64,000 nucleotides of DNA, taken from positions 1-64,000 of the forward strand of contig FPIT01000009.1 of the NCBI GenBank assembly GCA_900119285.1, written 5' to 3'. Numbering within the stretch: position 1 is the stretch's first letter; every line of letters begins with the position of its first letter. Below, piece by piece: positions 1 through 64,000 of the stretch. The translations under genes were made by a program, and so were the position numbers. Under the pieces are notes generated by a model. The model saw only the letters and a program-made list of their open reading frames with translations. It was not told where the DNA came from and did no database searches. Origin of the DNA: Prevotellaceae bacterium HUN156 (lineage in GTDB: Bacteria; Bacteroidota; Bacteroidia; Bacteroidales; Bacteroidaceae).

Positions 1-821
1 ATCCACTGATTTCCGAAGTCATCACGACCGAGGTCACGATAAGGCTCGTAGTTACGCATAACGGTTGTGGGGTCATTACCCAAAACTTGATTTGCGTACT
101 CAATAGCTTTGTCATACTGCATATAATAGAGATAAAAGCGGCAGGCAAAAGCGTAAGCAGCCTTTACGTTGAAGTGATATTTGGGCGTCTTGTAGTTTTG
201 CTCTGCAAGGGCAATGTCAGGAAGTGCTTCCTGGATGTCCTTATCGATGGCTGCATAGAGCTCACGCAGGGTACCGCGCTCATAAGTGGTGTTTACATTC
301 TTTTCAGGAGTTGTAGGATAGGGCAGACCCTGATATTCGTCAGCCTTATCAGGATTCCATGGCATGCAGAAGGTATTAGCCAACTGCATCATGCAGAATG
401 CACGAATCAGCTTACCTTCAGCCTTAGTGCCACGCAGAGACTCAGGATTACCAAGCTCATCAATAGCTTCCAGAGCCTGATTGGCAGTAGCAACAGCCTC
501 ATAGTAACCATCCCAAATATGGTAAGGAGTATCCATGCCCTCTTCGTTAGTGTCCTTCATGCGATAGTAGTCCTCGCAAATGATAGGAGAGCTATAGCCA
601 CGACCGCTATCGTCAACATTGTCAGACAGCAACTCGAATGGCATGTTGCTGGTAACTGCAGGATAGGCAGAAACTAATAGCTGAGTAATCTTCTTTTCAT
701 TATTCAACTCCGCACGGTCATCGGGCAGTTTATCAAGGAAGTCATTGCAGGATGTCAGCATCAGTGCTGCGACAGCCGTGCAACAAACGGTTCCTATTTT
801 TGAAATATATGTCTTTGTCAT
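1..821 (-). CDS. SusD/RagB-like outer-membrane lipoprotein (3' part beyond window)
   Basis: Surface lipoprotein that would bind oligosaccharide or peptide ligands and sit as a lid on the SusC-type transporter encoded just upstream. The start at 821 gives a lipoprotein signal of about 25 residues ending in LTSC, followed by NDFLDKLPDD, typical of the SusD N-terminus; an in-frame ATG at 827 is an alternative. Later stretches fit the helical TPR-like SusD fold, for example YHIWDGYYEAVATANQAL and AFCMMQLANTFCMPW. About 273 codons are visible and the C-terminus lies before base 1. The gap to the susC stop is only about 26-32 bp, so the two are co-transcribed. The ligand cannot be deduced from the visible part. 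Confidence 0.9.
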   Translation of the reverse strand, partial: MTKTYISKIGTVCCTAVAALMLTSCNDFLDKLPDDRAELNNEKKITQLLVSAYPAVTSNMPFELLSDNVDDSGRGYSSPIICEDYYRMKDTNEEGMDTPYHIWDGYYEAVATANQALEAIDELGNPESLRGTKAEGKLIRAFCMMQLANTFCMPWNPDKADEYQGLPYPTTPEKNVNTTYERGTLRELYAAIDKDIQEALPDIALAEQNYKTPKYHFNVKAAYAFACRFYLYYMQYDKAIEYANQVLGNDPTTVMRNYEPYRDLGRDDFGNQW

Positions 822-853
822 AATCATTGTCTTTTTTCAATTCTTTATTACCA

Positions 854-3800
854 TTAGATTCCTAAGCGGAGTGTGAAGGTGAACTGGCGAGCCATAGGAA
901 CGGCAACACCACCAGAGTTGAAGAACTCAGGATCCTGTCCGTTCAACTTCTTATCAGCATAGATAAGGAATGGGTTGGTAGCCTGCAGCTTCATGCTGAG
1001 GTTAGACAGTCCAAGATGACCAATCCAGCTCTTGGGGAAGTCGTAAGCAAGAGAAATCTCCTTCATGCGGATGAAGTCACCCTTGGCAATACGCTCTGTA
1101 GAGTAGTTGTATGCGCTATATGCATAGCTCAGCTTGTTGTCGTTCTGAATCTGACGGAGGTCAGCCATTGCAGGAACGTTAGTTCTCTGCTCGTCACCAG
1201 GTGCTACCCAACGGTTAGCAAATTCACGTGGCATAGCGGTGAGGTCACTGTAACTAACAGCGAATGAAGGATCGAGACGTACGACATTGCCATAAGCATA
1301 GGTAATGAAGACATTCAGATGCCAGTTCTTGTAACGGAAGGTGTTACCAATAGAACCTGTTACTGTAGGATCTGTAGGACCTTCGTAAACAAGGTGGCTG
1401 GTATCATAAGACTGGAAGTCGATATCACTAACAACGGTATTGCCCTCTTCGTTGATGAAGGTAGGAAGACCCTGTGAGTTCAGACCCTGGAAGTTCATAG
1501 AGAACAAAGAACGATAAGGATAACCCTTCTCTGTGAAACCAGAACCGGTAATCAGGTCGATAACACGGTTGCGTGATTCGAAGTCAGTTACCTCACAGTA
1601 AGTGTGAGAGTAAATCAAGTCGGTTGACCACTCGAAGTCCTTTGTAACAATGTTACGTGTAGACAGTGAGAACTCCTCACCGTGTGACTTCATGGATGCT
1701 ACGTTAGCATACTTCAGAATAGAACCGCCAACACCCGTTGTACGCTTAGGACCAATCAGGTCGAAGTTGTTACGAGTGTACCAGTCGAACTGGAAGTTGA
1801 TGCGGTTGTTCAGGAAACCGAGGTCAACACCAATGTTGAACTCATGCTTCTTCTCGTATGTCAGGTCAGGATTAGCGAACTGTGCAATCTCCAAACCAGA
1901 CTCCTTGTCCTCAGAATATACACGCCAAGGGTTGTAAGCACGGATGATAACCAAAGAGTTAGTTACTGCAGGCTTATCACCAGTCAGTGAGTAGCTGGCC
2001 TTCAGAGTAGCATGTGTAAGTGCGTTCTTGAAGGTCTTAGCAAACCAAGGCTCCTCGTGAGCGTTCCATGCTGTTGATACGTTCCATGTAGGCAACCAGC
2101 GAGCGCTTGTAGCACGTCCCAGACGGTTACTACCCTCATAACGAACAGTACCGTTGAGGATGTAGCGGTGCTTCCAAGAATAAGTGGCTGTACCGAAGAA
2201 TGAAACCTCACGGCTGTAGCCATTGTTCAATGCATAGTATATGCTGTTCTCCTCGCTTGCCTGCTTGAAGTAAGTATAGTCATAGCTGCCCAGCAGACCC
2301 ATGTCGTAGAGTACACCAACCTTGGTGTTAGAGGTCTGACCACGATCGATGCTGTTCAACTCAAGACCACCGTATGCATTAACGATGTGATCTTCGTTGA
2401 ATACGTCATTATAGCTTGCAGTAGCACGGAAGTCCCAGCTGTTCATCTTGTAAACGGTCTCACGCTGGAAACCACCGTCTGGCAATACGGTGTTAGGCAG
2501 AGAGTTAAGAACATCGGGGTCAGTATAGAGCCAAGGGTTAGCCTTACGCATGGTAGCATCGTCCATCATGCGGAATGCCATAGCCTGGTTACTGGTTTCC
2601 TTAATAAAGTGACTCTGTGTAGTGGTAGAGTACTTGTAAGCAGCAATAGCGCTCAACTCTACAGTACGTACAGGCTTGTACTTCAACTCACCCTGGAACT
2701 TCATGTCAACAACGTCAAGCTCCATGTAGTTGTTCTGCAACTCATGGTGAATGTTGAATGGAGCATAGTTACGAACATAGAACTCGTTAGCGTCCAATGT
2801 ACGTGAACTGTTGATAGCGTATGAATATGGGTTGATATCGAAATCACGACCTACAGTACCACTTACTACGTCAACGCTCTGGTTAGATGTACCAGGAGCT
2901 TCCTGCTTACGATAGCTGGTATTGCCAATGAAGTTCAATGACAGCTTCTTGTTCAGGTTGTAGTTAGCGTTGATGTTTGCGGTGTAACGCTCAACCTTGC
3001 TGCGCTCTGTCCATCCTGGATCGTTCATGATAGAGAATGAAGCGTAGTACTGAGCCTTGTCAGTACCAGAGCTCAATGATACAGAGTGATTCTGCTGGAT
3101 GCTGTTAGAGAACAACTCCTTGAACCAGTCAGTATTGCGGTATTCTGCCTCACGAAGGTAATTGTACATAGCCTCCTGAGTGTTATCCAGTTTGAAGCCT
3201 CCTGTAGCGGGATCGTATTCGTTCATCAGGTGGTACATCTTACCAAATACACCACTTGAGCTAGAACGATAACCACTCATGAACGACATGAAACCGTTGT
3301 TCAGCATCTCACGATAAACTGACATCTGCTCCTGAGAGTTCATGATGTTGAAGTCTGAGTAGTTGGGGCGAAGACGCATGGTGAACTCACCAGTATAGCT
3401 GATCTTTGAGGTACCAGCCTTACCACGCTTGGTGGTGACAACAATCACACCGGCCATCGCGCGCGCACCATATATAGATGTAGCAGAACCATCCTTCAGA
3501 ATCTGGAATGATTCAATATCATCTGCGTTCAATCCTGCAATAGCAGAAGAAATCAGAGTGGCAGCATCACCAGAAGATAACTGGTCTGCGTCAACCTCTG
3601 TTACATCTTCCATGATAACACCGTCAACAACCCACAGTGGCTTAGAGCTACCATAGATTGACGTTGCACCACGTACACGAATCTTTGGAGCTGTACCAAA
3701 GGTACCTGATACGTTCTGTACAGATACACCAGCAGCACGTCCCTCCAAAGAGCGTGAGATGTCAGCAATACCGTCAAGCTTAGCTTTCTCTGCATCAACC

Positions 3801-4159
3801 TTAGTTGTTGCACCAGTAAACAGACGCTTATCCTGCTTCATCATACCTACAGCAACAACTTCCTGCAATTGAGTAGCATCACCTTGAAGTGTTACTTTCA
3901 TGCCATTCTTGGCCTTTACAACTTGAGTAACCATACCGACATAGCTTATCTCAAGCTTCTTGCCCTCAGCCACGTTAAGGCTGAAGTTACCATCAAGGTC
4001 GGTCTTTGTTCCCTGTTTGGTGCCTTGAATCATTACGGTTGCACCAATACATGGTTCACCCGTGTCTTCAAAGACAGTACCCGTAATCTTCTGCTGTGCA
4101 TATACCATGCTTAAGCTTGCGAAGAGACAGGTAAGAAACATAGTCAGTCTTTTTTCCAT
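854..4159 (-). CDS. SusC/RagA family TonB-dependent outer-membrane transporter
   Basis: TonB-dependent barrel that imports ligands handed over by its SusD partner. I choose the start at 4159 (MEKRLTMFL) rather than 4171 because it gives a clean signal peptide cut after about residue 21 (VYA/QQ). A carboxypeptidase-regulatory-like domain follows (about residues 22-100, with GEPCIGATVMIQGT and GNFSL), then a plug with VVDGV and SATSIYGARAMAGVIVVTTK, then a long barrel ending in FTFTLRLGI. The 1101-residue length is normal for SusC. The TonB-box region reads LQEVVAVGMMKQ, slightly off the usual VVVGYG. No regulator for this pair lies in the window; the next genes upstream are the carB/carA group on the same strand with a terminator between. 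Confidence 0.95.
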   Translation of the reverse strand: MEKRLTMFLTCLFASLSMVYAQQKITGTVFEDTGEPCIGATVMIQGTKQGTKTDLDGNFSLNVAEGKKLEISYVGMVTQVVKAKNGMKVTLQGDATQLQEVVAVGMMKQDKRLFTGATTKVDAEKAKLDGIADISRSLEGRAAGVSVQNVSGTFGTAPKIRVRGATSIYGSSKPLWVVDGVIMEDVTEVDADQLSSGDAATLISSAIAGLNADDIESFQILKDGSATSIYGARAMAGVIVVTTKRGKAGTSKISYTGEFTMRLRPNYSDFNIMNSQEQMSVYREMLNNGFMSFMSGYRSSSSGVFGKMYHLMNEYDPATGGFKLDNTQEAMYNYLREAEYRNTDWFKELFSNSIQQNHSVSLSSGTDKAQYYASFSIMNDPGWTERSKVERYTANINANYNLNKKLSLNFIGNTSYRKQEAPGTSNQSVDVVSGTVGRDFDINPYSYAINSSRTLDANEFYVRNYAPFNIHHELQNNYMELDVVDMKFQGELKYKPVRTVELSAIAAYKYSTTTQSHFIKETSNQAMAFRMMDDATMRKANPWLYTDPDVLNSLPNTVLPDGGFQRETVYKMNSWDFRATASYNDVFNEDHIVNAYGGLELNSIDRGQTSNTKVGVLYDMGLLGSYDYTYFKQASEENSIYYALNNGYSREVSFFGTATYSWKHRYILNGTVRYEGSNRLGRATSARWLPTWNVSTAWNAHEEPWFAKTFKNALTHATLKASYSLTGDKPAVTNSLVIIRAYNPWRVYSEDKESGLEIAQFANPDLTYEKKHEFNIGVDLGFLNNRINFQFDWYTRNNFDLIGPKRTTGVGGSILKYANVASMKSHGEEFSLSTRNIVTKDFEWSTDLIYSHTYCEVTDFESRNRVIDLITGSGFTEKGYPYRSLFSMNFQGLNSQGLPTFINEEGNTVVSDIDFQSYDTSHLVYEGPTDPTVTGSIGNTFRYKNWHLNVFITYAYGNVVRLDPSFAVSYSDLTAMPREFANRWVAPGDEQRTNVPAMADLRQIQNDNKLSYAYSAYNYSTERIAKGDFIRMKEISLAYDFPKSWIGHLGLSNLSMKLQATNPFLIYADKKLNGQDPEFFNSGGVAVPMARQFTFTLRLGI

Positions 4160-4302
4160 AAAATCTCTCAATCTCTTTATTATTTTGTTTTTAATTTTTC
4201 GTTTGTGGATTAATTTTTAGTGCGTTCCCAATATGCTAAGCTTGTAAACAATCTTCTTTCCCATTAATTGGCGTATTGACGCAAAACTAAATTTCCAAGG
4301 TG

Positions 4303-4334
4303 CAAAAGTAACACTTTTTATGTAAACAAACAAA
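4303..4334 (-). promoter_or_regulatory. Bacteroidetes-type promoter for the susC/susD pair
   Basis: On the minus strand TTTG (4334-4331) is followed after 20 bp by TACTTTTG (4310-4303), a match to TTTG-N19-22-TAnnTTTG. The start would lie near 4295, leaving a leader of about 135 nt before the ATG. A second weaker match, TAGTTTTG, lies at 4289-4282. Confidence 0.55.
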
Positions 4335-4466
4335 TAAAATTACATAAAAGATACATTTTGGCTCTCTTTTTTAACTTTTAAGCCTCTTTTCGTTACAATC
4401 TGTTTCTTTTTGTGTCTTTTAAAAGCGTAAATCTGTACGAATTGTGAATGTATATGCAAAAATGAA

Positions 4467-4495
4467 GATGGGCACCCCATAGTGAATGCCCATCT
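4467..4495 (-). terminator. Terminator after the carA/carB operon
   Basis: An 8-bp stem, GATGGGCA paired with TGCCCATC, with a 12-nt loop, followed on the minus strand by TTCATTTTTG. It lies about 10 bp past the carB stop. Confidence 0.65.
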
Positions 4496-4504
4496 TTGTT
4501 TCAT

Positions 4505-6202
4505 TTACAGGTATGACATGTATAGGTAGTTGGTCTGAGCCGGATATTCGGCAGCCAACGTATCTATCTGGTTGACAATGGGTACAAGCCCAAGTGCCTT
4601 GCGCCACTTGCGAATGGTGAGACCAGCCTCCTCCATGTTCATTCGTTCTTCCAAGCCTACAGCACGACCAATCTGGAAATCAGAGAAACCATAGACCTTG
4701 GCATCATGCAGCAGTTCGGCTACCTCTGGGGTTTCGAGAATTTCCATAAACTCGCTTTCGTCCATATATTCTGATACTTCTGCGAAATATCTGTTCTCTT
4801 GCAGACGCAGGTCGATGTCAACCAAATGCTTCAACTTCTGCAGGAACCAGCGGTCAATCTTCGTGAGTTCATGAATCTGATCTACACTGTAACCAATCTG
4901 CAGTGCTTTGGCAAGCACGAAGATGCGCATATCGGTAGGCTCGTGTAATGATTTAGTGATGTCGGTAATCTTAATTTCGTGGTTTTCTACGAAACCATGC
5001 ATGCCTTGTCCAATCATACGCAGACCTTTTTGAAGTGCTTCTTCAAAGGTGCGTCCTACTGCCATCACCTCGCCAACACTCTTCATGGCTGAGCCGAGTT
5101 CGCGCTTTACACCATGGAACTTGGTGAGGTCCCAGCGTGGAATCTTGACTACAACATAGTCAAGAGCGGGCTCGAAGAATGCCGAGGTTGTCTTAGTTAC
5201 AGAGTTTTTCAAGTCGAAGAGGCCATAACCCAGTCCGAGCTTGGCTGCAACAAATGCCAAAGGATAACCAGTGGCTTTAGACGCCAATGCTGATGAACGG
5301 CTGAGTCGGGCATTAACCTCAATAACTCGATAGTCTTCTGACTGTGGGTCAAGGGCATATTGTACGTTACACTCACCAACGATGCCGATATGGCGGATAA
5401 TCTTAATGGCGAGTGCGCGCAACTTGTGATACTCTGCATTGCTAAGTGTCTGAGAAGGAGCTACTACAATTGACTCACCCGTATGGATGCCGAGTGGGTC
5501 GAAGTTTTCCATATTACATACGGTGATACAGTTATCGAAACGGTCGCGTACTACTTCATACTCTATCTCTTTCCAACCCTTCAAACTCTTTTCAACCAAT
5601 ACCTGTGGTGAGAAGGAGAAGGCTTCCTCTGCTTGTGTCAGCAGTTGTTCTTCATTGTCGCAGAAACCAGAACCCAGACCTCCCAGTGCATAGGCGGCAC
5701 GGAGAATGACAGGGAATCCTAATGCCTTGGCTGCCTTCTGTACCTCTTCTACAGTGCTGCAAGCCTCACTCTTGATGGTCTTTACGCCAATTTCGTCGAG
5801 GCGCTTAACAAAGAGGTCACGGTCTTCAGTGTCAATGATGGCCTGTACTGGAGTACCCAATACTTTAACGCCATATTTCTCTAAGACTCCGCTTTGATAG
5901 AGTTCAACACCGCAGTTGAGTGCGGTCTGTCCACCAAAGCTAAGCAGGATGCCATCAGGGCGCTCTTTTTCAATGATGCGCTCTACAAATTCTGGTTTAA
6001 CGGGTTGGAAATATACCTTGTCGGCAACACCCTGTGATGTTTGTACAGTTGCAATGTTTGGATTGATAAGGATACTCTCAACACCTTCCTCCTTCAATGC
6101 CTTCAGTGCCTGTGCACCGCTATAGTCAAACTCACCAGCCTGACCAATCTTTAATGCACCGCTACCCAGCAGTAATACCTTCTTTATATTCTGATCTGTC
6201 AT
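4505..6202 (-). CDS. carB: Carbamoyl-phosphate synthase large subunit, N-terminal half only
   Basis: Homologous to the first half of CarB: the pre-ATP-grasp and ATP-grasp domain that makes carboxyphosphate and carbamate (about residues 1-400, with [21 protein letters not shown] and [20 protein letters not shown]), then the helical oligomerisation domain (about 400-550). It stops after NYLYMSYL, near the normal boundary between the two synthetase halves, at 565 residues instead of about 1070. The second ATP-grasp domain and the MGS-like allosteric domain are absent and not found downstream. Start 6202 lies 1 bp past the carA stop; an in-frame ATG at 6217 would overlap carA. It could be half of a split enzyme, a self-associating half-synthetase or a truncated copy; the intact reading frame argues against fresh decay. 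Confidence 0.9.
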
Positions 6203-6203
6203 A

Positions 6204-7292
6204 TTATCTTGTTTCATTTAGCATCTTAACAAATTCGTCGAACATAAACTCTGTATCTACGGGACCAGAGCATGCCTCTGGATGGAACTGTGCAGACATC
6301 CAGGGATTCTGCTTATGACGGATACCCTCGTTAGAACCATCGTTCATATTTACGAAAAGTGGCTCCCAGTCTGAAGGAAGTGTCGTGTCATCAACAGCAA
6401 AACCGTGGTTCTGAGAGGTGATGAAACACTTATTGGTACCAATCATTCTTACTGGTTGGTTGTGTGAACGGTGTCCGTATTTTAACTTGTATGTTTTGGC
6501 TCCAGCGGCTTTTGCCAGCAATTGGTTGCCCAAACAGATACCCATACAAGGTCTTACCTCTTTATTATTAAGGAATGTACGGATATGCTCTACCGTCTTG
6601 CTGCATTGCTCTGGGTCGCCAGGGCCATTGGCAAGGAACAGACCATCGAACTGAAGTTCGTTGAAGTCGTAATCCCAAGGCACGCGTACCACTTCAATAC
6701 CTCTATTCAATAGGCAACGGATGATGTTGGCTTTAACACCGCAATCGACGAGAACAACCTTTTTAAGTGGAGAATCAGGCTTGTAGGTAATCACTTCTTT
6801 GCAACTAACCTTCTCTACCCAGTTGATGGAGCCATAGTCTTCTTCCAGTTTCTCAGAACAGTCCAGACCTTCTATGACAATCTTTCCCGTCATTACACCA
6901 TGTTCACGCAGAACTTTGGTCAGACGGCGCGTGTCAATACCTGTGAGGGCAGGAATCTTTTCGCGCTTCAACCATGATGCCAGCGACTCTTTGGCATTCC
7001 AATGTGAATAGGTCTCGCTATAATCTGCCACGATAATGGCTTTTGGGTGGATGCGTTCGCTCTCCATAAATGTCGGCAGTTCGTTGCCTCCTGTCTCAGG
7101 AACTCCGTAGTTGCCTATCAGGGGATAGGTAAAAGTAAGAATCTGTCCGGCATAGCTCGGGTCGGTCAAACTCTCGGGGTAACCTGTCATGGCGGTGTTA
7201 AATACTACTTCGCCTACAGTGTCGGCATCAAATCCGAATGAACGGCCACAAAATTCCGTTCCGTCGTCAAGAATGAGTTTTGCTTTCTTCAT
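6204..7292 (-). CDS. carA: Carbamoyl-phosphate synthase small (glutaminase) subunit
   Basis: Hydrolyses glutamine and channels ammonia to the large subunit for carbamoyl phosphate, the precursor of pyrimidines and arginine. At 362 residues it has the CarA N-terminal domain ([32 protein letters not shown]) and a class I glutamine amidotransferase domain with the nucleophile Cys in GICLGNQ and the His and Glu of FHPEA. The stop is 1 bp before the preferred carB start and the gene begins 9 bp after asnB ends, so the group is tightly coupled. Complete, with all catalytic residues visible. Confidence 0.97.
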
Positions 7293-7301
7293 TTATATTT
7301 T

Positions 7302-8966
7302 TTAATATGCTTGTTCGTGGACACCCTTTACGGCTCGTCCACTGGGATCATTCATGTTCTTAAAGGCTGCGTCCCACTCAAGAGCAATGGCGGTGGAGCA
7401 TGCAACACTTGCCTCGCTTGGAACACTCTTGGCAGCACTGTCGCTGGGGAAGTGTTCGGCGAAGATAGAGCGATAGTAGTACTCCTCCTTGTTCTTTGGT
7501 GGATTGATGGGGAAACGCTCTGCTGCATGTGCCATCTGCTCATCGGTGACGGCTTTAGAGGTAATGTCTTTCAGTGTGTCAATCCAAGAGTAACCAACAC
7601 CATCGCTGAACTGCTCCTTCTGACGCCAAGCTACCTCCTCGGGGAGTAAGTCAGCAAAGGCTTCGCGTACAATTTTCTTCTCGATAGTAGTACCTGGGCA
7701 CATTTTGGCCTCAGGATTGGTACGCATCGCAACATCCAGGAATTCTTTATCCAAGAATGGGACACGTCCTTCTACCCCCCATGCACTAAGACTCTTGTTG
7801 GCGCGCAGACAATCGTAGAGGTGTAGCTTTGAGAGCTTGCGTACGGTCTCTTCATGGAAGTCTTTAGCTGTGGGGGCTTTATGGAAGTAAAGGTATCCAC
7901 CAAATATCTCGTCGGCTCCTTCTCCGGAGAGTACCATCTTGATACCCATTGACTTGATGACACGTGCCAACAGGTACATTGGTGTTGAGGCGCGAACGGT
8001 GGTGACGTCATAGGTCTCTATGAAGTATATGACATCGCGGATAGCATCAAGACCTTCCTGGATGGTGTAATTGATTTCATGATGAACGGTACCGATGTGG
8101 TCAGCTACGAGTTTCGCTTTAGCAAGGTCTGGCGCGCCCTTCAGTCCTACGGCGAATGAGTGCAGACGAGGCCAGTATGCTTTTGTCTTGCTATCGTCTT
8201 CAATGCGGTGTCCGCTGAACTTCTCGGCAATAGCAGAGATAACTGAGGAATCGAGTCCTCCAGATAATAATACACCATAGGGGACATCGCTCATGAGTTG
8301 GCGTTTTACTGCATCTGTGAGCGCATCATGAATGGCTGCTGCTGATGCGGTATTGTCTTTAACTGCCTCGTAGTCAAACCAATCGCGCTGGTAATAGCGC
8401 TTTATACCAGGTTCTTTGCTCCAATAGTAGTGGCCTGGTAGGAATGGCTCATATCGTTCGCACTGTCCTTCAAGTGCTTTCAGTTCACTTGCTACATATA
8501 CTATACCGTTATTGTCGTATCCTATATATAAAGGTATAACACCGATAGGGTCGCGAGCAATGAGGTATTCGTTCTTTTCCTCGTCATAGAGAACAAAGGC
8601 GAAAATACCACTGAGGTCCTCGAGGAAGTTGATGCCCTTCTCGCGGTAGAGGGCGAGAATAACTTCGCAGTCGCTGCCTGTCTGGAATTCATATTGGCCC
8701 GCATAGCGGCGACGAATCTCTTGATGATTGTAAATTTCACCATTTACTGCCAATACTTGTTTACGGTCGGGTGAGAATAGGGGCTGTCCGCCACTCTCAG
8801 GGTCTACGATACTCAGTCGCTCATGGGCGAGTATGGCAGAACCTCCACAATAGATACCACTCCAGTCTGGTCCGCGGTGGCGGATCTTCTGGCTCATTCG
8901 CAGCGCCTTCTGGCGAAGTTCCTGCGTTTGTTCTTTAACGTCTAGTATAGCTACAATTCCACACAT
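7302..8966 (-). CDS. asnB: Asparagine synthetase B, glutamine-hydrolysing
   Basis: Makes asparagine from aspartate, glutamine and ATP in the cytoplasm. It begins MCGIVAI, so Cys2 is the class II amidotransferase nucleophile after removal of Met1. The glutaminase domain fills about residues 1-200 (RGPDWSG, LAHERLSIVD, VNGEIYNH) and the synthetase domain follows with the pyrophosphatase loop LLSGGLDSSVISA and LSGEGADEIFGGY. The length (554) is typical of bacterial AsnB. It lies 10 bp downstream of the purF-type gene and 9 bp upstream of carA, inside a run of glutamine-using genes. Confidence 0.96.
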   Translation of the reverse strand: MCGIVAILDVKEQTQELRQKALRMSQKIRHRGPDWSGIYCGGSAILAHERLSIVDPESGGQPLFSPDRKQVLAVNGEIYNHQEIRRRYAGQYEFQTGSDCEVILALYREKGINFLEDLSGIFAFVLYDEEKNEYLIARDPIGVIPLYIGYDNNGIVYVASELKALEGQCERYEPFLPGHYYWSKEPGIKRYYQRDWFDYEAVKDNTASAAAIHDALTDAVKRQLMSDVPYGVLLSGGLDSSVISAIAEKFSGHRIEDDSKTKAYWPRLHSFAVGLKGAPDLAKAKLVADHIGTVHHEINYTIQEGLDAIRDVIYFIETYDVTTVRASTPMYLLARVIKSMGIKMVLSGEGADEIFGGYLYFHKAPTAKDFHEETVRKLSKLHLYDCLRANKSLSAWGVEGRVPFLDKEFLDVAMRTNPEAKMCPGTTIEKKIVREAFADLLPEEVAWRQKEQFSDGVGYSWIDTLKDITSKAVTDEQMAHAAERFPINPPKNKEEYYYRSIFAEHFPSDSAAKSVPSEASVACSTAIALEWDAAFKNMNDPSGRAVKGVHEQAY

Positions 8967-8976
8967 GTTGATGTCC

Positions 8977-10713
8977 TTATTTGTTGTCTTTGTTCAGTAC
9001 ATTCTCTACATAATTCACGAAAGCGGCGTTGCAGAGACGTGTGCCGCCGGGGGTTGGATAGTGACCGGTAAAATACCAGTCGCCAGGATGGTTAGGACAG
9101 GCAGTATGCAGACCTTCAATACTTTGGAATACAAGTTCAACGGGAGTCTGCATGTCTTTAGGGCGAAGCATCTCGACAATCTTGTTGTTGATTTCTTCTA
9201 CGGTGAAAGGTTCGTAGAGGGCTCTAACATGATTCTCGGTGTTGGGGTTGTGCTTGCATGCTAAATATGTGTCGTTGATGAGTTGCCACATGCCGCGTTC
9301 TTCGATGAGTGCCATTGTCGCGCGGAAGGCGCAAAACTCCTCAAGGCGTGCCATGTCAATGCCGTAGTAGTCGGGATAGCGAATCTGAGGTGAGGAGCTG
9401 ACCATGACAATCTTCTTGGGGCGCAGACGGTCGAGAATCTTGAAAATACTCTCGCGGAGTGTGGTGCCACGTACGATGGAATCGTCAATAATGACCAGGT
9501 TATCGATGTTGGCACGCAGCGAACCGTAGCTGATGTCATAGACATGGGCAGCCAAATCGTTGCGCTCTGAGTTGTCAGTGATGAAGGTGCGTAGCTTGAT
9601 ATCTTTCCAGACCACCTTTTCCGTTCTCACCTCACCGTGCAGCTTGCGGAATCCATCGGTCATTCCATAAAAGGCAACTTCGGCGGTGTTAGGTATGTAG
9701 GAGAATACGGTGTTGTCAACATCGCCATCAATAGCTCTGAGAATGGGTTGTGTTAATTGTTCTCCCAAATGCTTGCGTTCTTGATAGATGTCGCGGTCGG
9801 AACCACGGCTAAAGTAGATTCTTTCAAACGAGCAGGCGCTAAGTTTCTGGGCAGGCATAATTTGTTCCAATCGGCTTTCGCCACTTTTGCGTACAATGAG
9901 AGCCTGGCCAGGTTGTAACTCACAGATATCGTCACACTCGAGGTCGAAGGTGGTCTGTAGTACAGGGCGCTCACTTGCCAATGCTACAATCTCGTCATCG
10001 CGATAGTAGAAAGCAGGACGGATGCCCCAAGGGTCGCGAACGGAAAACATTTCGCCGCTACCTGTTAGTCCACACATTACATAACCGCCATCGAAGTGCT
10101 CCATAGTAGTGCGCAGAACGTTTGACATCTCCACATGGTTGTCAATGTAGTGAGTGATGTCAAGACCTTCAAGCCCTTTCTCTTTGGCCTCAATGAAGAG
10201 ACGTTCCACTTCTCGGTCTAAGCGGTGTCCCATCAACTCTAACGTGATATAGGAGTCGCCATAGATGCGTGGTGATTGTCCTTGGGCGGTGAGAAAAGAA
10301 AAAACCTCGTCAATGTTGGTCATATTGAAATTGCCACATAGACAGAGGTTTTTAGCTCGCCAATTGTTTCTACGTAAGAATGGATGCACATATTGCAATC
10401 CACTCTTACCTGTTGTCGAATAGCGCAGATGGCCCATAAAGAGATGAGCCTCGGGAAGACCTCTTCCAAAGATCTCTGTTATCGCATCTTTGCCTTCTGC
10501 TTTCTCACGGAACATATATTCAGTACCGGCTGGGGCGTCAAGGTCGACGCAGGCAATGCCAGCGCCTTCTTGTCCGCGGTTGTGCTGCTTCTCCATCATC
10601 AGATAGAGCTTGTTGAGTGCCCAGCGGCGTGTGCCGTATTTCTTTTCGTAATAGTCGAGCGGTTTCAGTAAGCGAATCATCGCAACACCGCATTCGTGCT
10701 TTAGTTGTTCCAT
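8977..10713 (-). CDS. Amidophosphoribosyltransferase family protein (PurF-like)
   Basis: PurF makes 5-phosphoribosylamine from PRPP and glutamine, the first step of purine synthesis. I place the start at 10713 (MEQLKHECGV); a longer frame to 10863 runs into pyrG. The nucleophile Cys8 needs removal of a 7-residue propeptide. The class II glutaminase domain is seen in KQHNRGQEGAGIA and MGHLRYSTTG, and the phosphoribosyltransferase domain has the PRPP loop VIIDDSIVRGTT near residue 405 and SSSPQIRYPDYYGIDM. At 578 residues it is longer than E. coli PurF (about 505). Bacteroidetes may carry a second, canonical purF, so this copy could be specialised; I therefore leave the symbol empty. Confidence 0.9.
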   Translation of the reverse strand: MEQLKHECGVAMIRLLKPLDYYEKKYGTRRWALNKLYLMMEKQHNRGQEGAGIACVDLDAPAGTEYMFREKAEGKDAITEIFGRGLPEAHLFMGHLRYSTTGKSGLQYVHPFLRRNNWRAKNLCLCGNFNMTNIDEVFSFLTAQGQSPRIYGDSYITLELMGHRLDREVERLFIEAKEKGLEGLDITHYIDNHVEMSNVLRTTMEHFDGGYVMCGLTGSGEMFSVRDPWGIRPAFYYRDDEIVALASERPVLQTTFDLECDDICELQPGQALIVRKSGESRLEQIMPAQKLSACSFERIYFSRGSDRDIYQERKHLGEQLTQPILRAIDGDVDNTVFSYIPNTAEVAFYGMTDGFRKLHGEVRTEKVVWKDIKLRTFITDNSERNDLAAHVYDISYGSLRANIDNLVIIDDSIVRGTTLRESIFKILDRLRPKKIVMVSSSPQIRYPDYYGIDMARLEEFCAFRATMALIEERGMWQLINDTYLACKHNPNTENHVRALYEPFTVEEINNKIVEMLRPKDMQTPVELVFQSIEGLHTACPNHPGDWYFTGHYPTPGGTRLCNAAFVNYVENVLNKDNK

Positions 10714-10721
10714 TGCGCGTG

Positions 10722-10729
10722 CAAAATTA
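10722..10729 (-). promoter_or_regulatory. Possible promoter for the purF-like gene
   Basis: TAATTTTG on the minus strand lies about 8 bp before the chosen ATG at 10713, so the transcript would be nearly leaderless. The gene may instead be read through from pyrG, whose stop is 56 bp upstream. Confidence 0.35.
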
Positions 10730-10769
10730 CAAAATTTTGTGCTCTTTTCGGTTATCTTTGCCCTCTTTT

Positions 10770-12365
10770 TTATAGGCAAGCCTTGATAAATGACATAAAG
10801 AGGGGATGTGGGTTGAGTACTGTTGAAGAATACTCGGGGTGAAATTGAGTACCGATATACCAACGAAGGTTTGGTATCTCAACAATCTCTACCAAGTTAG
10901 CAGCAGGGTTGATGCCCACACATTTCATACCTTTTGCCTCGTACTCTTCGAGGTATTGGTTGTTGAATTCATAGCGATGACGATGACGCTCACGAATAAG
11001 AGTTTCTTTATCGTAAGCCTCCCATGTGCGACTGCCCTCCACTAATTCACACTCATAGGCGCCCAGTCGCATGGTTCCGCCCATCTGCGTGATGCTCTTC
11101 TGCTCTTCCATGATGTCAATTACGTTGTGGGGCGTCTGCTCGTCCATTTCGCGGCTATTAGCATCTTTATAGCCTAATACATTGCGAGCAAACTCAATGA
11201 CCATCATCTGCATGCCGAGACAAATGCCAAAGGTGGGGATGTCGTGAGTACGGGTATATTCGGCTGCAATAATCTTACCGTCGATACCGCGTGTTCCGAA
11301 ACCTGGACATATAACAATGCCTTGCATGTCTTTTAGTTGGTCGCCAACATTTTCGCGAGTAATGTGCTCGCTGTTGATAAAGTGGGTCTTTACCTTTCTA
11401 TTATTATAGGTACCTGCGTGCGCAAGGCTTTCAAGAATACTCTTATAAGCGTCCTGCAGGTCGTATTTGCCCACTAATCCGATATTGATGATTTCAGTAG
11501 CATGTTTTCTTAACTCAAGGAATTTGCGCCATGGACCGAGCTCTGGTGTTTCGCCAATCTCTACGCCCATTTTCTTCAAGATAATGGAGTCGAGTCCTTG
11601 ACGCTGCATGTTGACGGGAACTTCGTAGATGCTGGGTAAGTCTTGGCTTTGTATTACCGCATCGACATCAACATTACAGAAATGAGCAACTTTTGTGCGC
11701 AGATCTATACTCAGTTCGTGCTCTGTGCGGAGAATTAATACCTCAGGTTGTATGCCTAAGCCTTGTAACTGTTTAACGCTTGTTTGTGTTGGTTTGGTCT
11801 TCAATTCACCAGCGGCAGCCAAGTATGGAACGTAAGTGAGGTGTACGTTGAGGGCTCGCTGTGGTCCTAACTCCCATCGTAACTGTCGGATGGCCTCCAA
11901 AAATGGCTGACTCTCAATGTCGCCAATTGTACCACCAATCTCGGTGATGACAAAGTCGAAGTGCTCATTGGAAGCATTAAGTTGGATGCGTCGCTTAATC
12001 TCGTCTGTGATGTGAGGAACAACCTGAATAGTCTTTCCTAAATAGTCACCACGACGCTCGCGTTCGATGACACTTAGATAGATGCGACCAGTGGTTACGC
12101 TATTGTTGCGTGTGGTCTCAATACCAGTGAAACGCTCGTAGTGTCCAAGGTCGAGGTCGGTCTCCATTCCGTCTGCTGTTACATAACATTCGCCGTGTTC
12201 ATAGGGATTCAGTGTGCCTGGATCGATATTGATGTAGGGATCAAATTTCTGAATGGTTATCCTGTAGCCGCGTGCTTGCAGCAACTTGCCTAGTGAGGCT
12301 GAGATGATGCCTTTGCCTAAAGAAGAGGCAACGCCACCAGTAATGAAGATATATTTTGTTTCCAT
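10770..12365 (-). CDS. pyrG: CTP synthase
   Basis: Converts UTP to CTP with glutamine and ATP. The start at 12365 (METKYIFITGGVASSLGKG) gives 531 residues, the family's usual size; the upstream extension to 12422 covers the promoter. The N-terminal synthetase domain has GGVASSLGKGIISASLG and KFDPYINIDPGTLNPYEHGE, and the C-terminal class I amidotransferase domain has the nucleophile Cys in GICLGMQ and the His/Glu of FHPEYSS. It is the first gene of the minus-strand glutamine cluster and probably its main promoter-proximal member. Confidence 0.97.
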   Translation of the reverse strand: METKYIFITGGVASSLGKGIISASLGKLLQARGYRITIQKFDPYINIDPGTLNPYEHGECYVTADGMETDLDLGHYERFTGIETTRNNSVTTGRIYLSVIERERRGDYLGKTIQVVPHITDEIKRRIQLNASNEHFDFVITEIGGTIGDIESQPFLEAIRQLRWELGPQRALNVHLTYVPYLAAAGELKTKPTQTSVKQLQGLGIQPEVLILRTEHELSIDLRTKVAHFCNVDVDAVIQSQDLPSIYEVPVNMQRQGLDSIILKKMGVEIGETPELGPWRKFLELRKHATEIINIGLVGKYDLQDAYKSILESLAHAGTYNNRKVKTHFINSEHITRENVGDQLKDMQGIVICPGFGTRGIDGKIIAAEYTRTHDIPTFGICLGMQMMVIEFARNVLGYKDANSREMDEQTPHNVIDIMEEQKSITQMGGTMRLGAYECELVEGSRTWEAYDKETLIRERHRHRYEFNNQYLEEYEAKGMKCVGINPAANLVEIVEIPNLRWYIGTQFHPEYSSTVLNPHPLFMSFIKACL

Positions 12366-12389
12366 AAAACGAATGTATTTTATGGACTG

Positions 12390-12397
12390 CAAAGATA
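12390..12397 (-). promoter_or_regulatory. pyrG promoter -7 element
   Basis: TATCTTTG on the minus strand, 25 bp upstream of the pyrG ATG, matches TAnnTTTG exactly. No clear -33 TTTG is seen. Confidence 0.6.
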
Positions 12398-12580
12398 CAT
12401 CCTTTTTATAGAAAATCTGCATAGTTTTGTGATTTTGTATGTTAAAAACTTAAGTGATTGTCAAATTGTAAATATACCACCTTGTTTTGGTGTTAATCTG
12501 TTATGTTGACTCCTTAAAAATACCTATACTTGTTACAATCTGTTATTTTGCTTAATGATGAATGTTTTTCTGAATAGAAA

Positions 12581-12620
12581 AATCGGGAACCAAGCACGAT
12601 TCACTGCTTGATTCCCGATT
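12581..12620 (-). terminator. Terminator after the outer-membrane protein gene
   Basis: Long inverted repeat: AATCGGGAA and CAAGCA pair with TGCTTG and TTCCCGATT, with one mismatch and an 8-nt loop. It is followed by a T-rich stretch on the minus strand, 20 bp past the stop at 12640. Confidence 0.7.
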
Positions 12621-12639
12621 AAATTGTAAACAATGAACT

Positions 12640-13344
12640 TTATGGCTGCAAGGTAAAACCAAACATCAGATATGCTTTCTGTGAACAGGGGTTGGCTGTC
12701 AACTGACCGAATACTGGTATTGAGAATGAGTCGGTAACCTTGATGTCTTTAGTGGCTCTAAGTGACAGATTGGTTACGGCAAATCCATTGGTACCATACG
12801 TATCGGTGGCATAAGGAACGGCACCGGCTGTGGCAGTCCAGTCGACATCGCATATGACAAAGGGGACAATTACCTCAACATAACTGCTGTAAGCCCGTTT
12901 GCCGTCCTTGTTTTTGCCATCATTGCCTGCAAAGTTTGTGTACCACTGCAGCGAAGCGACCTTGAAGTCATAACCAATGTTGGCCTCAAACAAATGATTG
13001 GTGCCGTGAGCATCGTACTTCAGATAGCGACCATCGGAATCTAAACCTTTACTGAACCAATAGTCCGTGATACCGATATTCAGTCCGCCGATAGTGTAGG
13101 CGAGCGTAAGGTCGAACTCTTTAGTGTCTTCAACGCTGGTGAGTCCCACACTTCCCCAGGCAGTCAGTGACAGTCCTTTGTGTGCAATACCCAGTGTGGG
13201 CTGCAATGAAACATTTCCTAAATCCTGACCACGCCATATATATTGGTTGATTACGTCGGCAGCGATCGTGGTTTCATACTTCTCCTGTGCAAAAGCACAC
13301 ATGCTGAGCATTATGCTCAATGCTACTGTTACAATCTTTTTCAT
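12640..13344 (-). CDS. Putative outer-membrane beta-barrel protein (TorF-like porin) beside amtB
   Basis: A 234-residue exported protein with a signal peptide of about 19 residues (CAFA/QE). The rest alternates hydrophobic and polar residues with frequent aromatics, as in small barrels (YIWRGQDLGNVSLQPTLGIAHKGLSL, SYVEVIVPFVICDVDWTATAG), and ends MFGFTLQP. The YIWRGQ start and overall form resemble proteins annotated as TorF-family putative porins; that link is from memory. It lies 70 bp downstream of amtB on the same strand and ahead of a terminator, so it may let ammonium or small nitrogen compounds cross the outer membrane; this role is inference. Confidence 0.75.
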   Translation of the reverse strand: MKKIVTVALSIMLSMCAFAQEKYETTIAADVINQYIWRGQDLGNVSLQPTLGIAHKGLSLTAWGSVGLTSVEDTKEFDLTLAYTIGGLNIGITDYWFSKGLDSDGRYLKYDAHGTNHLFEANIGYDFKVASLQWYTNFAGNDGKNKDGKRAYSSYVEVIVPFVICDVDWTATAGAVPYATDTYGTNGFAVTNLSLRATKDIKVTDSFSIPVFGQLTANPCSQKAYLMFGFTLQP

Positions 13345-13414
13345 AACTTAAATCTCTTTTAGTTCTTGTTTTTTGTTATCCTAGTAATCTTTCTACCTAA
13401 AGAGGCTTCAACCT

Positions 13415-14668
13415 TTAATTATAACAAGATTCTCCGTGTTCGTAGATGTCGAGACCTTCTTCTTCGATGCGGTTGTCAACGCGCAAGCCATGCAACTTCT
13501 TGATGCCATAGAACAAGACGACACCACAGGCTGCAGCCCACAGGTCAATAACGAGGATACCGAAGACTTCTGCTCCGAAGAAACCCCATCCATGACCATA
13601 GAATGCACCATTAGAAGTTGACAGCAGACCTGTCATCAGTGTACCGAGAATACCGCAGACACCATGAACGCTTGATGCACCGACGGGGTCATCGATGTGA
13701 AGTACGTGGTCAATGAATTCGATGGAATATACAAGTACTAATCCGCAGACCAGACCGATGATGATTGCTCCAACAGGAGATACAAGGTCGCAACCAGCTG
13801 TGATGCCTACGAGACCAGCCAATACACCATTCAGTGTCAGTGATAGAGATGGTTTTCCGTATTTCCACCATGTGAGGAACATGGTTGCAACACCACCGGC
13901 AGCTGCAGCGAGATTAGTAGTAAGGAATACGTGTGAGATGGCGATGCGGTTTACTTCACCAGAGGCTGCCAACTGTGAACCTGGGTTAAATCCGAACCAT
14001 CCGAGCCAGAGAATAAATACACCCAGAGCTGCCATCGTGAGATTATGACCAGGAATAGCGCGGCTCTTTCCGTCTTTACCATATTTGCCTAAACGAGGTC
14101 CCAGTGCTAATGCACCAATCAATGCCAAGACGCCACCTACACTATGTACAATAGCAGAACCAGCAAAGTCGTGGAAAACATCACCGAAAGTAGTCATCAT
14201 GAATGAGTCGGCTGCATCGTTGCACAACCAGCCTCCGCCCCATGTCCAGTGACCTTCGATGGGATAAATGAACAATGAGATGACAGCGCTGTATACGAGG
14301 TACATTGAGAATTTGGTGCGCTCGGCCATAGCACCACTTACGATGGTGGCAGAGGTGGCACAGAACACTGTCTCGAAAATCAAGAATCCTTCAACGGGTA
14401 GGTCGCCCTTATAAAAAGAGAGGTCTCCCCAGTTGGGCATTCCAATGAATCCGGCACCATCGGAACCGAACATGAATCCAAAGCCTAGGAAGAAGAATAA
14501 AAGTGAGCCGAACATGAAGTCGACAAAGTTCTTCATAAGGATGTTTGCGGTGTTTTTGCCGCGAGTGAAACCTGCTTCACAGAGTGCAAAACCGGGCTGC
14601 ATCCAGAAAACTAACATGGCTGCCAGCAGCATCCATACAGTATCGAGTGATATTCCAATTTCGTTCAT
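13415..14668 (-). CDS. amtB: Ammonium transporter Amt
   Basis: Inner-membrane ammonium channel of 417 residues with about eleven hydrophobic segments. Family marks include WMQPGFALCEAGFTRGKN, GHWTWGGGWL, the first pore His in AIVHSVGG, the second in SSVHGVCGILG, and LGWFGFNPGSQ. There is no cleavable signal peptide in front of the first helix. It lies downstream of glnB on the same strand, the classic amtB/PII pairing, so the PII protein is expected to block the channel when glutamine is plentiful. The 152-bp gap to glnB shows no clear promoter. Confidence 0.96.
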   Translation of the reverse strand: MNEIGISLDTVWMLLAAMLVFWMQPGFALCEAGFTRGKNTANILMKNFVDFMFGSLLFFFLGFGFMFGSDGAGFIGMPNWGDLSFYKGDLPVEGFLIFETVFCATSATIVSGAMAERTKFSMYLVYSAVISLFIYPIEGHWTWGGGWLCNDAADSFMMTTFGDVFHDFAGSAIVHSVGGVLALIGALALGPRLGKYGKDGKSRAIPGHNLTMAALGVFILWLGWFGFNPGSQLAASGEVNRIAISHVFLTTNLAAAAGGVATMFLTWWKYGKPSLSLTLNGVLAGLVGITAGCDLVSPVGAIIIGLVCGLVLVYSIEFIDHVLHIDDPVGASSVHGVCGILGTLMTGLLSTSNGAFYGHGWGFFGAEVFGILVIDLWAAACGVVLFYGIKKLHGLRVDNRIEEEGLDIYEHGESCYN

Positions 14669-14820
14669 AATTCTTTGCGTTTAGTTTTTTAAGTATATAA
14701 AATCCCCCTTAGCATCATTTGCTTCATTCGTACATATAGTCTATAAAAGAATATGTCTGATTCTACAAATGATACGTAGAAATGTCTTAAACGATGTGGA
14801 TTAAATATACGGAAAATAAA

Positions 14821-15168
14821 TTATTTCTTATCTCTTAGTACTGTGTCGCCATTTTCGCCGGTACGAATGCTCCATGTGTCAATAACGTCGCTAACGAATA
14901 TACGACCGTCACCAATTTCGCCTGTATGAGCAACTTTTAAAATAACATTTACCGTTGGATCCACAAACTGGTCGCGGCAAACAATAGTTAGTGCTACTCT
15001 CTCAATAACGTCGGTTGAATACTGCACACCACGGTAGATACGCTCCTCACGGCTCTGTCCGATGCCATGTACATTGTGGTACTCGAACCAGTCGATGTCT
15101 GACTGCAATAATGCTTCCTTGACATCCTCAAATTTAGTTTTTCGGATGATGGCTTCAATCTTTTTCAT
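14821..15168 (-). CDS. glnB: PII nitrogen regulatory protein
   Basis: Small trimeric signal protein of 115 residues that reads 2-oxoglutarate, ATP/ADP and hence nitrogen status. It begins MKKIEAIIRKTKFEDVKEAL and carries the T-loop IYRGVQYSTD, with both tyrosines matching Tyr46 and Tyr51 of E. coli PII, and the C-terminal signature TGEIGDGRIFVSDV. Retained Tyr51 would allow uridylylation, but no uridylyltransferase gene is in the window. The partner amtB lies downstream and gltBD is divergent, so the protein sits at the centre of the nitrogen genes. Whether it is GlnB- or GlnK-type cannot be decided; linkage to amtB favours GlnK. Confidence 0.95.
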   Translation of the reverse strand: MKKIEAIIRKTKFEDVKEALLQSDIDWFEYHNVHGIGQSREERIYRGVQYSTDVIERVALTIVCRDQFVDPTVNVILKVAHTGEIGDGRIFVSDVIDTWSIRTGENGDTVLRDKK

Positions 15169-15222
15169 ACCTTACTTGTTTGATTAATACTCTTCCTCCG
15201 TCTTGCAAAACGATTTCGAAGG

Positions 15223-15230
15223 CAAAGGTA
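15223..15230 (-). promoter_or_regulatory. glnB/amtB promoter -7 element
   Basis: TACCTTTG on the minus strand followed by C, 55 bp upstream of the glnB start; a full TAnnTTTGC match. Confidence 0.65.
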
Positions 15231-15430
15231 CGATATTTTGAAAGAGAAAGAGTTAAAATTATTGCGTTTTGTTTGTTAAAACCGCGATTAAGTTTCGAAT
15301 TATAAGTTTTTGTGGATATATTAATTTTATTGTGTCACGAAAAAGACGTTTTTTCTAATAAATCGTAAGTTAAAATTAAAATAATGGTTAAAAATGAAAG
15401 GGATTTATCCTGTTTCTTGGCAATATGTTA

Positions 15431-15438
15431 TATCTTTG
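15431..15438 (+). promoter_or_regulatory. gltBD promoter -7 element
   Basis: TATCTTTG followed by C, 42 bp upstream of the chosen gltB ATG at 15480. Its position supports that start over the longer frame from 15384, which would include the promoter. Confidence 0.65.
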
Positions 15439-15479
15439 CATTCGCAAACAGTCAGAAAGACAGCAAAAGCAAAGATAAT

Positions 15480-18400
15480 ATGACAGATTGTAATTTGGAA
15501 AACCAACACAAAGGACTTTATCAACAAGACTATGAACACGACGCTTGTGGCGTGGGAATGGTCGTTAATATTCATGGTAATAAGAGCCATGAATTAGTAG
15601 ACAATGCACTGAAAGTGCTTGAGAACATGGAACATCGCGGAGCTGAAACTCGCGATAAGACAGGTGATGGTGCAGGTATCATGATTCAGATACCCCACGA
15701 GTTTATCTTGCTACAAGGTATTCCTGTACCTGAAAAAGGTAAGTATGGTACAGGGCTGGTATTTCTTCCGAAAGAAGAGAAAGCTCAGCAAGAGATTCTC
15801 TCTGTGATGATAGAGGAGATTGAGCGTGAAGGATTGCAATTGATGCATCTGCGTACAGTGCCCACAAATCCTGAGGTACTTGGTGATGCTGCTCGTGAGG
15901 TAGAGCCTGATATCAAACAACTGTTCGTGACAGGTGTGAGTGATGAACGGGTTCCTGTCTTCGAACGTACACTCTATAAAATAAGAAAAAAGATAGAAAA
16001 TAGAATTGACAATGAGGATTTCTATATTTGTTCATTGTCAAATAAGAACATTATATATAAAGGTATGCTGACGAGTGGACAGTTGCGCCGTTATTTCCCA
16101 GATTTGTCAAACGACTATCTGACAAGCGGATTGGCTTTGGTTCACTCGCGTTTCTCAACCAACACATTCCCTAAATGGAAACTAGCACAACCATTCCGAC
16201 TCTTGGCTCACAATGGTGAGATAAATACCATTCGTGGTAATCGCGGTTGGATGAAAGCCCGCGAGAGCGTGCTGAGTAGTGAGGCTTTAGGCGATATTAA
16301 AGATATTCGTCCTATCGTACAAAATGGTATGAGTGACTCTGCCAGCCTCGACAATGTCTTTGAATTTCTGATGATGAGTGGTCTTAGTCTTCCACAGGCT
16401 ATGGCCATCTTGGTTCCAGAAAGTTTTAATGACAAGAACCCAATTACTGAAGACCTGAAAGCTTTCTATGAATACCACTCTATTCTAATGGAGCCTTGGG
16501 ATGGTCCTGCCGCTCTTCTGTTCTCAGACGGTCGTTATGCCGGTGGTATGCTTGATCGTAATGGCCTTCGTCCCAGCCGCTATACAATTACCAAGGGCGG
16601 AATGATGGTGGTTGCGTCAGAAGTCGGTGTGATGGATTTTGAACCTGGTGACGTGGTAAGTAAAGGTCGTTTGCAGCCAGGTAAAATTCTGCTCATTGAT
16701 ACTCAGGAAGGCAAGATTTATTATGATGGCGAAATCAAAGAAAAACTGGCGAAAGCTCATCCTTATCGTGAATGGTTGAATGAGAATCGTGTACAGTTGG
16801 AGAAGCTGAAGAGTGGTCGCCATGTGGAGAATAGCGTGAGTGACTACGATAAGAAGCTTGTAGCCTTTGGCTTTGGTCAGGAAGATATTGATAAGACTAT
16901 CATCCCAATGGCTACAGCAGGTCAAGAACCTGTAGCGGCAATGGGGAATGATACCCCGTTGGCGGTTATCAGCGATCGTCCGCAGGTATTCTTTAACTAC
17001 TTCCGTCAACAATTTGCTCAGGTTACGAACCCTGCCATTGACCCTATTCGTGAGGAGTTGGTGATGTCGTTGACCGAGTATATAGGAGCTGTAGGAACTA
17101 ACATCCTGACACCTGATGCATCTAATTGTAAGATGGTGCGTTTGCCACAGCCAGTGTTGACAAATATGCAACTCGATATATTATGTAATATAAGGTATAA
17201 AGGATTTAATACCAAGAAACTCTCCATTCTCTTTGATATGGGAAAAGGGGAGGCTGGCTTACGTCAGGCGCTCGACAAACTTTGTCACGATGCAGAAGAG
17301 AGTGTTGATGATGGTGTAAACTATATCATTCTTTCTGACCGCGACATCGATGAAAAGCGTGCTGCTATTCCTTCGTTGTTGGCAGTTTCGGCAGTTCATC
17401 ATTACCTAATCAGTGTGGGTAAGCGTGTACAGACAGCCTTGATTGTGGAGAGTGGTGAGATACGTGAAGTTATGCATGCGGCCTTATTGCTGGGTTATGG
17501 TGCCAGCGCTATCTGTCCGTATATGACCTTTGCAGTTCTTGACCACCTCGTAAAACATCACAAGATTCAGGAGGAGTATGCTACAGCAGAGAAAAACTAC
17601 ATTAAGGCAGTAGATAAAGGACTTAAAAAGATTATGTCGAAGATGGGTATCTCGACTATTCGCTCTTATCGAGGCGCAAAGATTTTTGAGTCTATTGGCC
17701 TTAGTGAAGATTTGCTTAGAAGATATTTTGGTACAGAGGTTAGCACCATTGGTGGTATAGGATTGAAAGAAATAGCTCGTGATGCCATCCGTTTGCATGC
17801 GGATTCTTTCCTCTCGTCGCATGTCTCTCAATCTTCACCTCTGAAAAATCAGGGACAGTTTGCTTGGCGTAAAGATGGTATTAAGCATGCATGGACTCCA
17901 GAGACAATTGCTCAATTACAACTTGCTACCAGACAAGGTAATTACGAGAAGTTTAAACAATGGTCGGCTATCGTTGATGAGAAGGAAAGTCCAATCTTTA
18001 TTCGTGATTTCTTTGGATTTAAAAAGGCTGCAAAGCCGATGCCTATCGATGAGGTGGAACCTGTAGAATCTATTGTTAAGCATTTTGTTACTGGTGCGAT
18101 GTCATTTGGTGCTCTGAGTATTGAGGCTCATGAGGCATTGGCATTGGCAATGAATAAGTTGGGCGCACGTAGTAATACTGGTGAAGGCGGCGAGGATAAT
18201 GCTCGTTATCACACAGAGGTCGATGGCGTTTCTCTGAGCTCAAAAACCAAACAGATAGCTTCGGGGCGTTTTGGCGTGACAGCTGAATATCTGGTGAATG
18301 CCGAAGAGATTCAGATTAAGGTGGCACAGGGCGCTAAACCTGGTGAAGGTGGTCAACTGCCTGGATTTAAGGTGAATGATATCATTGCCAAAACACGTAA

Positions 18401-19997
18401 TGCAATACCAGGCATCTCGCTGATATCACCACCACCTCATCATGATATTTATTCTATTGAAGACTTGGCACAGCTGATTTTTGACCTCAAGAATATTAAC
18501 CCAACGGCTGCAGTTAGCGTAAAACTCGTTGCAGAGAGTGGTGTAGGTACCATTGCTGCAGGTGTTGCCAAGGCTAAGGCGGATTTGATTGTTATTAGTG
18601 GTGCCGAGGGTGGTACAGGTGCTTCGCCTGCCAGCTCAATGCGTTTTGCTGGTATCTCACCAGAAATTGGTCTTGCAGAGACACAGCAGACACTTGTGAT
18701 GAATGGCTTGCGTAATCAGGTTCGCCTGCAAACCGATGGACAGTTGAAGACCGCTAAGGATGTTGTTATTATGGCTATGTTGGGTGCCGATGAGTTCTCG
18801 TTTGGTACACTGCCATTGATTGTCTTGGGTTGTGTCATGATGCGCAAATGTAATACCAATACCTGTCCAATGGGTGTTGCTACACAGAACCCCGAGTTGC
18901 GCAAACATTTCCAGGGACGTGCAGAATATGTGGTTAACTTCTTCACATTCCTTGCTCAACAGGTTCGCGAATATCTCAGTGAGATGGGTGTACATAGCCT
19001 TAAAGAGATTATAGGTCATACAGAACTTATAGATGTTCTTTCTCTTGAGGGTCCTGCTGCCGATAAGTGGAAAACAATTGATTTTGCTCGTTTGCTGCAT
19101 AAGTCAGAGAGTGATAAGGCTCTCTACTGGGATCGTGGAGATTATACCAAGGTGAATGGTGTAAAGGATGAAGAGATTATCAAGGCTGCTCAGAAGGCTA
19201 TTGATACGCAGGAAGAGGTTACACTCGATTATGCCATAAAGAATACTGACCGTGCTGTCACTACAATGCTCAGTGGTGTTATCGCCAAGAAATATGGTGA
19301 GGCAGGCTTGCCAGATGGCACGATTAATATCAAGTTCAAAGGTTCTGCAGGTCAGAGCTTTGGCGCCTTTGCAGTAAAAGGACTTAGTTTGAAACTGGAA
19401 GGTGAGTGTAATGACTATTTCGGTAAAGGACTCTCTGGCGGACGCATCAGTATTCTGCCTCCAGCACGCTCAAATGAAGATTTCCGTGCTGAAGAAAATA
19501 TCATTGCAGGTAATACCGGACTTTATGGCGCTACCAGTGGCGAACTATATATCAATGGTAAGGTCGGTGAACGCTTTGGTGTGCGTAACTCAGGTGCTAT
19601 CGCTGTTATTGAGGGCGCCGGCGACCACTGCTGTGAGTATATGACTGGTGGTCGTGTGGTAGTTCTCGGTAAGACGGGACGTAACTTTGCTGCTGGTATG
19701 AGTGGTGGTGTGGCTTATGTCTATGACCCAGACCACTCGTTCGACTACTTCTGTAATATGGATATGGTTGAGTTAGGACTTGTTGAGGATAGTGTTAGCC
19801 GCAAGGAGTTACTTGAGCTTATCCGTCAGCACTATCTGCATACTGGTTCTGCTCTTGCTGGTCGCATGCTTGATGATTGGCAGCGCTATGTGGTCGACTT
19901 TATTCAAGTTGTGCCTATTGAGTATAAACGTGTGTTACAGGAAGAGCAGATGGCAAAACTCCGTGAGAAGATTGCTGATATGCAACGTGACTATTAA
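15480..19997 (+). CDS. gltB: Glutamate synthase, large subunit
   Basis: Transfers the amide of glutamine to 2-oxoglutarate to give two glutamates, with reductant from the small subunit. The start at 15480 (MTDCNLENQ) follows the promoter; the longer frame to 15384 reads through it. The mature class II amidotransferase begins at Cys23 (DACGVGM), so a propeptide is removed. The central domain and FMN-binding synthase domain follow (SPPPHHDIYSIEDL, SGAEGGTGASPASSM), with the 3Fe-4S cysteines in MMRKCNTNTCPMG near residues 1117-1128, then the C-terminal GXGXG beta-helix. At 1505 residues it is full length. gltD begins 26 bp downstream. Confidence 0.98.
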   Translation: MTDCNLENQHKGLYQQDYEHDACGVGMVVNIHGNKSHELVDNALKVLENMEHRGAETRDKTGDGAGIMIQIPHEFILLQGIPVPEKGKYGTGLVFLPKEEKAQQEILSVMIEEIEREGLQLMHLRTVPTNPEVLGDAAREVEPDIKQLFVTGVSDERVPVFERTLYKIRKKIENRIDNEDFYICSLSNKNIIYKGMLTSGQLRRYFPDLSNDYLTSGLALVHSRFSTNTFPKWKLAQPFRLLAHNGEINTIRGNRGWMKARESVLSSEALGDIKDIRPIVQNGMSDSASLDNVFEFLMMSGLSLPQAMAILVPESFNDKNPITEDLKAFYEYHSILMEPWDGPAALLFSDGRYAGGMLDRNGLRPSRYTITKGGMMVVASEVGVMDFEPGDVVSKGRLQPGKILLIDTQEGKIYYDGEIKEKLAKAHPYREWLNENRVQLEKLKSGRHVENSVSDYDKKLVAFGFGQEDIDKTIIPMATAGQEPVAAMGNDTPLAVISDRPQVFFNYFRQQFAQVTNPAIDPIREELVMSLTEYIGAVGTNILTPDASNCKMVRLPQPVLTNMQLDILCNIRYKGFNTKKLSILFDMGKGEAGLRQALDKLCHDAEESVDDGVNYIILSDRDIDEKRAAIPSLLAVSAVHHYLISVGKRVQTALIVESGEIREVMHAALLLGYGASAICPYMTFAVLDHLVKHHKIQEEYATAEKNYIKAVDKGLKKIMSKMGISTIRSYRGAKIFESIGLSEDLLRRYFGTEVSTIGGIGLKEIARDAIRLHADSFLSSHVSQSSPLKNQGQFAWRKDGIKHAWTPETIAQLQLATRQGNYEKFKQWSAIVDEKESPIFIRDFFGFKKAAKPMPIDEVEPVESIVKHFVTGAMSFGALSIEAHEALALAMNKLGARSNTGEGGEDNARYHTEVDGVSLSSKTKQIASGRFGVTAEYLVNAEEIQIKVAQGAKPGEGGQLPGFKVNDIIAKTRNAIPGISLISPPPHHDIYSIEDLAQLIFDLKNINPTAAVSVKLVAESGVGTIAAGVAKAKADLIVISGAEGGTGASPASSMRFAGISPEIGLAETQQTLVMNGLRNQVRLQTDGQLKTAKDVVIMAMLGADEFSFGTLPLIVLGCVMMRKCNTNTCPMGVATQNPELRKHFQGRAEYVVNFFTFLAQQVREYLSEMGVHSLKEIIGHTELIDVLSLEGPAADKWKTIDFARLLHKSESDKALYWDRGDYTKVNGVKDEEIIKAAQKAIDTQEEVTLDYAIKNTDRAVTTMLSGVIAKKYGEAGLPDGTINIKFKGSAGQSFGAFAVKGLSLKLEGECNDYFGKGLSGGRISILPPARSNEDFRAEENIIAGNTGLYGATSGELYINGKVGERFGVRNSGAIAVIEGAGDHCCEYMTGGRVVVLGKTGRNFAAGMSGGVAYVYDPDHSFDYFCNMDMVELGLVEDSVSRKELLELIRQHYLHTGSALAGRMLDDWQRYVVDFIQVVPIEYKRVLQEEQMAKLREKIADMQRDY

Positions 19998-20023
19998 AGG
20001 TAAAAAGGAAAAAAGATAGAGAG

Positions 20024-21385
20024 ATGGGAAATCCAAAAGCATTTATGGAGATTAACCGCCAAGAGGCCGGTTATCGTCCTATACAAGATAGAATACAAGA
20101 CTTCAGTGAAGTTGAACAGACGCTAAATACCCGTGAGCGTAAGCTACAGGCGAGCCGTTGTATGGATTGCGGTGTGCCTTTCTGCCATTGGGCTTGTCCT
20201 CTTGGGAATAAAGCTCCCGAGTGGAATGATGCATTATTTAAAGGAGATTGGGAACTGGCTTATCGCCTCCTTACTTCTACAAATCCATTCCCAGAGTTTA
20301 CCGGTCGTATTTGTCCTGCCCTTTGTGAGAAGGCTTGTGTACTGAATCTCTTTAATCATGAGCCCACTACCAATCGTGAGAATGAGGCAGCTATCAGTGA
20401 AACTGCCTTTCGCGAAGGTTTTGTGCAGGCATGTACAAACATTAAGCGAAATGGTAAGAAAGTTGCAGTCGTTGGCGCTGGTCCTGCCGGTCTTGCTGCT
20501 GCTAATGATTTGAACTTATTGGGCTATCAGGTAACTGTATTCGAGAAGAATGAGGCTGCAGGTGGACTGCTTCGATATGGTATTCCTAACTTTAAACTGA
20601 ATAAGGCTGTTATCGACCGTCGCATCCGTCTCCTTGAAGAAGAAGGCATAGAATTTAAGTATGGACAAGAAATCGTATTTGATGCTCATTGTTCATTATA
20701 TAAAGATTATGATGCTGTTGTTGTTTCTACAGGAACTCCTACAGCTCGTGATTTGAAAGCACCAGGTCGTGAATTGAAAGGTGTTTATTTCGCTCTTGAA
20801 TTGCTTGCTCAGCAGAATCGTGTGCTTGCAGGTTCTGAGTTCTCAAAGGATGAGCGTATTACTGCAAAGGGCAAGGATGTGCTTGTGATTGGAGGTGGTG
20901 ATACAGGTTCTGACTGTATTGGTACTGCTCATCGTCAGGGATGCAAAAGTGTTACTCAAATTGAAATTATGCCGAAACCAGTTGAAGGATCTGTAGATCC
21001 ACAGAATCCTTGGCCTGGCTATCCGCGCACTTTGAAAACAACGAGTAGTCATGAAGAGGGATGTACTCGTCGTTGGAATATCAATACTATCGAGTTCTTA
21101 GGAAAGGATGGTAAACTTACTGGCGTAAAGGTACAGGAGATAGACTGGAAGCCTAATCCAGAGGGCGGTCGTCCTATTATGGTTGAAAAAGGCAAACCTG
21201 AGATCATTAAGGCAGAACTATGTTTGTTGGCTATGGGTTTCCTTAAACCAGGACATCCCGAATATCCCAAAAACGTGTTCGTTTGCGGTGACTCTGCTAA
21301 TGGTGCCTCTCTGGTTGTACGTGCTATGGCCAGTGGTAAGCAGATTGCAGCAAAAGTAAATGATTATCTTGGCAAGAAAGCCTGA
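20024..21385 (+). CDS. gltD: Glutamate synthase, small (beta) subunit
   Basis: NAD(P)H-oxidising subunit that passes electrons to GltB. At 453 residues it has the N-terminal adrenodoxin-like 4Fe-4S domain (CMDCGVPFCHWACPLGN, then CPALCEKAC), an FAD fold with VVGAGPAGLAAANDL near residue 148, and a pyridine-nucleotide fold with VIGGGDTGSDC near residue 288. The C-terminus has FVCGDSANGASLVVRAMASG. It is directly downstream of gltB in the same operon. Confidence 0.98.
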   Translation: MGNPKAFMEINRQEAGYRPIQDRIQDFSEVEQTLNTRERKLQASRCMDCGVPFCHWACPLGNKAPEWNDALFKGDWELAYRLLTSTNPFPEFTGRICPALCEKACVLNLFNHEPTTNRENEAAISETAFREGFVQACTNIKRNGKKVAVVGAGPAGLAAANDLNLLGYQVTVFEKNEAAGGLLRYGIPNFKLNKAVIDRRIRLLEEEGIEFKYGQEIVFDAHCSLYKDYDAVVVSTGTPTARDLKAPGRELKGVYFALELLAQQNRVLAGSEFSKDERITAKGKDVLVIGGGDTGSDCIGTAHRQGCKSVTQIEIMPKPVEGSVDPQNPWPGYPRTLKTTSSHEEGCTRRWNINTIEFLGKDGKLTGVKVQEIDWKPNPEGGRPIMVEKGKPEIIKAELCLLAMGFLKPGHPEYPKNVFVCGDSANGASLVVRAMASGKQIAAKVNDYLGKKA

Positions 21386-21402
21386 CTGTCGTTTTTTTGT
21401 AT

Positions 21403-21410
21403 TATCTTTG
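21403..21410 (+). promoter_or_regulatory. dapF/dapL promoter -7 element
   Basis: TATCTTTG followed by C, 18 bp upstream of the dapF ATG and preceded by a T-run. It suggests that the dap genes have their own start besides any read-through from gltD. Confidence 0.6.
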
Positions 21411-21427
21411 CATCCAATTTATTTGTA

Positions 21428-22228
21428 ATGACAGACAGAATACCTTTTACCAAGATGCATGGAGCTGGCAATGACTATATCTATGTCAATGCCATGCTCC
21501 ATCCTGTAGCTGATCCCATAGAAGCTTCTATAAAGTGGAGTGATCGCCATAAGGGAATTGGTTCTGATGGTCTTGTCCTTATAGACCATTCGCCTATTCC
21601 TGAGGCTGATTATTCCATGCGTATCTTCAATGCTGATGGTTCGGAAGCTATGATGTGTGGTAATGCGTCTCGCTGTATCGGTAAGTATCTCTATGAGCGA
21701 GGTTTGACTGATAAGAAGGAGATTCGCCTGTTGACGCGTTCTGGCATTAAAAATCTGATACTGTCTGTGAATGATGGAATCGTTGAGCGTGTTACGGTTG
21801 ATATGGGCGAACCTGTCTTTGAAGATACTAAACAATTTGTAGATGCCAAAGGACTCGACAATGGTATTTTTGTGTCTATGGGGAATCCCCACTATGTAAT
21901 CTTTACTGATGATGTGGATATTGTGGACTCGAAAGGTCGCGTTCTAGAATATCATTCGGCTTTTCCACAGCGCTGTAATATAGAGTTCGCGCGTGTTGAG
22001 GCTGATGGTAGCATCCGTACAAGAGTGTGGGAACGTGGTAGTGGTATAACGCAGGCCTGTGGTACTGGCGCCTGTGCTACTGCTGTAGCTGCTGCCCTTA
22101 CGGGTAAGGCCAGTCGACAGTCGCAAATAGTAATGGATGGAGGAACGCTGGATATTGAATGGCGCGAGAGTAATAATCATGTCTATATGGCGGGTCCTGC
22201 CGCTTTTGTTTTTGATGGAGAAATATAA
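21428..22228 (+). CDS. dapF: Diaminopimelate epimerase
   Basis: Interconverts LL- and meso-diaminopimelate for lysine and peptidoglycan. It has 266 residues with [14 protein letters not shown] at the start, the first catalytic Cys in [10 protein letters not shown] and the second in [11 protein letters not shown], the normal cofactor-free two-base arrangement. Next to dapL, it completes the short aminotransferase route from tetrahydrodipicolinate to meso-diaminopimelate. The 29-bp gap to dapL indicates an operon. Confidence 0.97.
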
Positions 22229-22257
22229 TTATGCATTAAGCTTTTAGAATTGATACT

Positions 22258-23493
22258 ATGGCATTAGTAAATGATCATTTTTTGAAGTTACCGAACAACT
22301 ATCTGTTCGCTGATATTGCTAAGAAGGTAAATGCCTTCAAAGCCACACATCCAAAAGCCGATGTTATCAGTCTTGGTATTGGTGATGTTACCCAGCCTTT
22401 GGCTCCTGCTGTTGTCGAGGCCATTCATAAGGCTGCAGACGAGATGGCAACCAAACAAGGCTTTCGTGGTTATGGTCCAGAACAGGGCTATGATTTCCTG
22501 CGTGATGCAATTCTGAAAAACGATTTTCTTTCGCGTGGCATACATCTCGATCGTGATGAGGTGTTTATCAATGATGGAGCCAAGAGCGATACGGGTAATA
22601 TCCAAGAACTTGTCCGTTGGGATAATAGTATTGGTGTTACAGACCCTATTTATCCTGTCTATATCGACTCCAATGTGATGATTGGCCGCGCTGGTGTTCA
22701 GGAAAATGGCCGTTGGTCTAATGTGGTGTATATGCCTTGTACGGCAGAAAACGGATTTGTGCCACAGATTCCTAGTCGTCGCGTTGATGTGATCTATCTT
22801 TGTTATCCTAATAATCCTACGGGTACTGTTATTACAAAGGCAGAATTACGTAAGTGGGTAAACTATGCGTTGAAGAATGATACGCTGATCTTCTATGATG
22901 CCGCATATCAGGCATACATACAGGATGATAGCATTCCTCGTAGTATTTATGAGATTCGGGGCGCTCGCAAATGTGCCATCGAGTTTCATTCATATTCTAA
23001 GACGGCTGGTTTTACTGGTGTTCGTTGTGGTTATACTATTGTACCGAAGGATGTAACTGCAGCTACGCTTACAGGTGAGCGTATTCCTTTGAATCCGTTG
23101 TGGAATCGACGTCAGTCTACTAAGTTTAATGGTACAAGCTATATATCTCAGCGTGCTGCAGAGGCTATCTATACTCCTGATGGTAAGCAGCAGGTAAAAG
23201 CGACTATTGATTATTATATGCAGAATGCCAAGAAGATGCTTGCTTCTCTGCGTAGTCTTGGTTTTGAATGCTATGGTGGAGAGAATGCACCTTATATTTG
23301 GGCAAAGACACCGGAGAATAGCAGTTCATGGAAGTTCTTTGAAGAACTCCTTTATGGTGCTCATGTGGTATGTACGCCTGGTGTTGGCTTTGGCCCCTCG
23401 GGTGAAGGCTATGTGCGTTTCACTGCTTTTGGTAATCATGAGCAAACTGATGAAGCTCTTGACAGAATCTCTACCTGGAGTAAAAAACGATAA
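22258..23493 (+). CDS. dapL: LL-diaminopimelate aminotransferase
   Basis: PLP enzyme that converts tetrahydrodipicolinate directly to LL-diaminopimelate using glutamate as amino donor. It has 411 residues with SLGIGDVTQPL near the N-terminus, YPNNPTGTV, and the PLP lysine in SYSKTAGFTGVRCGY. The length and the N-terminal FLKLPNNYLFADIAKKV are characteristic of DapL rather than other class I aminotransferases. Its use of glutamate fits its position beside gltBD and glnN. A strong terminator follows. Confidence 0.96.
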   Translation: MALVNDHFLKLPNNYLFADIAKKVNAFKATHPKADVISLGIGDVTQPLAPAVVEAIHKAADEMATKQGFRGYGPEQGYDFLRDAILKNDFLSRGIHLDRDEVFINDGAKSDTGNIQELVRWDNSIGVTDPIYPVYIDSNVMIGRAGVQENGRWSNVVYMPCTAENGFVPQIPSRRVDVIYLCYPNNPTGTVITKAELRKWVNYALKNDTLIFYDAAYQAYIQDDSIPRSIYEIRGARKCAIEFHSYSKTAGFTGVRCGYTIVPKDVTAATLTGERIPLNPLWNRRQSTKFNGTSYISQRAAEAIYTPDGKQQVKATIDYYMQNAKKMLASLRSLGFECYGGENAPYIWAKTPENSSSWKFFEELLYGAHVVCTPGVGFGPSGEGYVRFTAFGNHEQTDEALDRISTWSKKR

Positions 23494-23531
23494 TATAGGC
23501 GTAAATATAACGACCTGTTTGAATTTTAAGG

Positions 23532-23574
23532 CCTCTACTTTCAGTTTAAAACTAAAAGTAGAGGTTTTTGTTTT
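23532..23574 (+). terminator. Terminator after dapL
   Basis: Long stem, CCTCTACTTT and AGTTT pairing with AACT and AAAGTAGAGG, followed by TTTTTGTTTT. It separates dapL from glnN. Confidence 0.8.
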
Positions 23575-23580
23575 AATTCG

Positions 23581-23653
23581 TAACAATTAACTAAAAAGTA
23601 GATTTTTATTGTTATCTATTTGCTTATTATTGTAACAATATGATGTAACTTTG
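23581..23653 (+). promoter_or_regulatory. glnN promoter with repeated TAACAAT motifs
   Basis: The -7 element TAACTTTG is at 23646-23653 and a TTTG lies at 23619-23622. Three copies of TAACAAT or its complement occur in the 60 bp upstream (23581-23587 direct, 23608-23614 inverted, 23633-23639 direct). The last is within the short inverted repeat TATTG-TAA-CAATA (23628-23640), just ahead of the -7 box. An operator role is inference. Confidence 0.5.
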
Positions 23654-23709
23654 CAGCATGGTTATGACAAAGTGTAAGTAATAACGCATATAAATAACGC
23701 AAATTGATT

Positions 23710-25935
23710 ATGGAGGCATTAAGATTTCAGGTTGTCGGAGAGGCTTTCAAAAAGAAGCCACTCGATGTAAAAGCACCCAGTGAGAGACCTTACGAGTATT
23801 TTGGCAAGAAGGTCTTTAATCGTGAGAAGATGTACAAGTATCTTCCCAAAGATGTGTATGAGAAGATGGTTGACGTTATTGACAACGGTGCACGCTTGGA
23901 TCGTGCAGTGGCTGATGCAGTAGCCGCTGGCATGAAACAGTGGGCTGTGGAAAATGGCGTTACCCACTATACACACTGGTTCCAGCCCCTTACTGAGGGT
24001 ACAGCTGAGAAGCATGACTCATTCATAGAACATGATGGTAAGGGCGGTATGGTTGAGGAGTTTACTGGTAAACTGCTTGTCCAGCAAGAACCTGATGCCT
24101 CTTCTTTCCCCTCTGGTGGTATACGTTCTACTTTCGAGGCTCGTGGCTATTCTGCATGGGATCCTACATCGCCTGTGTTTATCATTGATGATACCCTATG
24201 TATCCCCACCGTATTTATTTCTTATAGTGGTGAGGCTCTTGACTATAAGGCTCCATTGCTTAAAGCCTTGCATGCCGTAAATGTTGCCGCAACAGATGTA
24301 TGTCACTATTTCGACCCTGCAGTAAAGAAGGTTACTTCTAACCTTGGCTGGGAGCAGGAGTACTTCCTCGTTGATGAGGGACTGTATGCTGCTCGTCCAG
24401 ACCTGCTGCTTACGGGTCGTACTTTGATGGGCCACGACTCAGCAAAGAATCAGCAGATGGATGACCACTACTTTGGTGCCATTCCTGAGCGTGTAGCTGC
24501 TTTCATGCGTGATCTTGAAATTCAGGCATTGGAGTTAGGTGTTCCTTGTAAGACGCGTCACAATGAAGTGGCCCCTAACCAGTTTGAGCTTGCTCCTATC
24601 TTCGAAGAAACCAACCTTGCCGTAGACCACAATATGATGCTTATGTCGCTGATGAAGCGCGTAGCACGCAAACACGGATTCCGTGTATTGCTTCACGAGA
24701 AGCCTTTCGCAGGCATCAACGGTTCTGGTAAGCACAATAACTGGAGCTTGTCTACTGATAATGGCATCTTGCTGCATGCTCCTGGTAAGACTCCTGAGCA
24801 GAATCTTCGCTTTGCAACCTTTATTGTAGAGACTCTGATGGGTGTCTATAAGCACAATGGTTTGCTCAAAGCCTCTATTATGAGTGCTACCAATGCACAT
24901 CGTCTGGGTGCCAATGAGGCTCCTCCCGCCATCATATCTTCGTTCCTTGGCAAGCAGCTTACAGAACTGCTCGATCATATCGAAAAGGCAGATAAGGACG
25001 ATGCACTGGCCATGGGCGGCAAACAGGGTATGAAGATGGATATCCCTGAGATTCCCGAACTACTTATTGATAATACAGACCGTAACCGTACCTCACCATT
25101 TGCCTTCACAGGTAATCGCTTTGAGTTCCGTGCTGTAGGTTCTGAGGCTAACTGCGCATCAGCAATGATTACTCTTAATAGTGCAGTAGCTGAAGCTTTG
25201 GTTTCATTTAAAAAACGCGTTGATCAGAAGATTGCAGAGTATTCTAAGAAGCCCGAATTCTCTGAGGGTACAGGTCATACTGCTAAGTTCCATGCTATCA
25301 TCGACGTTCTGCGCGAGGATATTAAGACCTGTAAGCCTATTCGATTCGATGGTAATGGATATTCTGACGAGTGGGTTGTTGAGGCTGAAAAGCGTGGACT
25401 GGATGTTGAGAAGAGTTGCCCCAAAATCTTTGAGCGCTATCTTGACAAAGAATCTGTTGCAATGTTCGAGAGCCTGGGTGTAATGACCAAGAAGGAACTT
25501 GAAGCACGCAATGAGGTAAAGTGGGAAACCTACACGAAGAAGATTCAGATTGAGGCTCGTGTATTGGGCGATCTTTCTATGAATCATATTATCCCAGTAG
25601 CCACTAAGTATCAGAGTGAGTTGTTGAAGAATGTTGGCAATATGGCTGCAATCTTCCCCATTGATACAGCTGACAAGTTGTCTGCTCGCAACAAGGATAT
25701 CATCAAAGAGATTGCTGAGCGTACCTCTGTCATCGAAAAGGGCGTTGAGGAACTTGTTGAGGCTCGTAAGAAGGCCAACAAAATAGAGGGTGAGTACAAG
25801 AAAGCTATTGCCTACCACGACACGGTGGAGCCTAAACTCGACGAGATTCGCTATCAGATTGATAAGTTGGAACTCATCGTCGATGATGCCCTCTGGCCAC
25901 TTCCTAAATATCGTGAGCTGCTATTCATAAGATAA
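23710..25935 (+). CDS. glnN: Glutamine synthetase type III
   Basis: Makes glutamine from glutamate, ammonia and ATP. The 741-residue length and the N-terminal FQVVGEAFKKKPLD identify the large GSIII class common in Bacteroidetes, which works as a dodecamer. Catalytic core marks include NLGWEQEYFLVD, RHNEVAPNQFELAPIFE, GINGSGKHNNWSLST and NRTSPFAFTGNRFEFRAVGS. The start at 23710 (MEALRF) is used; a TTG two codons earlier is unlikely. With amtB, glnB and gltBD nearby it forms the ammonium assimilation set. A terminator follows 30 bp past the stop. Confidence 0.97.
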   Translation: MEALRFQVVGEAFKKKPLDVKAPSERPYEYFGKKVFNREKMYKYLPKDVYEKMVDVIDNGARLDRAVADAVAAGMKQWAVENGVTHYTHWFQPLTEGTAEKHDSFIEHDGKGGMVEEFTGKLLVQQEPDASSFPSGGIRSTFEARGYSAWDPTSPVFIIDDTLCIPTVFISYSGEALDYKAPLLKALHAVNVAATDVCHYFDPAVKKVTSNLGWEQEYFLVDEGLYAARPDLLLTGRTLMGHDSAKNQQMDDHYFGAIPERVAAFMRDLEIQALELGVPCKTRHNEVAPNQFELAPIFEETNLAVDHNMMLMSLMKRVARKHGFRVLLHEKPFAGINGSGKHNNWSLSTDNGILLHAPGKTPEQNLRFATFIVETLMGVYKHNGLLKASIMSATNAHRLGANEAPPAIISSFLGKQLTELLDHIEKADKDDALAMGGKQGMKMDIPEIPELLIDNTDRNRTSPFAFTGNRFEFRAVGSEANCASAMITLNSAVAEALVSFKKRVDQKIAEYSKKPEFSEGTGHTAKFHAIIDVLREDIKTCKPIRFDGNGYSDEWVVEAEKRGLDVEKSCPKIFERYLDKESVAMFESLGVMTKKELEARNEVKWETYTKKIQIEARVLGDLSMNHIIPVATKYQSELLKNVGNMAAIFPIDTADKLSARNKDIIKEIAERTSVIEKGVEELVEARKKANKIEGEYKKAIAYHDTVEPKLDEIRYQIDKLELIVDDALWPLPKYRELLFIR

Positions 25936-25961
25936 CCGCTAATGCTAATTGAAACAAGTAG

Positions 25962-26000
25962 AAAGAGTCCTGCGGGTGGTGACCTGTAGGACTCTTTTGT
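25962..26000 (+). terminator. Terminator after glnN
   Basis: AGAGTCCT (25964-25971) pairs with AGGACTCT (25988-25995), followed by TTTTGTGTTT. It sits between convergent glnN and greA. Confidence 0.75.
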
Positions 26001-26033
26001 GTTTATCTAATACTATTTGTATTAGTGTCTTGT

Positions 26034-26498
26034 TTAAAGTGTTATATTCTCGATGCGCAATTTCAGCGTGCCAGCAGGAACGTGTACTTCAACCACCTCA
26101 CCCACTTTCTTGCTTAATAATGCTTGTGAGATAGGTGACTTAATAGAAATCTTACCTTCGCGCAGATTGGCCTCGTGCGGACTGACTATTGTGTATGTCA
26201 TGCGACTGTTGTTGGCCATATTTGTCATTTCTACCTTACTTAGCAGTCCCACACAGTCCGATGCTAGTACCTTTGTGTCTATCACTCTTGCGTTTTCTAG
26301 TACGCGCTGTCTGAATCGTATCTGACTTAGCAGTCTTCCCTGTTCACGCTTGGCGGCGTGATACTCAAAGTTCTCGCTAAGGTCGCCTTTGTCGCGTGCC
26401 TCTGCGATGGCATCTCTTACTTGGGGTAGTTCTACCAACTCTAATTGTCGTAATTCGGCTACGAGTTTATCGTAACCCTCTTGTGACATATATTCCAT
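26034..26498 (-). CDS. greA: Transcription elongation factor GreA
   Basis: Binds the RNA polymerase secondary channel and triggers cleavage of backtracked RNA. The start at 26498 (MEYMSQEGYDKL) gives 154 residues, the family norm; the extension to 26558 covers the promoter. The N-terminal coiled coil contains AEARDKGDLSENFEYHAAK with the acidic tip residues, and the C-terminal FKBP-like domain ends SPISQALLSKKVGEVVEVHVPAG. It stands alone, convergent with glnN. Confidence 0.96.
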   Translation of the reverse strand: MEYMSQEGYDKLVAELRQLELVELPQVRDAIAEARDKGDLSENFEYHAAKREQGRLLSQIRFRQRVLENARVIDTKVLASDCVGLLSKVEMTNMANNSRMTYTIVSPHEANLREGKISIKSPISQALLSKKVGEVVEVHVPAGTLKLRIENITL

Positions 26499-26528
26499 AG
26501 TTCTCTGCTTATTTTCTTTTAGACGATG

Positions 26529-26536
26529 CAAAGATA
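26529..26536 (-). promoter_or_regulatory. greA promoter -7 element
   Basis: TATCTTTG followed by CATCG on the minus strand, 30 bp upstream of the greA ATG. Confidence 0.65.
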
Positions 26537-26626
26537 CGAATAAGCAAGTAAAATACAAAGAAAAATAGATTATCTTTTGTTCCTGATTTCGTGAGAAGTC
26601 TTGTAAATGAAGGCTGTAGGCAAAGA

Positions 26627-26656
26627 AAAATCCTCAACCTTTCGATTGAGGATTTC
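26627..26656 (-). terminator. Terminator after tRNA-Asn
   Basis: A 10-bp stem, AAATCCTCAA with TTGAGGATTT and an 8-nt loop, then TTTTC on the minus strand. It begins right after the tRNA 3' end. Confidence 0.75.
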
Positions 26657-26657
26657 G

Positions 26658-26731
26658 CGCTTCAGGATGGGCTTGAACCAACGACCCCCTGATTAACAGT
26701 CAGGTGCTCTAACCAACTGAGCTACTGAAGC
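26658..26731 (-). tRNA. tRNA-Asn (anticodon GTT)
   Basis: 74-nt cloverleaf on the minus strand. The acceptor stem pairs GCTTCAG with CTGAAGC, the D-arm contains AGCTCAGTTGG, the anticodon loop reads CTGTTAA with GTT, and the T-arm contains GGTTCAAGCC. CCA is not encoded. It has its own promoter (26762-26769) and terminator. Confidence 0.95.
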
Positions 26732-26761
26732 AGGTTGCGTATCATTTCTGATTTGCGGGTG

Positions 26762-26769
26762 CAAAGGTA
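26762..26769 (-). promoter_or_regulatory. tRNA-Asn promoter -7 element
   Basis: TACCTTTG followed by CACC on the minus strand, 31 bp before the tRNA 5' end. Confidence 0.65.
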
Positions 26770-26832
26770 ATATGTTTTTTTTAATCTCGCAAACTTTTTT
26801 GCGAAAAAATTCATTGAGACGGTATTTTTTTG

Positions 26833-26840
26833 TAAATTTG
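26833..26840 (+). promoter_or_regulatory. Promoter of the S41 peptidase gene
   Basis: TAAATTTG followed by CACC, 24 bp upstream of the first ATG and preceded by a T-run. Confidence 0.6.
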
Positions 26841-26864
26841 CACCCAAAATAGATAAAATAGAAG

Positions 26865-28439
26865 ATGATGAAACATTTTATAATATCATTATGCATGTGC
26901 ATGACTGCATTGGTTGCGAATGCACAAGACGCGAAAAATCACAATCTGGAGGTTGCCAAGAATCTGGATATCTTCAATGCCCTCTATAAGAACTTGGACA
27001 TGATGTATGTAGATACGCTTGATGCCAATAAGGTAATAGGAGTGGGCATTGATGCAATGTTGCACTCGCTGGATCCTTATACAGAGTATTATCCAGAGGA
27101 AAAGCAAAAAGAGCTGAAGCAGATGTTGACAGGTAAGTATGCGGGCATCGGTGCTTTGGTGCGTTATCATCAGAAACTGAAACGCGTGGTTGTTGAGGAA
27201 CCTTATGAGGGTATGCCTTCTTCTGAGGTAGGCCTGAAAAAAGGTGATATCATCCTGCAGATTGATGATACTGTGATGACAGATAAGACAGTGAACTATG
27301 TTAGTAGTCATTTGCGTGGCGAGCCAGGAACAACATTTATGCTGAAGGTGCTTCGTCCGTCAACAGGTAAGAAGATGAACTTCAAAATCACACGCCGCTC
27401 TATTAAAATGCCGGAGATTACCTATTATGGCATGCGTCCTAATGGAGTGGGGTATATCTGCTTGAACACGTTTACTGGTGAACCTGCAAAGGCAATGCGA
27501 CGTGCGTTTCTTGATTTGAAACAGCAAGGTGCTACGAAGCTGGTGCTTGATTTGCGCGGCAATGGTGGTGGTTCTCTGTCAGAGTGTGTGGATATTCTTA
27601 ATATGTGGATTCCTAAGGGCGTGAAGATTGTAGAGACCAAAGGTAAACTCAAACGTGCTGAATCGGAATATAAAACGCGTTTAGAGCCAATTGATACTGT
27701 GATGCCGCTGGTGGTACTTGTAAACGGCGAGACGGCTTCTGCCTCTGAGATTACCAGTGGTGCACTGCAAGATTTGAAGCGTGGTGTTATTATTGGTACG
27801 CGTACGTATGGTAAGGGACTAGTGCAGATACCTAATGTTGACTTACCCTATAATGCCAATTTGAAATTAACTACATCGCGTTATTATCTGCCCAGTGGCC
27901 GTGGTATTAAGATGAAAGAGGGTATTAAGCCTGATATAGAGATTAAGCCTGATACGATGGCTAATATTACCCTTTATCTCGATAGATTGGATTCTACGGA
28001 GGTGATGTTTGATTATGTCGTGGATTATATTGCCAAGCATCCAACGATAGCTCCTGCAGCAGAATTCCATCTAACGGATGCTGACTATGCAGACTTTAAG
28101 CAGCGTGTTATCAATGCAGGCTTTACTTATGACCAAGTGAGCAAGAAGCAATTTGAGGAGTTGGTGCGTGCTGCAAAGTTTGAGGGTTACTATGAGGATG
28201 CCAGTGCTGAGTTTGAGGCTTTAAAGAATAAGATAGATCATCACGACCTGTCACATGATCTGGATGCACATCGTGATGAGATACAACAGTTAATAGAGCA
28301 GGACATAGTCTCGGCCTATTATTTTCAAGGCGGACAGATGCAAATCGGGCTGAGAACAGACAAGGTTTTACGCGAAGCTGAGCGCATTTTGAATACAAAA
28401 GATGAGTATCAGCGTATTCTTGAAAAGTTAAATTTCTGA
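26865..28439 (+). CDS. Secreted S41 (C-terminal processing) peptidase with PDZ domain
   Basis: Periplasmic serine protease of the CtpA/Tsp family, 524 residues. A signal peptide of about 20 residues (LVANA/QD) is followed by an N-terminal helical part, a PDZ domain at about 95-180 (GLKKGDIILQIDD), and the S41 core with LRGNGGG, the catalytic Ser in GETASASEI near residue 288, and the catalytic Lys in TYGKGLVQ near residue 315. The tail of about 150 residues is helical and of unknown use. It is monocistronic. Substrates are unknown; envelope protein turnover is the usual role. Confidence 0.92.
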   Translation: MMKHFIISLCMCMTALVANAQDAKNHNLEVAKNLDIFNALYKNLDMMYVDTLDANKVIGVGIDAMLHSLDPYTEYYPEEKQKELKQMLTGKYAGIGALVRYHQKLKRVVVEEPYEGMPSSEVGLKKGDIILQIDDTVMTDKTVNYVSSHLRGEPGTTFMLKVLRPSTGKKMNFKITRRSIKMPEITYYGMRPNGVGYICLNTFTGEPAKAMRRAFLDLKQQGATKLVLDLRGNGGGSLSECVDILNMWIPKGVKIVETKGKLKRAESEYKTRLEPIDTVMPLVVLVNGETASASEITSGALQDLKRGVIIGTRTYGKGLVQIPNVDLPYNANLKLTTSRYYLPSGRGIKMKEGIKPDIEIKPDTMANITLYLDRLDSTEVMFDYVVDYIAKHPTIAPAAEFHLTDADYADFKQRVINAGFTYDQVSKKQFEELVRAAKFEGYYEDASAEFEALKNKIDHHDLSHDLDAHRDEIQQLIEQDIVSAYYFQGGQMQIGLRTDKVLREAERILNTKDEYQRILEKLNF

Positions 28440-28504
28440 GAATTTGCCAATTGGTAGATAAAATCGGGCAGGTAAAAGTTAAACAATGTAAATGAGTAAA
28501 AAAT

Positions 28505-28526
28505 CCCTTGTATAAGGGTTGTAAGT
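28505..28526 (-). terminator. Possible terminator after the sirtuin gene
   Basis: A short CCCTT/AAGGG stem with a 4-nt loop, followed on the minus strand by ATTTTTT. It lies about 110 bp past the sirtuin stop and also near the end of the S41 peptidase gene. Confidence 0.4.
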
Positions 28527-28548
28527 TCGAAATCTTTTCGTACCTTTG
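28519..28548 (+). promoter_or_regulatory. Promoter of an ORF-less transcription unit
   Basis: TTG (28519-28521), 19 bp, then TACCTTTG (28541-28548): a complete Bacteroidetes promoter match on the plus strand with no coding gene in front of it. Confidence 0.6.
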
Positions 28549-28554
28549 TACTCG

Positions 28555-28635
28555 CACACAACTAGTAATTTTAATCTATATTTATCATTTTCCTCGGAGG
28601 GAAGCTGTCTGTGAAGATTGCTTCCCTGTTTTTTT
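28555..28635 (+). ncRNA. Candidate small RNA of about 80 nt
   Basis: The interval runs from the expected start of the promoter at 28519-28548 to an intrinsic terminator: GGGAAGC (28599-28605), a 14-nt loop, GCTTCCC (28620-28626) and TG plus seven Ts. There is no start codon with a usable frame inside. The U-tract is on the plus side only, so the hairpin is not the sirtuin terminator. It could also serve as a late terminator for the S41 gene, but the separate promoter argues for an independent RNA. I do not recognise a known RNA family. Confidence 0.45.
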
Positions 28636-29329
28636 ACTTCATCAGTAGCTCGCTGAGCTCGCGCATACCTGCTGATGCTCCCTTCTGAATCTGCGTGATG
28701 TGACGACCGCCAGTGCTCACGGGATTGGGGTCAATGAGATAAACCGGAACGTCGGGACGTACATAGTGGATGAGTCCTGCTGCAGGATAGACGGCAAGTG
28801 AGGTGCCGATAATGATGAAGATGTCGGCATCCTGACAAGCTTCGGCGGCAATGGTAATCATAGGAACTGCCTCACCAAAGAAAACGATAAAGGGGCGAAG
28901 CAGAGACCCGTCGCCAGCCTTTGTGCCTGGCGTCACCTCGCAATTGTCAGGGGTAAGGAGTTGCTGATAGCGAGGATCGTCTGGGTCATTGCTCGAACAT
29001 ACCTTCATCAGTTCACCATGCAGATGAATTACTTTTGAGGAACCTGCCATTTCATGCAGGTTGTCAACATTTTGAGTAACTACTGTAACATCGTACTTTT
29101 CCTCCAACTCTGCCACCAGTCGATGACCCTCGTTGGGTTGTACGCCCCAACACTTCTTGCGGAGCATATTATAGAAATTGGTCACAAGGGTAGGGTCTTT
29201 GAGCCAACCCTCGTGGGTGGCAACCTGCTGTACTGGATACTCCTCCCACAATCCGTCGGCATCACGGAAAGTTTTTAGTCCACTTTCCACAGACATACCG
29301 GCACCTGTCAAAACAACTATCTTTTTCAT
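28634..29329 (-). CDS. cobB: NAD-dependent protein deacylase, sirtuin family
   Basis: Removes acyl groups from lysines using NAD. The start at 29329 (MKKIVVLTGAGMSVESG) gives 231 residues. Visible marks are the NAD loop GAGMSVESGLKTFRDADGLW, TQNVDNLH, the catalytic His in VIHLHGE, FFGEAVP and IIGTSLAVYPAAGL. The zinc region has only two cysteines (KVCSS, DNCEV), not two CxxC pairs, so structural zinc binding is doubtful; zinc-less forms are known among bacterial sirtuins. The Tyr of the class III YxxR desuccinylase motif is present but the nearest Arg is one place further (YNMLR). Monocistronic. Confidence 0.9.
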   Translation of the reverse strand: MKKIVVLTGAGMSVESGLKTFRDADGLWEEYPVQQVATHEGWLKDPTLVTNFYNMLRKKCWGVQPNEGHRLVAELEEKYDVTVVTQNVDNLHEMAGSSKVIHLHGELMKVCSSNDPDDPRYQQLLTPDNCEVTPGTKAGDGSLLRPFIVFFGEAVPMITIAAEACQDADIFIIIGTSLAVYPAAGLIHYVRPDVPVYLIDPNPVSTGGRHITQIQKGASAGMRELSELLMK

Positions 29330-29401
29330 AAGCAAAGTATTAAGAATGCACAAAAATAGCATTTTTTTTCGAATAATAGTCCATAAATCGGAGATTATTT
29401 G

Positions 29402-29409
29402 TAACTTTG
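29402..29409 (+). promoter_or_regulatory. Promoter of the FKBP operon
   Basis: TAACTTTG followed by C, 41 bp upstream of the first FKBP gene; a clear TAnnTTTGC match. Confidence 0.65.
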
Positions 29410-29450
29410 CGTCCGATTTTAACGCATATACATTATTAATATAAAGAAAA

Positions 29451-30056
29451 ATGGATAAGGTAAGTTACGCATTAGGTATTGGCATTGGTCACCAGTTGGC
29501 TAATATGGGTGGATCAGAGTTAAATATCGATGATTTTGCACAGGCCGTTAAAGATGTTCTGGGCGGTAAGGAGTTGAAAATCAAGAGCGCAGAGGCTCAA
29601 CAGATAGTACAGGAGTTTTTCGCTAAGCAGGAAGAAAAGATTCAGAAACAGCGTGCTGAGGCTGGTAAAATGGCCAAGGAGGCTGGTGAGAAGTATCTGG
29701 CTGAGAATGCTAAGAAAGATGGCGTTATCACTCTGCCTAGTGGCTTGCAGTATCAGGTGCTGAAAGAGGGTAACGGTAAGAAGCCTAGTGCCAAGGATCA
29801 GGTAAAGTGCCACTACGAGGGGTTCCTTATTGATGGTACTGTATTTGATAGTAGTGTACAGCGTGGCGAGCCTGCAGTATTCGGACTGCAGCAGGTTATT
29901 GCTGGTTGGACAGAAGGCTTGCAGTTGATGCAGGAAGGTGCTAAGTATCGCTTCTTTATTCCTTATCGTCTTGCTTACGGTGAAGGTGGTGCAGGCAGTT
30001 CTATTCCTCCCTATGCAACTCTTATCTTTGATGTAGAGTTGATTCAGGTTCTGTAA
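29451..30056 (+). CDS. FKBP-type peptidyl-prolyl isomerase, apparently cytoplasmic
   Basis: First of three tandem FKBP paralogues, 201 residues. It begins MDKVSYALGIGIGHQL with no signal peptide. An N-terminal FKBP_N-like helical dimerisation part (about 1-85) is followed by the FKBP domain (about 95-201): ITLPSGLQYQVLKEG, VKCHYEGFLIDGTVFDSS, VIAGWTEGLQLMQEG and FFIPYRLAYGEGG. All usual active-site positions look kept. Expected activity is proline isomerisation and chaperoning. Confidence 0.93.
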   Translation: MDKVSYALGIGIGHQLANMGGSELNIDDFAQAVKDVLGGKELKIKSAEAQQIVQEFFAKQEEKIQKQRAEAGKMAKEAGEKYLAENAKKDGVITLPSGLQYQVLKEGNGKKPSAKDQVKCHYEGFLIDGTVFDSSVQRGEPAVFGLQQVIAGWTEGLQLMQEGAKYRFFIPYRLAYGEGGAGSSIPPYATLIFDVELIQVL

Positions 30057-30095
30057 ATGGACATTAAAGATTAAACATTAAATATTAAACTAACA

Positions 30096-30977
30096 ATGAA
30101 AAAGTTCACTTTTGCTGCGATTGCAGCTGTAGCAGCCGTTATGATGTATTCATGCGGCAACGGCACTCCCAAGGCTAACTTGAAGAGTGACATTGACACA
30201 GTAAGCTATGCCATCGGTATGGCTCAGACTCAGGGTCTGAAGGATTATCTTGTAGGTCGTCTGGGTGTTGATACTGCCTATATGGACGAGTTTATCAAGG
30301 GTCTGAACGAGGGTGCAAACGCTGGTGATGACAAGAAGAAGGCAGCCTACTATGCTGGTATTCAGATTGGTCAGCAGATTAGCAGTCAGATGGTTAAGGG
30401 TATCAACCACGAGTTGTTCGGTGACGATTCTACCAAGACTATCTCTCTGAAGAACTTCATGGCTGGCTTTGTTGCAGGTACTACAGGTAAGGATGGTCTG
30501 ATGACTGTTGACTCAGCTTCTGTAGTTGCTCAGACCATGATGCGTAGCATCAAGGCTAAGTTGATGGAGAAGGAGTTTGGTCCTAACAAGAAGGCTGGTG
30601 AAGACTTCCTGAAGGCTAACGCAAAAAAGGAAGGTGTTGTTACTCTGCCTAGCGGTGTTCAGTATAAGGTTTTGAAGGAAGGTAAGGGTGCTGTTCCTGC
30701 AGATACTTCTCGCGTAAAGGTACACTATGAGGGCCGTACTATCGATGGCAAAGTATTCGACAGCAGCTACAAGCGTGGTCAGGCTACAGACTTCCGTGCT
30801 AATCAGGTAATTCCTGGTTGGACCGAGGCTCTCACTCACATGCCTGCAGGTTCTACATGGGAGGTTTATATTCCTCAGGAGTTGGCTTATGGTGAGCGTC
30901 AGCAGGGTGCTGATATCAAGCCTTTCTCTGTACTTATTTTCAAGATTGAACTGCTGGAAGTAGATTCTAAGAAATAA
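30096..30977 (+). CDS. FKBP-type peptidyl-prolyl isomerase, lipoprotein
   Basis: Second FKBP paralogue, 293 residues. The N-terminus MKKFTFAAIAAV ends in MMYSCGNG, a lipoprotein signal that would anchor it to a membrane facing the periplasm. The FKBP_N part covers about 30-175 and the FKBP domain the C-terminal 115 residues (VKVHYEGRTIDGKVFDSS, VIPGWTEALTHMPAGS, YIPQELAYGERQQG). Its stop overlaps the next start by one base (TAATG), so translation is coupled. Confidence 0.93.
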   Translation: MKKFTFAAIAAVAAVMMYSCGNGTPKANLKSDIDTVSYAIGMAQTQGLKDYLVGRLGVDTAYMDEFIKGLNEGANAGDDKKKAAYYAGIQIGQQISSQMVKGINHELFGDDSTKTISLKNFMAGFVAGTTGKDGLMTVDSASVVAQTMMRSIKAKLMEKEFGPNKKAGEDFLKANAKKEGVVTLPSGVQYKVLKEGKGAVPADTSRVKVHYEGRTIDGKVFDSSYKRGQATDFRANQVIPGWTEALTHMPAGSTWEVYIPQELAYGERQQGADIKPFSVLIFKIELLEVDSKK

Positions 30978-31807
30978 TGAAAAAGCTAATCATAGTGGCA
31001 CTCGCTCTTGTGGCGGGTGCCTCTTTGTCTACCATTCAGGCAGGCAAAAAGGTCAAAAAGACAGTAAAGAATAGTGTTGTGCTTGTCAGCGGAAGCGATT
31101 CGTTGAGCTATTCTGCTGGTTATGTGTTGGCTGACATCGTACGTGAGCGTTTCTTGGCAGGACTTGCAAAAGAGGTCGAGGGCTCTTCTGATTCGTTGCA
31201 GCTACGTATGGCATATCGTGGTTTGTTTGATGCCTTGTATGGCGACACTACTCTCTTTAAGGCTGATAGCGCAGAGAAATTCCTGAATGGTCGTGTGAAA
31301 GAAATCCACATGGCTAAGGAAGAAAAACTGAAGAAGGCTGGTGAGGATTTCCTGAAGGAGAATGCCCAGAAAGAAGGCGTTGTAACATTGCCCAGCGGTC
31401 TGCAGTATAAGGTCCTAAAACAAGGTGACGGTGCAATTGCTAAAGCCACTGATAAGGTTCAGGTGCTGTATGAAGGTCGTCTGATTGATGGTACTGTATT
31501 CGACTCTACCGAGAAGCATGGTGGCAACCCCGTGACCTTTGCTCCTAATCAGGTGATTAAAGGTTGGACTGAGGCTCTCTGCATGATGCCTGTTGGCTCA
31601 AAATGGCAGTTGTATATTCCTCAGAATCTGGGATATGGTGCTCGTGGCGCAGGCTCTATTCCTGCTTACAGTACATTGGTTTTTGATGTAGAGGTTGTGG
31701 GCATTGAAGAGCCCCAAGAGACCGCTACTGACGTTGAAGAGGTTAAAGCAGAGCCAGTCAAGGTGGTAAAACCCGCACCAGTGGCAAAGAAGAAAACCAA
31801 GAAGTAA
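30977..31807 (+). CDS. FKBP-type peptidyl-prolyl isomerase, secreted to periplasm
   Basis: Third FKBP paralogue, 276 residues. The N-terminus MKKLIIVALALVAGASLSTIQA looks like a cleavable signal without a lipobox Cys. The FKBP_N segment covers about 35-135 and the FKBP domain about 140-245 (VQVLYEGRLIDGTVFDS, VIKGWTEALCMMPVGS, YIPQNLGYGARG). The tail is rich in Val, Glu, Pro and Lys and ends in AKKKTKK, a disordered basic extension the other two lack. rbfA starts 3 bp after the stop. Confidence 0.92.
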   Translation: MKKLIIVALALVAGASLSTIQAGKKVKKTVKNSVVLVSGSDSLSYSAGYVLADIVRERFLAGLAKEVEGSSDSLQLRMAYRGLFDALYGDTTLFKADSAEKFLNGRVKEIHMAKEEKLKKAGEDFLKENAQKEGVVTLPSGLQYKVLKQGDGAIAKATDKVQVLYEGRLIDGTVFDSTEKHGGNPVTFAPNQVIKGWTEALCMMPVGSKWQLYIPQNLGYGARGAGSIPAYSTLVFDVEVVGIEEPQETATDVEEVKAEPVKVVKPAPVAKKKTKK

Positions 31808-31810
31808 TAT

Positions 31811-32146
31811 ATGCAAGAGACAAGACAAAACAAAATTGCACGTCTGCTCCAGAAAGAACTCTCAATGATCTTTCAGGAGCAGACTCGTGCCATGCATGGT
31901 GTGATGGTCAGTGTAACGCGTACAAAGATTTCGCCCGACCTGAGCATCTGCACGGCTTATTTGAGTATCTTCCCCTCTGAGCGTGGTGAGGAACTGATAC
32001 AGAACATCACACGTAGCGAGAAGCAGATTCGTTATGAATTGGGTACTCGTATTCGTCATCAGATGCGTATTGTACCTGAGTTGCGCTTCTTTATTGACGA
32101 CTCGCTCGACTATATCGAACGTATTGACGAATTGCTCAAGAAGTAA
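31811..32146 (+). CDS. rbfA: Ribosome-binding factor A
   Basis: Small KH-like protein that helps mature the 30S subunit, 111 residues. It starts MQETRQNKIARLLQKELSMIF and contains SVTRTKISPDLSICTAYLSI and IRHQMRIVPELRFFIDDSLDY, all RbfA family marks. It is the fourth gene of the FKBP transcript and is followed 20 bp later by the permease gene. Confidence 0.95.
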   Translation: MQETRQNKIARLLQKELSMIFQEQTRAMHGVMVSVTRTKISPDLSICTAYLSIFPSERGEELIQNITRSEKQIRYELGTRIRHQMRIVPELRFFIDDSLDYIERIDELLKK

Positions 32147-32165
32147 AAGAGAAAATAGTTAAGTT

Positions 32166-33404
32166 TTGAATTTCCCATTTTACATCGCACGTAGGTACCT
32201 CTTTTCGAAGAAGTCAACTCACGTCATTAATATCATTAGCGGCATCTCTGTTGTAGGTGTCGCTGTGGCTACGATGGCGTTGGTGGTGACGTTGTCGGTG
32301 TTTAATGGTTTTCATGACCTTGTAGCCTCCTTCTTTACGCAGATGGATCCACAGTTAAAGGTGGTGCCGATTAAAGGCAAAACTGCCGCATCTGATGACC
32401 CGATACTGCAGAAGATTCGCCATTTGCCAGAAGTCGAGGTGGCAACTGAGTGCTTGGAAGACCAAGCGTTGGCAGTCTATGGTAGCCGCCAAATGATGGT
32501 GCGTGTGAAGGGCGTAGAAGACAACTTTGATTCGCTGACGCATATCCGTGAGGTCATCGAGGGCGATGGCGAGTTCGCTTTGCATGCTGCCGACATGAAT
32601 TATGGCATTCCTGGTTTGGGCATTGCCTATCAGTTGGGTTTGGGATATACCTATCAGAATCCGCTGAAGATTTATGCACCTCGTCGTGAAGGACAACTCA
32701 ATTTGGCTAATCCTACTGATGGATTTGTGGAAGATGAACTTTACTCTCCAGGTGTAGTGTTCTGTATCAAACAGTCAAAGTATGACAAGCAGTATATTTT
32801 GACTTCCTTGTCGTTTGCTCAGCAAATCTTTGACCAAGAAGGACGCTTGTCCTCGTTAGAGTTGCGCTTGCGTCCTGGTAGTGACTTTGAAAGAGTAAAA
32901 GAGCTGATGAACCAGTTAGCTGCTGGTCGCTTTCATGTCTACGACCGTTATGAGCAACAAGACGATACCTTCCGCATTATGAAGGTGGAGAAACTGATGG
33001 CATACATTTTCCTGACTTTTATTCTGGTCATTGCCTGTTTTAATATTATTGGCTCCATCTCCATGCTGATTATTGACAAGCGCAATGATGTGGTAACACT
33101 GAGTAATCTGGGAGCTAAGGATTATCAGATTATCCGTATATTCTTATTTGAGGGACGTTTGATATCGTTCATGGGTGCTGTTATTGGAATCCTGTTGGGC
33201 TTGCTCTTGTGTTGGTTGCAACAACAATACGGACTTGTACGCTTAGGCAGTAGCGAGGGCTCATTTGTTGTTGATGCCTATCCCGTCAGCGTACATCCAT
33301 GGGATGTTGTTGTGGTATTCTTTACTGTTGTTGCTGTGGGATTCCTCAGTGTATGGTATCCTGTGCGTTATTTTGCTCGCAGGCTATTATCCAATAACCG
33401 CTAA
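32166..33404 (+). CDS. FtsX/LolC-LolE family ABC transporter permease
   Basis: Inner-membrane permease of 412 residues resembling the lipoprotein-releasing LolC/LolE proteins. It begins with TTG at 32166 (NFPFYIARRYLFSKKSTHVINIISGIS). Four membrane segments are visible: one near residues 25-50, then a long periplasmic MacB-like domain, then three near 280-400 (AYIFLTFILVIACFNIIGSISML and onwards). No ATPase gene is adjacent, so the partner LolD-type protein would be encoded elsewhere. Placement directly after rbfA suggests co-transcription. Lipoprotein export is the likely role, inferred from family form. Confidence 0.88.
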   Translation: MNFPFYIARRYLFSKKSTHVINIISGISVVGVAVATMALVVTLSVFNGFHDLVASFFTQMDPQLKVVPIKGKTAASDDPILQKIRHLPEVEVATECLEDQALAVYGSRQMMVRVKGVEDNFDSLTHIREVIEGDGEFALHAADMNYGIPGLGIAYQLGLGYTYQNPLKIYAPRREGQLNLANPTDGFVEDELYSPGVVFCIKQSKYDKQYILTSLSFAQQIFDQEGRLSSLELRLRPGSDFERVKELMNQLAAGRFHVYDRYEQQDDTFRIMKVEKLMAYIFLTFILVIACFNIIGSISMLIIDKRNDVVTLSNLGAKDYQIIRIFLFEGRLISFMGAVIGILLGLLLCWLQQQYGLVRLGSSEGSFVVDAYPVSVHPWDVVVVFFTVVAVGFLSVWYPVRYFARRLLSNNR

Positions 33405-33418
33405 CCGTTAACCGCCCC

Positions 33419-34255
33419 TTACCCTAATGTAATATTTTCAACCTCTACAGGCTCGTGGAGGAATAATTGTGCTGACTCTTGGAACTTCTCAGGATTCTCG
33501 GTAGTCAAGTAGCGTGTCTTTCCATTCTTCGTGCAGCGCTGTTCCATATCTGGATGGCGTTCAAAATACTGTTGAAGTGAACTGGCTACATACTCTCCTT
33601 GTGAAATGATACGGATGCCACGAGGAATATATTTATGAATCTTAGGCAACAGAATAGGGTAGTGGGTGCAACCTAAGATAATAGTGTCAATCTGTGGGTC
33701 AAGAGTTAATAACTGGTCAATACGCTTCTTGACGAAGTAGTCGGCTCCAGGAGAATCAGCTTCGTTATATTCCACCAATGGCACCCAGAAAGGGCATGCG
33801 ACACCAGATACCTGAATGTCAGGATAGAGTTTATGTATTTCAAGATTATATGACTCACTTTTAATCGTTCCCTCTGTAGCAAAAATACCTACATGACGGT
33901 TATTGGTTAGCGAGCCGATGACTTCAGCGGTAGGACGAATAATGCCTAATACTCTGCGCTCAGCATCTAACTTAGGTAAATCGTTTTGCTGTATAGTGCG
34001 TAGCGCCTTCGCTGACGCTGTATTACAACCAAGGATGACCAAGTGACAGCCCATCTCGAAAAGGCGCGTTACAGCCTGCAAGGTGAACTCATAGACTACA
34101 TCAAACGAACGTGGACCATAAGGCGCACGGGCATTATCGCCCAAGTAGAGATAATCATATTGGGGGAGCAGTTGGCGAATACCATGCAAAATGGTGAGTC
34201 CGCCATAGCCACTATCAAATATACCGATAGGACCTGGTGCGCTAGATAATGCCAT
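33419..34255 (-). CDS. murI: Glutamate racemase
   Basis: Makes D-glutamate for peptidoglycan. The start at 34255 (MALSSAPGPIGIFDSGYGGL) gives 278 residues; the longer frame to 34321 overlaps the ompH gene. The two catalytic cysteines lie in ILGCNTASAK and ILGCTHYPIL, and the N-terminal Asp/Ser in FDSGYGGL is intact. It begins 2 bp after the ompH stop, linking cell-wall precursor supply with outer-membrane chaperones in one transcript. Confidence 0.96.
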   Translation of the reverse strand: MALSSAPGPIGIFDSGYGGLTILHGIRQLLPQYDYLYLGDNARAPYGPRSFDVVYEFTLQAVTRLFEMGCHLVILGCNTASAKALRTIQQNDLPKLDAERRVLGIIRPTAEVIGSLTNNRHVGIFATEGTIKSESYNLEIHKLYPDIQVSGVACPFWVPLVEYNEADSPGADYFVKKRIDQLLTLDPQIDTIILGCTHYPILLPKIHKYIPRGIRIISQGEYVASSLQQYFERHPDMEQRCTKNGKTRYLTTENPEKFQESAQLFLHEPVEVENITLG

Positions 34256-34257
34256 TT

Positions 34258-34770
34258 TTAGTCTTTTAATAGCTTTTGGACGGCTTCTGTGATGTCTTCT
34301 CCCATAGTAGGGTTCATCCATGTGGCTGCATTCGTGTCAGTATTGAGAATGAAAGCATAGCTACGCTCTTGACCAATCTTTTCTACTGCTTGAGCAACGA
34401 TGGCGCGTATATCGGCTGTCATCGTTTCTTCAGCTTCTGCCAACAGGCGCTGGCTTTCTTTCTTGAAGGCTACGTTCTTGTCGAGCATTTCTTGCAGTTC
34501 GCTTTGACGCTTCTGCAGAATAGTCTTGGGAAAATTCTTTTGACCATCTAGAAACTCCTCATACTTTTTGTTGAAGTCAAATTCTACACGCTTCTGCTCT
34601 GCTTCGTACTTTTGACGCAAGTCGTTCAGATTGCTCTGCATCTCTGCATATTCAGGCAGAGAGCGCATGACAGCCTCGTAGCTCAAATAACCATATTTTA
34701 TCTCGCTTTGTGCTGCTATTGGCATAGCAGTCAATAGTGCGAGTAGCGTTAAAACAATTACTTTCTTCAT
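34258..34770 (-). CDS. OmpH/Skp family periplasmic chaperone (copy 3)
   Basis: A 170-residue exported protein: signal peptide of about 20 residues (IAAQ), a short beta segment (YGYLSYEAVMRSLPEY), then long charged helices (LNDLRQKYEAEQKRVEFDFNKK and on) that form the Skp tentacles, then the closing strand SYAFILNTD. Skp trimers carry unfolded outer-membrane proteins across the periplasm. It has its own promoter (34816-34823) and is followed immediately by murI. It is separated from the other two ompH copies by pfkA. Confidence 0.92.
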   Translation of the reverse strand: MKKVIVLTLLALLTAMPIAAQSEIKYGYLSYEAVMRSLPEYAEMQSNLNDLRQKYEAEQKRVEFDFNKKYEEFLDGQKNFPKTILQKRQSELQEMLDKNVAFKKESQRLLAEAEETMTADIRAIVAQAVEKIGQERSYAFILNTDTNAATWMNPTMGEDITEAVQKLLKD

Positions 34771-34815
34771 TTCTTTTGTATGCGGGTTCTAATATGTTAG
34801 TCACTTTACTGTGTG

Positions 34816-34823
34816 CAAAAATA
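34816..34823 (-). promoter_or_regulatory. Promoter of ompH copy 3/murI
   Basis: TATTTTTG followed by CACAC on the minus strand, 45 bp upstream of the ompH start. Confidence 0.5.
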
Positions 34824-34888
34824 CATATTATTTCCCAAACAGCCAAATATTTCCCTCTTTCGCCTATCAGTTTTTCTAAATCTAAGGA

Positions 34889-35866
34889 TTAGATGCTTAA
34901 CTCATCGAGTACGGTGATGAGGCGTTTGTCGAAGCGTTTATCAGTGCGGATACACTCCGAGAAGGGGACATAAACAATGTTATTGTTGCGATAACCTACC
35001 ATTATGTTGCGCTGTCCTTGTTTGATAGCCTCGATAGCTCCAACACCAGTGCTGCTGGCGAGTATGCGGTCGCGAGCAGAAGGACTGCCGCCGCGCTGCA
35101 AGTGTCCAAGAATGGATACACGTACATCAAACTCAGGGAACTCGTTCTTTACACGATCGGCATAGTAGAGTGCACCACACTTAGGACTCTCTGACACAAT
35201 GACAATGCATGATTTCTTTGACTTACGGATTCCGCGCGTCATAAATGCTGCCAACTGGTCCACGTCAGTTGTCTCTTCAGGAACAATAGCTGCCTCAGCA
35301 CCACAGGCAATAGCACAGTTTTGTGCCAAGAAACCGGCATCACGTCCCATCACTTCAATAAAGAAGATGCGCTCGTGTGAATTGGCAGTATCGCGAATGC
35401 GGTCTACACACTCCATGATGGTATTCATTGTCGTATCGTAGCCAATGGTGGCATCTGTACCATACAGGTCATTGTCAATGGTACCAGGCAAACCGATACA
35501 GGGGAAATCGAACTCTACGCCAAAATTCCAGGCACCCGTCAGTGAACCGTTTCCGCCGATGACAACAAGGGCGTCAATCTCCTCCTTCTGACAGGTCTCA
35601 TAAGCCTTCTGCCTTCCCTCTGGAGTCATGAATTCTTTAGAGCGGGCAGTTTTCAGAATCGTACCTCCACGAGTAATAATGCCACTGACATCCTCCGTCG
35701 TAAAGGTCTTTACCTCATCCTTGATAAGTCCGTCGTAACCACGGAATATACCTTTTATATTAAAACCGTTATAGATGCCTGCACGTGTCACTGCACGAAT
35801 AGCTGCATTCATACCAGGAGAATCTCCTCCTGATGTCAGAATACCGATAGTCTTAATTTTGCTCAT
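34889..35866 (-). CDS. pfkA: 6-phosphofructokinase
   Basis: Phosphorylates fructose 6-phosphate in glycolysis. The start at 35866 ([20 protein letters not shown]) gives 325 residues, typical of PfkA. Marks: [34 protein letters not shown] with the catalytic Asp, [11 protein letters not shown], and ILGHLQRGG. The nucleotide-site motif reads [12 protein letters not shown] rather than GGDGS: the Mg-binding Asp (Asp103 in E. coli) is Asn, while the next Gly, associated with ATP use, is kept. It has its own promoter and stands inside the ompH/murI block. Confidence 0.94.
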
Positions 35867-35902
35867 AGTAGTATGTAATCCTAAATGTTTCTTTTTACGG
35901 TG

Positions 35903-35910
35903 CAAAATTA
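35903..35910 (-). promoter_or_regulatory. pfkA promoter -7 element
   Basis: TAATTTTG followed by CACC on the minus strand, 36 bp upstream of the pfkA ATG at 35866. It sits inside the longer frame and supports the chosen start. Confidence 0.6.
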
Positions 35911-36006
35911 CGAATAAATTCTCAGATACGTCTTTCAAAGGTTATAAAAAATAGACTATTTAACCCTTTTTCTTGCTCTAAGACAATTATTTAGGACAAT
36001 AACAAT

Positions 36007-36031
36007 AAAGGGAAGCAAATCGCTTCCCTTT
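36007..36031 (-). terminator. Terminator after ompH copy 2
   Basis: A 10-bp stem, AAAGGGAAGC with GCTTCCCTTT and a short loop, followed on the minus strand by ATTGTTATTG. It ends the long envelope operon ahead of pfkA. Confidence 0.65.
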
Positions 36032-36056
36032 GATGATTTCTATGAGTCTAAATCTC

Positions 36057-36560
36057 TTACAGACCCAGTTTCTTCTTTACATCAGCAGTAACATCAGTAG
36101 AGAGGGTAGTGCTGATATAGGGGATACCGCTACCCATATCCATGATATATACGTAGTTGCCAGCCTGACCTACAGCTTTGATAGCCTCAATTACCTTTGC
36201 AGTAATGGCCTGCATGCGATCCTGCTGCTCTTTAGCTAGTGCCTGCTGGTTGTCCTGATAGCTCTGCTGAATCTTGGCATACATATCCTGCAGTTCCTGC
36301 TGACGGCGCTGCTTAATGTTCTCGGGCAGTGTAGCCTGCTCCTTATCGAAAGCCTCAGCCTTCTTCTGCAGCTCATCCTGCATTGATTTCAGGTCAGCTT
36401 CATACTGCTTGGTAAGGTTCTCGATGTCAGTGCGAGCCTTAGCGAACTCAGGCATAGCCTGAATAACCTCTTGTGAGTTAACGTGGCCAAATTTTCCCTG
36501 AGCGTTAGCTGTGGTGAAGCCACAAAGTGCACAAATGGCACAGATAATAAACTTCTTCAT
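36057..36560 (-). CDS. OmpH/Skp family periplasmic chaperone (copy 2)
   Basis: A 167-residue protein with a signal peptide of about 20 residues (TTANA/QG), GKFGHVNSQEVIQAMPEF, two long coiled-coil helices rich in Lys, Glu and Gln, and the final strand NYVYIMDMGSG. It closely resembles copies 1 and 3 in form. It is the last gene of the operon that includes uppS and bamA and would feed BamA with unfolded barrels. A terminator lies 26 bp past the stop. Confidence 0.92.
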   Translation of the reverse strand: MKKFIICAICALCGFTTANAQGKFGHVNSQEVIQAMPEFAKARTDIENLTKQYEADLKSMQDELQKKAEAFDKEQATLPENIKQRRQQELQDMYAKIQQSYQDNQQALAKEQQDRMQAITAKVIEAIKAVGQAGNYVYIMDMGSGIPYISTTLSTDVTADVKKKLGL

Positions 36561-36651
36561 AATTGTTTCTGTTTTTTATTGTTATTAATTTTTTTTATTC
36601 TTGTTTCTGGTCTTCCTAATCGTGCTAGAAGTGCTAGTTAAGCTAGCCAGA

Positions 36652-37170
36652 CTAGTTTGAATATCCCAGCTTGCTCAGCACCTCGTTAGAGATGTCTATC
36701 TTGGGTGATCCAAAGATGATGCCGCTGTCACTGGCTCTGTCGAGGATAAGTTGGTATCCACGCAGGTCTGCTATGTCTTTAACGGCATTGTAAACCTCCT
36801 CTTGAATGGGGCTCATCAGGGCTGTACGCTTCTTGAAGAGCTCACCTTCAGGACCAAAATATTTCTTCTTTAAGTCGGCAGCTTCCTTTTCTTTGGCTAC
36901 GATAGCATCCTGACGAGTTTTTTTCTGTTCCTGAGAGAGGAACACCACTTCGTTCTGATAGTTCTTGTATAAGGTCTGTGCCTCTATTTGGATTGCTTCA
37001 ACCTCAGCTTGCCACTTCTTTGATACTTGGTTTAACTGTTCGTTAGCACGCTCATAGGCTGGTATGTTCTTAAAGATATAGTCCATGTCGACTAAAGCGA
37101 ACTTCTGCGCGTGCAGCGACAGTGTCGTTGCAAACACTAAACTGGCTATTAATAATAATCTTTTCATCAT
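36652..37170 (-). CDS. OmpH/Skp family periplasmic chaperone (copy 1)
   Basis: A 172-residue protein directly downstream of bamA. A signal peptide (ATTLSLHA/QK) precedes FALVDMDYIFKNIPAYERA, a long helical region (QVSKKWQAEVEAIQIEAQTLYK and on), and RGYQLILDRAS near the end. An ATG at 37167 is an equal alternative start. The bamA-ompH-ompH order is a recurrent Bacteroidetes arrangement. Confidence 0.92.
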   Translation of the reverse strand: MMKRLLLIASLVFATTLSLHAQKFALVDMDYIFKNIPAYERANEQLNQVSKKWQAEVEAIQIEAQTLYKNYQNEVVFLSQEQKKTRQDAIVAKEKEAADLKKKYFGPEGELFKKRTALMSPIQEEVYNAVKDIADLRGYQLILDRASDSGIIFGSPKIDISNEVLSKLGYSN

Positions 37171-37230
37171 CGTCTCTTTTTAAAGGGTTTATATCTATTA
37201 GACGTGGATACTATCTATAAGTTTCAAGCT

Positions 37231-37270
37231 TTTACAACTCTTAACGCTCAACTGTCAACTTTCAACTACA
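37231..37270. repeat. Low-complexity heptamer-type repeat, TCAACTT/TCAACTG family
   Basis: Between ompH copy 1 and the end of bamA the plus strand reads imperfect copies of CAACTCT, CAACTGT and CAACTTT. Similar runs occur at 41503-41541 and 46754-46778. Confidence 0.6.
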
Positions 37271-39967
37271 TCAGAACTCCTGTCCGAGAATGAAGTGGAA
37301 TTGGCTGCCACCCTTAGAAGTAGAGGTTGCATAAGGCTTGTCGAAACCATAAGCCCAGTCAATACCCATCAAACCGACCATAGGCAGGAAGATACGTACA
37401 CCGATACCTGCAGAACGCTTGATGTCGAAGGGATTGAAGTTCTTTGTCTCAGACCATGCATTACCACCCTCAAGGAATCCTAAACCATAGATGGTGGTGT
37501 TACCCAACAGCAGCGGATAGCGCAACTCCAGCGTGAAGCGGTCATAGGCATAGGCCTCTGCACGATATGGAGTCAGTGAACCATTCTCGTAACCACGAAG
37601 ACCGATGGTCTCTTCTGCATAACCAGAACTATAACCACTCATACCGTCACCTCCCACATAGAAGGTTTCAAATGGTGATTTGTTGTTCTTGTTATATGAG
37701 CCGAGCAGACCTAATTCTACACGTGTCATCAGAACCAGACACTTCTGACCGTTAGTCAGCGCAGTGAATGATCTGGTCTTAAACTTCCACTTGTGATATT
37801 CAATCCAACGATACTTGTCCTGCAACTCTGCATTGTAGCGGTCTACATCAGTGTTATAGGTCTCTGCAGTTGCGAGATTTGCATAGTCCTTGTTGTTGAA
37901 CAAAGACCAGGGTGGCGTAAGTGTTACAGACGCCATGAATTCAGAACCGTGACGTGGGAACAACTGGTTGTCGGTTGATGTACGCGACAAGGAGATGCCC
38001 AAGTTGATATTGTTACAGTTACCGTTAGAAATCAAAAAGTAACTCCAGTCACGCAGCATATAGCGGGTAAATGACAACTGCGTAGACAACTGGAAGTAGT
38101 CGTCAGGCCAGCGCAGACGCTTGCCCCATCCGATAGATGCACCAAACAGCTTGATGTACTTGTCATCATCCATCATTGAGGTGTAGTCGTAGTAACTAGG
38201 GTTGTAGCTTCCGTAACCACCATAATAGTTGTAGTAGTTGTTATACCATGCTGAGTTACGATAGGTGCTTGAGATGTCACTCTGTTTAGAGTAGAAAGCG
38301 CTCACGCTGAAAGCATTTGGACGCTTACCTCCAAACCATCCGGTAGAATAACCAGTGGATACAGAGCTGTAGTAGCTACCATTCGACTGGAATGACAGGG
38401 AGAGCTGCTCACCGTCACCGATAGGCATGAAACTACGGCGCATCTTGTTCTTACCAAACAGGTTGCGCATAGAGAAGTTGTTCAGTTTGATACCTATACG
38501 ACCGATGATACCCGTTTGTCCCCAACCCAGTGAGAACTCAACTTGGTCGTTAGACTTCTGCTCTAGCTCCCAGTTGATATCTACCGAACCTTCATCATAG
38601 TTTGGTTTGATTTCTGGGTTAACCTTTTCAGGATCAAAGAATCCAGTAGAGGCAATTTCACGAGCAGAACGCTGGATGGCATCCTTTGAGAAGAGGTCGC
38701 CAGGCTTGGTACGCAGCTCGCGACGAACAACCTCTTCGTACAGGCGGTCGTTACCATAGATGCGCACATGACTGATATGCGCCTGCGTACCTTCTTCGAT
38801 ACGCATCTCAAGGTCGATACTGTCACCAACAATGTTAACCTCTGTAGGCTCTAATCTGTAGAACAGATAACCATTGTTCCAATAAAAGTTTCCGATAGCG
38901 TCTTCATCCTCAGAAAGACGCTTCTTGAGCAACTTCTGGTTATAAACATCTCCCTTTTTCATACCAAGGAGATCGTTCAAACCAGCTCTGTTGCCTACTC
39001 TGTTCGTAGGAATGACGGTATTACCGACCCATGATATGTTACGAACATAGTAGCGGTCACCTTCTTCCACTTTTACGTATACGTTGACATGCTTGTCGTC
39101 AACAGTCCATACAGAGTCCTCCAAGATGGTTGCATCACGATAGCCCAGCTCATTGTATTTCTCAATGAGGGCTGTCTTGGCTTCCTCGTATCGCTCTGGG
39201 GTGAATTTCTTTGCTTTAAAGATGTTCTTTATTTTTCCTGCCTCGTTAATTTTTCCGAAGGCACCCTTCTTAAACAAGGAACCGGTAATCTTATTGAATG
39301 ACAATTTTTCGTTACCATCAAAGATAATCTGGCGAACCTTCATCTTTGACTTCTTGTCAATAGTCACGTCGAGGATGACTTCATTCTTACCCGTTACATC
39401 GTCGCGCTGTGTGATATTGATTTCGGCGTTGTTATAGCCTTTATCATCGAAGTACTTCTTGGCAAGAATCTTGGCGCGGTCAATCATGTTTGGCGTAATC
39501 TGACTGCCTTTCATGATGCCCAACTTGGCCTCCATGTCTTCGCGTTCACTCTTCTTCAGGCCATAGTAGTTGATGGTGCTTACGCGTGGGCGAGTAGCCA
39601 GATTAATGCAGAGATATACCTTGTTGCCAACAATAGAGTCGGCAGTGATAGAAACCTTAGAGAATAGGCCATGCTTCCAATAGCGTTTCACAGCCTCAGT
39701 AATCTCTGTTCCTGGAACATCAATCATCTGGCCAACAGACAGACCAGACAGTCCCGTCAGCACATAGTCCTCGTAGCCTTCTACACCAGTTGTTCTCAAA
39801 CCACCAATCTCGCAGTGACGCGGTGTACCTGCATACGAGATATCGGGATTGACAATAACGTCTTGCGCCACGGCGTGGCTGGTGAATAGAGTACAGTGAA
39901 TAGTGAATAGTGTTGTCAACACCATCACTTTCTGTAAAATAGCTTTTCTATTCACTTGGTTATTCAT
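37271..39967 (-). CDS. bamA: Outer-membrane protein assembly factor BamA
   Basis: Core of the machine that inserts barrel proteins into the outer membrane, about 898 residues. A signal peptide ends SHAVAQ; tandem POTRA domains follow (about residues 50-480, for example YWKHGLFSKVSITAD, AKKYFDDKGYNNAEI, FDGNEKLSFNKITGSLF), then the 16-strand barrel with WGKRLRWPDDYF, the L6 motif region GLRGYENGS, and a C-terminal FHFILGQEF ending in Phe. The signal-peptide code is made of a TATTCACT-type repeat plus a palindrome also found in the DUF6089-like gene. uppS lies upstream and ompH downstream. Confidence 0.96.
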   Translation of the reverse strand: MNNQVNRKAILQKVMVLTTLFTIHCTLFTSHAVAQDVIVNPDISYAGTPRHCEIGGLRTTGVEGYEDYVLTGLSGLSVGQMIDVPGTEITEAVKRYWKHGLFSKVSITADSIVGNKVYLCINLATRPRVSTINYYGLKKSEREDMEAKLGIMKGSQITPNMIDRAKILAKKYFDDKGYNNAEINITQRDDVTGKNEVILDVTIDKKSKMKVRQIIFDGNEKLSFNKITGSLFKKGAFGKINEAGKIKNIFKAKKFTPERYEEAKTALIEKYNELGYRDATILEDSVWTVDDKHVNVYVKVEEGDRYYVRNISWVGNTVIPTNRVGNRAGLNDLLGMKKGDVYNQKLLKKRLSEDEDAIGNFYWNNGYLFYRLEPTEVNIVGDSIDLEMRIEEGTQAHISHVRIYGNDRLYEEVVRRELRTKPGDLFSKDAIQRSAREIASTGFFDPEKVNPEIKPNYDEGSVDINWELEQKSNDQVEFSLGWGQTGIIGRIGIKLNNFSMRNLFGKNKMRRSFMPIGDGEQLSLSFQSNGSYYSSVSTGYSTGWFGGKRPNAFSVSAFYSKQSDISSTYRNSAWYNNYYNYYGGYGSYNPSYYDYTSMMDDDKYIKLFGASIGWGKRLRWPDDYFQLSTQLSFTRYMLRDWSYFLISNGNCNNINLGISLSRTSTDNQLFPRHGSEFMASVTLTPPWSLFNNKDYANLATAETYNTDVDRYNAELQDKYRWIEYHKWKFKTRSFTALTNGQKCLVLMTRVELGLLGSYNKNNKSPFETFYVGGDGMSGYSSGYAEETIGLRGYENGSLTPYRAEAYAYDRFTLELRYPLLLGNTTIYGLGFLEGGNAWSETKNFNPFDIKRSAGIGVRIFLPMVGLMGIDWAYGFDKPYATSTSKGGSQFHFILGQEF

Positions 39968-39984
39968 ATATTTCATTAGAGATA

Positions 39985-40033
39985 TCTAATTATTCATTGT
40001 TCACTTTTCACTAGTCTCTTTTCATTATTCACT
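39985..40033. repeat. Low-complexity TTCACTATTCAC-type repeat between uppS and bamA
   Basis: Imperfect copies of ATTCACT/TTTCACT run from the uppS stop to the bamA start. The same word family reappears within the bamA and DUF6089 signal-peptide codons. Confidence 0.6.
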
Positions 40034-40817
40034 ATAGACTTTCGGTCTCGCTTTCCACCTGTTCTTCCGTTTTACCGAAACGGCGCTGGCGGTTTTGGTA
40101 GCTCTCAATGGCTTTGTTCAGTTCTGCTTCATCGAAGTCTGGCCAATAAGTGTCACAGAAATAGAGTTCTGAGTAGGCAATCTGCCACAGCAGATAATTG
40201 GAGATGCGCACCTCACCGCCTGTACGAATCAGCAGGTCAGGGTCTGGCATATAATTCGTCTGCATGTGCTGACTGATAAATTCCTCTGTAATATCTTGTG
40301 GGAAAATTCCTCCCGTTGTGAGGTTCTTCCATTTTTGAGCAGGAGAAGGATTGTCTATTTCTTCTCTTACCTCAGCAACAATCTCTCTGACGGCATTGGT
40401 GATTTCCCAACGGCTGCTGTAGCTTAGGGCTATCGTCATTGTCATCGAGTCATTCTTGGCTGTATGCTCCTCTGTCTCATGTAGCTTTTGCTGCACAACA
40501 TCGGGCAGGCGCTTCAGGTCACCGATAACACGGAAGCGCACATTGTTCTTCATAAAAATCTCGTCTTCAAGTGAGGTAAGTACCAAACCCATCAATGCCG
40601 ATACTTCATCGGCAGGTCTGTTCCAGTTCTCAGTAGAGAAGGTGTAGAGCGTCAGGAATTTTACTCCCATGTTACTACATGCGGTAGTGATGCGGCGTAC
40701 TGCTTCCACTCCAGCCTGATGGCCGTAGCTACGTTCTTTACCTCGCTCGTTTGCCCAGCGTCCGTTGCCGTCCATGATGATGGCAATATGCTGTGGAATG
40801 TTGTTAGTCTCTATCAT
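40032..40817 (-). CDS. uppS: Isoprenyl (undecaprenyl) diphosphate synthase
   Basis: cis-prenyltransferase that makes the C55 lipid carrier precursor for peptidoglycan and O-antigen. At 261 residues it starts [22 protein letters not shown] with the catalytic Asp in MDGNGRWA, and has [32 protein letters not shown] and the C-terminal [22 protein letters not shown], here used as shorter motifs [12 protein letters not shown] and WQIAYSE. Its start overlaps the end of the DUF6089-like gene by 14 bp, so the two are translationally linked; bamA follows. Confidence 0.96.
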
Positions 40818-41502
40818 TATGACATGTTTTACATTTTGCCCATAGGTCGTAGGTCAGTGATAATCGCAACTGACTATAACAGTCAGTGTTCTTAAATAAT
40901 CCAGAGCTCTTGATGCCGTATGGATCTTTTGCCCCGTCTAATCCGTCGCTGCCAGTCAGGTGCATAGCCCATTCCAGAGCCATGTTTACGCGGTCGGCAA
41001 CTTTATATTTGACACCTACGCCCAAAGGAACGTTCATGGCAATTTCTGTTTTGTTGTCAGTCTTGCAGGCTGTCAGTCCTAAGCCTATCAAGAGATATGG
41101 CGTGAGCCTTTTGGCTCCACGATATTCCATTCCTGTGCCATAGGGCCAGAAGTTATGCTCTATTCTGAAACCAACGTCCCAGAGCTTGTTGTTAAAGCTA
41201 TAGCCCTCCCATTCCAGTGGAATATGTGTTTTGATATCTTTTGTTCCACCTTCAATTTGTCCGTAGCTTACGTTCATAGCCACTGCCGTGCGAGGGTTAA
41301 ACTTATATTTTGCCAAGAGTGAGAACATGGGCTGAACATTCTTGAAGAGGTTGCTGTTGAAGTCTCCTTCATACGAGAGCATACCAATACCTCCACCGAT
41401 TTCCAGTCGGTATTCTGGCTCCGTCTGCGCCACTGCGTGGCTAACGAATAGTGAACAGTGAATACTGAATAGTATTGCTACCGCGTATAAACGTTTCTTC
41501 AT
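40804..41502 (-). CDS. DUF6089-like outer-membrane beta-barrel protein
   Basis: A 232-residue exported protein: [16 protein letters not shown], cleaved after SHAVAQ, then [22 protein letters not shown] and a run of amphipathic strands ending LRLSLTYDL. Bacteroidetes often have such a gene directly upstream of uppS and bamA; the DUF6089 name is from memory of that neighbourhood. It probably forms a small barrel, with function unknown. The signal peptide resembles that of BamA at DNA and protein level. The start at 41502 is preferred over 41508. Confidence 0.8.
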
Positions 41503-41541
41503 TCTCAACTCTCAACTTTCAACTCTCAACTTTCAACTCTC
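41449..41541. repeat. Two low-complexity repeat runs at the start of the DUF6089-like gene
   Basis: 41449-41475 (coding) carries GAATAGTGAACAGTGAATACTGAATAG-type words; 41503-41541 (intergenic) carries alternating TCAACTC and TCAACTT heptamers. The two runs are within 30 bp of each other. Confidence 0.6.
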
Positions 41542-42655
41542 ACTGAATCTCCCATCCCAGTCGGTTTATGCGTCCGCGCCAAACCTCCTTGGTTGTCCCG
41601 TAGTCACAGTAGAGCCAAATGTAATTGTTGGCGTCTGTTTTTACGATAAGGCGTTGTATGCCATCATAGTTGAAGTCTGCAGGCATTCTGAAGTTCTTCA
41701 GCTCTTGCCATGTAATACCATTGTCACGACTCTTATAAATCGTTCTGTAATTACCACCAAAGGCTAAGATGCCATCATCGTATTTGACGAGTGACAAATC
41801 TTTCAGTAGTGGTAGATTATATTTGTCGTTGTCATTGCGCTCAATGAGTGTCCACTGGCTCTTTGGAGCACCTTTGCTGTAGTCCACAATCTTGCGCCAT
41901 ACCATTGCACGCTGACTGTTAGCTGTTGAAGCACCAGCCATCAATACGTAGTCTGTAGAATCTGACAGGAAGAGTGGATAGCTTACCAATGAAACATGTT
42001 CTGTAGGCAGCATTTCTGCATTTTCTGCATCATCAGCTAAGTCTTGCATCCATTCAGTCTGGTCTTTCTTCAGCACCATGAGCTTGTTGTCGTTAGAAAG
42101 ACCATATTCCTCGGTAGTGCTCTTGCCAAGATATTGCTTCAGACCAGTTGGCAGTGTAGGCTCTATGGGGAATGCTACGTCGGTCATAAGGTTCCAAACC
42201 ATATCATCTCCCTCTTGCTGGTGTACGTTGACCTTAACGAGATATTCGTTGTGACCATTGCCACTGCTGGGGTAAACTATAATGCTGCGGGGCTTGCTAA
42301 AATCAAGACTGTCTGTAGCGTTGATGTAGGTAAGTGTATCGCGTGTCTCGTTAAGAAGATATGCTACACCATTGTTCATCGTGCTGATGTTGCAGATGAC
42401 ATGGGCAACGTCCGTTCCTGTAGGCAGGGAGTCGGTGTTGTAAATCTGATAGTTAACAGCATCGATATGGAAGAGATAATTGCTGCCTTTGAAGGTAGTC
42501 TTTTCTCCATTGACATATCGATTCATTGTTCCTAACGAGAAACTCGTGATGGCAGCGTCATCATAAAGAATCGTGTCATCATCGCTGGCACCTAAGCATG
42601 AGGTCAGTGCTGTCAGCACGACCATAAACAGGCATATAGTTTTTATTTGTTTCAT
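41540..42655 (-). CDS. DUF6242-like lipoprotein
   Basis: A 371-residue lipoprotein; the start at 42655 gives MKQIKTICLFMVVLTALTSC with a clear lipobox. Residues 25-150 form beta-rich, Ig-like modules (ITSFSLGTMNRYV, LDFSKPRSIIVYPSSG); the rest looks like a propeller with repeated tryptophans (KSQWTLIERND, YKSRDNGITWQELKNF, VWRGRINRLGWE), similar to sortilin-type or BNR repeats. I recall the DUF6242 label for such proteins, but not firmly. It is upstream of the envelope operon with its own promoter. Role unknown. Confidence 0.75.
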   Translation of the reverse strand: MKQIKTICLFMVVLTALTSCLGASDDDTILYDDAAITSFSLGTMNRYVNGEKTTFKGSNYLFHIDAVNYQIYNTDSLPTGTDVAHVICNISTMNNGVAYLLNETRDTLTYINATDSLDFSKPRSIIVYPSSGNGHNEYLVKVNVHQQEGDDMVWNLMTDVAFPIEPTLPTGLKQYLGKSTTEEYGLSNDNKLMVLKKDQTEWMQDLADDAENAEMLPTEHVSLVSYPLFLSDSTDYVLMAGASTANSQRAMVWRKIVDYSKGAPKSQWTLIERNDNDKYNLPLLKDLSLVKYDDGILAFGGNYRTIYKSRDNGITWQELKNFRMPADFNYDGIQRLIVKTDANNYIWLYCDYGTTKEVWRGRINRLGWEIQ

Positions 42656-42685
42656 CAGAATGATTCTTTTTTCCAAAATTCCGTG

Positions 42686-42693
42686 CAAATTTA
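42686..42693 (-). promoter_or_regulatory. Promoter of the DUF6242-like gene
   Basis: TAAATTTG followed by CACGG on the minus strand, 30 bp before the chosen ATG at 42655. Confidence 0.6.
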
Positions 42694-42864
42694 CGCACAA
42701 TTCTGCAATTTTGAGCAAAATTCTCCCTTTTATTAAGTTAAATATATGATAAATACCAATATTTTAGGTTTTATAAACAAAAATATACCAGATTAAAATC
42801 CTCTTTTTTAGGTATTTATTTTGATATTGTCGCATTTTTTCTTGGCGGTGTAGTTTATTATGAT

Positions 42865-42872
42865 TACCTTTG
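42865..42872 (+). promoter_or_regulatory. Promoter of the large secreted protein gene
   Basis: TACCTTTG followed by C, 63 bp upstream of the chosen ATG at 42936; it shows that the upstream frame from 42870 is leader, not protein. Confidence 0.65.
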
Positions 42873-42935
42873 CGTCCCGTTCGAAATACACAACTCACTA
42901 TAAGATTGTTTTTTATTTATCAAATTAACTTAACT

Positions 42936-45689
42936 ATGACAAAAAAGTTTGTTTTTCTTGGATTGTTATCTATGTTGATGGGACATTTTTCAACGGCTAA
43001 AGCAGATACAGTAGCCCCCTATCTTCAGGATTTCAATCGCTCTCTCAACACTGACGATCATGCATTTGCTCCTACTGGATGGAGTCACTATGTTGATGCG
43101 TTTAATTATGAGAATCTAAACTACTACGTAAACTATTTCTACAGTTCTTACAGCGGTCTGGATTATTCAGGCTGTCTGCAAATCAACAGCCAAACGGTAG
43201 GCGACTACTGGGGTAATGCTAAAAGCGAGGTAAATGACATGCTCATTACTCCTGCTGTTACAGGCGTTGCAAGTATCTATGTAAAAGAGAATTATAGCTA
43301 TTCTGGCGGTACGGTAAATCCCTCCATTGACTTCTATCGTATGACGAAAAATAGTGATGGCTCATTTGAGGTTGGTGAGAAAATTGAGGTTACATTACCC
43401 ACCTTATCAAATAGCAGTTATGTGAAAGTTGAACTGCCAAGTCAGCCTGCCAATACCTATATCGGTATTCGTGGTAATGATGTGTATATCGATAATTTTG
43501 AGGCTGAGAGTGCCGAGTTGTCATTGAAGCGTGGCCTTACTGTCAGCTCTGCTTCATATACAGGTCCAAGTTTTATTGATGCAGATGCCGAGGGTAACTT
43601 CACCATTCCCTTCAAGGTTCGTGTGAAGAATACTGGCGATATGCCATTAACAACCGATATGGAGGGCTATAGTATCAGTCTGGTAAATGCCAGTCATGGT
43701 AATGAGGTGCTGGCAACCGTTCCTGTTACTGAGGAATTGGCATTAGACCAGATTTCTGAGTATATCAATATTAGTGCCACACTGAATATGGCTCAGGTTC
43801 CTGACACCTGTGAATATGACATTGTTGAGAATATTACCAACACCCGATATGCTGGTCCTCATTTGTACGCCTTCCCCTATAAGCCCTTGGTTAGACTGAC
43901 CATGTTTGACGATACTAAGGCAATGGGTAAGGATACTACAATGGTATTCGGCATTCGTCAGGGCGAGGTGGTTCGCAATATGTCTATCCGCAATATGGGC
44001 GGTGCTCCTCTTACAGTCAATAGTATTTCTGTTACTCCAGGCTTTACCGTTGATTTACAGGCTCCTATGACTGTTAATCCTCATGAGCGTCAGAGCTTGA
44101 AAGTAACGATGACAACAGATGTTGAAGGTAAGAAGAATGGCTTGTTGACTATCACTACAGATGGTGGCGATATTGAATTGCCTTTGGAGGGTGAGACCAT
44201 CCCAGCCAACGAGTGGTTTGCTGATTTTGAAGATGGTAATATGCCTGTAGGTATGGTAGCTCCTTCGGCTTATTGGCGCGTAACCTACTATCCACAGAAT
44301 ATTAAGATGCAGTGCAATACCCGCTCTGCTGAGTGTACTTCTGTCTTCCCTTCTCGCATGATTACTCCATTGCTGCATGTGAATGAGGGTGAGAAACTTA
44401 GCTTTGATGTAGCAAAGATTGGCGATGACTCTTACCTCAATGTTTATTACTCTACAGACCGTACCAACTGGACCTCACTTTGTGAGCTTTCTGCAGAGTC
44501 AGAGGATGAGGCTACTCGCCTCACTGATGAGGTGTTCTATTCTGCATGGGATGGCGACAAGTATGCTTTCCGTCGTTTCGCTATTGCTGGTATGCCCGCA
44601 GGCAACTACTATCTCGCTTTCGAGGGTGGCCACTGCTATGTAGACAATATTGAGGCATTCCATAAGGTTGATGTTGCTCACGACGCAGCCTTTGCAGAAA
44701 TTAGCTGCCCTAAGAAGGGTAGGGTAAATACTCCTTATGTAGGTACTGTGAAGGTTCAGAATATGAATGACAAGGTAGAACAGGCTGATAAGTACACTGT
44801 AAGCCTTTACTTCGGTGATGAGAAGGTTGCTGAGGCGGAGACAAAGGATATCGCCGTAGGTGCTACAGAAGAGCTCTCTTTCAGCTATACTCCAACACTT
44901 GCTGGTGAGTATAATGTCTATGCAGTCTTCTCTGCTGATGACTTTAATGTAACTAGCGAGGCTGTAACAGTTAAGGTAAAGGGTGAAGATGAAGAAGCTG
45001 ACATCGTGGTAGGTAATCAGACCACATTGAATAGAAACTCTCCTCTCGACCTCTTCAACTGCAAGAGTCAGACAGAGACCATCTATCCTGCTAAATTGTT
45101 AGGCTTTAACGCTGGCAGTAAGATTATTACGCTGACCTATCGTGGCTTCTGTGAGAAGAATGTAACTACTCATCTCACTGTCTGGATGGAAAATACAAGC
45201 GAAACAAACCTTGTTTCTCCATTTGAAATTCATGATGTGGAGAGCATGACAAAGGTATATGATGGTGACTACACCGTTATGAAGGATGGAACGCAGTCAT
45301 TTACTGTTGATCTCCTCACCTTACCATTAGACAATAGCTTTGAGTACACTGGTGGTAATCTGCGTATTGTAGTACAGGCTATTGCTTCTTCTGACCAGTA
45401 TGCAACAGCATTCTTTGAGGTTGATGGCAATAATACCGACCGCACCATTGGTCGCGCTACAGACTATACGCTTACCAATACCTCTCTGGCTGCTCGTAAT
45501 ATGCCTGTTGTTACGCTTACTGTAGAGCCTGCCTCTACTAACGGTATTAACAATACGAAAGCTGCGCAGATGGCTCCTCAGAGCTTTACGCTGCAGGGCT
45601 TCAAAGCTGGCAAGAGTCATCGTGGTCTGACTATCGAGCGTTCTTCTAACGAAAAGGGTGAAGTCATCGTTCGTAAGGTTGTCAAATAA
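42936..45689 (+). CDS. Large secreted beta-rich protein (choice-of-anchor/Ig-like domains)
   Basis: A 917-residue protein with a signal peptide of about 23 residues (STAKA/DT). It has two jelly-roll-like segments of the choice-of-anchor type (about 25-190, ending YIGIRGNDVYIDNFEA, and about 430-600, ending YLAFEGGHCYVDNIEAF), joined and followed by Ig-like CARDB-type modules (VKVQNMNDKVEQADKYTVSL, LAGEYNVYAVFSADDF). The last 45 residues (SFTLQGFKAGKSHRGLTIER to VIVRKVVK) resemble a degenerate type IX secretion sorting tail (LQG...KG..I...GKKV). It is probably surface-exposed. No enzymatic motif recognised. Monocistronic with a terminator. Confidence 0.8.
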   Translation: MTKKFVFLGLLSMLMGHFSTAKADTVAPYLQDFNRSLNTDDHAFAPTGWSHYVDAFNYENLNYYVNYFYSSYSGLDYSGCLQINSQTVGDYWGNAKSEVNDMLITPAVTGVASIYVKENYSYSGGTVNPSIDFYRMTKNSDGSFEVGEKIEVTLPTLSNSSYVKVELPSQPANTYIGIRGNDVYIDNFEAESAELSLKRGLTVSSASYTGPSFIDADAEGNFTIPFKVRVKNTGDMPLTTDMEGYSISLVNASHGNEVLATVPVTEELALDQISEYINISATLNMAQVPDTCEYDIVENITNTRYAGPHLYAFPYKPLVRLTMFDDTKAMGKDTTMVFGIRQGEVVRNMSIRNMGGAPLTVNSISVTPGFTVDLQAPMTVNPHERQSLKVTMTTDVEGKKNGLLTITTDGGDIELPLEGETIPANEWFADFEDGNMPVGMVAPSAYWRVTYYPQNIKMQCNTRSAECTSVFPSRMITPLLHVNEGEKLSFDVAKIGDDSYLNVYYSTDRTNWTSLCELSAESEDEATRLTDEVFYSAWDGDKYAFRRFAIAGMPAGNYYLAFEGGHCYVDNIEAFHKVDVAHDAAFAEISCPKKGRVNTPYVGTVKVQNMNDKVEQADKYTVSLYFGDEKVAEAETKDIAVGATEELSFSYTPTLAGEYNVYAVFSADDFNVTSEAVTVKVKGEDEEADIVVGNQTTLNRNSPLDLFNCKSQTETIYPAKLLGFNAGSKIITLTYRGFCEKNVTTHLTVWMENTSETNLVSPFEIHDVESMTKVYDGDYTVMKDGTQSFTVDLLTLPLDNSFEYTGGNLRIVVQAIASSDQYATAFFEVDGNNTDRTIGRATDYTLTNTSLAARNMPVVTLTVEPASTNGINNTKAAQMAPQSFTLQGFKAGKSHRGLTIERSSNEKGEVIVRKVVK

Positions 45690-45713
45690 CCTATAGAACT
45701 TATTAACAATAAG

Positions 45714-45754
45714 AAGCACGGAGTTCCAATGAGGGCTCCGTGCTTTTATTTTTG
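45714..45754 (+). terminator. Bidirectional terminator between the secreted protein and DKNYY genes
   Basis: AAGCACGGAG (45714-45723) pairs with CTCCGTGCTT (45736-45745), followed by TTTATTTTT. It also sits about 15 bp past the convergent DKNYY gene. Confidence 0.75.
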
Positions 45755-45768
45755 ATGAGTTCTTGCGC

Positions 45769-46296
45769 TTATTTCAACTTCTTTCCTCTGTAATAGGCAT
45801 CAAAAGAATCTTCTGCGTAACCGTCTCCTGTATATTTGAAGGAAGAGGCACTAGCACCTTCCACCTTTTCGCCATAGTAGAATACGGTGAAAGAATCCTT
45901 GGCATAGCCTCCGCCTAACTCTTTAAATGAGCTTGCTGTGGCATCGAGTTTCTTCGTGCCGTAATATACGTTCCATTTTGTCTTGTAATAGCGCTTGTGA
46001 TGAGTGTTTTCATCCTTGTCCTTGTCTGTATTTCTCCAGGTGTGGCGCTCTTTCAAACGGAAGGTGGATGGGTCTACATTCTCAAGAATACGACCATACA
46101 TATATACGTTGTTCTTGTCTTTGGCATAGCCGCATCCCAGATCCACGAAGGTGCGCACGTCTGCATATTCTACGAGGTCTTCGCCATAGTACACTCTGTG
46201 GTGGTCTTTCTCGTATTGCTGGGCACTACTTGTGATGAACCATCCTGTCATTGCTACCAACAATAATGTCTTGTGGAAAAAGCTTGTCTGTTTCAT
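45769..46296 (-). CDS. Exported DKNYY-repeat protein
   Basis: A 175-residue protein with a signal peptide (ITSSA/QQ) and four related modules of 25-35 residues built on GYAKDKNNVYMYG, KTKWNVYYGTKKL, GYAKDSFTVFYYGEKV and GYAEDSFDAYYRGKKL, each preceded by a S/T-F-x-L/Y-L-G-x-GYA turn. This is the pattern of the DKNYY family, whose function is unknown. It stands alone with its own promoter and terminator. Location is periplasm or cell surface. Confidence 0.85.
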   Translation of the reverse strand: MKQTSFFHKTLLLVAMTGWFITSSAQQYEKDHHRVYYGEDLVEYADVRTFVDLGCGYAKDKNNVYMYGRILENVDPSTFRLKERHTWRNTDKDKDENTHHKRYYKTKWNVYYGTKKLDATASSFKELGGGYAKDSFTVFYYGEKVEGASASSFKYTGDGYAEDSFDAYYRGKKLK

Positions 46297-46328
46297 TGTT
46301 TTATATAGTTTAATAGTTTTTCTTGCTG

Positions 46329-46336
46329 CAAAGATA
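46329..46336 (-). promoter_or_regulatory. Promoter of the DKNYY gene
   Basis: TATCTTTG followed by CAGC on the minus strand, 32 bp upstream of the DKNYY ATG. Confidence 0.6.
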
Positions 46337-46400
46337 GATGATTTATTTTACAAAATAATATAGAAATCCCTATTTCTTCATCGGATTTTCCCTATAATAA

Positions 46401-46438
46401 AAAAGAGCACGGTATGAATCGCTCACTCCGTGCTCTTT
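46401..46438 (-). terminator. Terminator after the 31-aa membrane peptide gene
   Basis: AAAGAGCACGG pairs with CCGTGCTCTTT around a 14-nt loop; on the minus strand it runs into TTTTTTATTAT. It starts 3 bp past the small gene's stop. Its stem shares GCACGG/CCGTGC with the terminator at 45714. Confidence 0.75.
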
Positions 46439-46441
46439 CCA

Positions 46442-46537
46442 CTAACGAATATTGGTGTGAATCAGTGTGATAACACTGAGAATCATTGTTACAAGCACGA
46501 TTCCTACCAGCATCGTTGTTTGAAAATCTAATAACAT
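46442..46537 (-). CDS. 31-residue single-span membrane peptide
   Basis: Short ORF read directly from the sequence: it starts MLLDFQTTMLVGIVLVTMIL and ends SVITLIHTNIR, followed by TAG. About 22 consecutive hydrophobic residues make one membrane helix with an acidic N-end and a basic C-end. It has a full transcription unit of its own: promoter TAATTTTG at 46611-46618, a leader of about 65 nt with a 7-bp hairpin (46578-46594), and a terminator immediately after the stop. I do not recognise a family. It could be a small regulator of a membrane complex, a toxin of the type I kind, or a subunit such as those of transporters. Confidence 0.6.
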   Translation of the reverse strand: MLLDFQTTMLVGIVLVTMILSVITLIHTNIR

Positions 46538-46577
46538 AATCTTTACCTTAAAAATCTATTTAACTACTAACCTAATG

Positions 46578-46618
46578 AAAAAACAAAGTAATCGTCTCGA
46601 TTACAAGGCGCAAAATTA
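46578..46618 (-). promoter_or_regulatory. Promoter and leader hairpin of the 31-aa gene
   Basis: The -7 element TAATTTTG is at 46618-46611 on the minus strand. Downstream in the leader GTAATCG (46588-46594 read in reverse) pairs with CGATTAC around a 3-nt loop, a 7-bp hairpin. Confidence 0.5.
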
Positions 46619-46626
46619 CTACTATT

Positions 46627-46660
46627 AATTGAAAACTGAGAACTGAGAACTGAGATTTTT
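46627..46660. repeat. Low-complexity GAGAACT repeat
   Basis: Plus strand AACTGAGAACTGAGAACTGAG, i.e. three copies of a 7-bp word, between the small gene promoter and pckA. A relative, TTTCAACTTTCAACTC, is at 46754-46778. Confidence 0.6.
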
Positions 46661-46776
46661 GCTGAGTAACGATACCTTTTTGACCTATATCAAAAATGGC
46701 CGCACCTTTCGGCGCAGCCATTAATTATTAATTGTTAGTATTAGTTGTCAGCTAAAAACTTTCAACTTTCAACTCT

Positions 46777-48390
46777 TTAGAGCTTAGGACCAGCAGCTAC
46801 AAGAGCCTTACCAGCCTCGTTGCCCTCGTACTTCTTGAAGTTCTTGATGAAGCGAGCAGCGAGATCCTTAGCCTTCTCCTCCCACTCAGCAGCGTTAGCA
46901 TAAGTGTCGCGAGGATCCAGGATGTTGGTGTCTACGCCCTCGAGCTCTGTGGGAACCTCGAAGTCGAAGAAAGGAATCTTCTTGGTGGGAGCCTTCAGGA
47001 TGGCACCACCCAGAATAGCGTCGATAATACCACGAGTATCGCGGATAGAGATACGCTTGCCAGTACCGTTCCAACCAGTGTTTACGAGGTATGCCTTAGC
47101 ACCGCTCTTCTCCATCTTCTTAACGAGCTCCTCAGCATACTTTGTGGGGTGCAACTCGAGGAATGCCTGACCGAAGCAAGCAGAGAAGGTAGGAGTAGGC
47201 TCAGTGATACCACGCTCTGTACCAGCCAGCTTAGCTGTGAAACCAGACAGGAAGTAGTACTTGGTCTGCTCTGGAGTCAGGATAGATACGGGAGGCAGTA
47301 CGCCGAATGCGTCAGCAGAGAGGAAGATTACGTTCTTAGCGTCAGGACCAGCGCTCTTGCCGTTTACCTTCTTAACAACCTTCTCGATGTGGTCGATAGG
47401 ATATGATACACGAGTATTCTCGGTAACAGTCTTGTCTGCGAAGTCAATCTTACCATCCTCAGCAACAGTTACGTTCTCCAGCAGAGCGTTGCGACGGATA
47501 GCGTTGTAGATGTCGGGCTCGCTCTCCTTGTCAAGGTTGATAACCTTAGCGTAGCAGCCACCCTCGAGGTTGAATACGCCCTCGTCGTCCCATCCGTGCT
47601 CGTCGTCACCGATGAGCAGACGCTTAGGATCGGTAGACAGAGTGGTCTTACCAGTACCAGACAGACCGAAGAAGATAGCGGTGTTCTTACCCTCCATGTC
47701 GGTGTTAGCAGAGCAGTGCATAGAAGCGATACCCTGCAGAGGCAGATAGTAGTTCTGCATAGAGAACATACCCTTCTTCATCTCACCACCGTACCAAGTG
47801 TTGATGATAACCTGCTCGCGGCTAGTTGTGTTGAAGGCTACGCAAGTCTCTGAGTTCAGACCCAGCTCCTGATAGTTCTCAACCTTTGCCTTAGAAGCGT
47901 TATAGATGACGAAGTTAGGCTCGAACTTCTCCAACTCCTCAGCAGTAGGCTGGATGAACATGTTCTTTACGAAGTGTGCCTGCCAAGCTACCTCAACGAT
48001 GAAGCGAACAGCCAGACGAGTACCCTCGTTTGCACCACAGAAAGCATCAACTACATACAGCTCCTTGTTAGAAAGCTCCTTGATGGCGATATCCTTAACC
48101 TTTGCCCAAACGTCCTCAGACATGGGGTGGTTGTCGTTCTTGTATTCCTCAGTAGTCCACCAAACCTTATCCTGGCTCTGTGCATCCTTTACGATGTACT
48201 TGTCCTTAGGAGAACGGCCAGTGTAGATACCAGTCATTACGTTGACAGCGTTCAACTCGGTGTTCTGACCCTTGTCGAAACCAGTCAGACCAGCCTTGGT
48301 CTCTTCCTCAAAGAGGAACTCATACGACGGATTGTGTGCAATCACCTTTGAACCGGTGATACCGTACTTTGTCAAATCTAATGTTGCCAT
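46777..48390 (-). CDS. pckA: Phosphoenolpyruvate carboxykinase (ATP)
   Basis: Interconverts oxaloacetate and phosphoenolpyruvate; in rumen and gut Bacteroidales it mostly fixes CO2 on the way to succinate. At 537 residues it has [12 protein letters not shown], the kinase-1a P-loop [21 protein letters not shown], and [11 protein letters not shown]. Codon use is strongly biased (GAG, AAG, CTG with few rare codons) compared with neighbours, in keeping with high expression. Strong promoter at 48465-48472 and a long leader. Monocistronic. Confidence 0.98.
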
Positions 48391-48464
48391 AATTTTAACT
48401 TGTTATTTAGTGAATTTTACTATTACCTATTCAGCGATTGTGACATGATACTCAAATCACGGCG

Positions 48465-48472
48465 CAAAGGTA
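48465..48472 (-). promoter_or_regulatory. pckA promoter -7 element
   Basis: TACCTTTG followed by CGCC on the minus strand, 75 bp upstream of the pckA start. Confidence 0.65.
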
Positions 48473-48479
48473 CATAATT

Positions 48480-48512
48480 TAATTGAGAATTGAGAATTGA
48501 GGATTGAGAAAT
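48480..48512. repeat. Low-complexity ATTGAGA repeat
   Basis: Plus strand AATTGAGAATTGAGAATTGA followed by GGATTGAGAAA: four imperfect copies of a 7-bp unit, upstream of the pckA promoter. Confidence 0.65.
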
Positions 48513-48649
48513 TTCCTTTTTTCAACCTTTTTTCCGTTAAAGTATACAAAATATTGTGTGCGCATAACAATTTTGTAATACGGAGTTGGCAAAACATGAA
48601 AAAACGAATTTTTCTAAATAGAAATGATGCATATTAGCAGTATTTTTAT

Positions 48650-48657
48650 TATCTTTG
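48650..48657 (+). promoter_or_regulatory. upp promoter -7 element
   Basis: TATCTTTG followed by CAG, 36 bp upstream of the chosen upp ATG. Confidence 0.6.
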
Positions 48658-48692
48658 CAGAACAAATTGATAAAGATAATCAAATAGATACG

Positions 48693-49349
48693 ATGAAGGT
48701 TACTAATTTTTCAGAGCAGAACAGCGTGATGAACCAGTATATGGCTGAGTTGCGCGACAAGAAGTATCAGCAGAATCGCCTGCTGTTTCGTAACAATATT
48801 GAGCGCATTGGTGAACTGATGGCTTATGAAATCTCTAAAACGCTGGAATATAAGGAGAAAACCATTACGACACCTCTCGGAACCATTGATATTCCTCTGG
48901 TAAAAGACGAGGTGGTGGTGGCTACCGTCTTGCGTGCCGGATTACCCTTCCATCAGGGCTTCCTGCGTGTGTTTGACAAGGCTGAGAATGCTTTCGTTTC
49001 TGCCTATCGAATGTACACCAACCGTGAGCATACAGAGGTAGGCGTTCACACGGAGTATATGGCTGCTCCTTCTGTAAAGGGTAAGACGCTCATCATCGTT
49101 GACCCCATGCTGGCCACAGGTGGTTCTATGGCTGCCAGCATTGAGGCTTTGATGAAGACTGGCAAACCCAAGAAGATTCATGTAGCTTGTGTGATTGCTA
49201 CTCCCGAGGGTGTTGATGTTGTCAAGCAGGCATTGTCTGACGAGGCAGACATCTGGTGTGCTGCCATCGACCCTGGCATGAACGAGCATAAATACATCGT
49301 TCCTGGCTTTGGTGACTGTGGCGACCTCTGCTATGGTGAGAAGCTGTAA
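48693..49349 (+). CDS. upp: Uracil phosphoribosyltransferase
   Basis: Salvages uracil to UMP with PRPP. The start at 48693 (MKVTNFSEQNSVMNQYM) gives 218 residues; the extension to 48624 includes the promoter. Marks: VVATVLRAGLPFHQGF, the PRPP loop IIVDPMLATGGSM, and IDPGMNEHKYIVPGFGDCGD at the C-terminus. Monocistronic, convergent with the VapE-like gene across the palindrome at 49381-49421. Confidence 0.95.
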   Translation: MKVTNFSEQNSVMNQYMAELRDKKYQQNRLLFRNNIERIGELMAYEISKTLEYKEKTITTPLGTIDIPLVKDEVVVATVLRAGLPFHQGFLRVFDKAENAFVSAYRMYTNREHTEVGVHTEYMAAPSVKGKTLIIVDPMLATGGSMAASIEALMKTGKPKKIHVACVIATPEGVDVVKQALSDEADIWCAAIDPGMNEHKYIVPGFGDCGDLCYGEKL

Positions 49350-49380
49350 AAGAGATAAAGATAGAAAAATATTATTCACG

Positions 49381-49421
49381 TTCACGCCTAACGCTCAGAG
49401 TTACTGTCCGTTAGGCGTGAA
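49381..49421. repeat. 41-bp imperfect palindrome, left end of the VapE/HU cassette
   Basis: TTCACGCCTAACG pairs with CGTTAGGCGTGAA around a 15-nt loop. It contains the stop of the VapE-like gene (49388-49390) and is followed by T-rich DNA, so it can end transcription from both sides. A 41-bp relative with 35 matching positions, including parts of the loop, is at 51856-51896 in direct orientation. Confidence 0.8.
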
Positions 49422-50635
49422 TATTGTTTTTGCAGTCTGACCAGGCGATAGGCGTTGCCTCGACGAGTGTGGCGAGGTGTGAGTCCTAAATCCACTAGGC
49501 GATGGCCAAAGGTGATAGGAGTCAGGTTGCGCACAGCGTGATGGTCGTAGTTATCCAACTTTCGGAGCAAGTCCTCAGTAGTAATCAGCTCGCCCTCTTT
49601 GTTGTTGCGTGCTTGGCGGAAGAAGGTAGTAAAGAGTGTCTCCAACTCATCTTTAACGTAGTAGCGCTGATTGCGACGCTGTATTTCGCGCTCCTGAGCC
49701 TTTGTGTAATACGTTGGCAGTCCAGCCTCCACCTCATGAATCATCTGCGCATAAAGCTGCACATAGTCAATACCACCCGTGCGAATCATCTCTTTAGGTT
49801 CTAAAATCAGAAAGCGACGAGAGCCAGAGCGGTCGTAGAGCAACTGGCGTGAATTACTGGTGCCCACGAATGAGGCGATGCGAGGCAGACGATTGAAATT
49901 CTTCTTGTAGGCCCCGATAAACGAGGGTTTCATGGTCTGCATCAGCGTCTTTAGCTCTGGTAGCTTCTTTGGATTCTCCTTGTCGAACTCATCGATGTTG
50001 ACAATGGCAAACTCCACGAGTTTTCGCTGAGCATTACCTTTGGCACAGAGCGAGAAATCGTCTGTATAGTAGTCGCGCAACTCAGGTGGCAAGAGCTCAC
50101 GAACAAAGGTGCTCTTGTGCATTCCTTGTTGCTGACTCACCAATAGCATCATCACCGCATTGGCATGTTTGGTGTCGTAGCCAAGCCACTGGCTGACCAC
50201 TGCACGCAACCAGATGCGTCCCATGTCACGACAATAATGATAGGGCGATATGCGCCCAAACAAATCAGCTGTTCTGTCCACTCCGTCCCATTTGCCACGT
50301 ACAGACTCAAGCCATTGACGCACAGGATGATAGTCTTTGGCAAAGTCAGAGCGCAGCCAGTGCTTGATGCGACTGTCGAGGCAGAAAATATTGGCATCCT
50401 CAACGCCACAGGCGATGGTGTTAAAGCCTCGTTCATCCAGTGGTCTCCATGCCTCGTCACTATTCTTGTGGCGAAATTCATAGACATCGGTAATTACATT
50501 ATGGCGCACATCATAAGTGTCTGCCACATACTGTTTCATCTCACGAATAGGCATCAGCATCAGCTGCTTGCGATGCTCGTAGCCTTGAATCATCTTGTCT
50601 TTATCTTCCATATCTTTTTTATTTATGTTTCGCAT
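49388..50635 (-). CDS. VapE/VirE-like P-loop ATPase (DUF3874-type)
   Basis: A 415-residue protein of the virulence-associated-E kind: predicted ATPase related to superfamily 3 helicase/primase proteins of phages and islands. Visible parts: an N-terminal domain (ITDVYEFRHKNSDEAWRPLD), VRGKWDGVDR, the ATP-binding loop LVSQQQGMHKSTFVREL (Lys174) and Walker B VEFAIVNIDEFDK, then IASFVGTSNSRQLLYDRSGSRRFL, and a C-terminal winged-helix-like part (LTPITFGHRLVDLGL). The P-loop has Met-His where Gly is common. Alternative start at 50611. Expressed behind a structured leader; divergent from the HU-like gene. No integrase nearby. Confidence 0.85.
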   Translation of the reverse strand: MRNINKKDMEDKDKMIQGYEHRKQLMLMPIREMKQYVADTYDVRHNVITDVYEFRHKNSDEAWRPLDERGFNTIACGVEDANIFCLDSRIKHWLRSDFAKDYHPVRQWLESVRGKWDGVDRTADLFGRISPYHYCRDMGRIWLRAVVSQWLGYDTKHANAVMMLLVSQQQGMHKSTFVRELLPPELRDYYTDDFSLCAKGNAQRKLVEFAIVNIDEFDKENPKKLPELKTLMQTMKPSFIGAYKKNFNRLPRIASFVGTSNSRQLLYDRSGSRRFLILEPKEMIRTGGIDYVQLYAQMIHEVEAGLPTYYTKAQEREIQRRNQRYYVKDELETLFTTFFRQARNNKEGELITTEDLLRKLDNYDHHAVRNLTPITFGHRLVDLGLTPRHTRRGNAYRLVRLQKQYSRLTDSNSER

Positions 50636-50654
50636 GCTCTGCTTGTTTGGTAGT

Positions 50655-50759
50655 TAACGGGAGTTAGCGGTAGTTAACGAGCCGTTGGCTCGTGGAGTTA
50701 ACGGACGAGTGTTCTGCGGCAGTACTATTGTCCGTTAACTCCACAGGCTGAAAGCCTGT
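50655..50759 (-). repeat. Three nested hairpins in the VapE leader
   Basis: Three perfect inverted repeats in 83 bp: ACGAGCC/GGCTCGT (50677-50683, 50687-50693, 3-nt loop), GGAGTTAACGGAC/GTCCGTTAACTCC (50694-50706, 50730-50742, 13 bp) and ACAGGCT/AGCCTGT (50743-50749, 50753-50759, 3-nt loop). They abut each other and would lie in the mRNA leader of the VapE-like gene. Confidence 0.75.
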
Positions 50760-50825
50760 TAACTCCCCATAACTCCCCATAACTCCCCATAACTCCTAAT
50801 AACTCCCAATATCTCCCAATATCCT
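50760..50825 (-). repeat. Decamer tandem repeat in the VapE leader
   Basis: Plus strand: AACTCCCCAT three times, then the variants AACTCCTAAT, AACTCCCAAT and ATCTCCCAAT, each 10 bp. In the mRNA sense these read as repeated ATGGGGAGTT words, and the AGTTA parts can pair with TAACT in the hairpins downstream. Confidence 0.85.
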
Positions 50826-50877
50826 TAAATCAAAATGAATGTTAATTTTTGATTGTCTTTTGCTCGTAAAAGCGATG

Positions 50878-50885
50878 CAAAGGTA
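50878..50885 (-). promoter_or_regulatory. Promoter of the VapE-like gene
   Basis: TACCTTTG followed by CATC on the minus strand. The start would be near 50871, giving a leader of about 235 nt that includes the decamers and hairpins. Confidence 0.6.
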
Positions 50886-50970
50886 GGCAAATTTTATCCC
50901 AATTCCAAGCGTTTTTACAGAATAAGAGCCTTATTTTCAGCAAGTTCCAGATATGTATAAGTGGTCGTCC

Positions 50971-51007
50971 AAGATAGCTATAGTTGTCTTCCGATAGTTG
51001 CTATCTT
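50971..51007. repeat. GATAG/CTATC palindromes upstream of the iterons
   Basis: AAGATAGC (50971-50978) and GCTATCTT (51000-51007) are inverted copies; inside, GATAG-TTG-CTATC (50993-51005) is a tight palindrome. The same palindrome with one more base recurs at 51101-51114 over the HU promoter. Confidence 0.7.
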
Positions 51008-51014
51008 GTAACTT

Positions 51015-51080
51015 GCGACGGCCGTCAAAAATATCTGCGACGGCCGTCGCGGATATTTGCGACAGCCATCGCATCATTTA
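51015..51080. repeat. Three 22-bp iterons with palindromic GC-rich core
   Basis: Units begin at 51015, 51037 and 51059, exactly 22 bp apart. The core is GCGACGGCCGTCGC (complete at 51037), GCGACGGCCGTC in unit 1 and GCGACAGCCATCGC in unit 3; the spacers are AT-rich. Repetition every two helical turns places all cores on one face of the DNA. Confidence 0.85.
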
Positions 51081-51100
51081 GGATAGCACAAAACAGCGGT

Positions 51101-51136
51101 GATAGTTGGCTATCTGGGATTTTTTCACTACCTTTG
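51101..51136 (+). promoter_or_regulatory. HU-like gene promoter with overlapping palindrome
   Basis: TTG (51106-51108), 20 bp, then TACCTTTG (51129-51136). The palindrome GATAG-TTGG-CTATC (51101-51114) covers the -33 element, so a protein binding it would block or control the promoter. Confidence 0.65.
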
Positions 51137-51178
51137 TAGTTGCTTTAGATAACCCAAGATAAAACCATTAGAAAACAA

Positions 51179-51835
51179 ATGAAAAAAGAAAACGCTATTC
51201 TCTACGATGTATTCGCTACGCCTAATCCAGACGAAGCGCGTGATCAATTGTACTATCCTCGTGCCGTAACCTATGGAGCACAGATGAATGAAGACGAACT
51301 GAAGGAATGCCTTGAACACAACACACGCGTCAATTCATCACAGTTTGTGAGTGTAATGGATGCTTTAAAACAGGAAATTCCCCAGCAATTACTGATGAAC
51401 AAAAGCGTTCATATACAAGGTATGGGTACCTTCTATCTGAAGATTGGTGTCCGTCGTCGTAAGACAAGAGACGGTAAGTATTATACTCAGAAGTTTACTG
51501 ACCCAAATGCCATCACAGCTCGCGACCTATGCGTTGAAGGTATCGGATTTCGTGCTGATCCCACATGGAGTCGCATAGTCATGAAGCCTAAACAGCCTTT
51601 CGAACGCGCCCAGACACGCCATCAGACACCCGTTAGCAAGAGTAAGCTACTGCAATATATTGACCAGGTGGTTAAGGAAAAGGGCTTTGTTACTGTTCGT
51701 GAAGTGGAATGCGAACTCGATACCACCAACTATCATGCTCGCAAACTACTGGAAGGACTCTGTTCAGGCGAGCAACCTAAACTGTATAGGGAAAAGGTAG
51801 GACACGCTTTCGTCTACAAGCGCTTTGGCAAGTAA
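51179..51835 (+). CDS. HU-like DNA-binding protein with extra C-terminal domain
   Basis: A 218-residue protein. About residues 1-125 form an HU/IHF-like domain of the Bacteroidetes type (VNSSQFVSVMDALKQEIPQQLL, GMGTFYLKIGVRRRKTRDG, NAITARDLCVEGIGFRAD). A linker (RAQTRHQTPVSKS) leads to a C-terminal 70-residue domain (LLQYIDQVVKEKGFVTVREV, then YHARKLLEGL and HAFVYKRFG) that looks like a winged helix. Ordinary HU has only about 90 residues. It is divergent from the VapE-like gene and preceded by the iteron and palindrome region, a natural target for its own binding. It ends at the right palindrome. Confidence 0.85.
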   Translation: MKKENAILYDVFATPNPDEARDQLYYPRAVTYGAQMNEDELKECLEHNTRVNSSQFVSVMDALKQEIPQQLLMNKSVHIQGMGTFYLKIGVRRRKTRDGKYYTQKFTDPNAITARDLCVEGIGFRADPTWSRIVMKPKQPFERAQTRHQTPVSKSKLLQYIDQVVKEKGFVTVREVECELDTTNYHARKLLEGLCSGEQPKLYREKVGHAFVYKRFGK

Positions 51836-51855
51836 ATGATGACCTGAAAATAATA

Positions 51856-51896
51856 TTCACGCCTAACACTCAGAAATACTGATTGTTAGGCGTGAA
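51856..51896. repeat. 41-bp imperfect palindrome, right end of the VapE/HU cassette
   Basis: TTCACGCCTAACA pairs with TGTTAGGCGTGAA. It has 35 of 41 positions in common with 49381-49421 in the same orientation. It lies between the convergent HU-like and HTCS genes and may also work as a bidirectional terminator. Confidence 0.8.
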
Positions 51897-51916
51897 TGTG
51901 AAGTTTATTTTCTTGC

Positions 51917-54900
51917 TTATTCTTTTCTTTTGTTCTGGTGTTCGCCCATATATTCACGAGGCGACATGCCATAGAGCTTCTTGAAGACGGTAGAGAAGGA
52001 TGCTGCGTTAGAGAATCCGCAGGCATACATCACCTCTGATACGTTCATGTCAGCAGAGGCGAGTAGGGTTGCAGCCTTCTTCATGCGAATGTTGCGGATA
52101 AAGTCGTGAGGCGTCTGTCCTGTCAGCTCCTTCATCTTGCGATGTAGGTGGACACGGCTGATTCCTACCTCATCAGCAATGCGGTCTACGCTGAGCTCAG
52201 CATTGCCAAGGTTGTGGTTAATCACGCTCATCACGCGCTCCAACAGCTTCTCGTCAGGCGATTTCATCTTGATGTCCTCAACCAGCTCTTCCAATTGGTC
52301 ATTACGTCCAAACTTCAGCTGTAATGTATGCGACATGTGGATGAGATTGCCAATTGTACGGCGCAGAATCTCCATATTGAATGGCTTCACGATATAGGCA
52401 TCTGCGCCTGTTTCCAAGCCTTCCAGCTGGTCTTCCTCGCGACTCTTGGCAGTCAGCAGGATAACAGGGATGTGGTTGGTGGCGCTGTTTGACTTCAGTT
52501 TAGAACAAAGTGCATGACCATCCATCTCGGGCATCATCACATCGGAGATAACAAGATCAGGCATGTTCTTCAGAATGGCAGACAAGCCTTCCTTACCATT
52601 GATGCATCCTAATACGTCGTAGTCTTCCGACAAAGTGGAGGTGACATAGTCGCGAATCTCGCTGTCGTCCTCTACGATGACAATCTTCTGACGCTTTCCA
52701 GATTTTGGAAGTTCCTTAATATCAGCTATTTCCGTTACTTCCTCTTCTGCAGCATTAATATCTTCTGCCAACTCTGGCTCGCTGTCCTCTGTCAGAATCT
52801 CTTCAGGTTTGAGATGACTGTTTCCAAGAGGAATGGTAACAGTAAACTCACAACCAGGACCATCGGTGTTGTTGTGTGCCTCGATAGTACCATGATGCAA
52901 CTCTACCAGAGAGCGCGTCAGGTCAAGTCCAATGCCAGTACCGACATTACGGTCGTTGGCTGACGACGGTGTCTGATAGAAACGCTCGAAGATGCGGTCA
53001 AGCTTGTCTTCTGGTATGTTCTCACCATTGTCATAGACAGAGATTTGGGCCTCTTTCTCGTTGTGTGTCAGCCGGATACGTATCTTTCCGCCTGGTGCTG
53101 TGAACTTAAAGGCATTCGACAGAATATTGACAATCACTTTGTCGAAATTGCCACGATCGATCCATACTGGCAGTCGATCTATGTCACAAACAAAGTCAAA
53201 TTGGATATTCTTGCTCTTTGCTTGGAGTGCAAATAGCGTATAGATATCGTTGATGAAGCTTACCATGTTCGTCTCACGCATGTGTAACTGCATCTGTCCT
53301 TTGTCAATCTTACGCAAATCCATCATCTGGTTGATGAGGCCTAAGATGCGCTCTGCATTGCGACGAATCGTCTCGTAGACACCACGACGATGTGGGTCGT
53401 CGTCTTCCTTGATAAGTGACTGTAATGGCGAGACTATCAGCGTCATAGGCGTGCGAATCTCATGGCTGATATTCATGAAGAAGCGCAATTTGGCATCAGC
53501 CATCTCCTCTGCGTGAATGTGCTGTTGCAGTCGCAGACTGTCTTGCTCTTTGCGATGTCTGCGCTGGCGATATTGCCAGAACAGGGCTACCATTATTAAT
53601 ATATATATAAGGTATGCCAGTGGTGTACGATACCAAGGAGCATGAATGGTCACTTCAAAGCAGCGCTCTGGTGATGGAACACCATTCTGTTCAGCTACTA
53701 CACAGAACTTATAGGTACCTGGCGACATGTGGCTGAAGGTAATCTCATTGACACCAGGCTGCATGCGTACCCATTCTTCCTTGTTGATGCGATAGCGATA
53801 GACAATATGTTCTGGGTTGTCGTATGTCAGGGTAGACAGTTGAATGGCAAAGGTGTTGTCATTACTGCTGAGTACAAAGCGGTTAGACGCGATGACCGTT
53901 GTGTCAACGATTTCCCAGCTTCCAGACTTTGCGCCACGTCCGATAGGCTCGCCGTTCACAGTAAAGGCTGTCAGCTTGACTTCTGCCTTCCATTCTTGTT
54001 CTTTAATATCGTTAGGGTTAAACCAGGTGATACCTCCTAAACCGCCAAATGTCATATAGCCGTCAGGCGTTACACAAGAAGCGCCATCGCTGAATTCATT
54101 TGATTGTAAACCATTGTCTACGAAGTAGTTGCTGGTCTTCTCGGTCCTGGTGTCAAGACAATAAAGTCCGTGGTCTGTAGAAATCCAGAGGCGTCCGTCA
54201 CGGGCTTGCTCTATTGAAGCAATGCCATTGTCCGTCAATGCACTCTCCTTGGCAACACGCTTGAGTTGATGTTTCTTGAGGTCATAACTGAGAAGACCGT
54301 CGTTGGTGCCAATATAGAGTTTTCCATTGAATTCTCGTGCAACTCGTATAGGAGTTCCGTAATTCAGGCAGTTTTTGCCAAATACGGACAGCCAACTTTC
54401 CGTCTGTAAGTCTAATGCGCAGACACCCATGGTGGTAGCGACATATATGCGTCGTCCATCGGGTGAGATAGAGAGCTGAGAGAGATAATCGTTTGTAATA
54501 GAGTTGATTTTGCGATTATCTCGGGCTTTCTCGATTAAAGTATAGGCCTTGACCTCACCCGTCTCAGGATTCAGGCGTAGCAGACCATTACCCATGGTGG
54601 CCAGCCAGATACGCCCCTGATGGTCACATTCCAAGTCGAAGACGCTAATATCTGTACCCTGAGGTAGCGGTTGTGGATGGTAAGTCATGGTCTTGACGTC
54701 TATCCAGCCACATCCTTCCTTGTAACTACCCACCCAGATGCGTCCTTTCTGATCTTCGCAGGTGCTGAGGATGGTTGCAGGGAAATTCTCTTTAAAGTGA
54801 CGGATCATTTGATAGTTGTGGTCTAAGACATAGAGACCATCTCTGTCTGTTCCGTCCCAACGGTAGCCGTTCTTGCTGGCTAAAATACTTGTAACACAGG

Positions 54901-55921
54901 CATTTCCAATGATATTTCGTGAGCCTAGCTTGTAGCCCATGTATCCAAAGCCCATGGTGTGGCCTGGTTGCATGAAGATACCTTTTTGCAAGAGTCCCAG
55001 CCATACGTTTCCGTTGCGGTCTTCGCAGATAGAGTAAATCTTTGAAGTATTTAGGTCCACCTCGCGACTATAGTAGGGGTTGTCAGCCAAAAAGCCGTTG
55101 AGAGGGTTGTAAATGGCGAGTCCCATTCCATCGCAACCTAACATGATGTGTCCGCGACGGTTAAAGTAGAGTGTGGAGATATGTCTGTTGCCTGTTACAT
55201 CAATGTGTATGGGCATATCGCCATCTAAGCGATACATTCCATGATTGGAAGTAGCTACATAGATGCGTCCGTTGTCACCTTCGCAGACATCAAGAATCGT
55301 ATTTCGTTGATTGTTGTCTTGGAAATAACGCTTCACACTTTTTCCGTTCCAGCACCAGAGACCTTGTGTGTCAGTAGCTATCCAGATGCGCTGGTGGCGG
55401 TCTTCAATCATGTGGTGAATCGTATTCAGACTTGCCAGTTCCTTGCCTATCTGGTGCGCTTCCTTCACGCCTTTCATGCGAAGTATTCCATGTCCGGACG
55501 TTCCGACAAGTATCTCGCCATTTTGACGTTTCAGCAAACAGGTGATGTAGCTTGGTTCGTGCTTTCCGTTGACATCATAAGTGGTTACTGTGCGGAATCG
55601 CTGACCATTGAAAGTCTGAAGTGCTCCATACATACCTATATAATATAGGCCGTTGTCGTCTTGGGTCATGCAGTTTACATAATTGCTCGCCATGCCCAAG
55701 TCTTTACGCTTCTCTTTCTTTAAAATGCGGAACTGGTAACCATCGTAACGGTTCAGTCCGTTACGAGTTGCTACCCATATAAACCCATCCTGATCCAAAT
55801 AGATTTGTGTGGTGAAACTGCTCGACATCTGTTTGTCGGCATCGAAGTGTTTTCCCATTTGGGCGTAAGCACCCAGTATGTTCACAAGGCACAGAAGTGC
55901 GGATAGAACTTTTCTACTCAT
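51917..55921 (-). CDS. Hybrid two-component system sensor/regulator (HTCS)
   Basis: One-protein signalling system that senses a carbohydrate breakdown product in the periplasm and activates the neighbouring PUL. The start at 55921 (MSRKVLSALLCLVNILGAYAQ) gives 1334 residues with a signal peptide. Order (numbers approximate): Reg_prop propeller repeats 30-680, YYY domain 690-770, membrane helix (LAYLIYILIMVALFWQYR) near 785, HisKA with FMNISHEIRTPM near 825, HATPase (NILSNAFKF, GTGIGLDL) to about 1050, receiver 1090-1200 with phospho-Asp in LVISDVMMPEMDG, AraC-type HTH 1235-1330. All key residues are present. It is divergent from susC. Confidence 0.96.
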   Translation of the reverse strand: MSRKVLSALLCLVNILGAYAQMGKHFDADKQMSSSFTTQIYLDQDGFIWVATRNGLNRYDGYQFRILKKEKRKDLGMASNYVNCMTQDDNGLYYIGMYGALQTFNGQRFRTVTTYDVNGKHEPSYITCLLKRQNGEILVGTSGHGILRMKGVKEAHQIGKELASLNTIHHMIEDRHQRIWIATDTQGLWCWNGKSVKRYFQDNNQRNTILDVCEGDNGRIYVATSNHGMYRLDGDMPIHIDVTGNRHISTLYFNRRGHIMLGCDGMGLAIYNPLNGFLADNPYYSREVDLNTSKIYSICEDRNGNVWLGLLQKGIFMQPGHTMGFGYMGYKLGSRNIIGNACVTSILASKNGYRWDGTDRDGLYVLDHNYQMIRHFKENFPATILSTCEDQKGRIWVGSYKEGCGWIDVKTMTYHPQPLPQGTDISVFDLECDHQGRIWLATMGNGLLRLNPETGEVKAYTLIEKARDNRKINSITNDYLSQLSISPDGRRIYVATTMGVCALDLQTESWLSVFGKNCLNYGTPIRVAREFNGKLYIGTNDGLLSYDLKKHQLKRVAKESALTDNGIASIEQARDGRLWISTDHGLYCLDTRTEKTSNYFVDNGLQSNEFSDGASCVTPDGYMTFGGLGGITWFNPNDIKEQEWKAEVKLTAFTVNGEPIGRGAKSGSWEIVDTTVIASNRFVLSSNDNTFAIQLSTLTYDNPEHIVYRYRINKEEWVRMQPGVNEITFSHMSPGTYKFCVVAEQNGVPSPERCFEVTIHAPWYRTPLAYLIYILIMVALFWQYRQRRHRKEQDSLRLQQHIHAEEMADAKLRFFMNISHEIRTPMTLIVSPLQSLIKEDDDPHRRGVYETIRRNAERILGLINQMMDLRKIDKGQMQLHMRETNMVSFINDIYTLFALQAKSKNIQFDFVCDIDRLPVWIDRGNFDKVIVNILSNAFKFTAPGGKIRIRLTHNEKEAQISVYDNGENIPEDKLDRIFERFYQTPSSANDRNVGTGIGLDLTRSLVELHHGTIEAHNNTDGPGCEFTVTIPLGNSHLKPEEILTEDSEPELAEDINAAEEEVTEIADIKELPKSGKRQKIVIVEDDSEIRDYVTSTLSEDYDVLGCINGKEGLSAILKNMPDLVISDVMMPEMDGHALCSKLKSNSATNHIPVILLTAKSREEDQLEGLETGADAYIVKPFNMEILRRTIGNLIHMSHTLQLKFGRNDQLEELVEDIKMKSPDEKLLERVMSVINHNLGNAELSVDRIADEVGISRVHLHRKMKELTGQTPHDFIRNIRMKKAATLLASADMNVSEVMYACGFSNAASFSTVFKKLYGMSPREYMGEHQNKRKE

Positions 55922-55948
55922 AGTTTGTTTTAAGTTACAAAAACTTTG

Positions 55949-55956
55949 CAAAGATA
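55949..55956 (-). promoter_or_regulatory. HTCS gene promoter -7 element
   Basis: TATCTTTG followed by CAAAG on the minus strand, 27 bp upstream of the chosen start; supports 55921 rather than 55951. Confidence 0.55.
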
Positions 55957-56018
55957 TTACTTTTCCCTTAAACAGCCAAATAAAAGTTACGAAAAATAAA
56001 TTTTATGTAATATAAATA

Positions 56019-56050
56019 TTTGTACGTGTGCGTGCGTTATGCTATCTTTG
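56019..56050 (+). promoter_or_regulatory. Promoter of an ORF-less unit between HTCS and susC
   Basis: TTTG (56019-56022), 20 bp, then TATCTTTG (56043-56050), an exact consensus promoter on the plus strand with no gene before the terminator at 56134. Confidence 0.65.
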
Positions 56051-56056
56051 CAGCCG

Positions 56057-56168
56057 AAAATCATAGAGCATTGCATAAATAGCTTTTTTTATAAGTTACT
56101 TAATTTAGTAGTTTTGGTATGTATTAATGGGTTAGAGGATGACGTGATGTCATCCTCTTACTTTTTAA
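56057..56168 (+). ncRNA. Candidate PUL-associated small RNA of about 110 nt
   Basis: Runs from the promoter above to an intrinsic terminator: AGAGGATGAC (56134-56143), a 5-nt loop, GTCATCCTCT (56149-56158), then TACTTTTT. Internal ATGs are followed at once by stop codons, so it is non-coding. susC has a separate promoter 180 bp further on. Small RNAs next to susC genes are known in Bacteroides, usually antisense; this one is on the sense strand. It could instead be an attenuated leader of susC. Confidence 0.5.
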
Positions 56169-56287
56169 GGGTAAAATGGGTGATTTTTCAGCTCGATATT
56201 GATACTGGATGATTATTCGAAGTGAGCCGTCTTTTCCTTGGTGAAAACGTAAACAAACTTTTGTTTTTATAAAGGAATCTAAAGGTT

Positions 56288-56319
56288 TGTTACAAATAAC
56301 AAACTCCGTGTTACAAATA
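56288..56319 (+). promoter_or_regulatory. 11-bp direct repeat, probable HTCS operator
   Basis: TGTTACAAATA occurs at 56288-56298 and again at 56309-56319, 21 bp apart start to start. The first copy is also part of the inverted repeat GTTTGTTA-CAAA-TAACAAAC. It lies directly upstream of the susC promoter, whose -33 element is missing, as expected for an activator-dependent start. Confidence 0.6.
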
Positions 56320-56344
56320 GAAATAGGTATAATAAATATATATA

Positions 56345-56352
56345 TTACCTTT
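56345..56352 (+). promoter_or_regulatory. susC/susD operon promoter -7 element
   Basis: TACCTTTG followed by CAGC, 65 bp upstream of the susC start. No TTTG at -33. Confidence 0.65.
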
Positions 56353-56416
56353 GCAGCGCAAATAAAGCTAACATCTTTAAATAACGTACAACTATGAATC
56401 AAAATCTAACAACAAA

Positions 56417-59400
56417 ATGAAGAATCTAAAACAAATGATCAGACAGACTATTTCGGCGATTCTCATGTTGATGGCATTCTGCACTACCATGCAGGCCCAG
56501 AACGGGGTCACGGTAAATGGTACAGTCACGGATGGAACTGCGGATCCTTTGATTGGAGCCACGGTTAAAGTCAAGGGTAATGCAAACCTTGGTACAGTGA
56601 CTGATTTCGATGGTAACTTCCAACTGAAGGTTCCTTCTGAGCAGTCAGTGCTTGTCATCTCCTATGTAGGTATGACGACGAAAGAAGTCAAAGTGGGTAA
56701 GCAGCGTACTATCAAAGTAACGCTTCAGGATGATACCCATCTGGAAGAAGTCGTTGTCGTTGGTTACGGTCAGCAGAAGAAAGCTTCTGTGGTCGGAGCT
56801 ATCACACAGACAACAGGTGAAGTTTTGGAGCGCGCCGCTGGTATCGGTAGTGTGGGTGCAGCCCTCACTGGTAACCTGCCTGGTGTTGCTACTATTGCTT
56901 CTACTGGTCAGCCTGGTGAAGAGGATCCACGTATTTACATTCGTGGTGCAGCAGCATGGAACCAAGATGCTCAGCCTCTGATCCTCGTCGATGGTGTTAA
57001 GCGTGAGATTAAGTCAGTCGACATTACCTCAGTTGCTACCATCTCTGTATTGAAGGACGCATCTGCTACTGCCGTTTACGGTGTGGAAGGTGCGAATGGT
57101 GTTATTCTGATTACCACTAAGCGTGGTCAGGAAGGTAAGGCTCGTGTAGATGTAGGTTTCAATGCCACATTGAAGGCTGTGTCTAAGCTGCCTCGTAAGT
57201 ATGACTCTTACGATGGTTACATGCTTCGTAACCAGGCTATTGAGCATGAACTTGCTCTTGGTGGTGATGCTTCTTGGGCTTATTATCGTCCACAGAGTTT
57301 CATTAACAACTTCCGCAATCAGGACTATACCGTAAGACCAAACTATAATGCTAATGGTGAATACCTTGGTGACTATAGCCAGGCTGAGCGTTATCCTAAT
57401 GTGGATTGGCAGGATGAGATGTTTAAGAGCACTGCTCTTTCATATAATACTAATATTAATATATCTGGTGGTACCAAGTATGTAAAGTACTTCGTTGCAT
57501 TCGACTATCAGAACGAGGGTGATATGACCAAGATTTGGGATAATCATCAGGGTTATGAGGGTGGTTATGCTTATAATCGTCTGAATGTTCGTTCTAACTT
57601 GGACTTCCAGATTACAAAGACTACTCAGTTCCATGTAAACTTGGCTGGCTCTAATGCCCAGCAGAAGACTCCACGTTATTATTATGGTAATAGCGGCGAG
57701 TTCTTCCAGCAGCAGAACTGGGCTGGTGCTTATGGTATGCCACCCAACGTGTTCCCTGTACAGTTCTCTGATGGCGCTTGGGGTTACTATCCCTTGGTTT
57801 CTAACGTAGCCAACTCTCCTATGAACGTTGCTACCTCTGGTTATGAAATCAAGACAATTACCCGTATCTTCACCGACTTCGCTCTCGAACAGGATCTCGG
57901 CTTTATCACGAAGGGCTTGACCGGTCGTGCTACCATTTCTTGGGATAACCAATTCAATGAGGGTAGCCGCGGTATTGACCAAAAGGGTGGTGGACACGTT
58001 GCCAAGAGAATGTATATGCTTCCTGAAGATGGTGTACTCCGCCCTGAGAATCAGATCTTTACGAATACAGGTTTTGATTTCTATGAAGCAGTTGACTGGA
58101 ATACTTCAAAAGGTAGTGTAAGCAGCACCAACCGTGCTACTGAAATGTCACTTCAGCTCTTCTGGGCTCGTCAGTTTGGTGACCATAACGTAACGCTGAT
58201 GGGTAACTGGAAGCGTCGTATCAATGCTGGTAATGCTGAACTTGAGAATCGTCGTGAGGACTGGGTATTCCGTACTACCTATGATTATAAGAGTAAGTAC
58301 TTCGCTGAGTTCAACGGTGCTTACAATGGTTCACAGAAGTTCTCTCCCGATAACCGTTTCGCTTTCTTCTGCTCAGGTGCTGCAGGCTGGATGATGTCTG
58401 AAGAGCCTTTCATGAAGAAACTGAAGGAGAAGAGAATTGTTGATATGTTCAAGATTCGTGGTTCTATCGGTGAAATCGGTGATGATAATGCCGGTTCACG
58501 TTGGGCTTACATGAATCAGTGGGCAGCCTCAAGCAAAGTCGCCATGGAACTTACAGGTGGACAAAGTCCATTCCAGGGCTATAACGAGTCTGTTATTGCT
58601 GCTCCAGACCTGAAGTGGGCTACTGTTCAGAAGAAGAACCTCGGTTTCGACTATGCCTTCCTCGGCGGTATGTTCGCTGGTAGCTTCGACTGGTTCCGCG
58701 ATGACCGTTACGATATCTTCGTTTCTGGTAACAATCGTTCTGTACCTTCTTATTATGGTGCTGCAAAAACTCCTGATATCAATAAGGGTGAAATCAAGAA
58801 CGTTGGTTTCGAATTTGAAGTTCGCTTTAATAAGGTGCTGAAGAATGGTATGCGCTTCTGGGCAAATGCCAACTACACTTATGCGAAGAATACTATTAAG
58901 GTAAAGGATGACCCCGCTTTGCTGCCTGCTTATCGTAGAGCACAGGGCTATTCACAGGGTCAGTATACTTCATTTATTGATAATGGTTTCATCGGTTCTT
59001 ACGATGAACTCTACAGTACACCAAAGCGTGAGATGGACGATAGCCAGGTGCTGATTGGCGACCACTACATTGTTGACTTCAATGCTGATGGTGTTGTAGA
59101 TGAGACCTACGATAAGGCTCCTATCGGTTACACTGGTAATCCTGAGCACACTTACAATGCGACCATTGGTTGGGAGTGGAAAGGATGGAGTTGCTTTGCT
59201 CAGCTCTATGGCGTAACAGGTGTTACTCGTGACGTAGGTTTGGCCTCATTTAATAATAAGTTGCTTACGGTATATGATAATGGTACATGGTGGAACCCTG
59301 TAGATGGAAACGGCGCAGTCGTTGTTCCTCGTTATACCACTCAGGTTTCTTACAACGATGGTACTCAGTATCTCTTCGATGGTTCATACTTCCGTCTGAA

Positions 59401-59605
59401 GAACGTGGAAGTGGCTTATACATGGACTAAGGGTTGGATTAAGAAGCTTGGCTTCTCAAGCTTGAAGCTTTATGTAAATGCTAACAACCTCTTCTTGATT
59501 ACCAAGATGCCTGATGACCGTGAGAGTAACTACGGATGGAGCGGTGGCGGCGGTGCTTACCCAACCGTTAGACGTTACAACTTCGGCTTTAAGCTTAACA
59601 TTTAG
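56417..59605 (+). CDS. SusC/RagA family TonB-dependent transporter (first of the PUL)
   Basis: Outer-membrane importer of 1062 residues. A signal peptide of about 27 residues (TTMQA/QN) is followed by a carboxypeptidase-regulatory-like domain at about 31-105 (ADPLIGATVKVKGN, GTVTDFDGNFQLKVP), the TonB-box-like EEVVVVGYGQQ near 112, a plug with ILVDGVKREIKSVDI and ATAVYGVEGANGVILITTK, and the barrel ending YNFGFKLNI. It is the first gene of the operon divergent from HTCS. The HTCS-susC-susD-susC order resembles the xylan (xus) loci of Prevotella and Bacteroides; that substrate is inference. Confidence 0.96.
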   Translation: MKNLKQMIRQTISAILMLMAFCTTMQAQNGVTVNGTVTDGTADPLIGATVKVKGNANLGTVTDFDGNFQLKVPSEQSVLVISYVGMTTKEVKVGKQRTIKVTLQDDTHLEEVVVVGYGQQKKASVVGAITQTTGEVLERAAGIGSVGAALTGNLPGVATIASTGQPGEEDPRIYIRGAAAWNQDAQPLILVDGVKREIKSVDITSVATISVLKDASATAVYGVEGANGVILITTKRGQEGKARVDVGFNATLKAVSKLPRKYDSYDGYMLRNQAIEHELALGGDASWAYYRPQSFINNFRNQDYTVRPNYNANGEYLGDYSQAERYPNVDWQDEMFKSTALSYNTNINISGGTKYVKYFVAFDYQNEGDMTKIWDNHQGYEGGYAYNRLNVRSNLDFQITKTTQFHVNLAGSNAQQKTPRYYYGNSGEFFQQQNWAGAYGMPPNVFPVQFSDGAWGYYPLVSNVANSPMNVATSGYEIKTITRIFTDFALEQDLGFITKGLTGRATISWDNQFNEGSRGIDQKGGGHVAKRMYMLPEDGVLRPENQIFTNTGFDFYEAVDWNTSKGSVSSTNRATEMSLQLFWARQFGDHNVTLMGNWKRRINAGNAELENRREDWVFRTTYDYKSKYFAEFNGAYNGSQKFSPDNRFAFFCSGAAGWMMSEEPFMKKLKEKRIVDMFKIRGSIGEIGDDNAGSRWAYMNQWAASSKVAMELTGGQSPFQGYNESVIAAPDLKWATVQKKNLGFDYAFLGGMFAGSFDWFRDDRYDIFVSGNNRSVPSYYGAAKTPDINKGEIKNVGFEFEVRFNKVLKNGMRFWANANYTYAKNTIKVKDDPALLPAYRRAQGYSQGQYTSFIDNGFIGSYDELYSTPKREMDDSQVLIGDHYIVDFNADGVVDETYDKAPIGYTGNPEHTYNATIGWEWKGWSCFAQLYGVTGVTRDVGLASFNNKLLTVYDNGTWWNPVDGNGAVVVPRYTTQVSYNDGTQYLFDGSYFRLKNVEVAYTWTKGWIKKLGFSSLKLYVNANNLFLITKMPDDRESNYGWSGGGGAYPTVRRYNFGFKLNI

Positions 59606-59627
59606 TCATTCGTAATTCGAAATTAAC

Positions 59628-61649
59628 ATGAAATATAATAATATCAAATCCTTTTTGTGTGGTTCTCTGCTTCTTTTAGCAGGTGCTTCTCTCACATCCT
59701 GCACAGACTGGCTCGATAAGGACCCAGATTCTATCATTGCGGAGGATGAAGCATTTAAGAACTTCAAGAATTTCCAAGGATATGTTGAGGAAATCTATAG
59801 TAAGATTCCCAGCAAAGAGATGGTCAATTATTGTACTGCATGGAACTTTGGTGATGACGCTGTTCACAATCCTGAGGGCTATGCACACATGGATCACCAG
59901 GTTGACCTCGGTAACTACCGTAACTGGTATACCAATAGCCAGTGCTGGCTGAATGGTGACAGAAGTTCACTGTGGAAGAATTCTTGGTACTGTATCCGTA
60001 AGTGTAATATGGGTATTGAGAATATTGGTTCTCTCGTTGGTACCGATGAGGAGCGTGACCTGTTGCTCGGACAGATGTATTTCTTCCGTGCATGGTGGCA
60101 CTTTGAATTGATGTGCTACTTCGGTGGTCTTCCTTATATTGATAAGGCATTTGTGGATGGTCATATTCCCGAGCTTCCTCGTTTGTCTTTCCAGGAATGT
60201 GCAGATCGTTGTGCAGAAGACTTTGAGCGTGCTGCAGAACTTCTTCCGATGGATCCTGCTGACTGGGATGATACGAATGTTTCAAGAGATAATAGCTTGG
60301 CAGACCAGACCCATTCAAAAAATCAGTTCCGTGTCAATAAGTTTATGGCACTTTGCTACTTGGGTAAGTGCTATCTCTGGGCTGGTTCTCCTCTGATGAA
60401 GGAGTTTGAGAAGTGGAATAAGGGCGGTCAGCCTGTTCTGCTGGGTGCAAGCCAGAATGGTAAGACTTATGATTATGATGAGGCATACTGTAAGAAGGCT
60501 GCTGAGGCTCTTGGTAGAGCACTTGACTTAGTTGCCAAAGGCCAGGTTACTTACAAACTGGCTGAGTTCAAGTATGCTGATGTCTATAATCATGAAGAAA
60601 AGTCAGAGGACCTGAAAAATAAGACTTACTCAGGTATTTTCTATACTGTTAGTGATGGTTGGAAAATGCCAGGTGTTGACGAGGCTATCTTCCGTGGCTC
60701 ACACCCCGGTGCTAACTCTTCTAACTGGAACTGTGCAAAGATCTTCGGTCCTAAGGTGGCTGGTATCGTAGAGCATGATAACATTATCCATCATCCTACA
60801 GGAAACCTGATTGACCAGTATGGAATGGCTAATGGTCAGCCCATCTATCTGATTGAGAATGGTCACTATGTAATCAATCCGAAGGCAGAGTGGGATCCTA
60901 CTCATCCCTATAAAGGCCGTGATCCACGATTCTATCATGACATCGTATTTGATGGCTTCCACTATGTGCTCAAGACTGAGAACCTGAACGAGGCTCAGAA
61001 GCCCCATGAGTACTGCTCACTTTATACTGGTGGTGCTATGCGCTCTGTAGATAATGGTAGTAGCACAGGTTACTTCATTCAGAAGCTGGTTCCTCACCAG
61101 TGTAACATCGGTGATAAGTGGTACGACTATGGTATGGCTTTGCAGACTTATCTACCTTATATGCGTCTGGCTGATGTCTATCTGATGTTTGCAGAGGCAA
61201 TGGCTGGTTTCGAGCATGAGGTTGGTAAATTAAAGCAGAAGACAACCTATTGTCCTTCATACTCTGCAGTAGAGGCTATCAATGCACTCCGCGATCGCGT
61301 AGGAATGGAAGGTGTACAAGATAATTTCTTGGATACCCGTGAACACTTCCTTGATGAAGTTCGTCGTGAGCGTGCCGTAGAGCTTTCATTTGAAGGTTTC
61401 CGCTGGTGTGACTTGCAGCGTTGGTTGCTCCTGACCGAGCCTCCTTATACGGAGAAATACTCTCATGAGTTTGAGCGTATGCAGAAAGATTCTTGGTTCA
61501 AGAAGAACGATCCTAAGGATGCAGAAGTGGCTAATTTCCACCACAAGACGCTGATTAAGCGTCATCTGGAAGCTAAGCACTACTGGTTCCCATTCCCAGA
61601 GAAGGATGTTTATCTGTACAAAGGATTTAAGCAGAATCCTGGATGGTAA
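59628..61649 (+). CDS. SusD/RagB family surface glycan-binding lipoprotein
   Basis: Partner of the preceding SusC, 673 residues. The lipobox LTSC places the lipid on Cys25, followed by TDWLDKDPDS. The N-terminal helical part (YVEEIYSKIPSKEMVNYCTAW), RDLLLGQMYFFRAWWHFEL, and the C-terminal signature EVRRERAVELSFEGFRWCDLQRW are family marks, and the end YWFPFPEKDVYLYKGFKQNPGW is typical. It is longer than average SusD (500-600), with extra loops around residues 330-440 that may form the ligand site. 22 bp separate it from susC. Confidence 0.95.
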   Translation: MKYNNIKSFLCGSLLLLAGASLTSCTDWLDKDPDSIIAEDEAFKNFKNFQGYVEEIYSKIPSKEMVNYCTAWNFGDDAVHNPEGYAHMDHQVDLGNYRNWYTNSQCWLNGDRSSLWKNSWYCIRKCNMGIENIGSLVGTDEERDLLLGQMYFFRAWWHFELMCYFGGLPYIDKAFVDGHIPELPRLSFQECADRCAEDFERAAELLPMDPADWDDTNVSRDNSLADQTHSKNQFRVNKFMALCYLGKCYLWAGSPLMKEFEKWNKGGQPVLLGASQNGKTYDYDEAYCKKAAEALGRALDLVAKGQVTYKLAEFKYADVYNHEEKSEDLKNKTYSGIFYTVSDGWKMPGVDEAIFRGSHPGANSSNWNCAKIFGPKVAGIVEHDNIIHHPTGNLIDQYGMANGQPIYLIENGHYVINPKAEWDPTHPYKGRDPRFYHDIVFDGFHYVLKTENLNEAQKPHEYCSLYTGGAMRSVDNGSSTGYFIQKLVPHQCNIGDKWYDYGMALQTYLPYMRLADVYLMFAEAMAGFEHEVGKLKQKTTYCPSYSAVEAINALRDRVGMEGVQDNFLDTREHFLDEVRRERAVELSFEGFRWCDLQRWLLLTEPPYTEKYSHEFERMQKDSWFKKNDPKDAEVANFHHKTLIKRHLEAKHYWFPFPEKDVYLYKGFKQNPGW

Positions 61650-61654
61650 TGATA

Positions 61655-61687
61655 ATGCATAATTCATAATTCATAATGCATAATTGA
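61655..61687. repeat. Low-complexity ATAATTC repeat between susD and the second susC
   Basis: Plus strand GCATAATTCATAATTCATAA followed by TGCATAATTG: four imperfect 8-bp units in the 46-bp gap. There is no clear promoter here, so the second susC is probably read from 56345. Confidence 0.6.
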
Positions 61688-61695
61688 AAGAACAT

Positions 61696-64000
61696 ATGAA
61701 AAATATTAAAACAAACATATTTCTCTTTGCCATGTGTGCTGTAGCACCTCTGACGGTTAATGCACAGACCGCTGAGGATGGTGATTCAGTAGTGGCAAAA
61801 AAGAAAGTCCATGTTGCTTTCCGTGACAAGGATGCTGACCATCTACTTGGAGGCGTTTCCTATGTCGATATGGAAGAGCTGGCAAAGAAGGACTACACCA
61901 TGAGCAGTCTTGAAGACTTGAATGGACTCGTTGGTGGTTGGAATGGCAACAACCTTTGGGGTATGGACAATGACCGTCTGGACAATAACGACAATGGTAA
62001 TACACCTCTCGTTATCATCGATGGCGTGAAGCGTCCTTCTAACAACGTACTGCCTTCAGAAATCGAACAGATTACCTTCTTGAAAGGTGCGCAGGCAGTA
62101 GTTCTCTATGGTGCTAAAGGTGCTAAAGGTGCTATCGTAATCACTACTAAGCGTGGTAAGGTAGATGGCCTTCAGGTTACAGCGAATGCCAATACTGGCT
62201 GGCACTTTGCTAAGGAATTCCCCGAGTACATCGGTTCTGCAGAGTATATGACGCTCTATAACGAGGCGCTCTATAACGATGCCCGTGGTCAGGGAAATGA
62301 CCTTTCGAAGGTTTCCGGCTATTCTCAGCAGGAAATTTATAATCATGCTTTAGGCGCTAACCCTTATCGTTATCCCAATGTAAACTGGTATTCTGACGAG
62401 TATGTACGTAAGGCATACAACCGTTCAGAGGGTACGTTGGAAATCCAGGGCGGTGGTACGCGTGCTCACTTCTATACGAACATCAACTACTATCGTGCTG
62501 AGGATTTGATTAACTTCGGTCCTGCTAAGGATAATTATACCGATCGTTTTAGTGTACGTGGTAATGTGGACCTTCTTGTTAATAAATACGTTACAGGTTG
62601 GGCTAATGTAAGTGCTACCTATTATAACGAGAACAAGAACAAGGGTGACTTCTGGAACGCTGCATCAACGATGCGACCAAACTTCCCACAGAATGCAGCT
62701 CCATTGATTCCTATTAGCATGGTAGACCCCAATGCAAGCAAAGCATTGGCTACGCTCGGTAAATCTCTGAACCTGGTTGGCGGACAGTGGTTCCCCGGTG
62801 GTGGTGCTGACAATGCGAAGACGAATGCCATTGCTGACTGCTACTTTGGTGGTGAGACGCAGGCTGTTAGTCGTCAGTTCCAGTTCGATGCGGGTATCAA
62901 CTACGACATGAGCAAGTTTGTCAAGGGCTTGTCGTTCAAGACACTGTTCTCTATTGACTATGCAGCCAACTATAGCTTGGCATATAACAATAAGTATGGT
63001 CTGTTCCAACCCACATGGAGTAACTATAACACCGTTGATGCCATCGTTGCTCTGAAGCAAATGGACGATGAGGTTGTAACAGGTACAAAGACCATGTCTA
63101 ATACGAAATATCGTCAGACTATTACATGGAATGGTCATTTCGACTATGAGAATACCTTCGCTGGCAAACACCATGTAACAGGTATTTTGCTGGCAAATAT
63201 GTACACTACTACAGCCAGCGGTACATACCATCGTTATGCTAATGCCAACTTAGGCTTGCAAGCTGGTTACGACTATATGGGCCGCTACTTTGCTGAGGTC
63301 GGTTTGGCAGGTGTTCATTCTGCTCGTCTTCCTGAAGGAAATCGTGAGGCACTCTCACATACTTTCACTTTGGGTTGGAATCTTGCAAAGGAGAACTTCC
63401 TGAAGGATACGTTTGTTGACGATTTGATGTTGAGTGCATCATACAGCAATTTGAATGATGACGCTGATGTATATGTGGATAATCAAAATCCCGATTATGA
63501 AAACTACTACCTCTACGATGCAACATGGAAGGACGATGGTACAAGTTTCGCATGGGATGAAGGTGCGAATTCTGCCACTGCTACTTATTGTTCCGCTGGC
63601 AAGAATCCTGCTCTTGGTTATGTTCATCGCAAGGAATTCTCAGCAACCCTTCGTGGTTCGTTCTTCAATAAGTTAATTAGCGCAGAGCTGACCTATTTTA
63701 ATACTGACATGGATGGCTATATTAGTCCAGACCCAACTCTATATCCTTCACACCTGAAGGGAGGTATTAGTAGTGGTCAGTTCGCGGCACGTTATAACGC
63801 TAACACCGCAAATCGTAGAGGACTTGACTTCAGCATTAAAGCTCAGAAGCAGTTTGGAAAGGTGCATGCAGAACTCGGTTTCGTAGGTACTTATCTCCAG
63901 ACTGAATGGAAGAAATATGATGAAATTGCATCAGATAATTCTCCTTGGCTGAACACTAAAAAGCAACTGATGCATGAGGGTACACCTCTTGACGCTATTC
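61696..64000 (+). CDS. Second SusC-like TonB-dependent transporter, N-terminally reduced (3' part beyond window)
   Basis: It starts at 61696 with MKNIKTNIFLFAMCAVAPLT and a signal peptide cut near VNAQ; 768 codons are visible and open to the end. The usual carboxypeptidase-regulatory-like domain and VVVGYG TonB-box are missing. After the signal comes VVAKKKVHVAFRDKDADHLL and a variant plug (LNGLVGGWNGNNLWGMDNDR) that rejoins the family at VIIDGVKRPSNNVLPSEIEQ and AVVLYGAKGAKGAIVITTK. The barrel is normal as far as seen. Loci with two susC genes around one or two susD genes are typical of xylan utilisation in Prevotella; a second susD would be expected next. Confidence 0.92.
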   Translation, partial: MKNIKTNIFLFAMCAVAPLTVNAQTAEDGDSVVAKKKVHVAFRDKDADHLLGGVSYVDMEELAKKDYTMSSLEDLNGLVGGWNGNNLWGMDNDRLDNNDNGNTPLVIIDGVKRPSNNVLPSEIEQITFLKGAQAVVLYGAKGAKGAIVITTKRGKVDGLQVTANANTGWHFAKEFPEYIGSAEYMTLYNEALYNDARGQGNDLSKVSGYSQQEIYNHALGANPYRYPNVNWYSDEYVRKAYNRSEGTLEIQGGGTRAHFYTNINYYRAEDLINFGPAKDNYTDRFSVRGNVDLLVNKYVTGWANVSATYYNENKNKGDFWNAASTMRPNFPQNAAPLIPISMVDPNASKALATLGKSLNLVGGQWFPGGGADNAKTNAIADCYFGGETQAVSRQFQFDAGINYDMSKFVKGLSFKTLFSIDYAANYSLAYNNKYGLFQPTWSNYNTVDAIVALKQMDDEVVTGTKTMSNTKYRQTITWNGHFDYENTFAGKHHVTGILLANMYTTTASGTYHRYANANLGLQAGYDYMGRYFAEVGLAGVHSARLPEGNREALSHTFTLGWNLAKENFLKDTFVDDLMLSASYSNLNDDADVYVDNQNPDYENYYLYDATWKDDGTSFAWDEGANSATATYCSAGKNPALGYVHRKEFSATLRGSFFNKLISAELTYFNTDMDGYISPDPTLYPSHLKGGISSGQFAARYNANTANRRGLDFSIKAQKQFGKVHAELGFVGTYLQTEWKKYDEIASDNSPWLNTKKQLMHEGTPLDAI

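Follow-up and report, generated by a model that had tools for sequence, protein, structure and literature searches.

The DNA analysed here, which we call the window, is a stretch of 64,000 nucleotides from Prevotellaceae bacterium HUN156 (contig FPIT01000009.1), in which a 2.5-kb unit (positions 49365-51912) comprises a hairpin, a vapE gene, a repeat array between divergent promoters, an HU-HIG gene and an inverted hairpin, with the array in the central position. The vapE gene (49388-50635, minus strand) encodes a VapE-like domain (PF05272, E = 2e-28) and DUF3874 (PF12990, E = 7.6e-15), and its open reading frame continues into the left hairpin. The HU-HIG gene (51179-51835, plus strand) encodes a protein of 218 amino acids with an HU domain (PF18291, E = 1.3e-12) and a C-terminal helix-strand-helix-strand-strand part that, according to a low-confidence model, may be winged-helix-like. 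Both proteins score above the curated cut-offs of their families, with 99.8 bits against 25 for VapE-like and 48.3 bits against 26.2 for HU-HIG, so that the right-hand gene belongs with the known HU-HIG proteins; VapE additionally matches phage helicase/primase families. Scans with Pfam, NCBIfam and PHROGs recognised no transposase, integrase, relaxase or nuclease in the unit. No fold could be assigned from the structure models, whose confidence was low (pLDDT 63.7 for HU-HIG and 52.7 for VapE), Foldseek searches with them listed HU folds, none of which matched at E 0.001, and no solved relative was found by sequence. To our knowledge, HU-HIG and VapE genes are common in gut Bacteroidales and have no assigned function. 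In the Walker A region, the window VapE reads QQQGMHKST where HUN156 paralogs read GAQGCGKTT, and in an alignment of 12 VapE proteins KST is invariant and preceded by H in 10 and by N in 2. Two other HUN156 matches to HU-HIG (C9:99323-99619 and C19:134427-134726) are interrupted by a stop codon and appear degenerate.

The array itself (51014-51073) consists of three 16-bp palindromes (51014-51029, 51036-51051 and 51058-51073), the repeat unit being one palindrome and then a 6-bp A/T-rich spacer. The first bases of its cores are 51015 (GCGACGGCCGTC), 51037 (GCGACGGCCGTCGC) and 51059 (GCGACAGCCATCGC), which confirms the description in the first-pass annotation of three GC-rich palindromic cores exactly 22 bp apart. 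A pattern of two cores at this spacing, with up to 3 mismatches allowed, matched both strands of the 64-kb window 4 times, always inside the array, and 0 times in 100 shuffles of the window. The same annotation had considered two-turn spacing typical of cooperative-binding sites and had placed the cores between two divergent promoters, and the analysis supports it on both points: -7-like boxes TACCTTTG, detected with TAnnTTTG, which we take to be the -7 consensus, lie on either side of the array at 50878-50885 (minus strand, vapE) and 51129-51136 (plus strand, HU-HIG gene). Sequence comparison also delimited a block within the vapE promoter region (50827-50846, minus strand) that is conserved and retained in several of the gene-less copies described below. 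Imperfect 10-bp repeats TAACTCCCCA occupy positions 50760-50829 in the vapE leader.

The array had been taken as single, and this view has to be revised. A search of the HUN156 genome (2.8 Mb in 19 contigs) with the 12-bp core pattern gave 23 matches, compared with 1 for the reversed control, and these fall in nine places, namely eight three-unit arrays and one lone match inside a reading frame. A profile (R2) built from the eight arrays found exactly those eight, a result that, given its origin, means no more than that a ninth did not turn up. When the copies were aligned, the conserved sequence extended far beyond the array. Among 100 genomes of the genus, the exact two-unit pattern matched HUN156 alone; this pattern was too strict, as R2 later matched 17 of 249 genomes, six of them strongly (HUN156 included) and the rest weakly with changed palindromes.

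A search of the genome collection with VapE returned 11 loci (Prevotella, Prevotellaceae or Bacteroidales). Nine have a VapE identical at 75% or more, and each of these also has an HU-HIG gene in divergent orientation (58-78% identical) with an array in between, so that related repeats do stand upstream of other VapE/HU pairs, as the first-pass annotation had proposed to check; both hairpins are present in 8 of these 9 loci, and the remaining one (L150) has a single weak hairpin. At the two loci with VapE of 44-46% identity, the same search found no HU-HIG gene, array or hairpins, and one of them (L151) has, upstream of vapE, a 22-bp array with a different sequence. The window and its nine close relatives thus provide 10 units for comparison, and all 10 arrays have three repeats at exactly 22 bp. 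The vapE box stands at 288-299 of the intergenic region in 10/10 units and the HU-HIG box 42-46 bases from its HU-HIG end in 9/10, with none seen in L150, while the distance from the first core to the HU-HIG -7 box is 66-67 bp in all eight units of the 10 in which both could be read.

These regularities bear on the possibility that the array is a functionless minisatellite, one of many 22-bp repeats of the genome, carried in MITE-like elements. A HUN156 sample of 464 kb (48 kb noncoding) had 22 as its leading period, found in 11 of 19 noncoding arrays at a 30/44 threshold, and BrickBuilt MITEs of Porphyromonas gingivalis contain 23-nt repeats (PMC4596501). The period-22 noncoding repeats of HUN156 (L217-L236 and the window) have many unrelated units, CAATAACTATTG, AAGTGGCACTATT, GAGTACGGAGGCTA and others, and look like a class of 22-bp minisatellites. 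Since the window array belongs to this large genomic class, its period by itself is no proof of function. A mixed control of 56 intergenic regions yielded 13 with a period at p <= 0.01, which was 21 in two cases and 22 in the other 11; the latter comprised six HU-HIG/vapE regions, two vapE regions, one copy of the window array and two others. Because 22-bp arrays built of other units are found away from both genes, and also before HUN156 vapE genes that have no adjoining HU-HIG gene (L087, L088, L090), the period is not specific to the HU-HIG/vapE pair. Copy number should nevertheless vary among drifting repeats, and exactly three units are found in every one of the 10 elements; the fixed promoter distance, the palindromicity and the different palindromes that other lineages have in this position argue in the same direction, and we therefore hold a functionless repeat to be quite improbable.

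The other lineages were surveyed in 301 genomes of the family, 138 of which have a VapE match; 30 loci were tested together with two records of Bacteroides finegoldii, in which palindromes of 22-bp period and other sequence separate divergent HU and VapE genes. A divergent HU-HIG gene was detected at 12 of the tested loci, and 22 was the best period in the range 15-33 at 11 of them, each with p = 0.005, the floor attainable with 200 shuffles. These 11 of 12, which carry over to the wider family the expectation of related repeats upstream of VapE/HU pairs, stand for about six lineages, as L186/L187/L188, L189/L190, L197/L198 and L199/L203 are close groups (L186 and L187 being nearly identical). 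The other locus with HU-HIG (L205) has a best period of 28 in low-complexity sequence. Among the 20 vapE loci without a divergent HU-HIG gene detectable by BLAST, the only method applied to them, 4 have a best period of 22 at p <= 0.01 (L193, L195, L204 and L206). Of 14 arrays tested, 11 are palindromic at p <= 0.05, the exceptions being L190, L199 and L203, and the palindromes differ between lineages, with TTATCA..TGATAA in L186 and ATCACT..AGTGAT in L199. Judged by eye, loci whose HU-HIG proteins are at least 82% identical have a palindrome in common, while those at 51% or less have different ones, as does one pair at 69%; VapE remains 47-68% identical between loci with different arrays. Other gut bacteria thus appear to keep one spacing and lineage-specific palindromes before related gene pairs, and this combination of an equal 22-base spacing with changing palindromes suggests that the array is probably a docking site for the adjoining HU-like protein.

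The first-pass annotation had left the choice between the HU-like protein, the VapE-like protein and a role as initiation site. When the 10 close units are compared, distances between arrays track those between HU-HIG proteins (r = 0.40, permutation p = 0.019; 0.63 and p = 0.015 once VapE is accounted for) and not those between VapE proteins (r = -0.18), a correlation that depends largely on one divergent pair, L144/L145. Within HUN156, two vapE paralogs identical at 384 of 402 positions have unrelated 22-bp arrays upstream (L087:5196-5492 and L090:4402-4488), the array of a third vapE is different again (GAAAAC..GTTTTC), and at L090 the window-type array and promoter block precede a distantly related second vapE. 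VapE was accordingly set aside as first choice for the protein that reads the array, whose sequence does not follow it, and HU-HIG is favoured as the likely ligand.

The same observations count against an iteron-type origin at which VapE would replicate the unit in a satellite-like or circular form, and with it against the proposed initiation site, for which no support was found. Iteron origins of plasmids and satellites combine two-turn spacing with a neighbouring helicase gene, and the window array resembles them in both respects and differs in following HU-HIG rather than the helicase. The relation of VapE to phage helicase/primase families, the iteron-like period and palindromes, the arrays upstream of vapE genes even where HU-HIG is lacking, and the retention of an array by gene-less copies all speak for such an origin, whereas the unit lacks any recognised integrase, relaxase or nuclease, no relative of the window VapE was found in the viral_contigs collection, and every VapE match in the phage and plasmid collections is less than 60% identical. 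We regard an origin as unlikely, and, on these last two results, derivation of the unit from a phage or plasmid was rejected as well.

The hairpins that bound the unit (left, 49365-49432, plus strand, outer side leftward; right, 51845-51912, minus strand, outer side rightward) have the form TTCAC-N-TTCAC..TAAC-loop-GTTA..GTGAA on both flanks of the window genes. A strict version of this pattern occurs at three sites in the genome, two of which are the ends of the window unit. A model (R1) made from ten ends matched the left and right hairpins with 79.5 and 78.3 bits, respectively, scores to be read knowing that both contributed to R1, and it found about two dozen sites in HUN156, of which the paired ones mostly face each other, two pairs point in the same direction and several are single. 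Left and right ends are more alike within elements (0.76) than between elements (0.65; p = 5e-5, n = 17 elements). In the pairing of 34 ends, 73 cells are changed on both sides, against a shuffle mean of 33, none of 500 shuffles reaching 73 and structures slid along the ends giving 16-29, and a 6-nt bulge on the outer strand, with TCAC repeated, is found in 34/34, counts that lean towards the structure because these ends were selected as model or profile matches. Integron attC stems have the boxes RYYYAAC and GTTRRRY, and both boxes are present in 20 of the 34 ends. Judged by eye, there is no clear target-site duplication outside the listed ends, and the unit's exact point of insertion could not be located. 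At another locus (L086:4709-5694), the last bases of a peptidyl-prolyl isomerase gene and the hairpin are duplicated directly around a frame of 161 amino acids, which resembles cassette-like entry at a gene end.

In the window and 7 of the 9 close relatives (8/10 units), a hybrid two-component kinase gene and upp flank the unit, with VapE towards upp in the window, L143, L144, L148 and L149 and HU-HIG towards upp in L142, L145 and L147; L146 and L150 have no flanking gene in common with the other loci. In a survey of 30 upp loci from 249 genomes, two show the kinase/upp site in other states, as L155 has HU-HIG and the array and lacks vapE, and in L159 kinase and upp adjoin and the unit is absent; 26 are without kinase or unit within 1.5 kb. 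For eight loci at this one site, trees of VapE plus HU-HIG and of upp plus kinase are incompatible in both directions (AU test, p = 9e-9 and 1.4e-10), and L144 and L147, with upp 100% and kinase 92% identical, have HU-HIG proteins of only 64% identity and units in opposite orientations.

Copies without genes are dispersed over the HUN156 genome. Both inverted ends enclose a window-type array at C8:228k, C14:217k and C17:129k and other repeats at C12:348k, C8:191k and C5:32k, so that short gene-less copies with both inverted ends occupy several sites, as in MITEs. One copy, beside menB, has no array or hairpin counterpart at 10/10 menB loci of relatives, menC being present in the same stretch in 7 of the 10. 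In a gene-less copy from another genome (G105), 20 residues of the HU-HIG 3' end survive ahead of the right hairpin with 80% identity, from which we conclude that at least this copy derives from the coding form; together with the unit that lacks vapE, it shows the deletion from a coding parent that is expected of a MITE. On these comparisons, the unit appears to be mobile and to move between rumen Prevotella genomes. Homologous exchange or inversion across the hairpins could account for part of the orientation and tree evidence, and not for the dispersed copies.

A more conservative reading takes the terminal hairpins as ordinary bidirectional terminators and the unit as a fixed locus that only inverts. 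The A-tracts and T-tracts of the hairpins fit it, as does the common site of most units; yet the nearest outer-side neighbour is the 5' end of a gene for 14 of 27 HUN156 hairpins, so that plain termination was rejected as the whole story, and the ends match within an element beyond chance. The two units found elsewhere, the gene-less copies with both ends and the conflicting trees are equally hard to reconcile with a fixed locus, and we judge this reading very doubtful.

Among published elements, the unit would be closest in kind to BrickBuilt MITEs, the nearest of those found, and to REPINs. BrickBuilt elements are geneless, with 19 copies, 23-nt tandem repeats in 1 to 22.8 copies and 12-bp IS5-like ends (PMC4596501). 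Like them, the elements studied here are intergenic, of moderate copy number (19 against eight arrays) and found in Bacteroidales, with short-period repeats within inverted ends; unlike them, the present elements contain precisely three palindromes set apart by spacers, end in long hairpins with a bulge and also occur in a form that codes for VapE and HU-HIG, and their palindromes at 22-bp spacing and their ends differ from the 23-nt tandem repeat and GAGACC-type 12-bp ends that define BrickBuilt (PMC4596501). With REPINs and the REP/TnpA-REP (RAYT) system (PMC3116915, PMC8266576), the unit shares pairs of inverted bulged hairpins, here with the 6-nt bulge and covariation above all shuffles, extragenic dispersal and presumed movement in trans, and it differs in that the ends enclose a long internal sequence with genes and that no RAYT is present. 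The HUN156 genome has two Y1_Tnp matches, neither with such a hairpin within 1.5 kb, and a RAYT was therefore rejected as the mover. In L145, a frame that by eye resembles a REP-associated tyrosine transposase (3600-4540), with its own palindromes GGACTCAGGGGGACAGACCCCCTGAGTCC, adjoins a terminal hairpin. The literature searched on HU-HIG, VapE, Prevotella MITEs and invertible segments, in which subscription journals were mostly not covered, yielded no earlier description of the unit, nor did the sources seen describe HU-HIG paired with a lineage-specific 22-bp palindrome array.

Taken together, we consider it probable that the array is a dimer-type operator or assembly array, most likely with the adjacent HU-HIG protein as its ligand, within a 2.5-kb mobile unit. 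HU-HIG would contact the array on a single face of the double helix, once per two turns, and would thereby control, and perhaps bend, the divergent HU-HIG/vapE promoter region. The unit would move as an element bounded by inverted bulged hairpins, and internal-deletion copies that keep hairpins and array and have lost the genes lie scattered over the genome. The sequences themselves show the architecture and its conservation, the fixed distances to the promoters, the dispersal, the deletion derivatives, the conflict between trees and, in the family genomes sampled, a 22-bp rule at HU-HIG/vapE pairs; binding by HU-HIG, regulation and any role of the array in movement are inferred from them. This goes beyond the first-pass annotation, which saw neither the terminal hairpins that bound the unit nor its apparent mobility and gene-less copies elsewhere in the genome. 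As a long shot, the unit might represent a family of hairpin-ended mobile elements that lack any recognisable transposase; HU-HIG would read the lineage-specific array as an identity tag and the VapE helicase would help to copy or extrude the ends, the palindrome changing while the spacing is kept.

Conserved spacing combined with changing palindromes would make the array a testable partner site, and the related loci would offer natural matched pairs of protein and array for the study of specificity. The hairpin-ended unit is a possible mobile element without a recognised transposase, and its gene-less copies may bring promoters and operators to other genes, as the vapE gene of L090 may illustrate.
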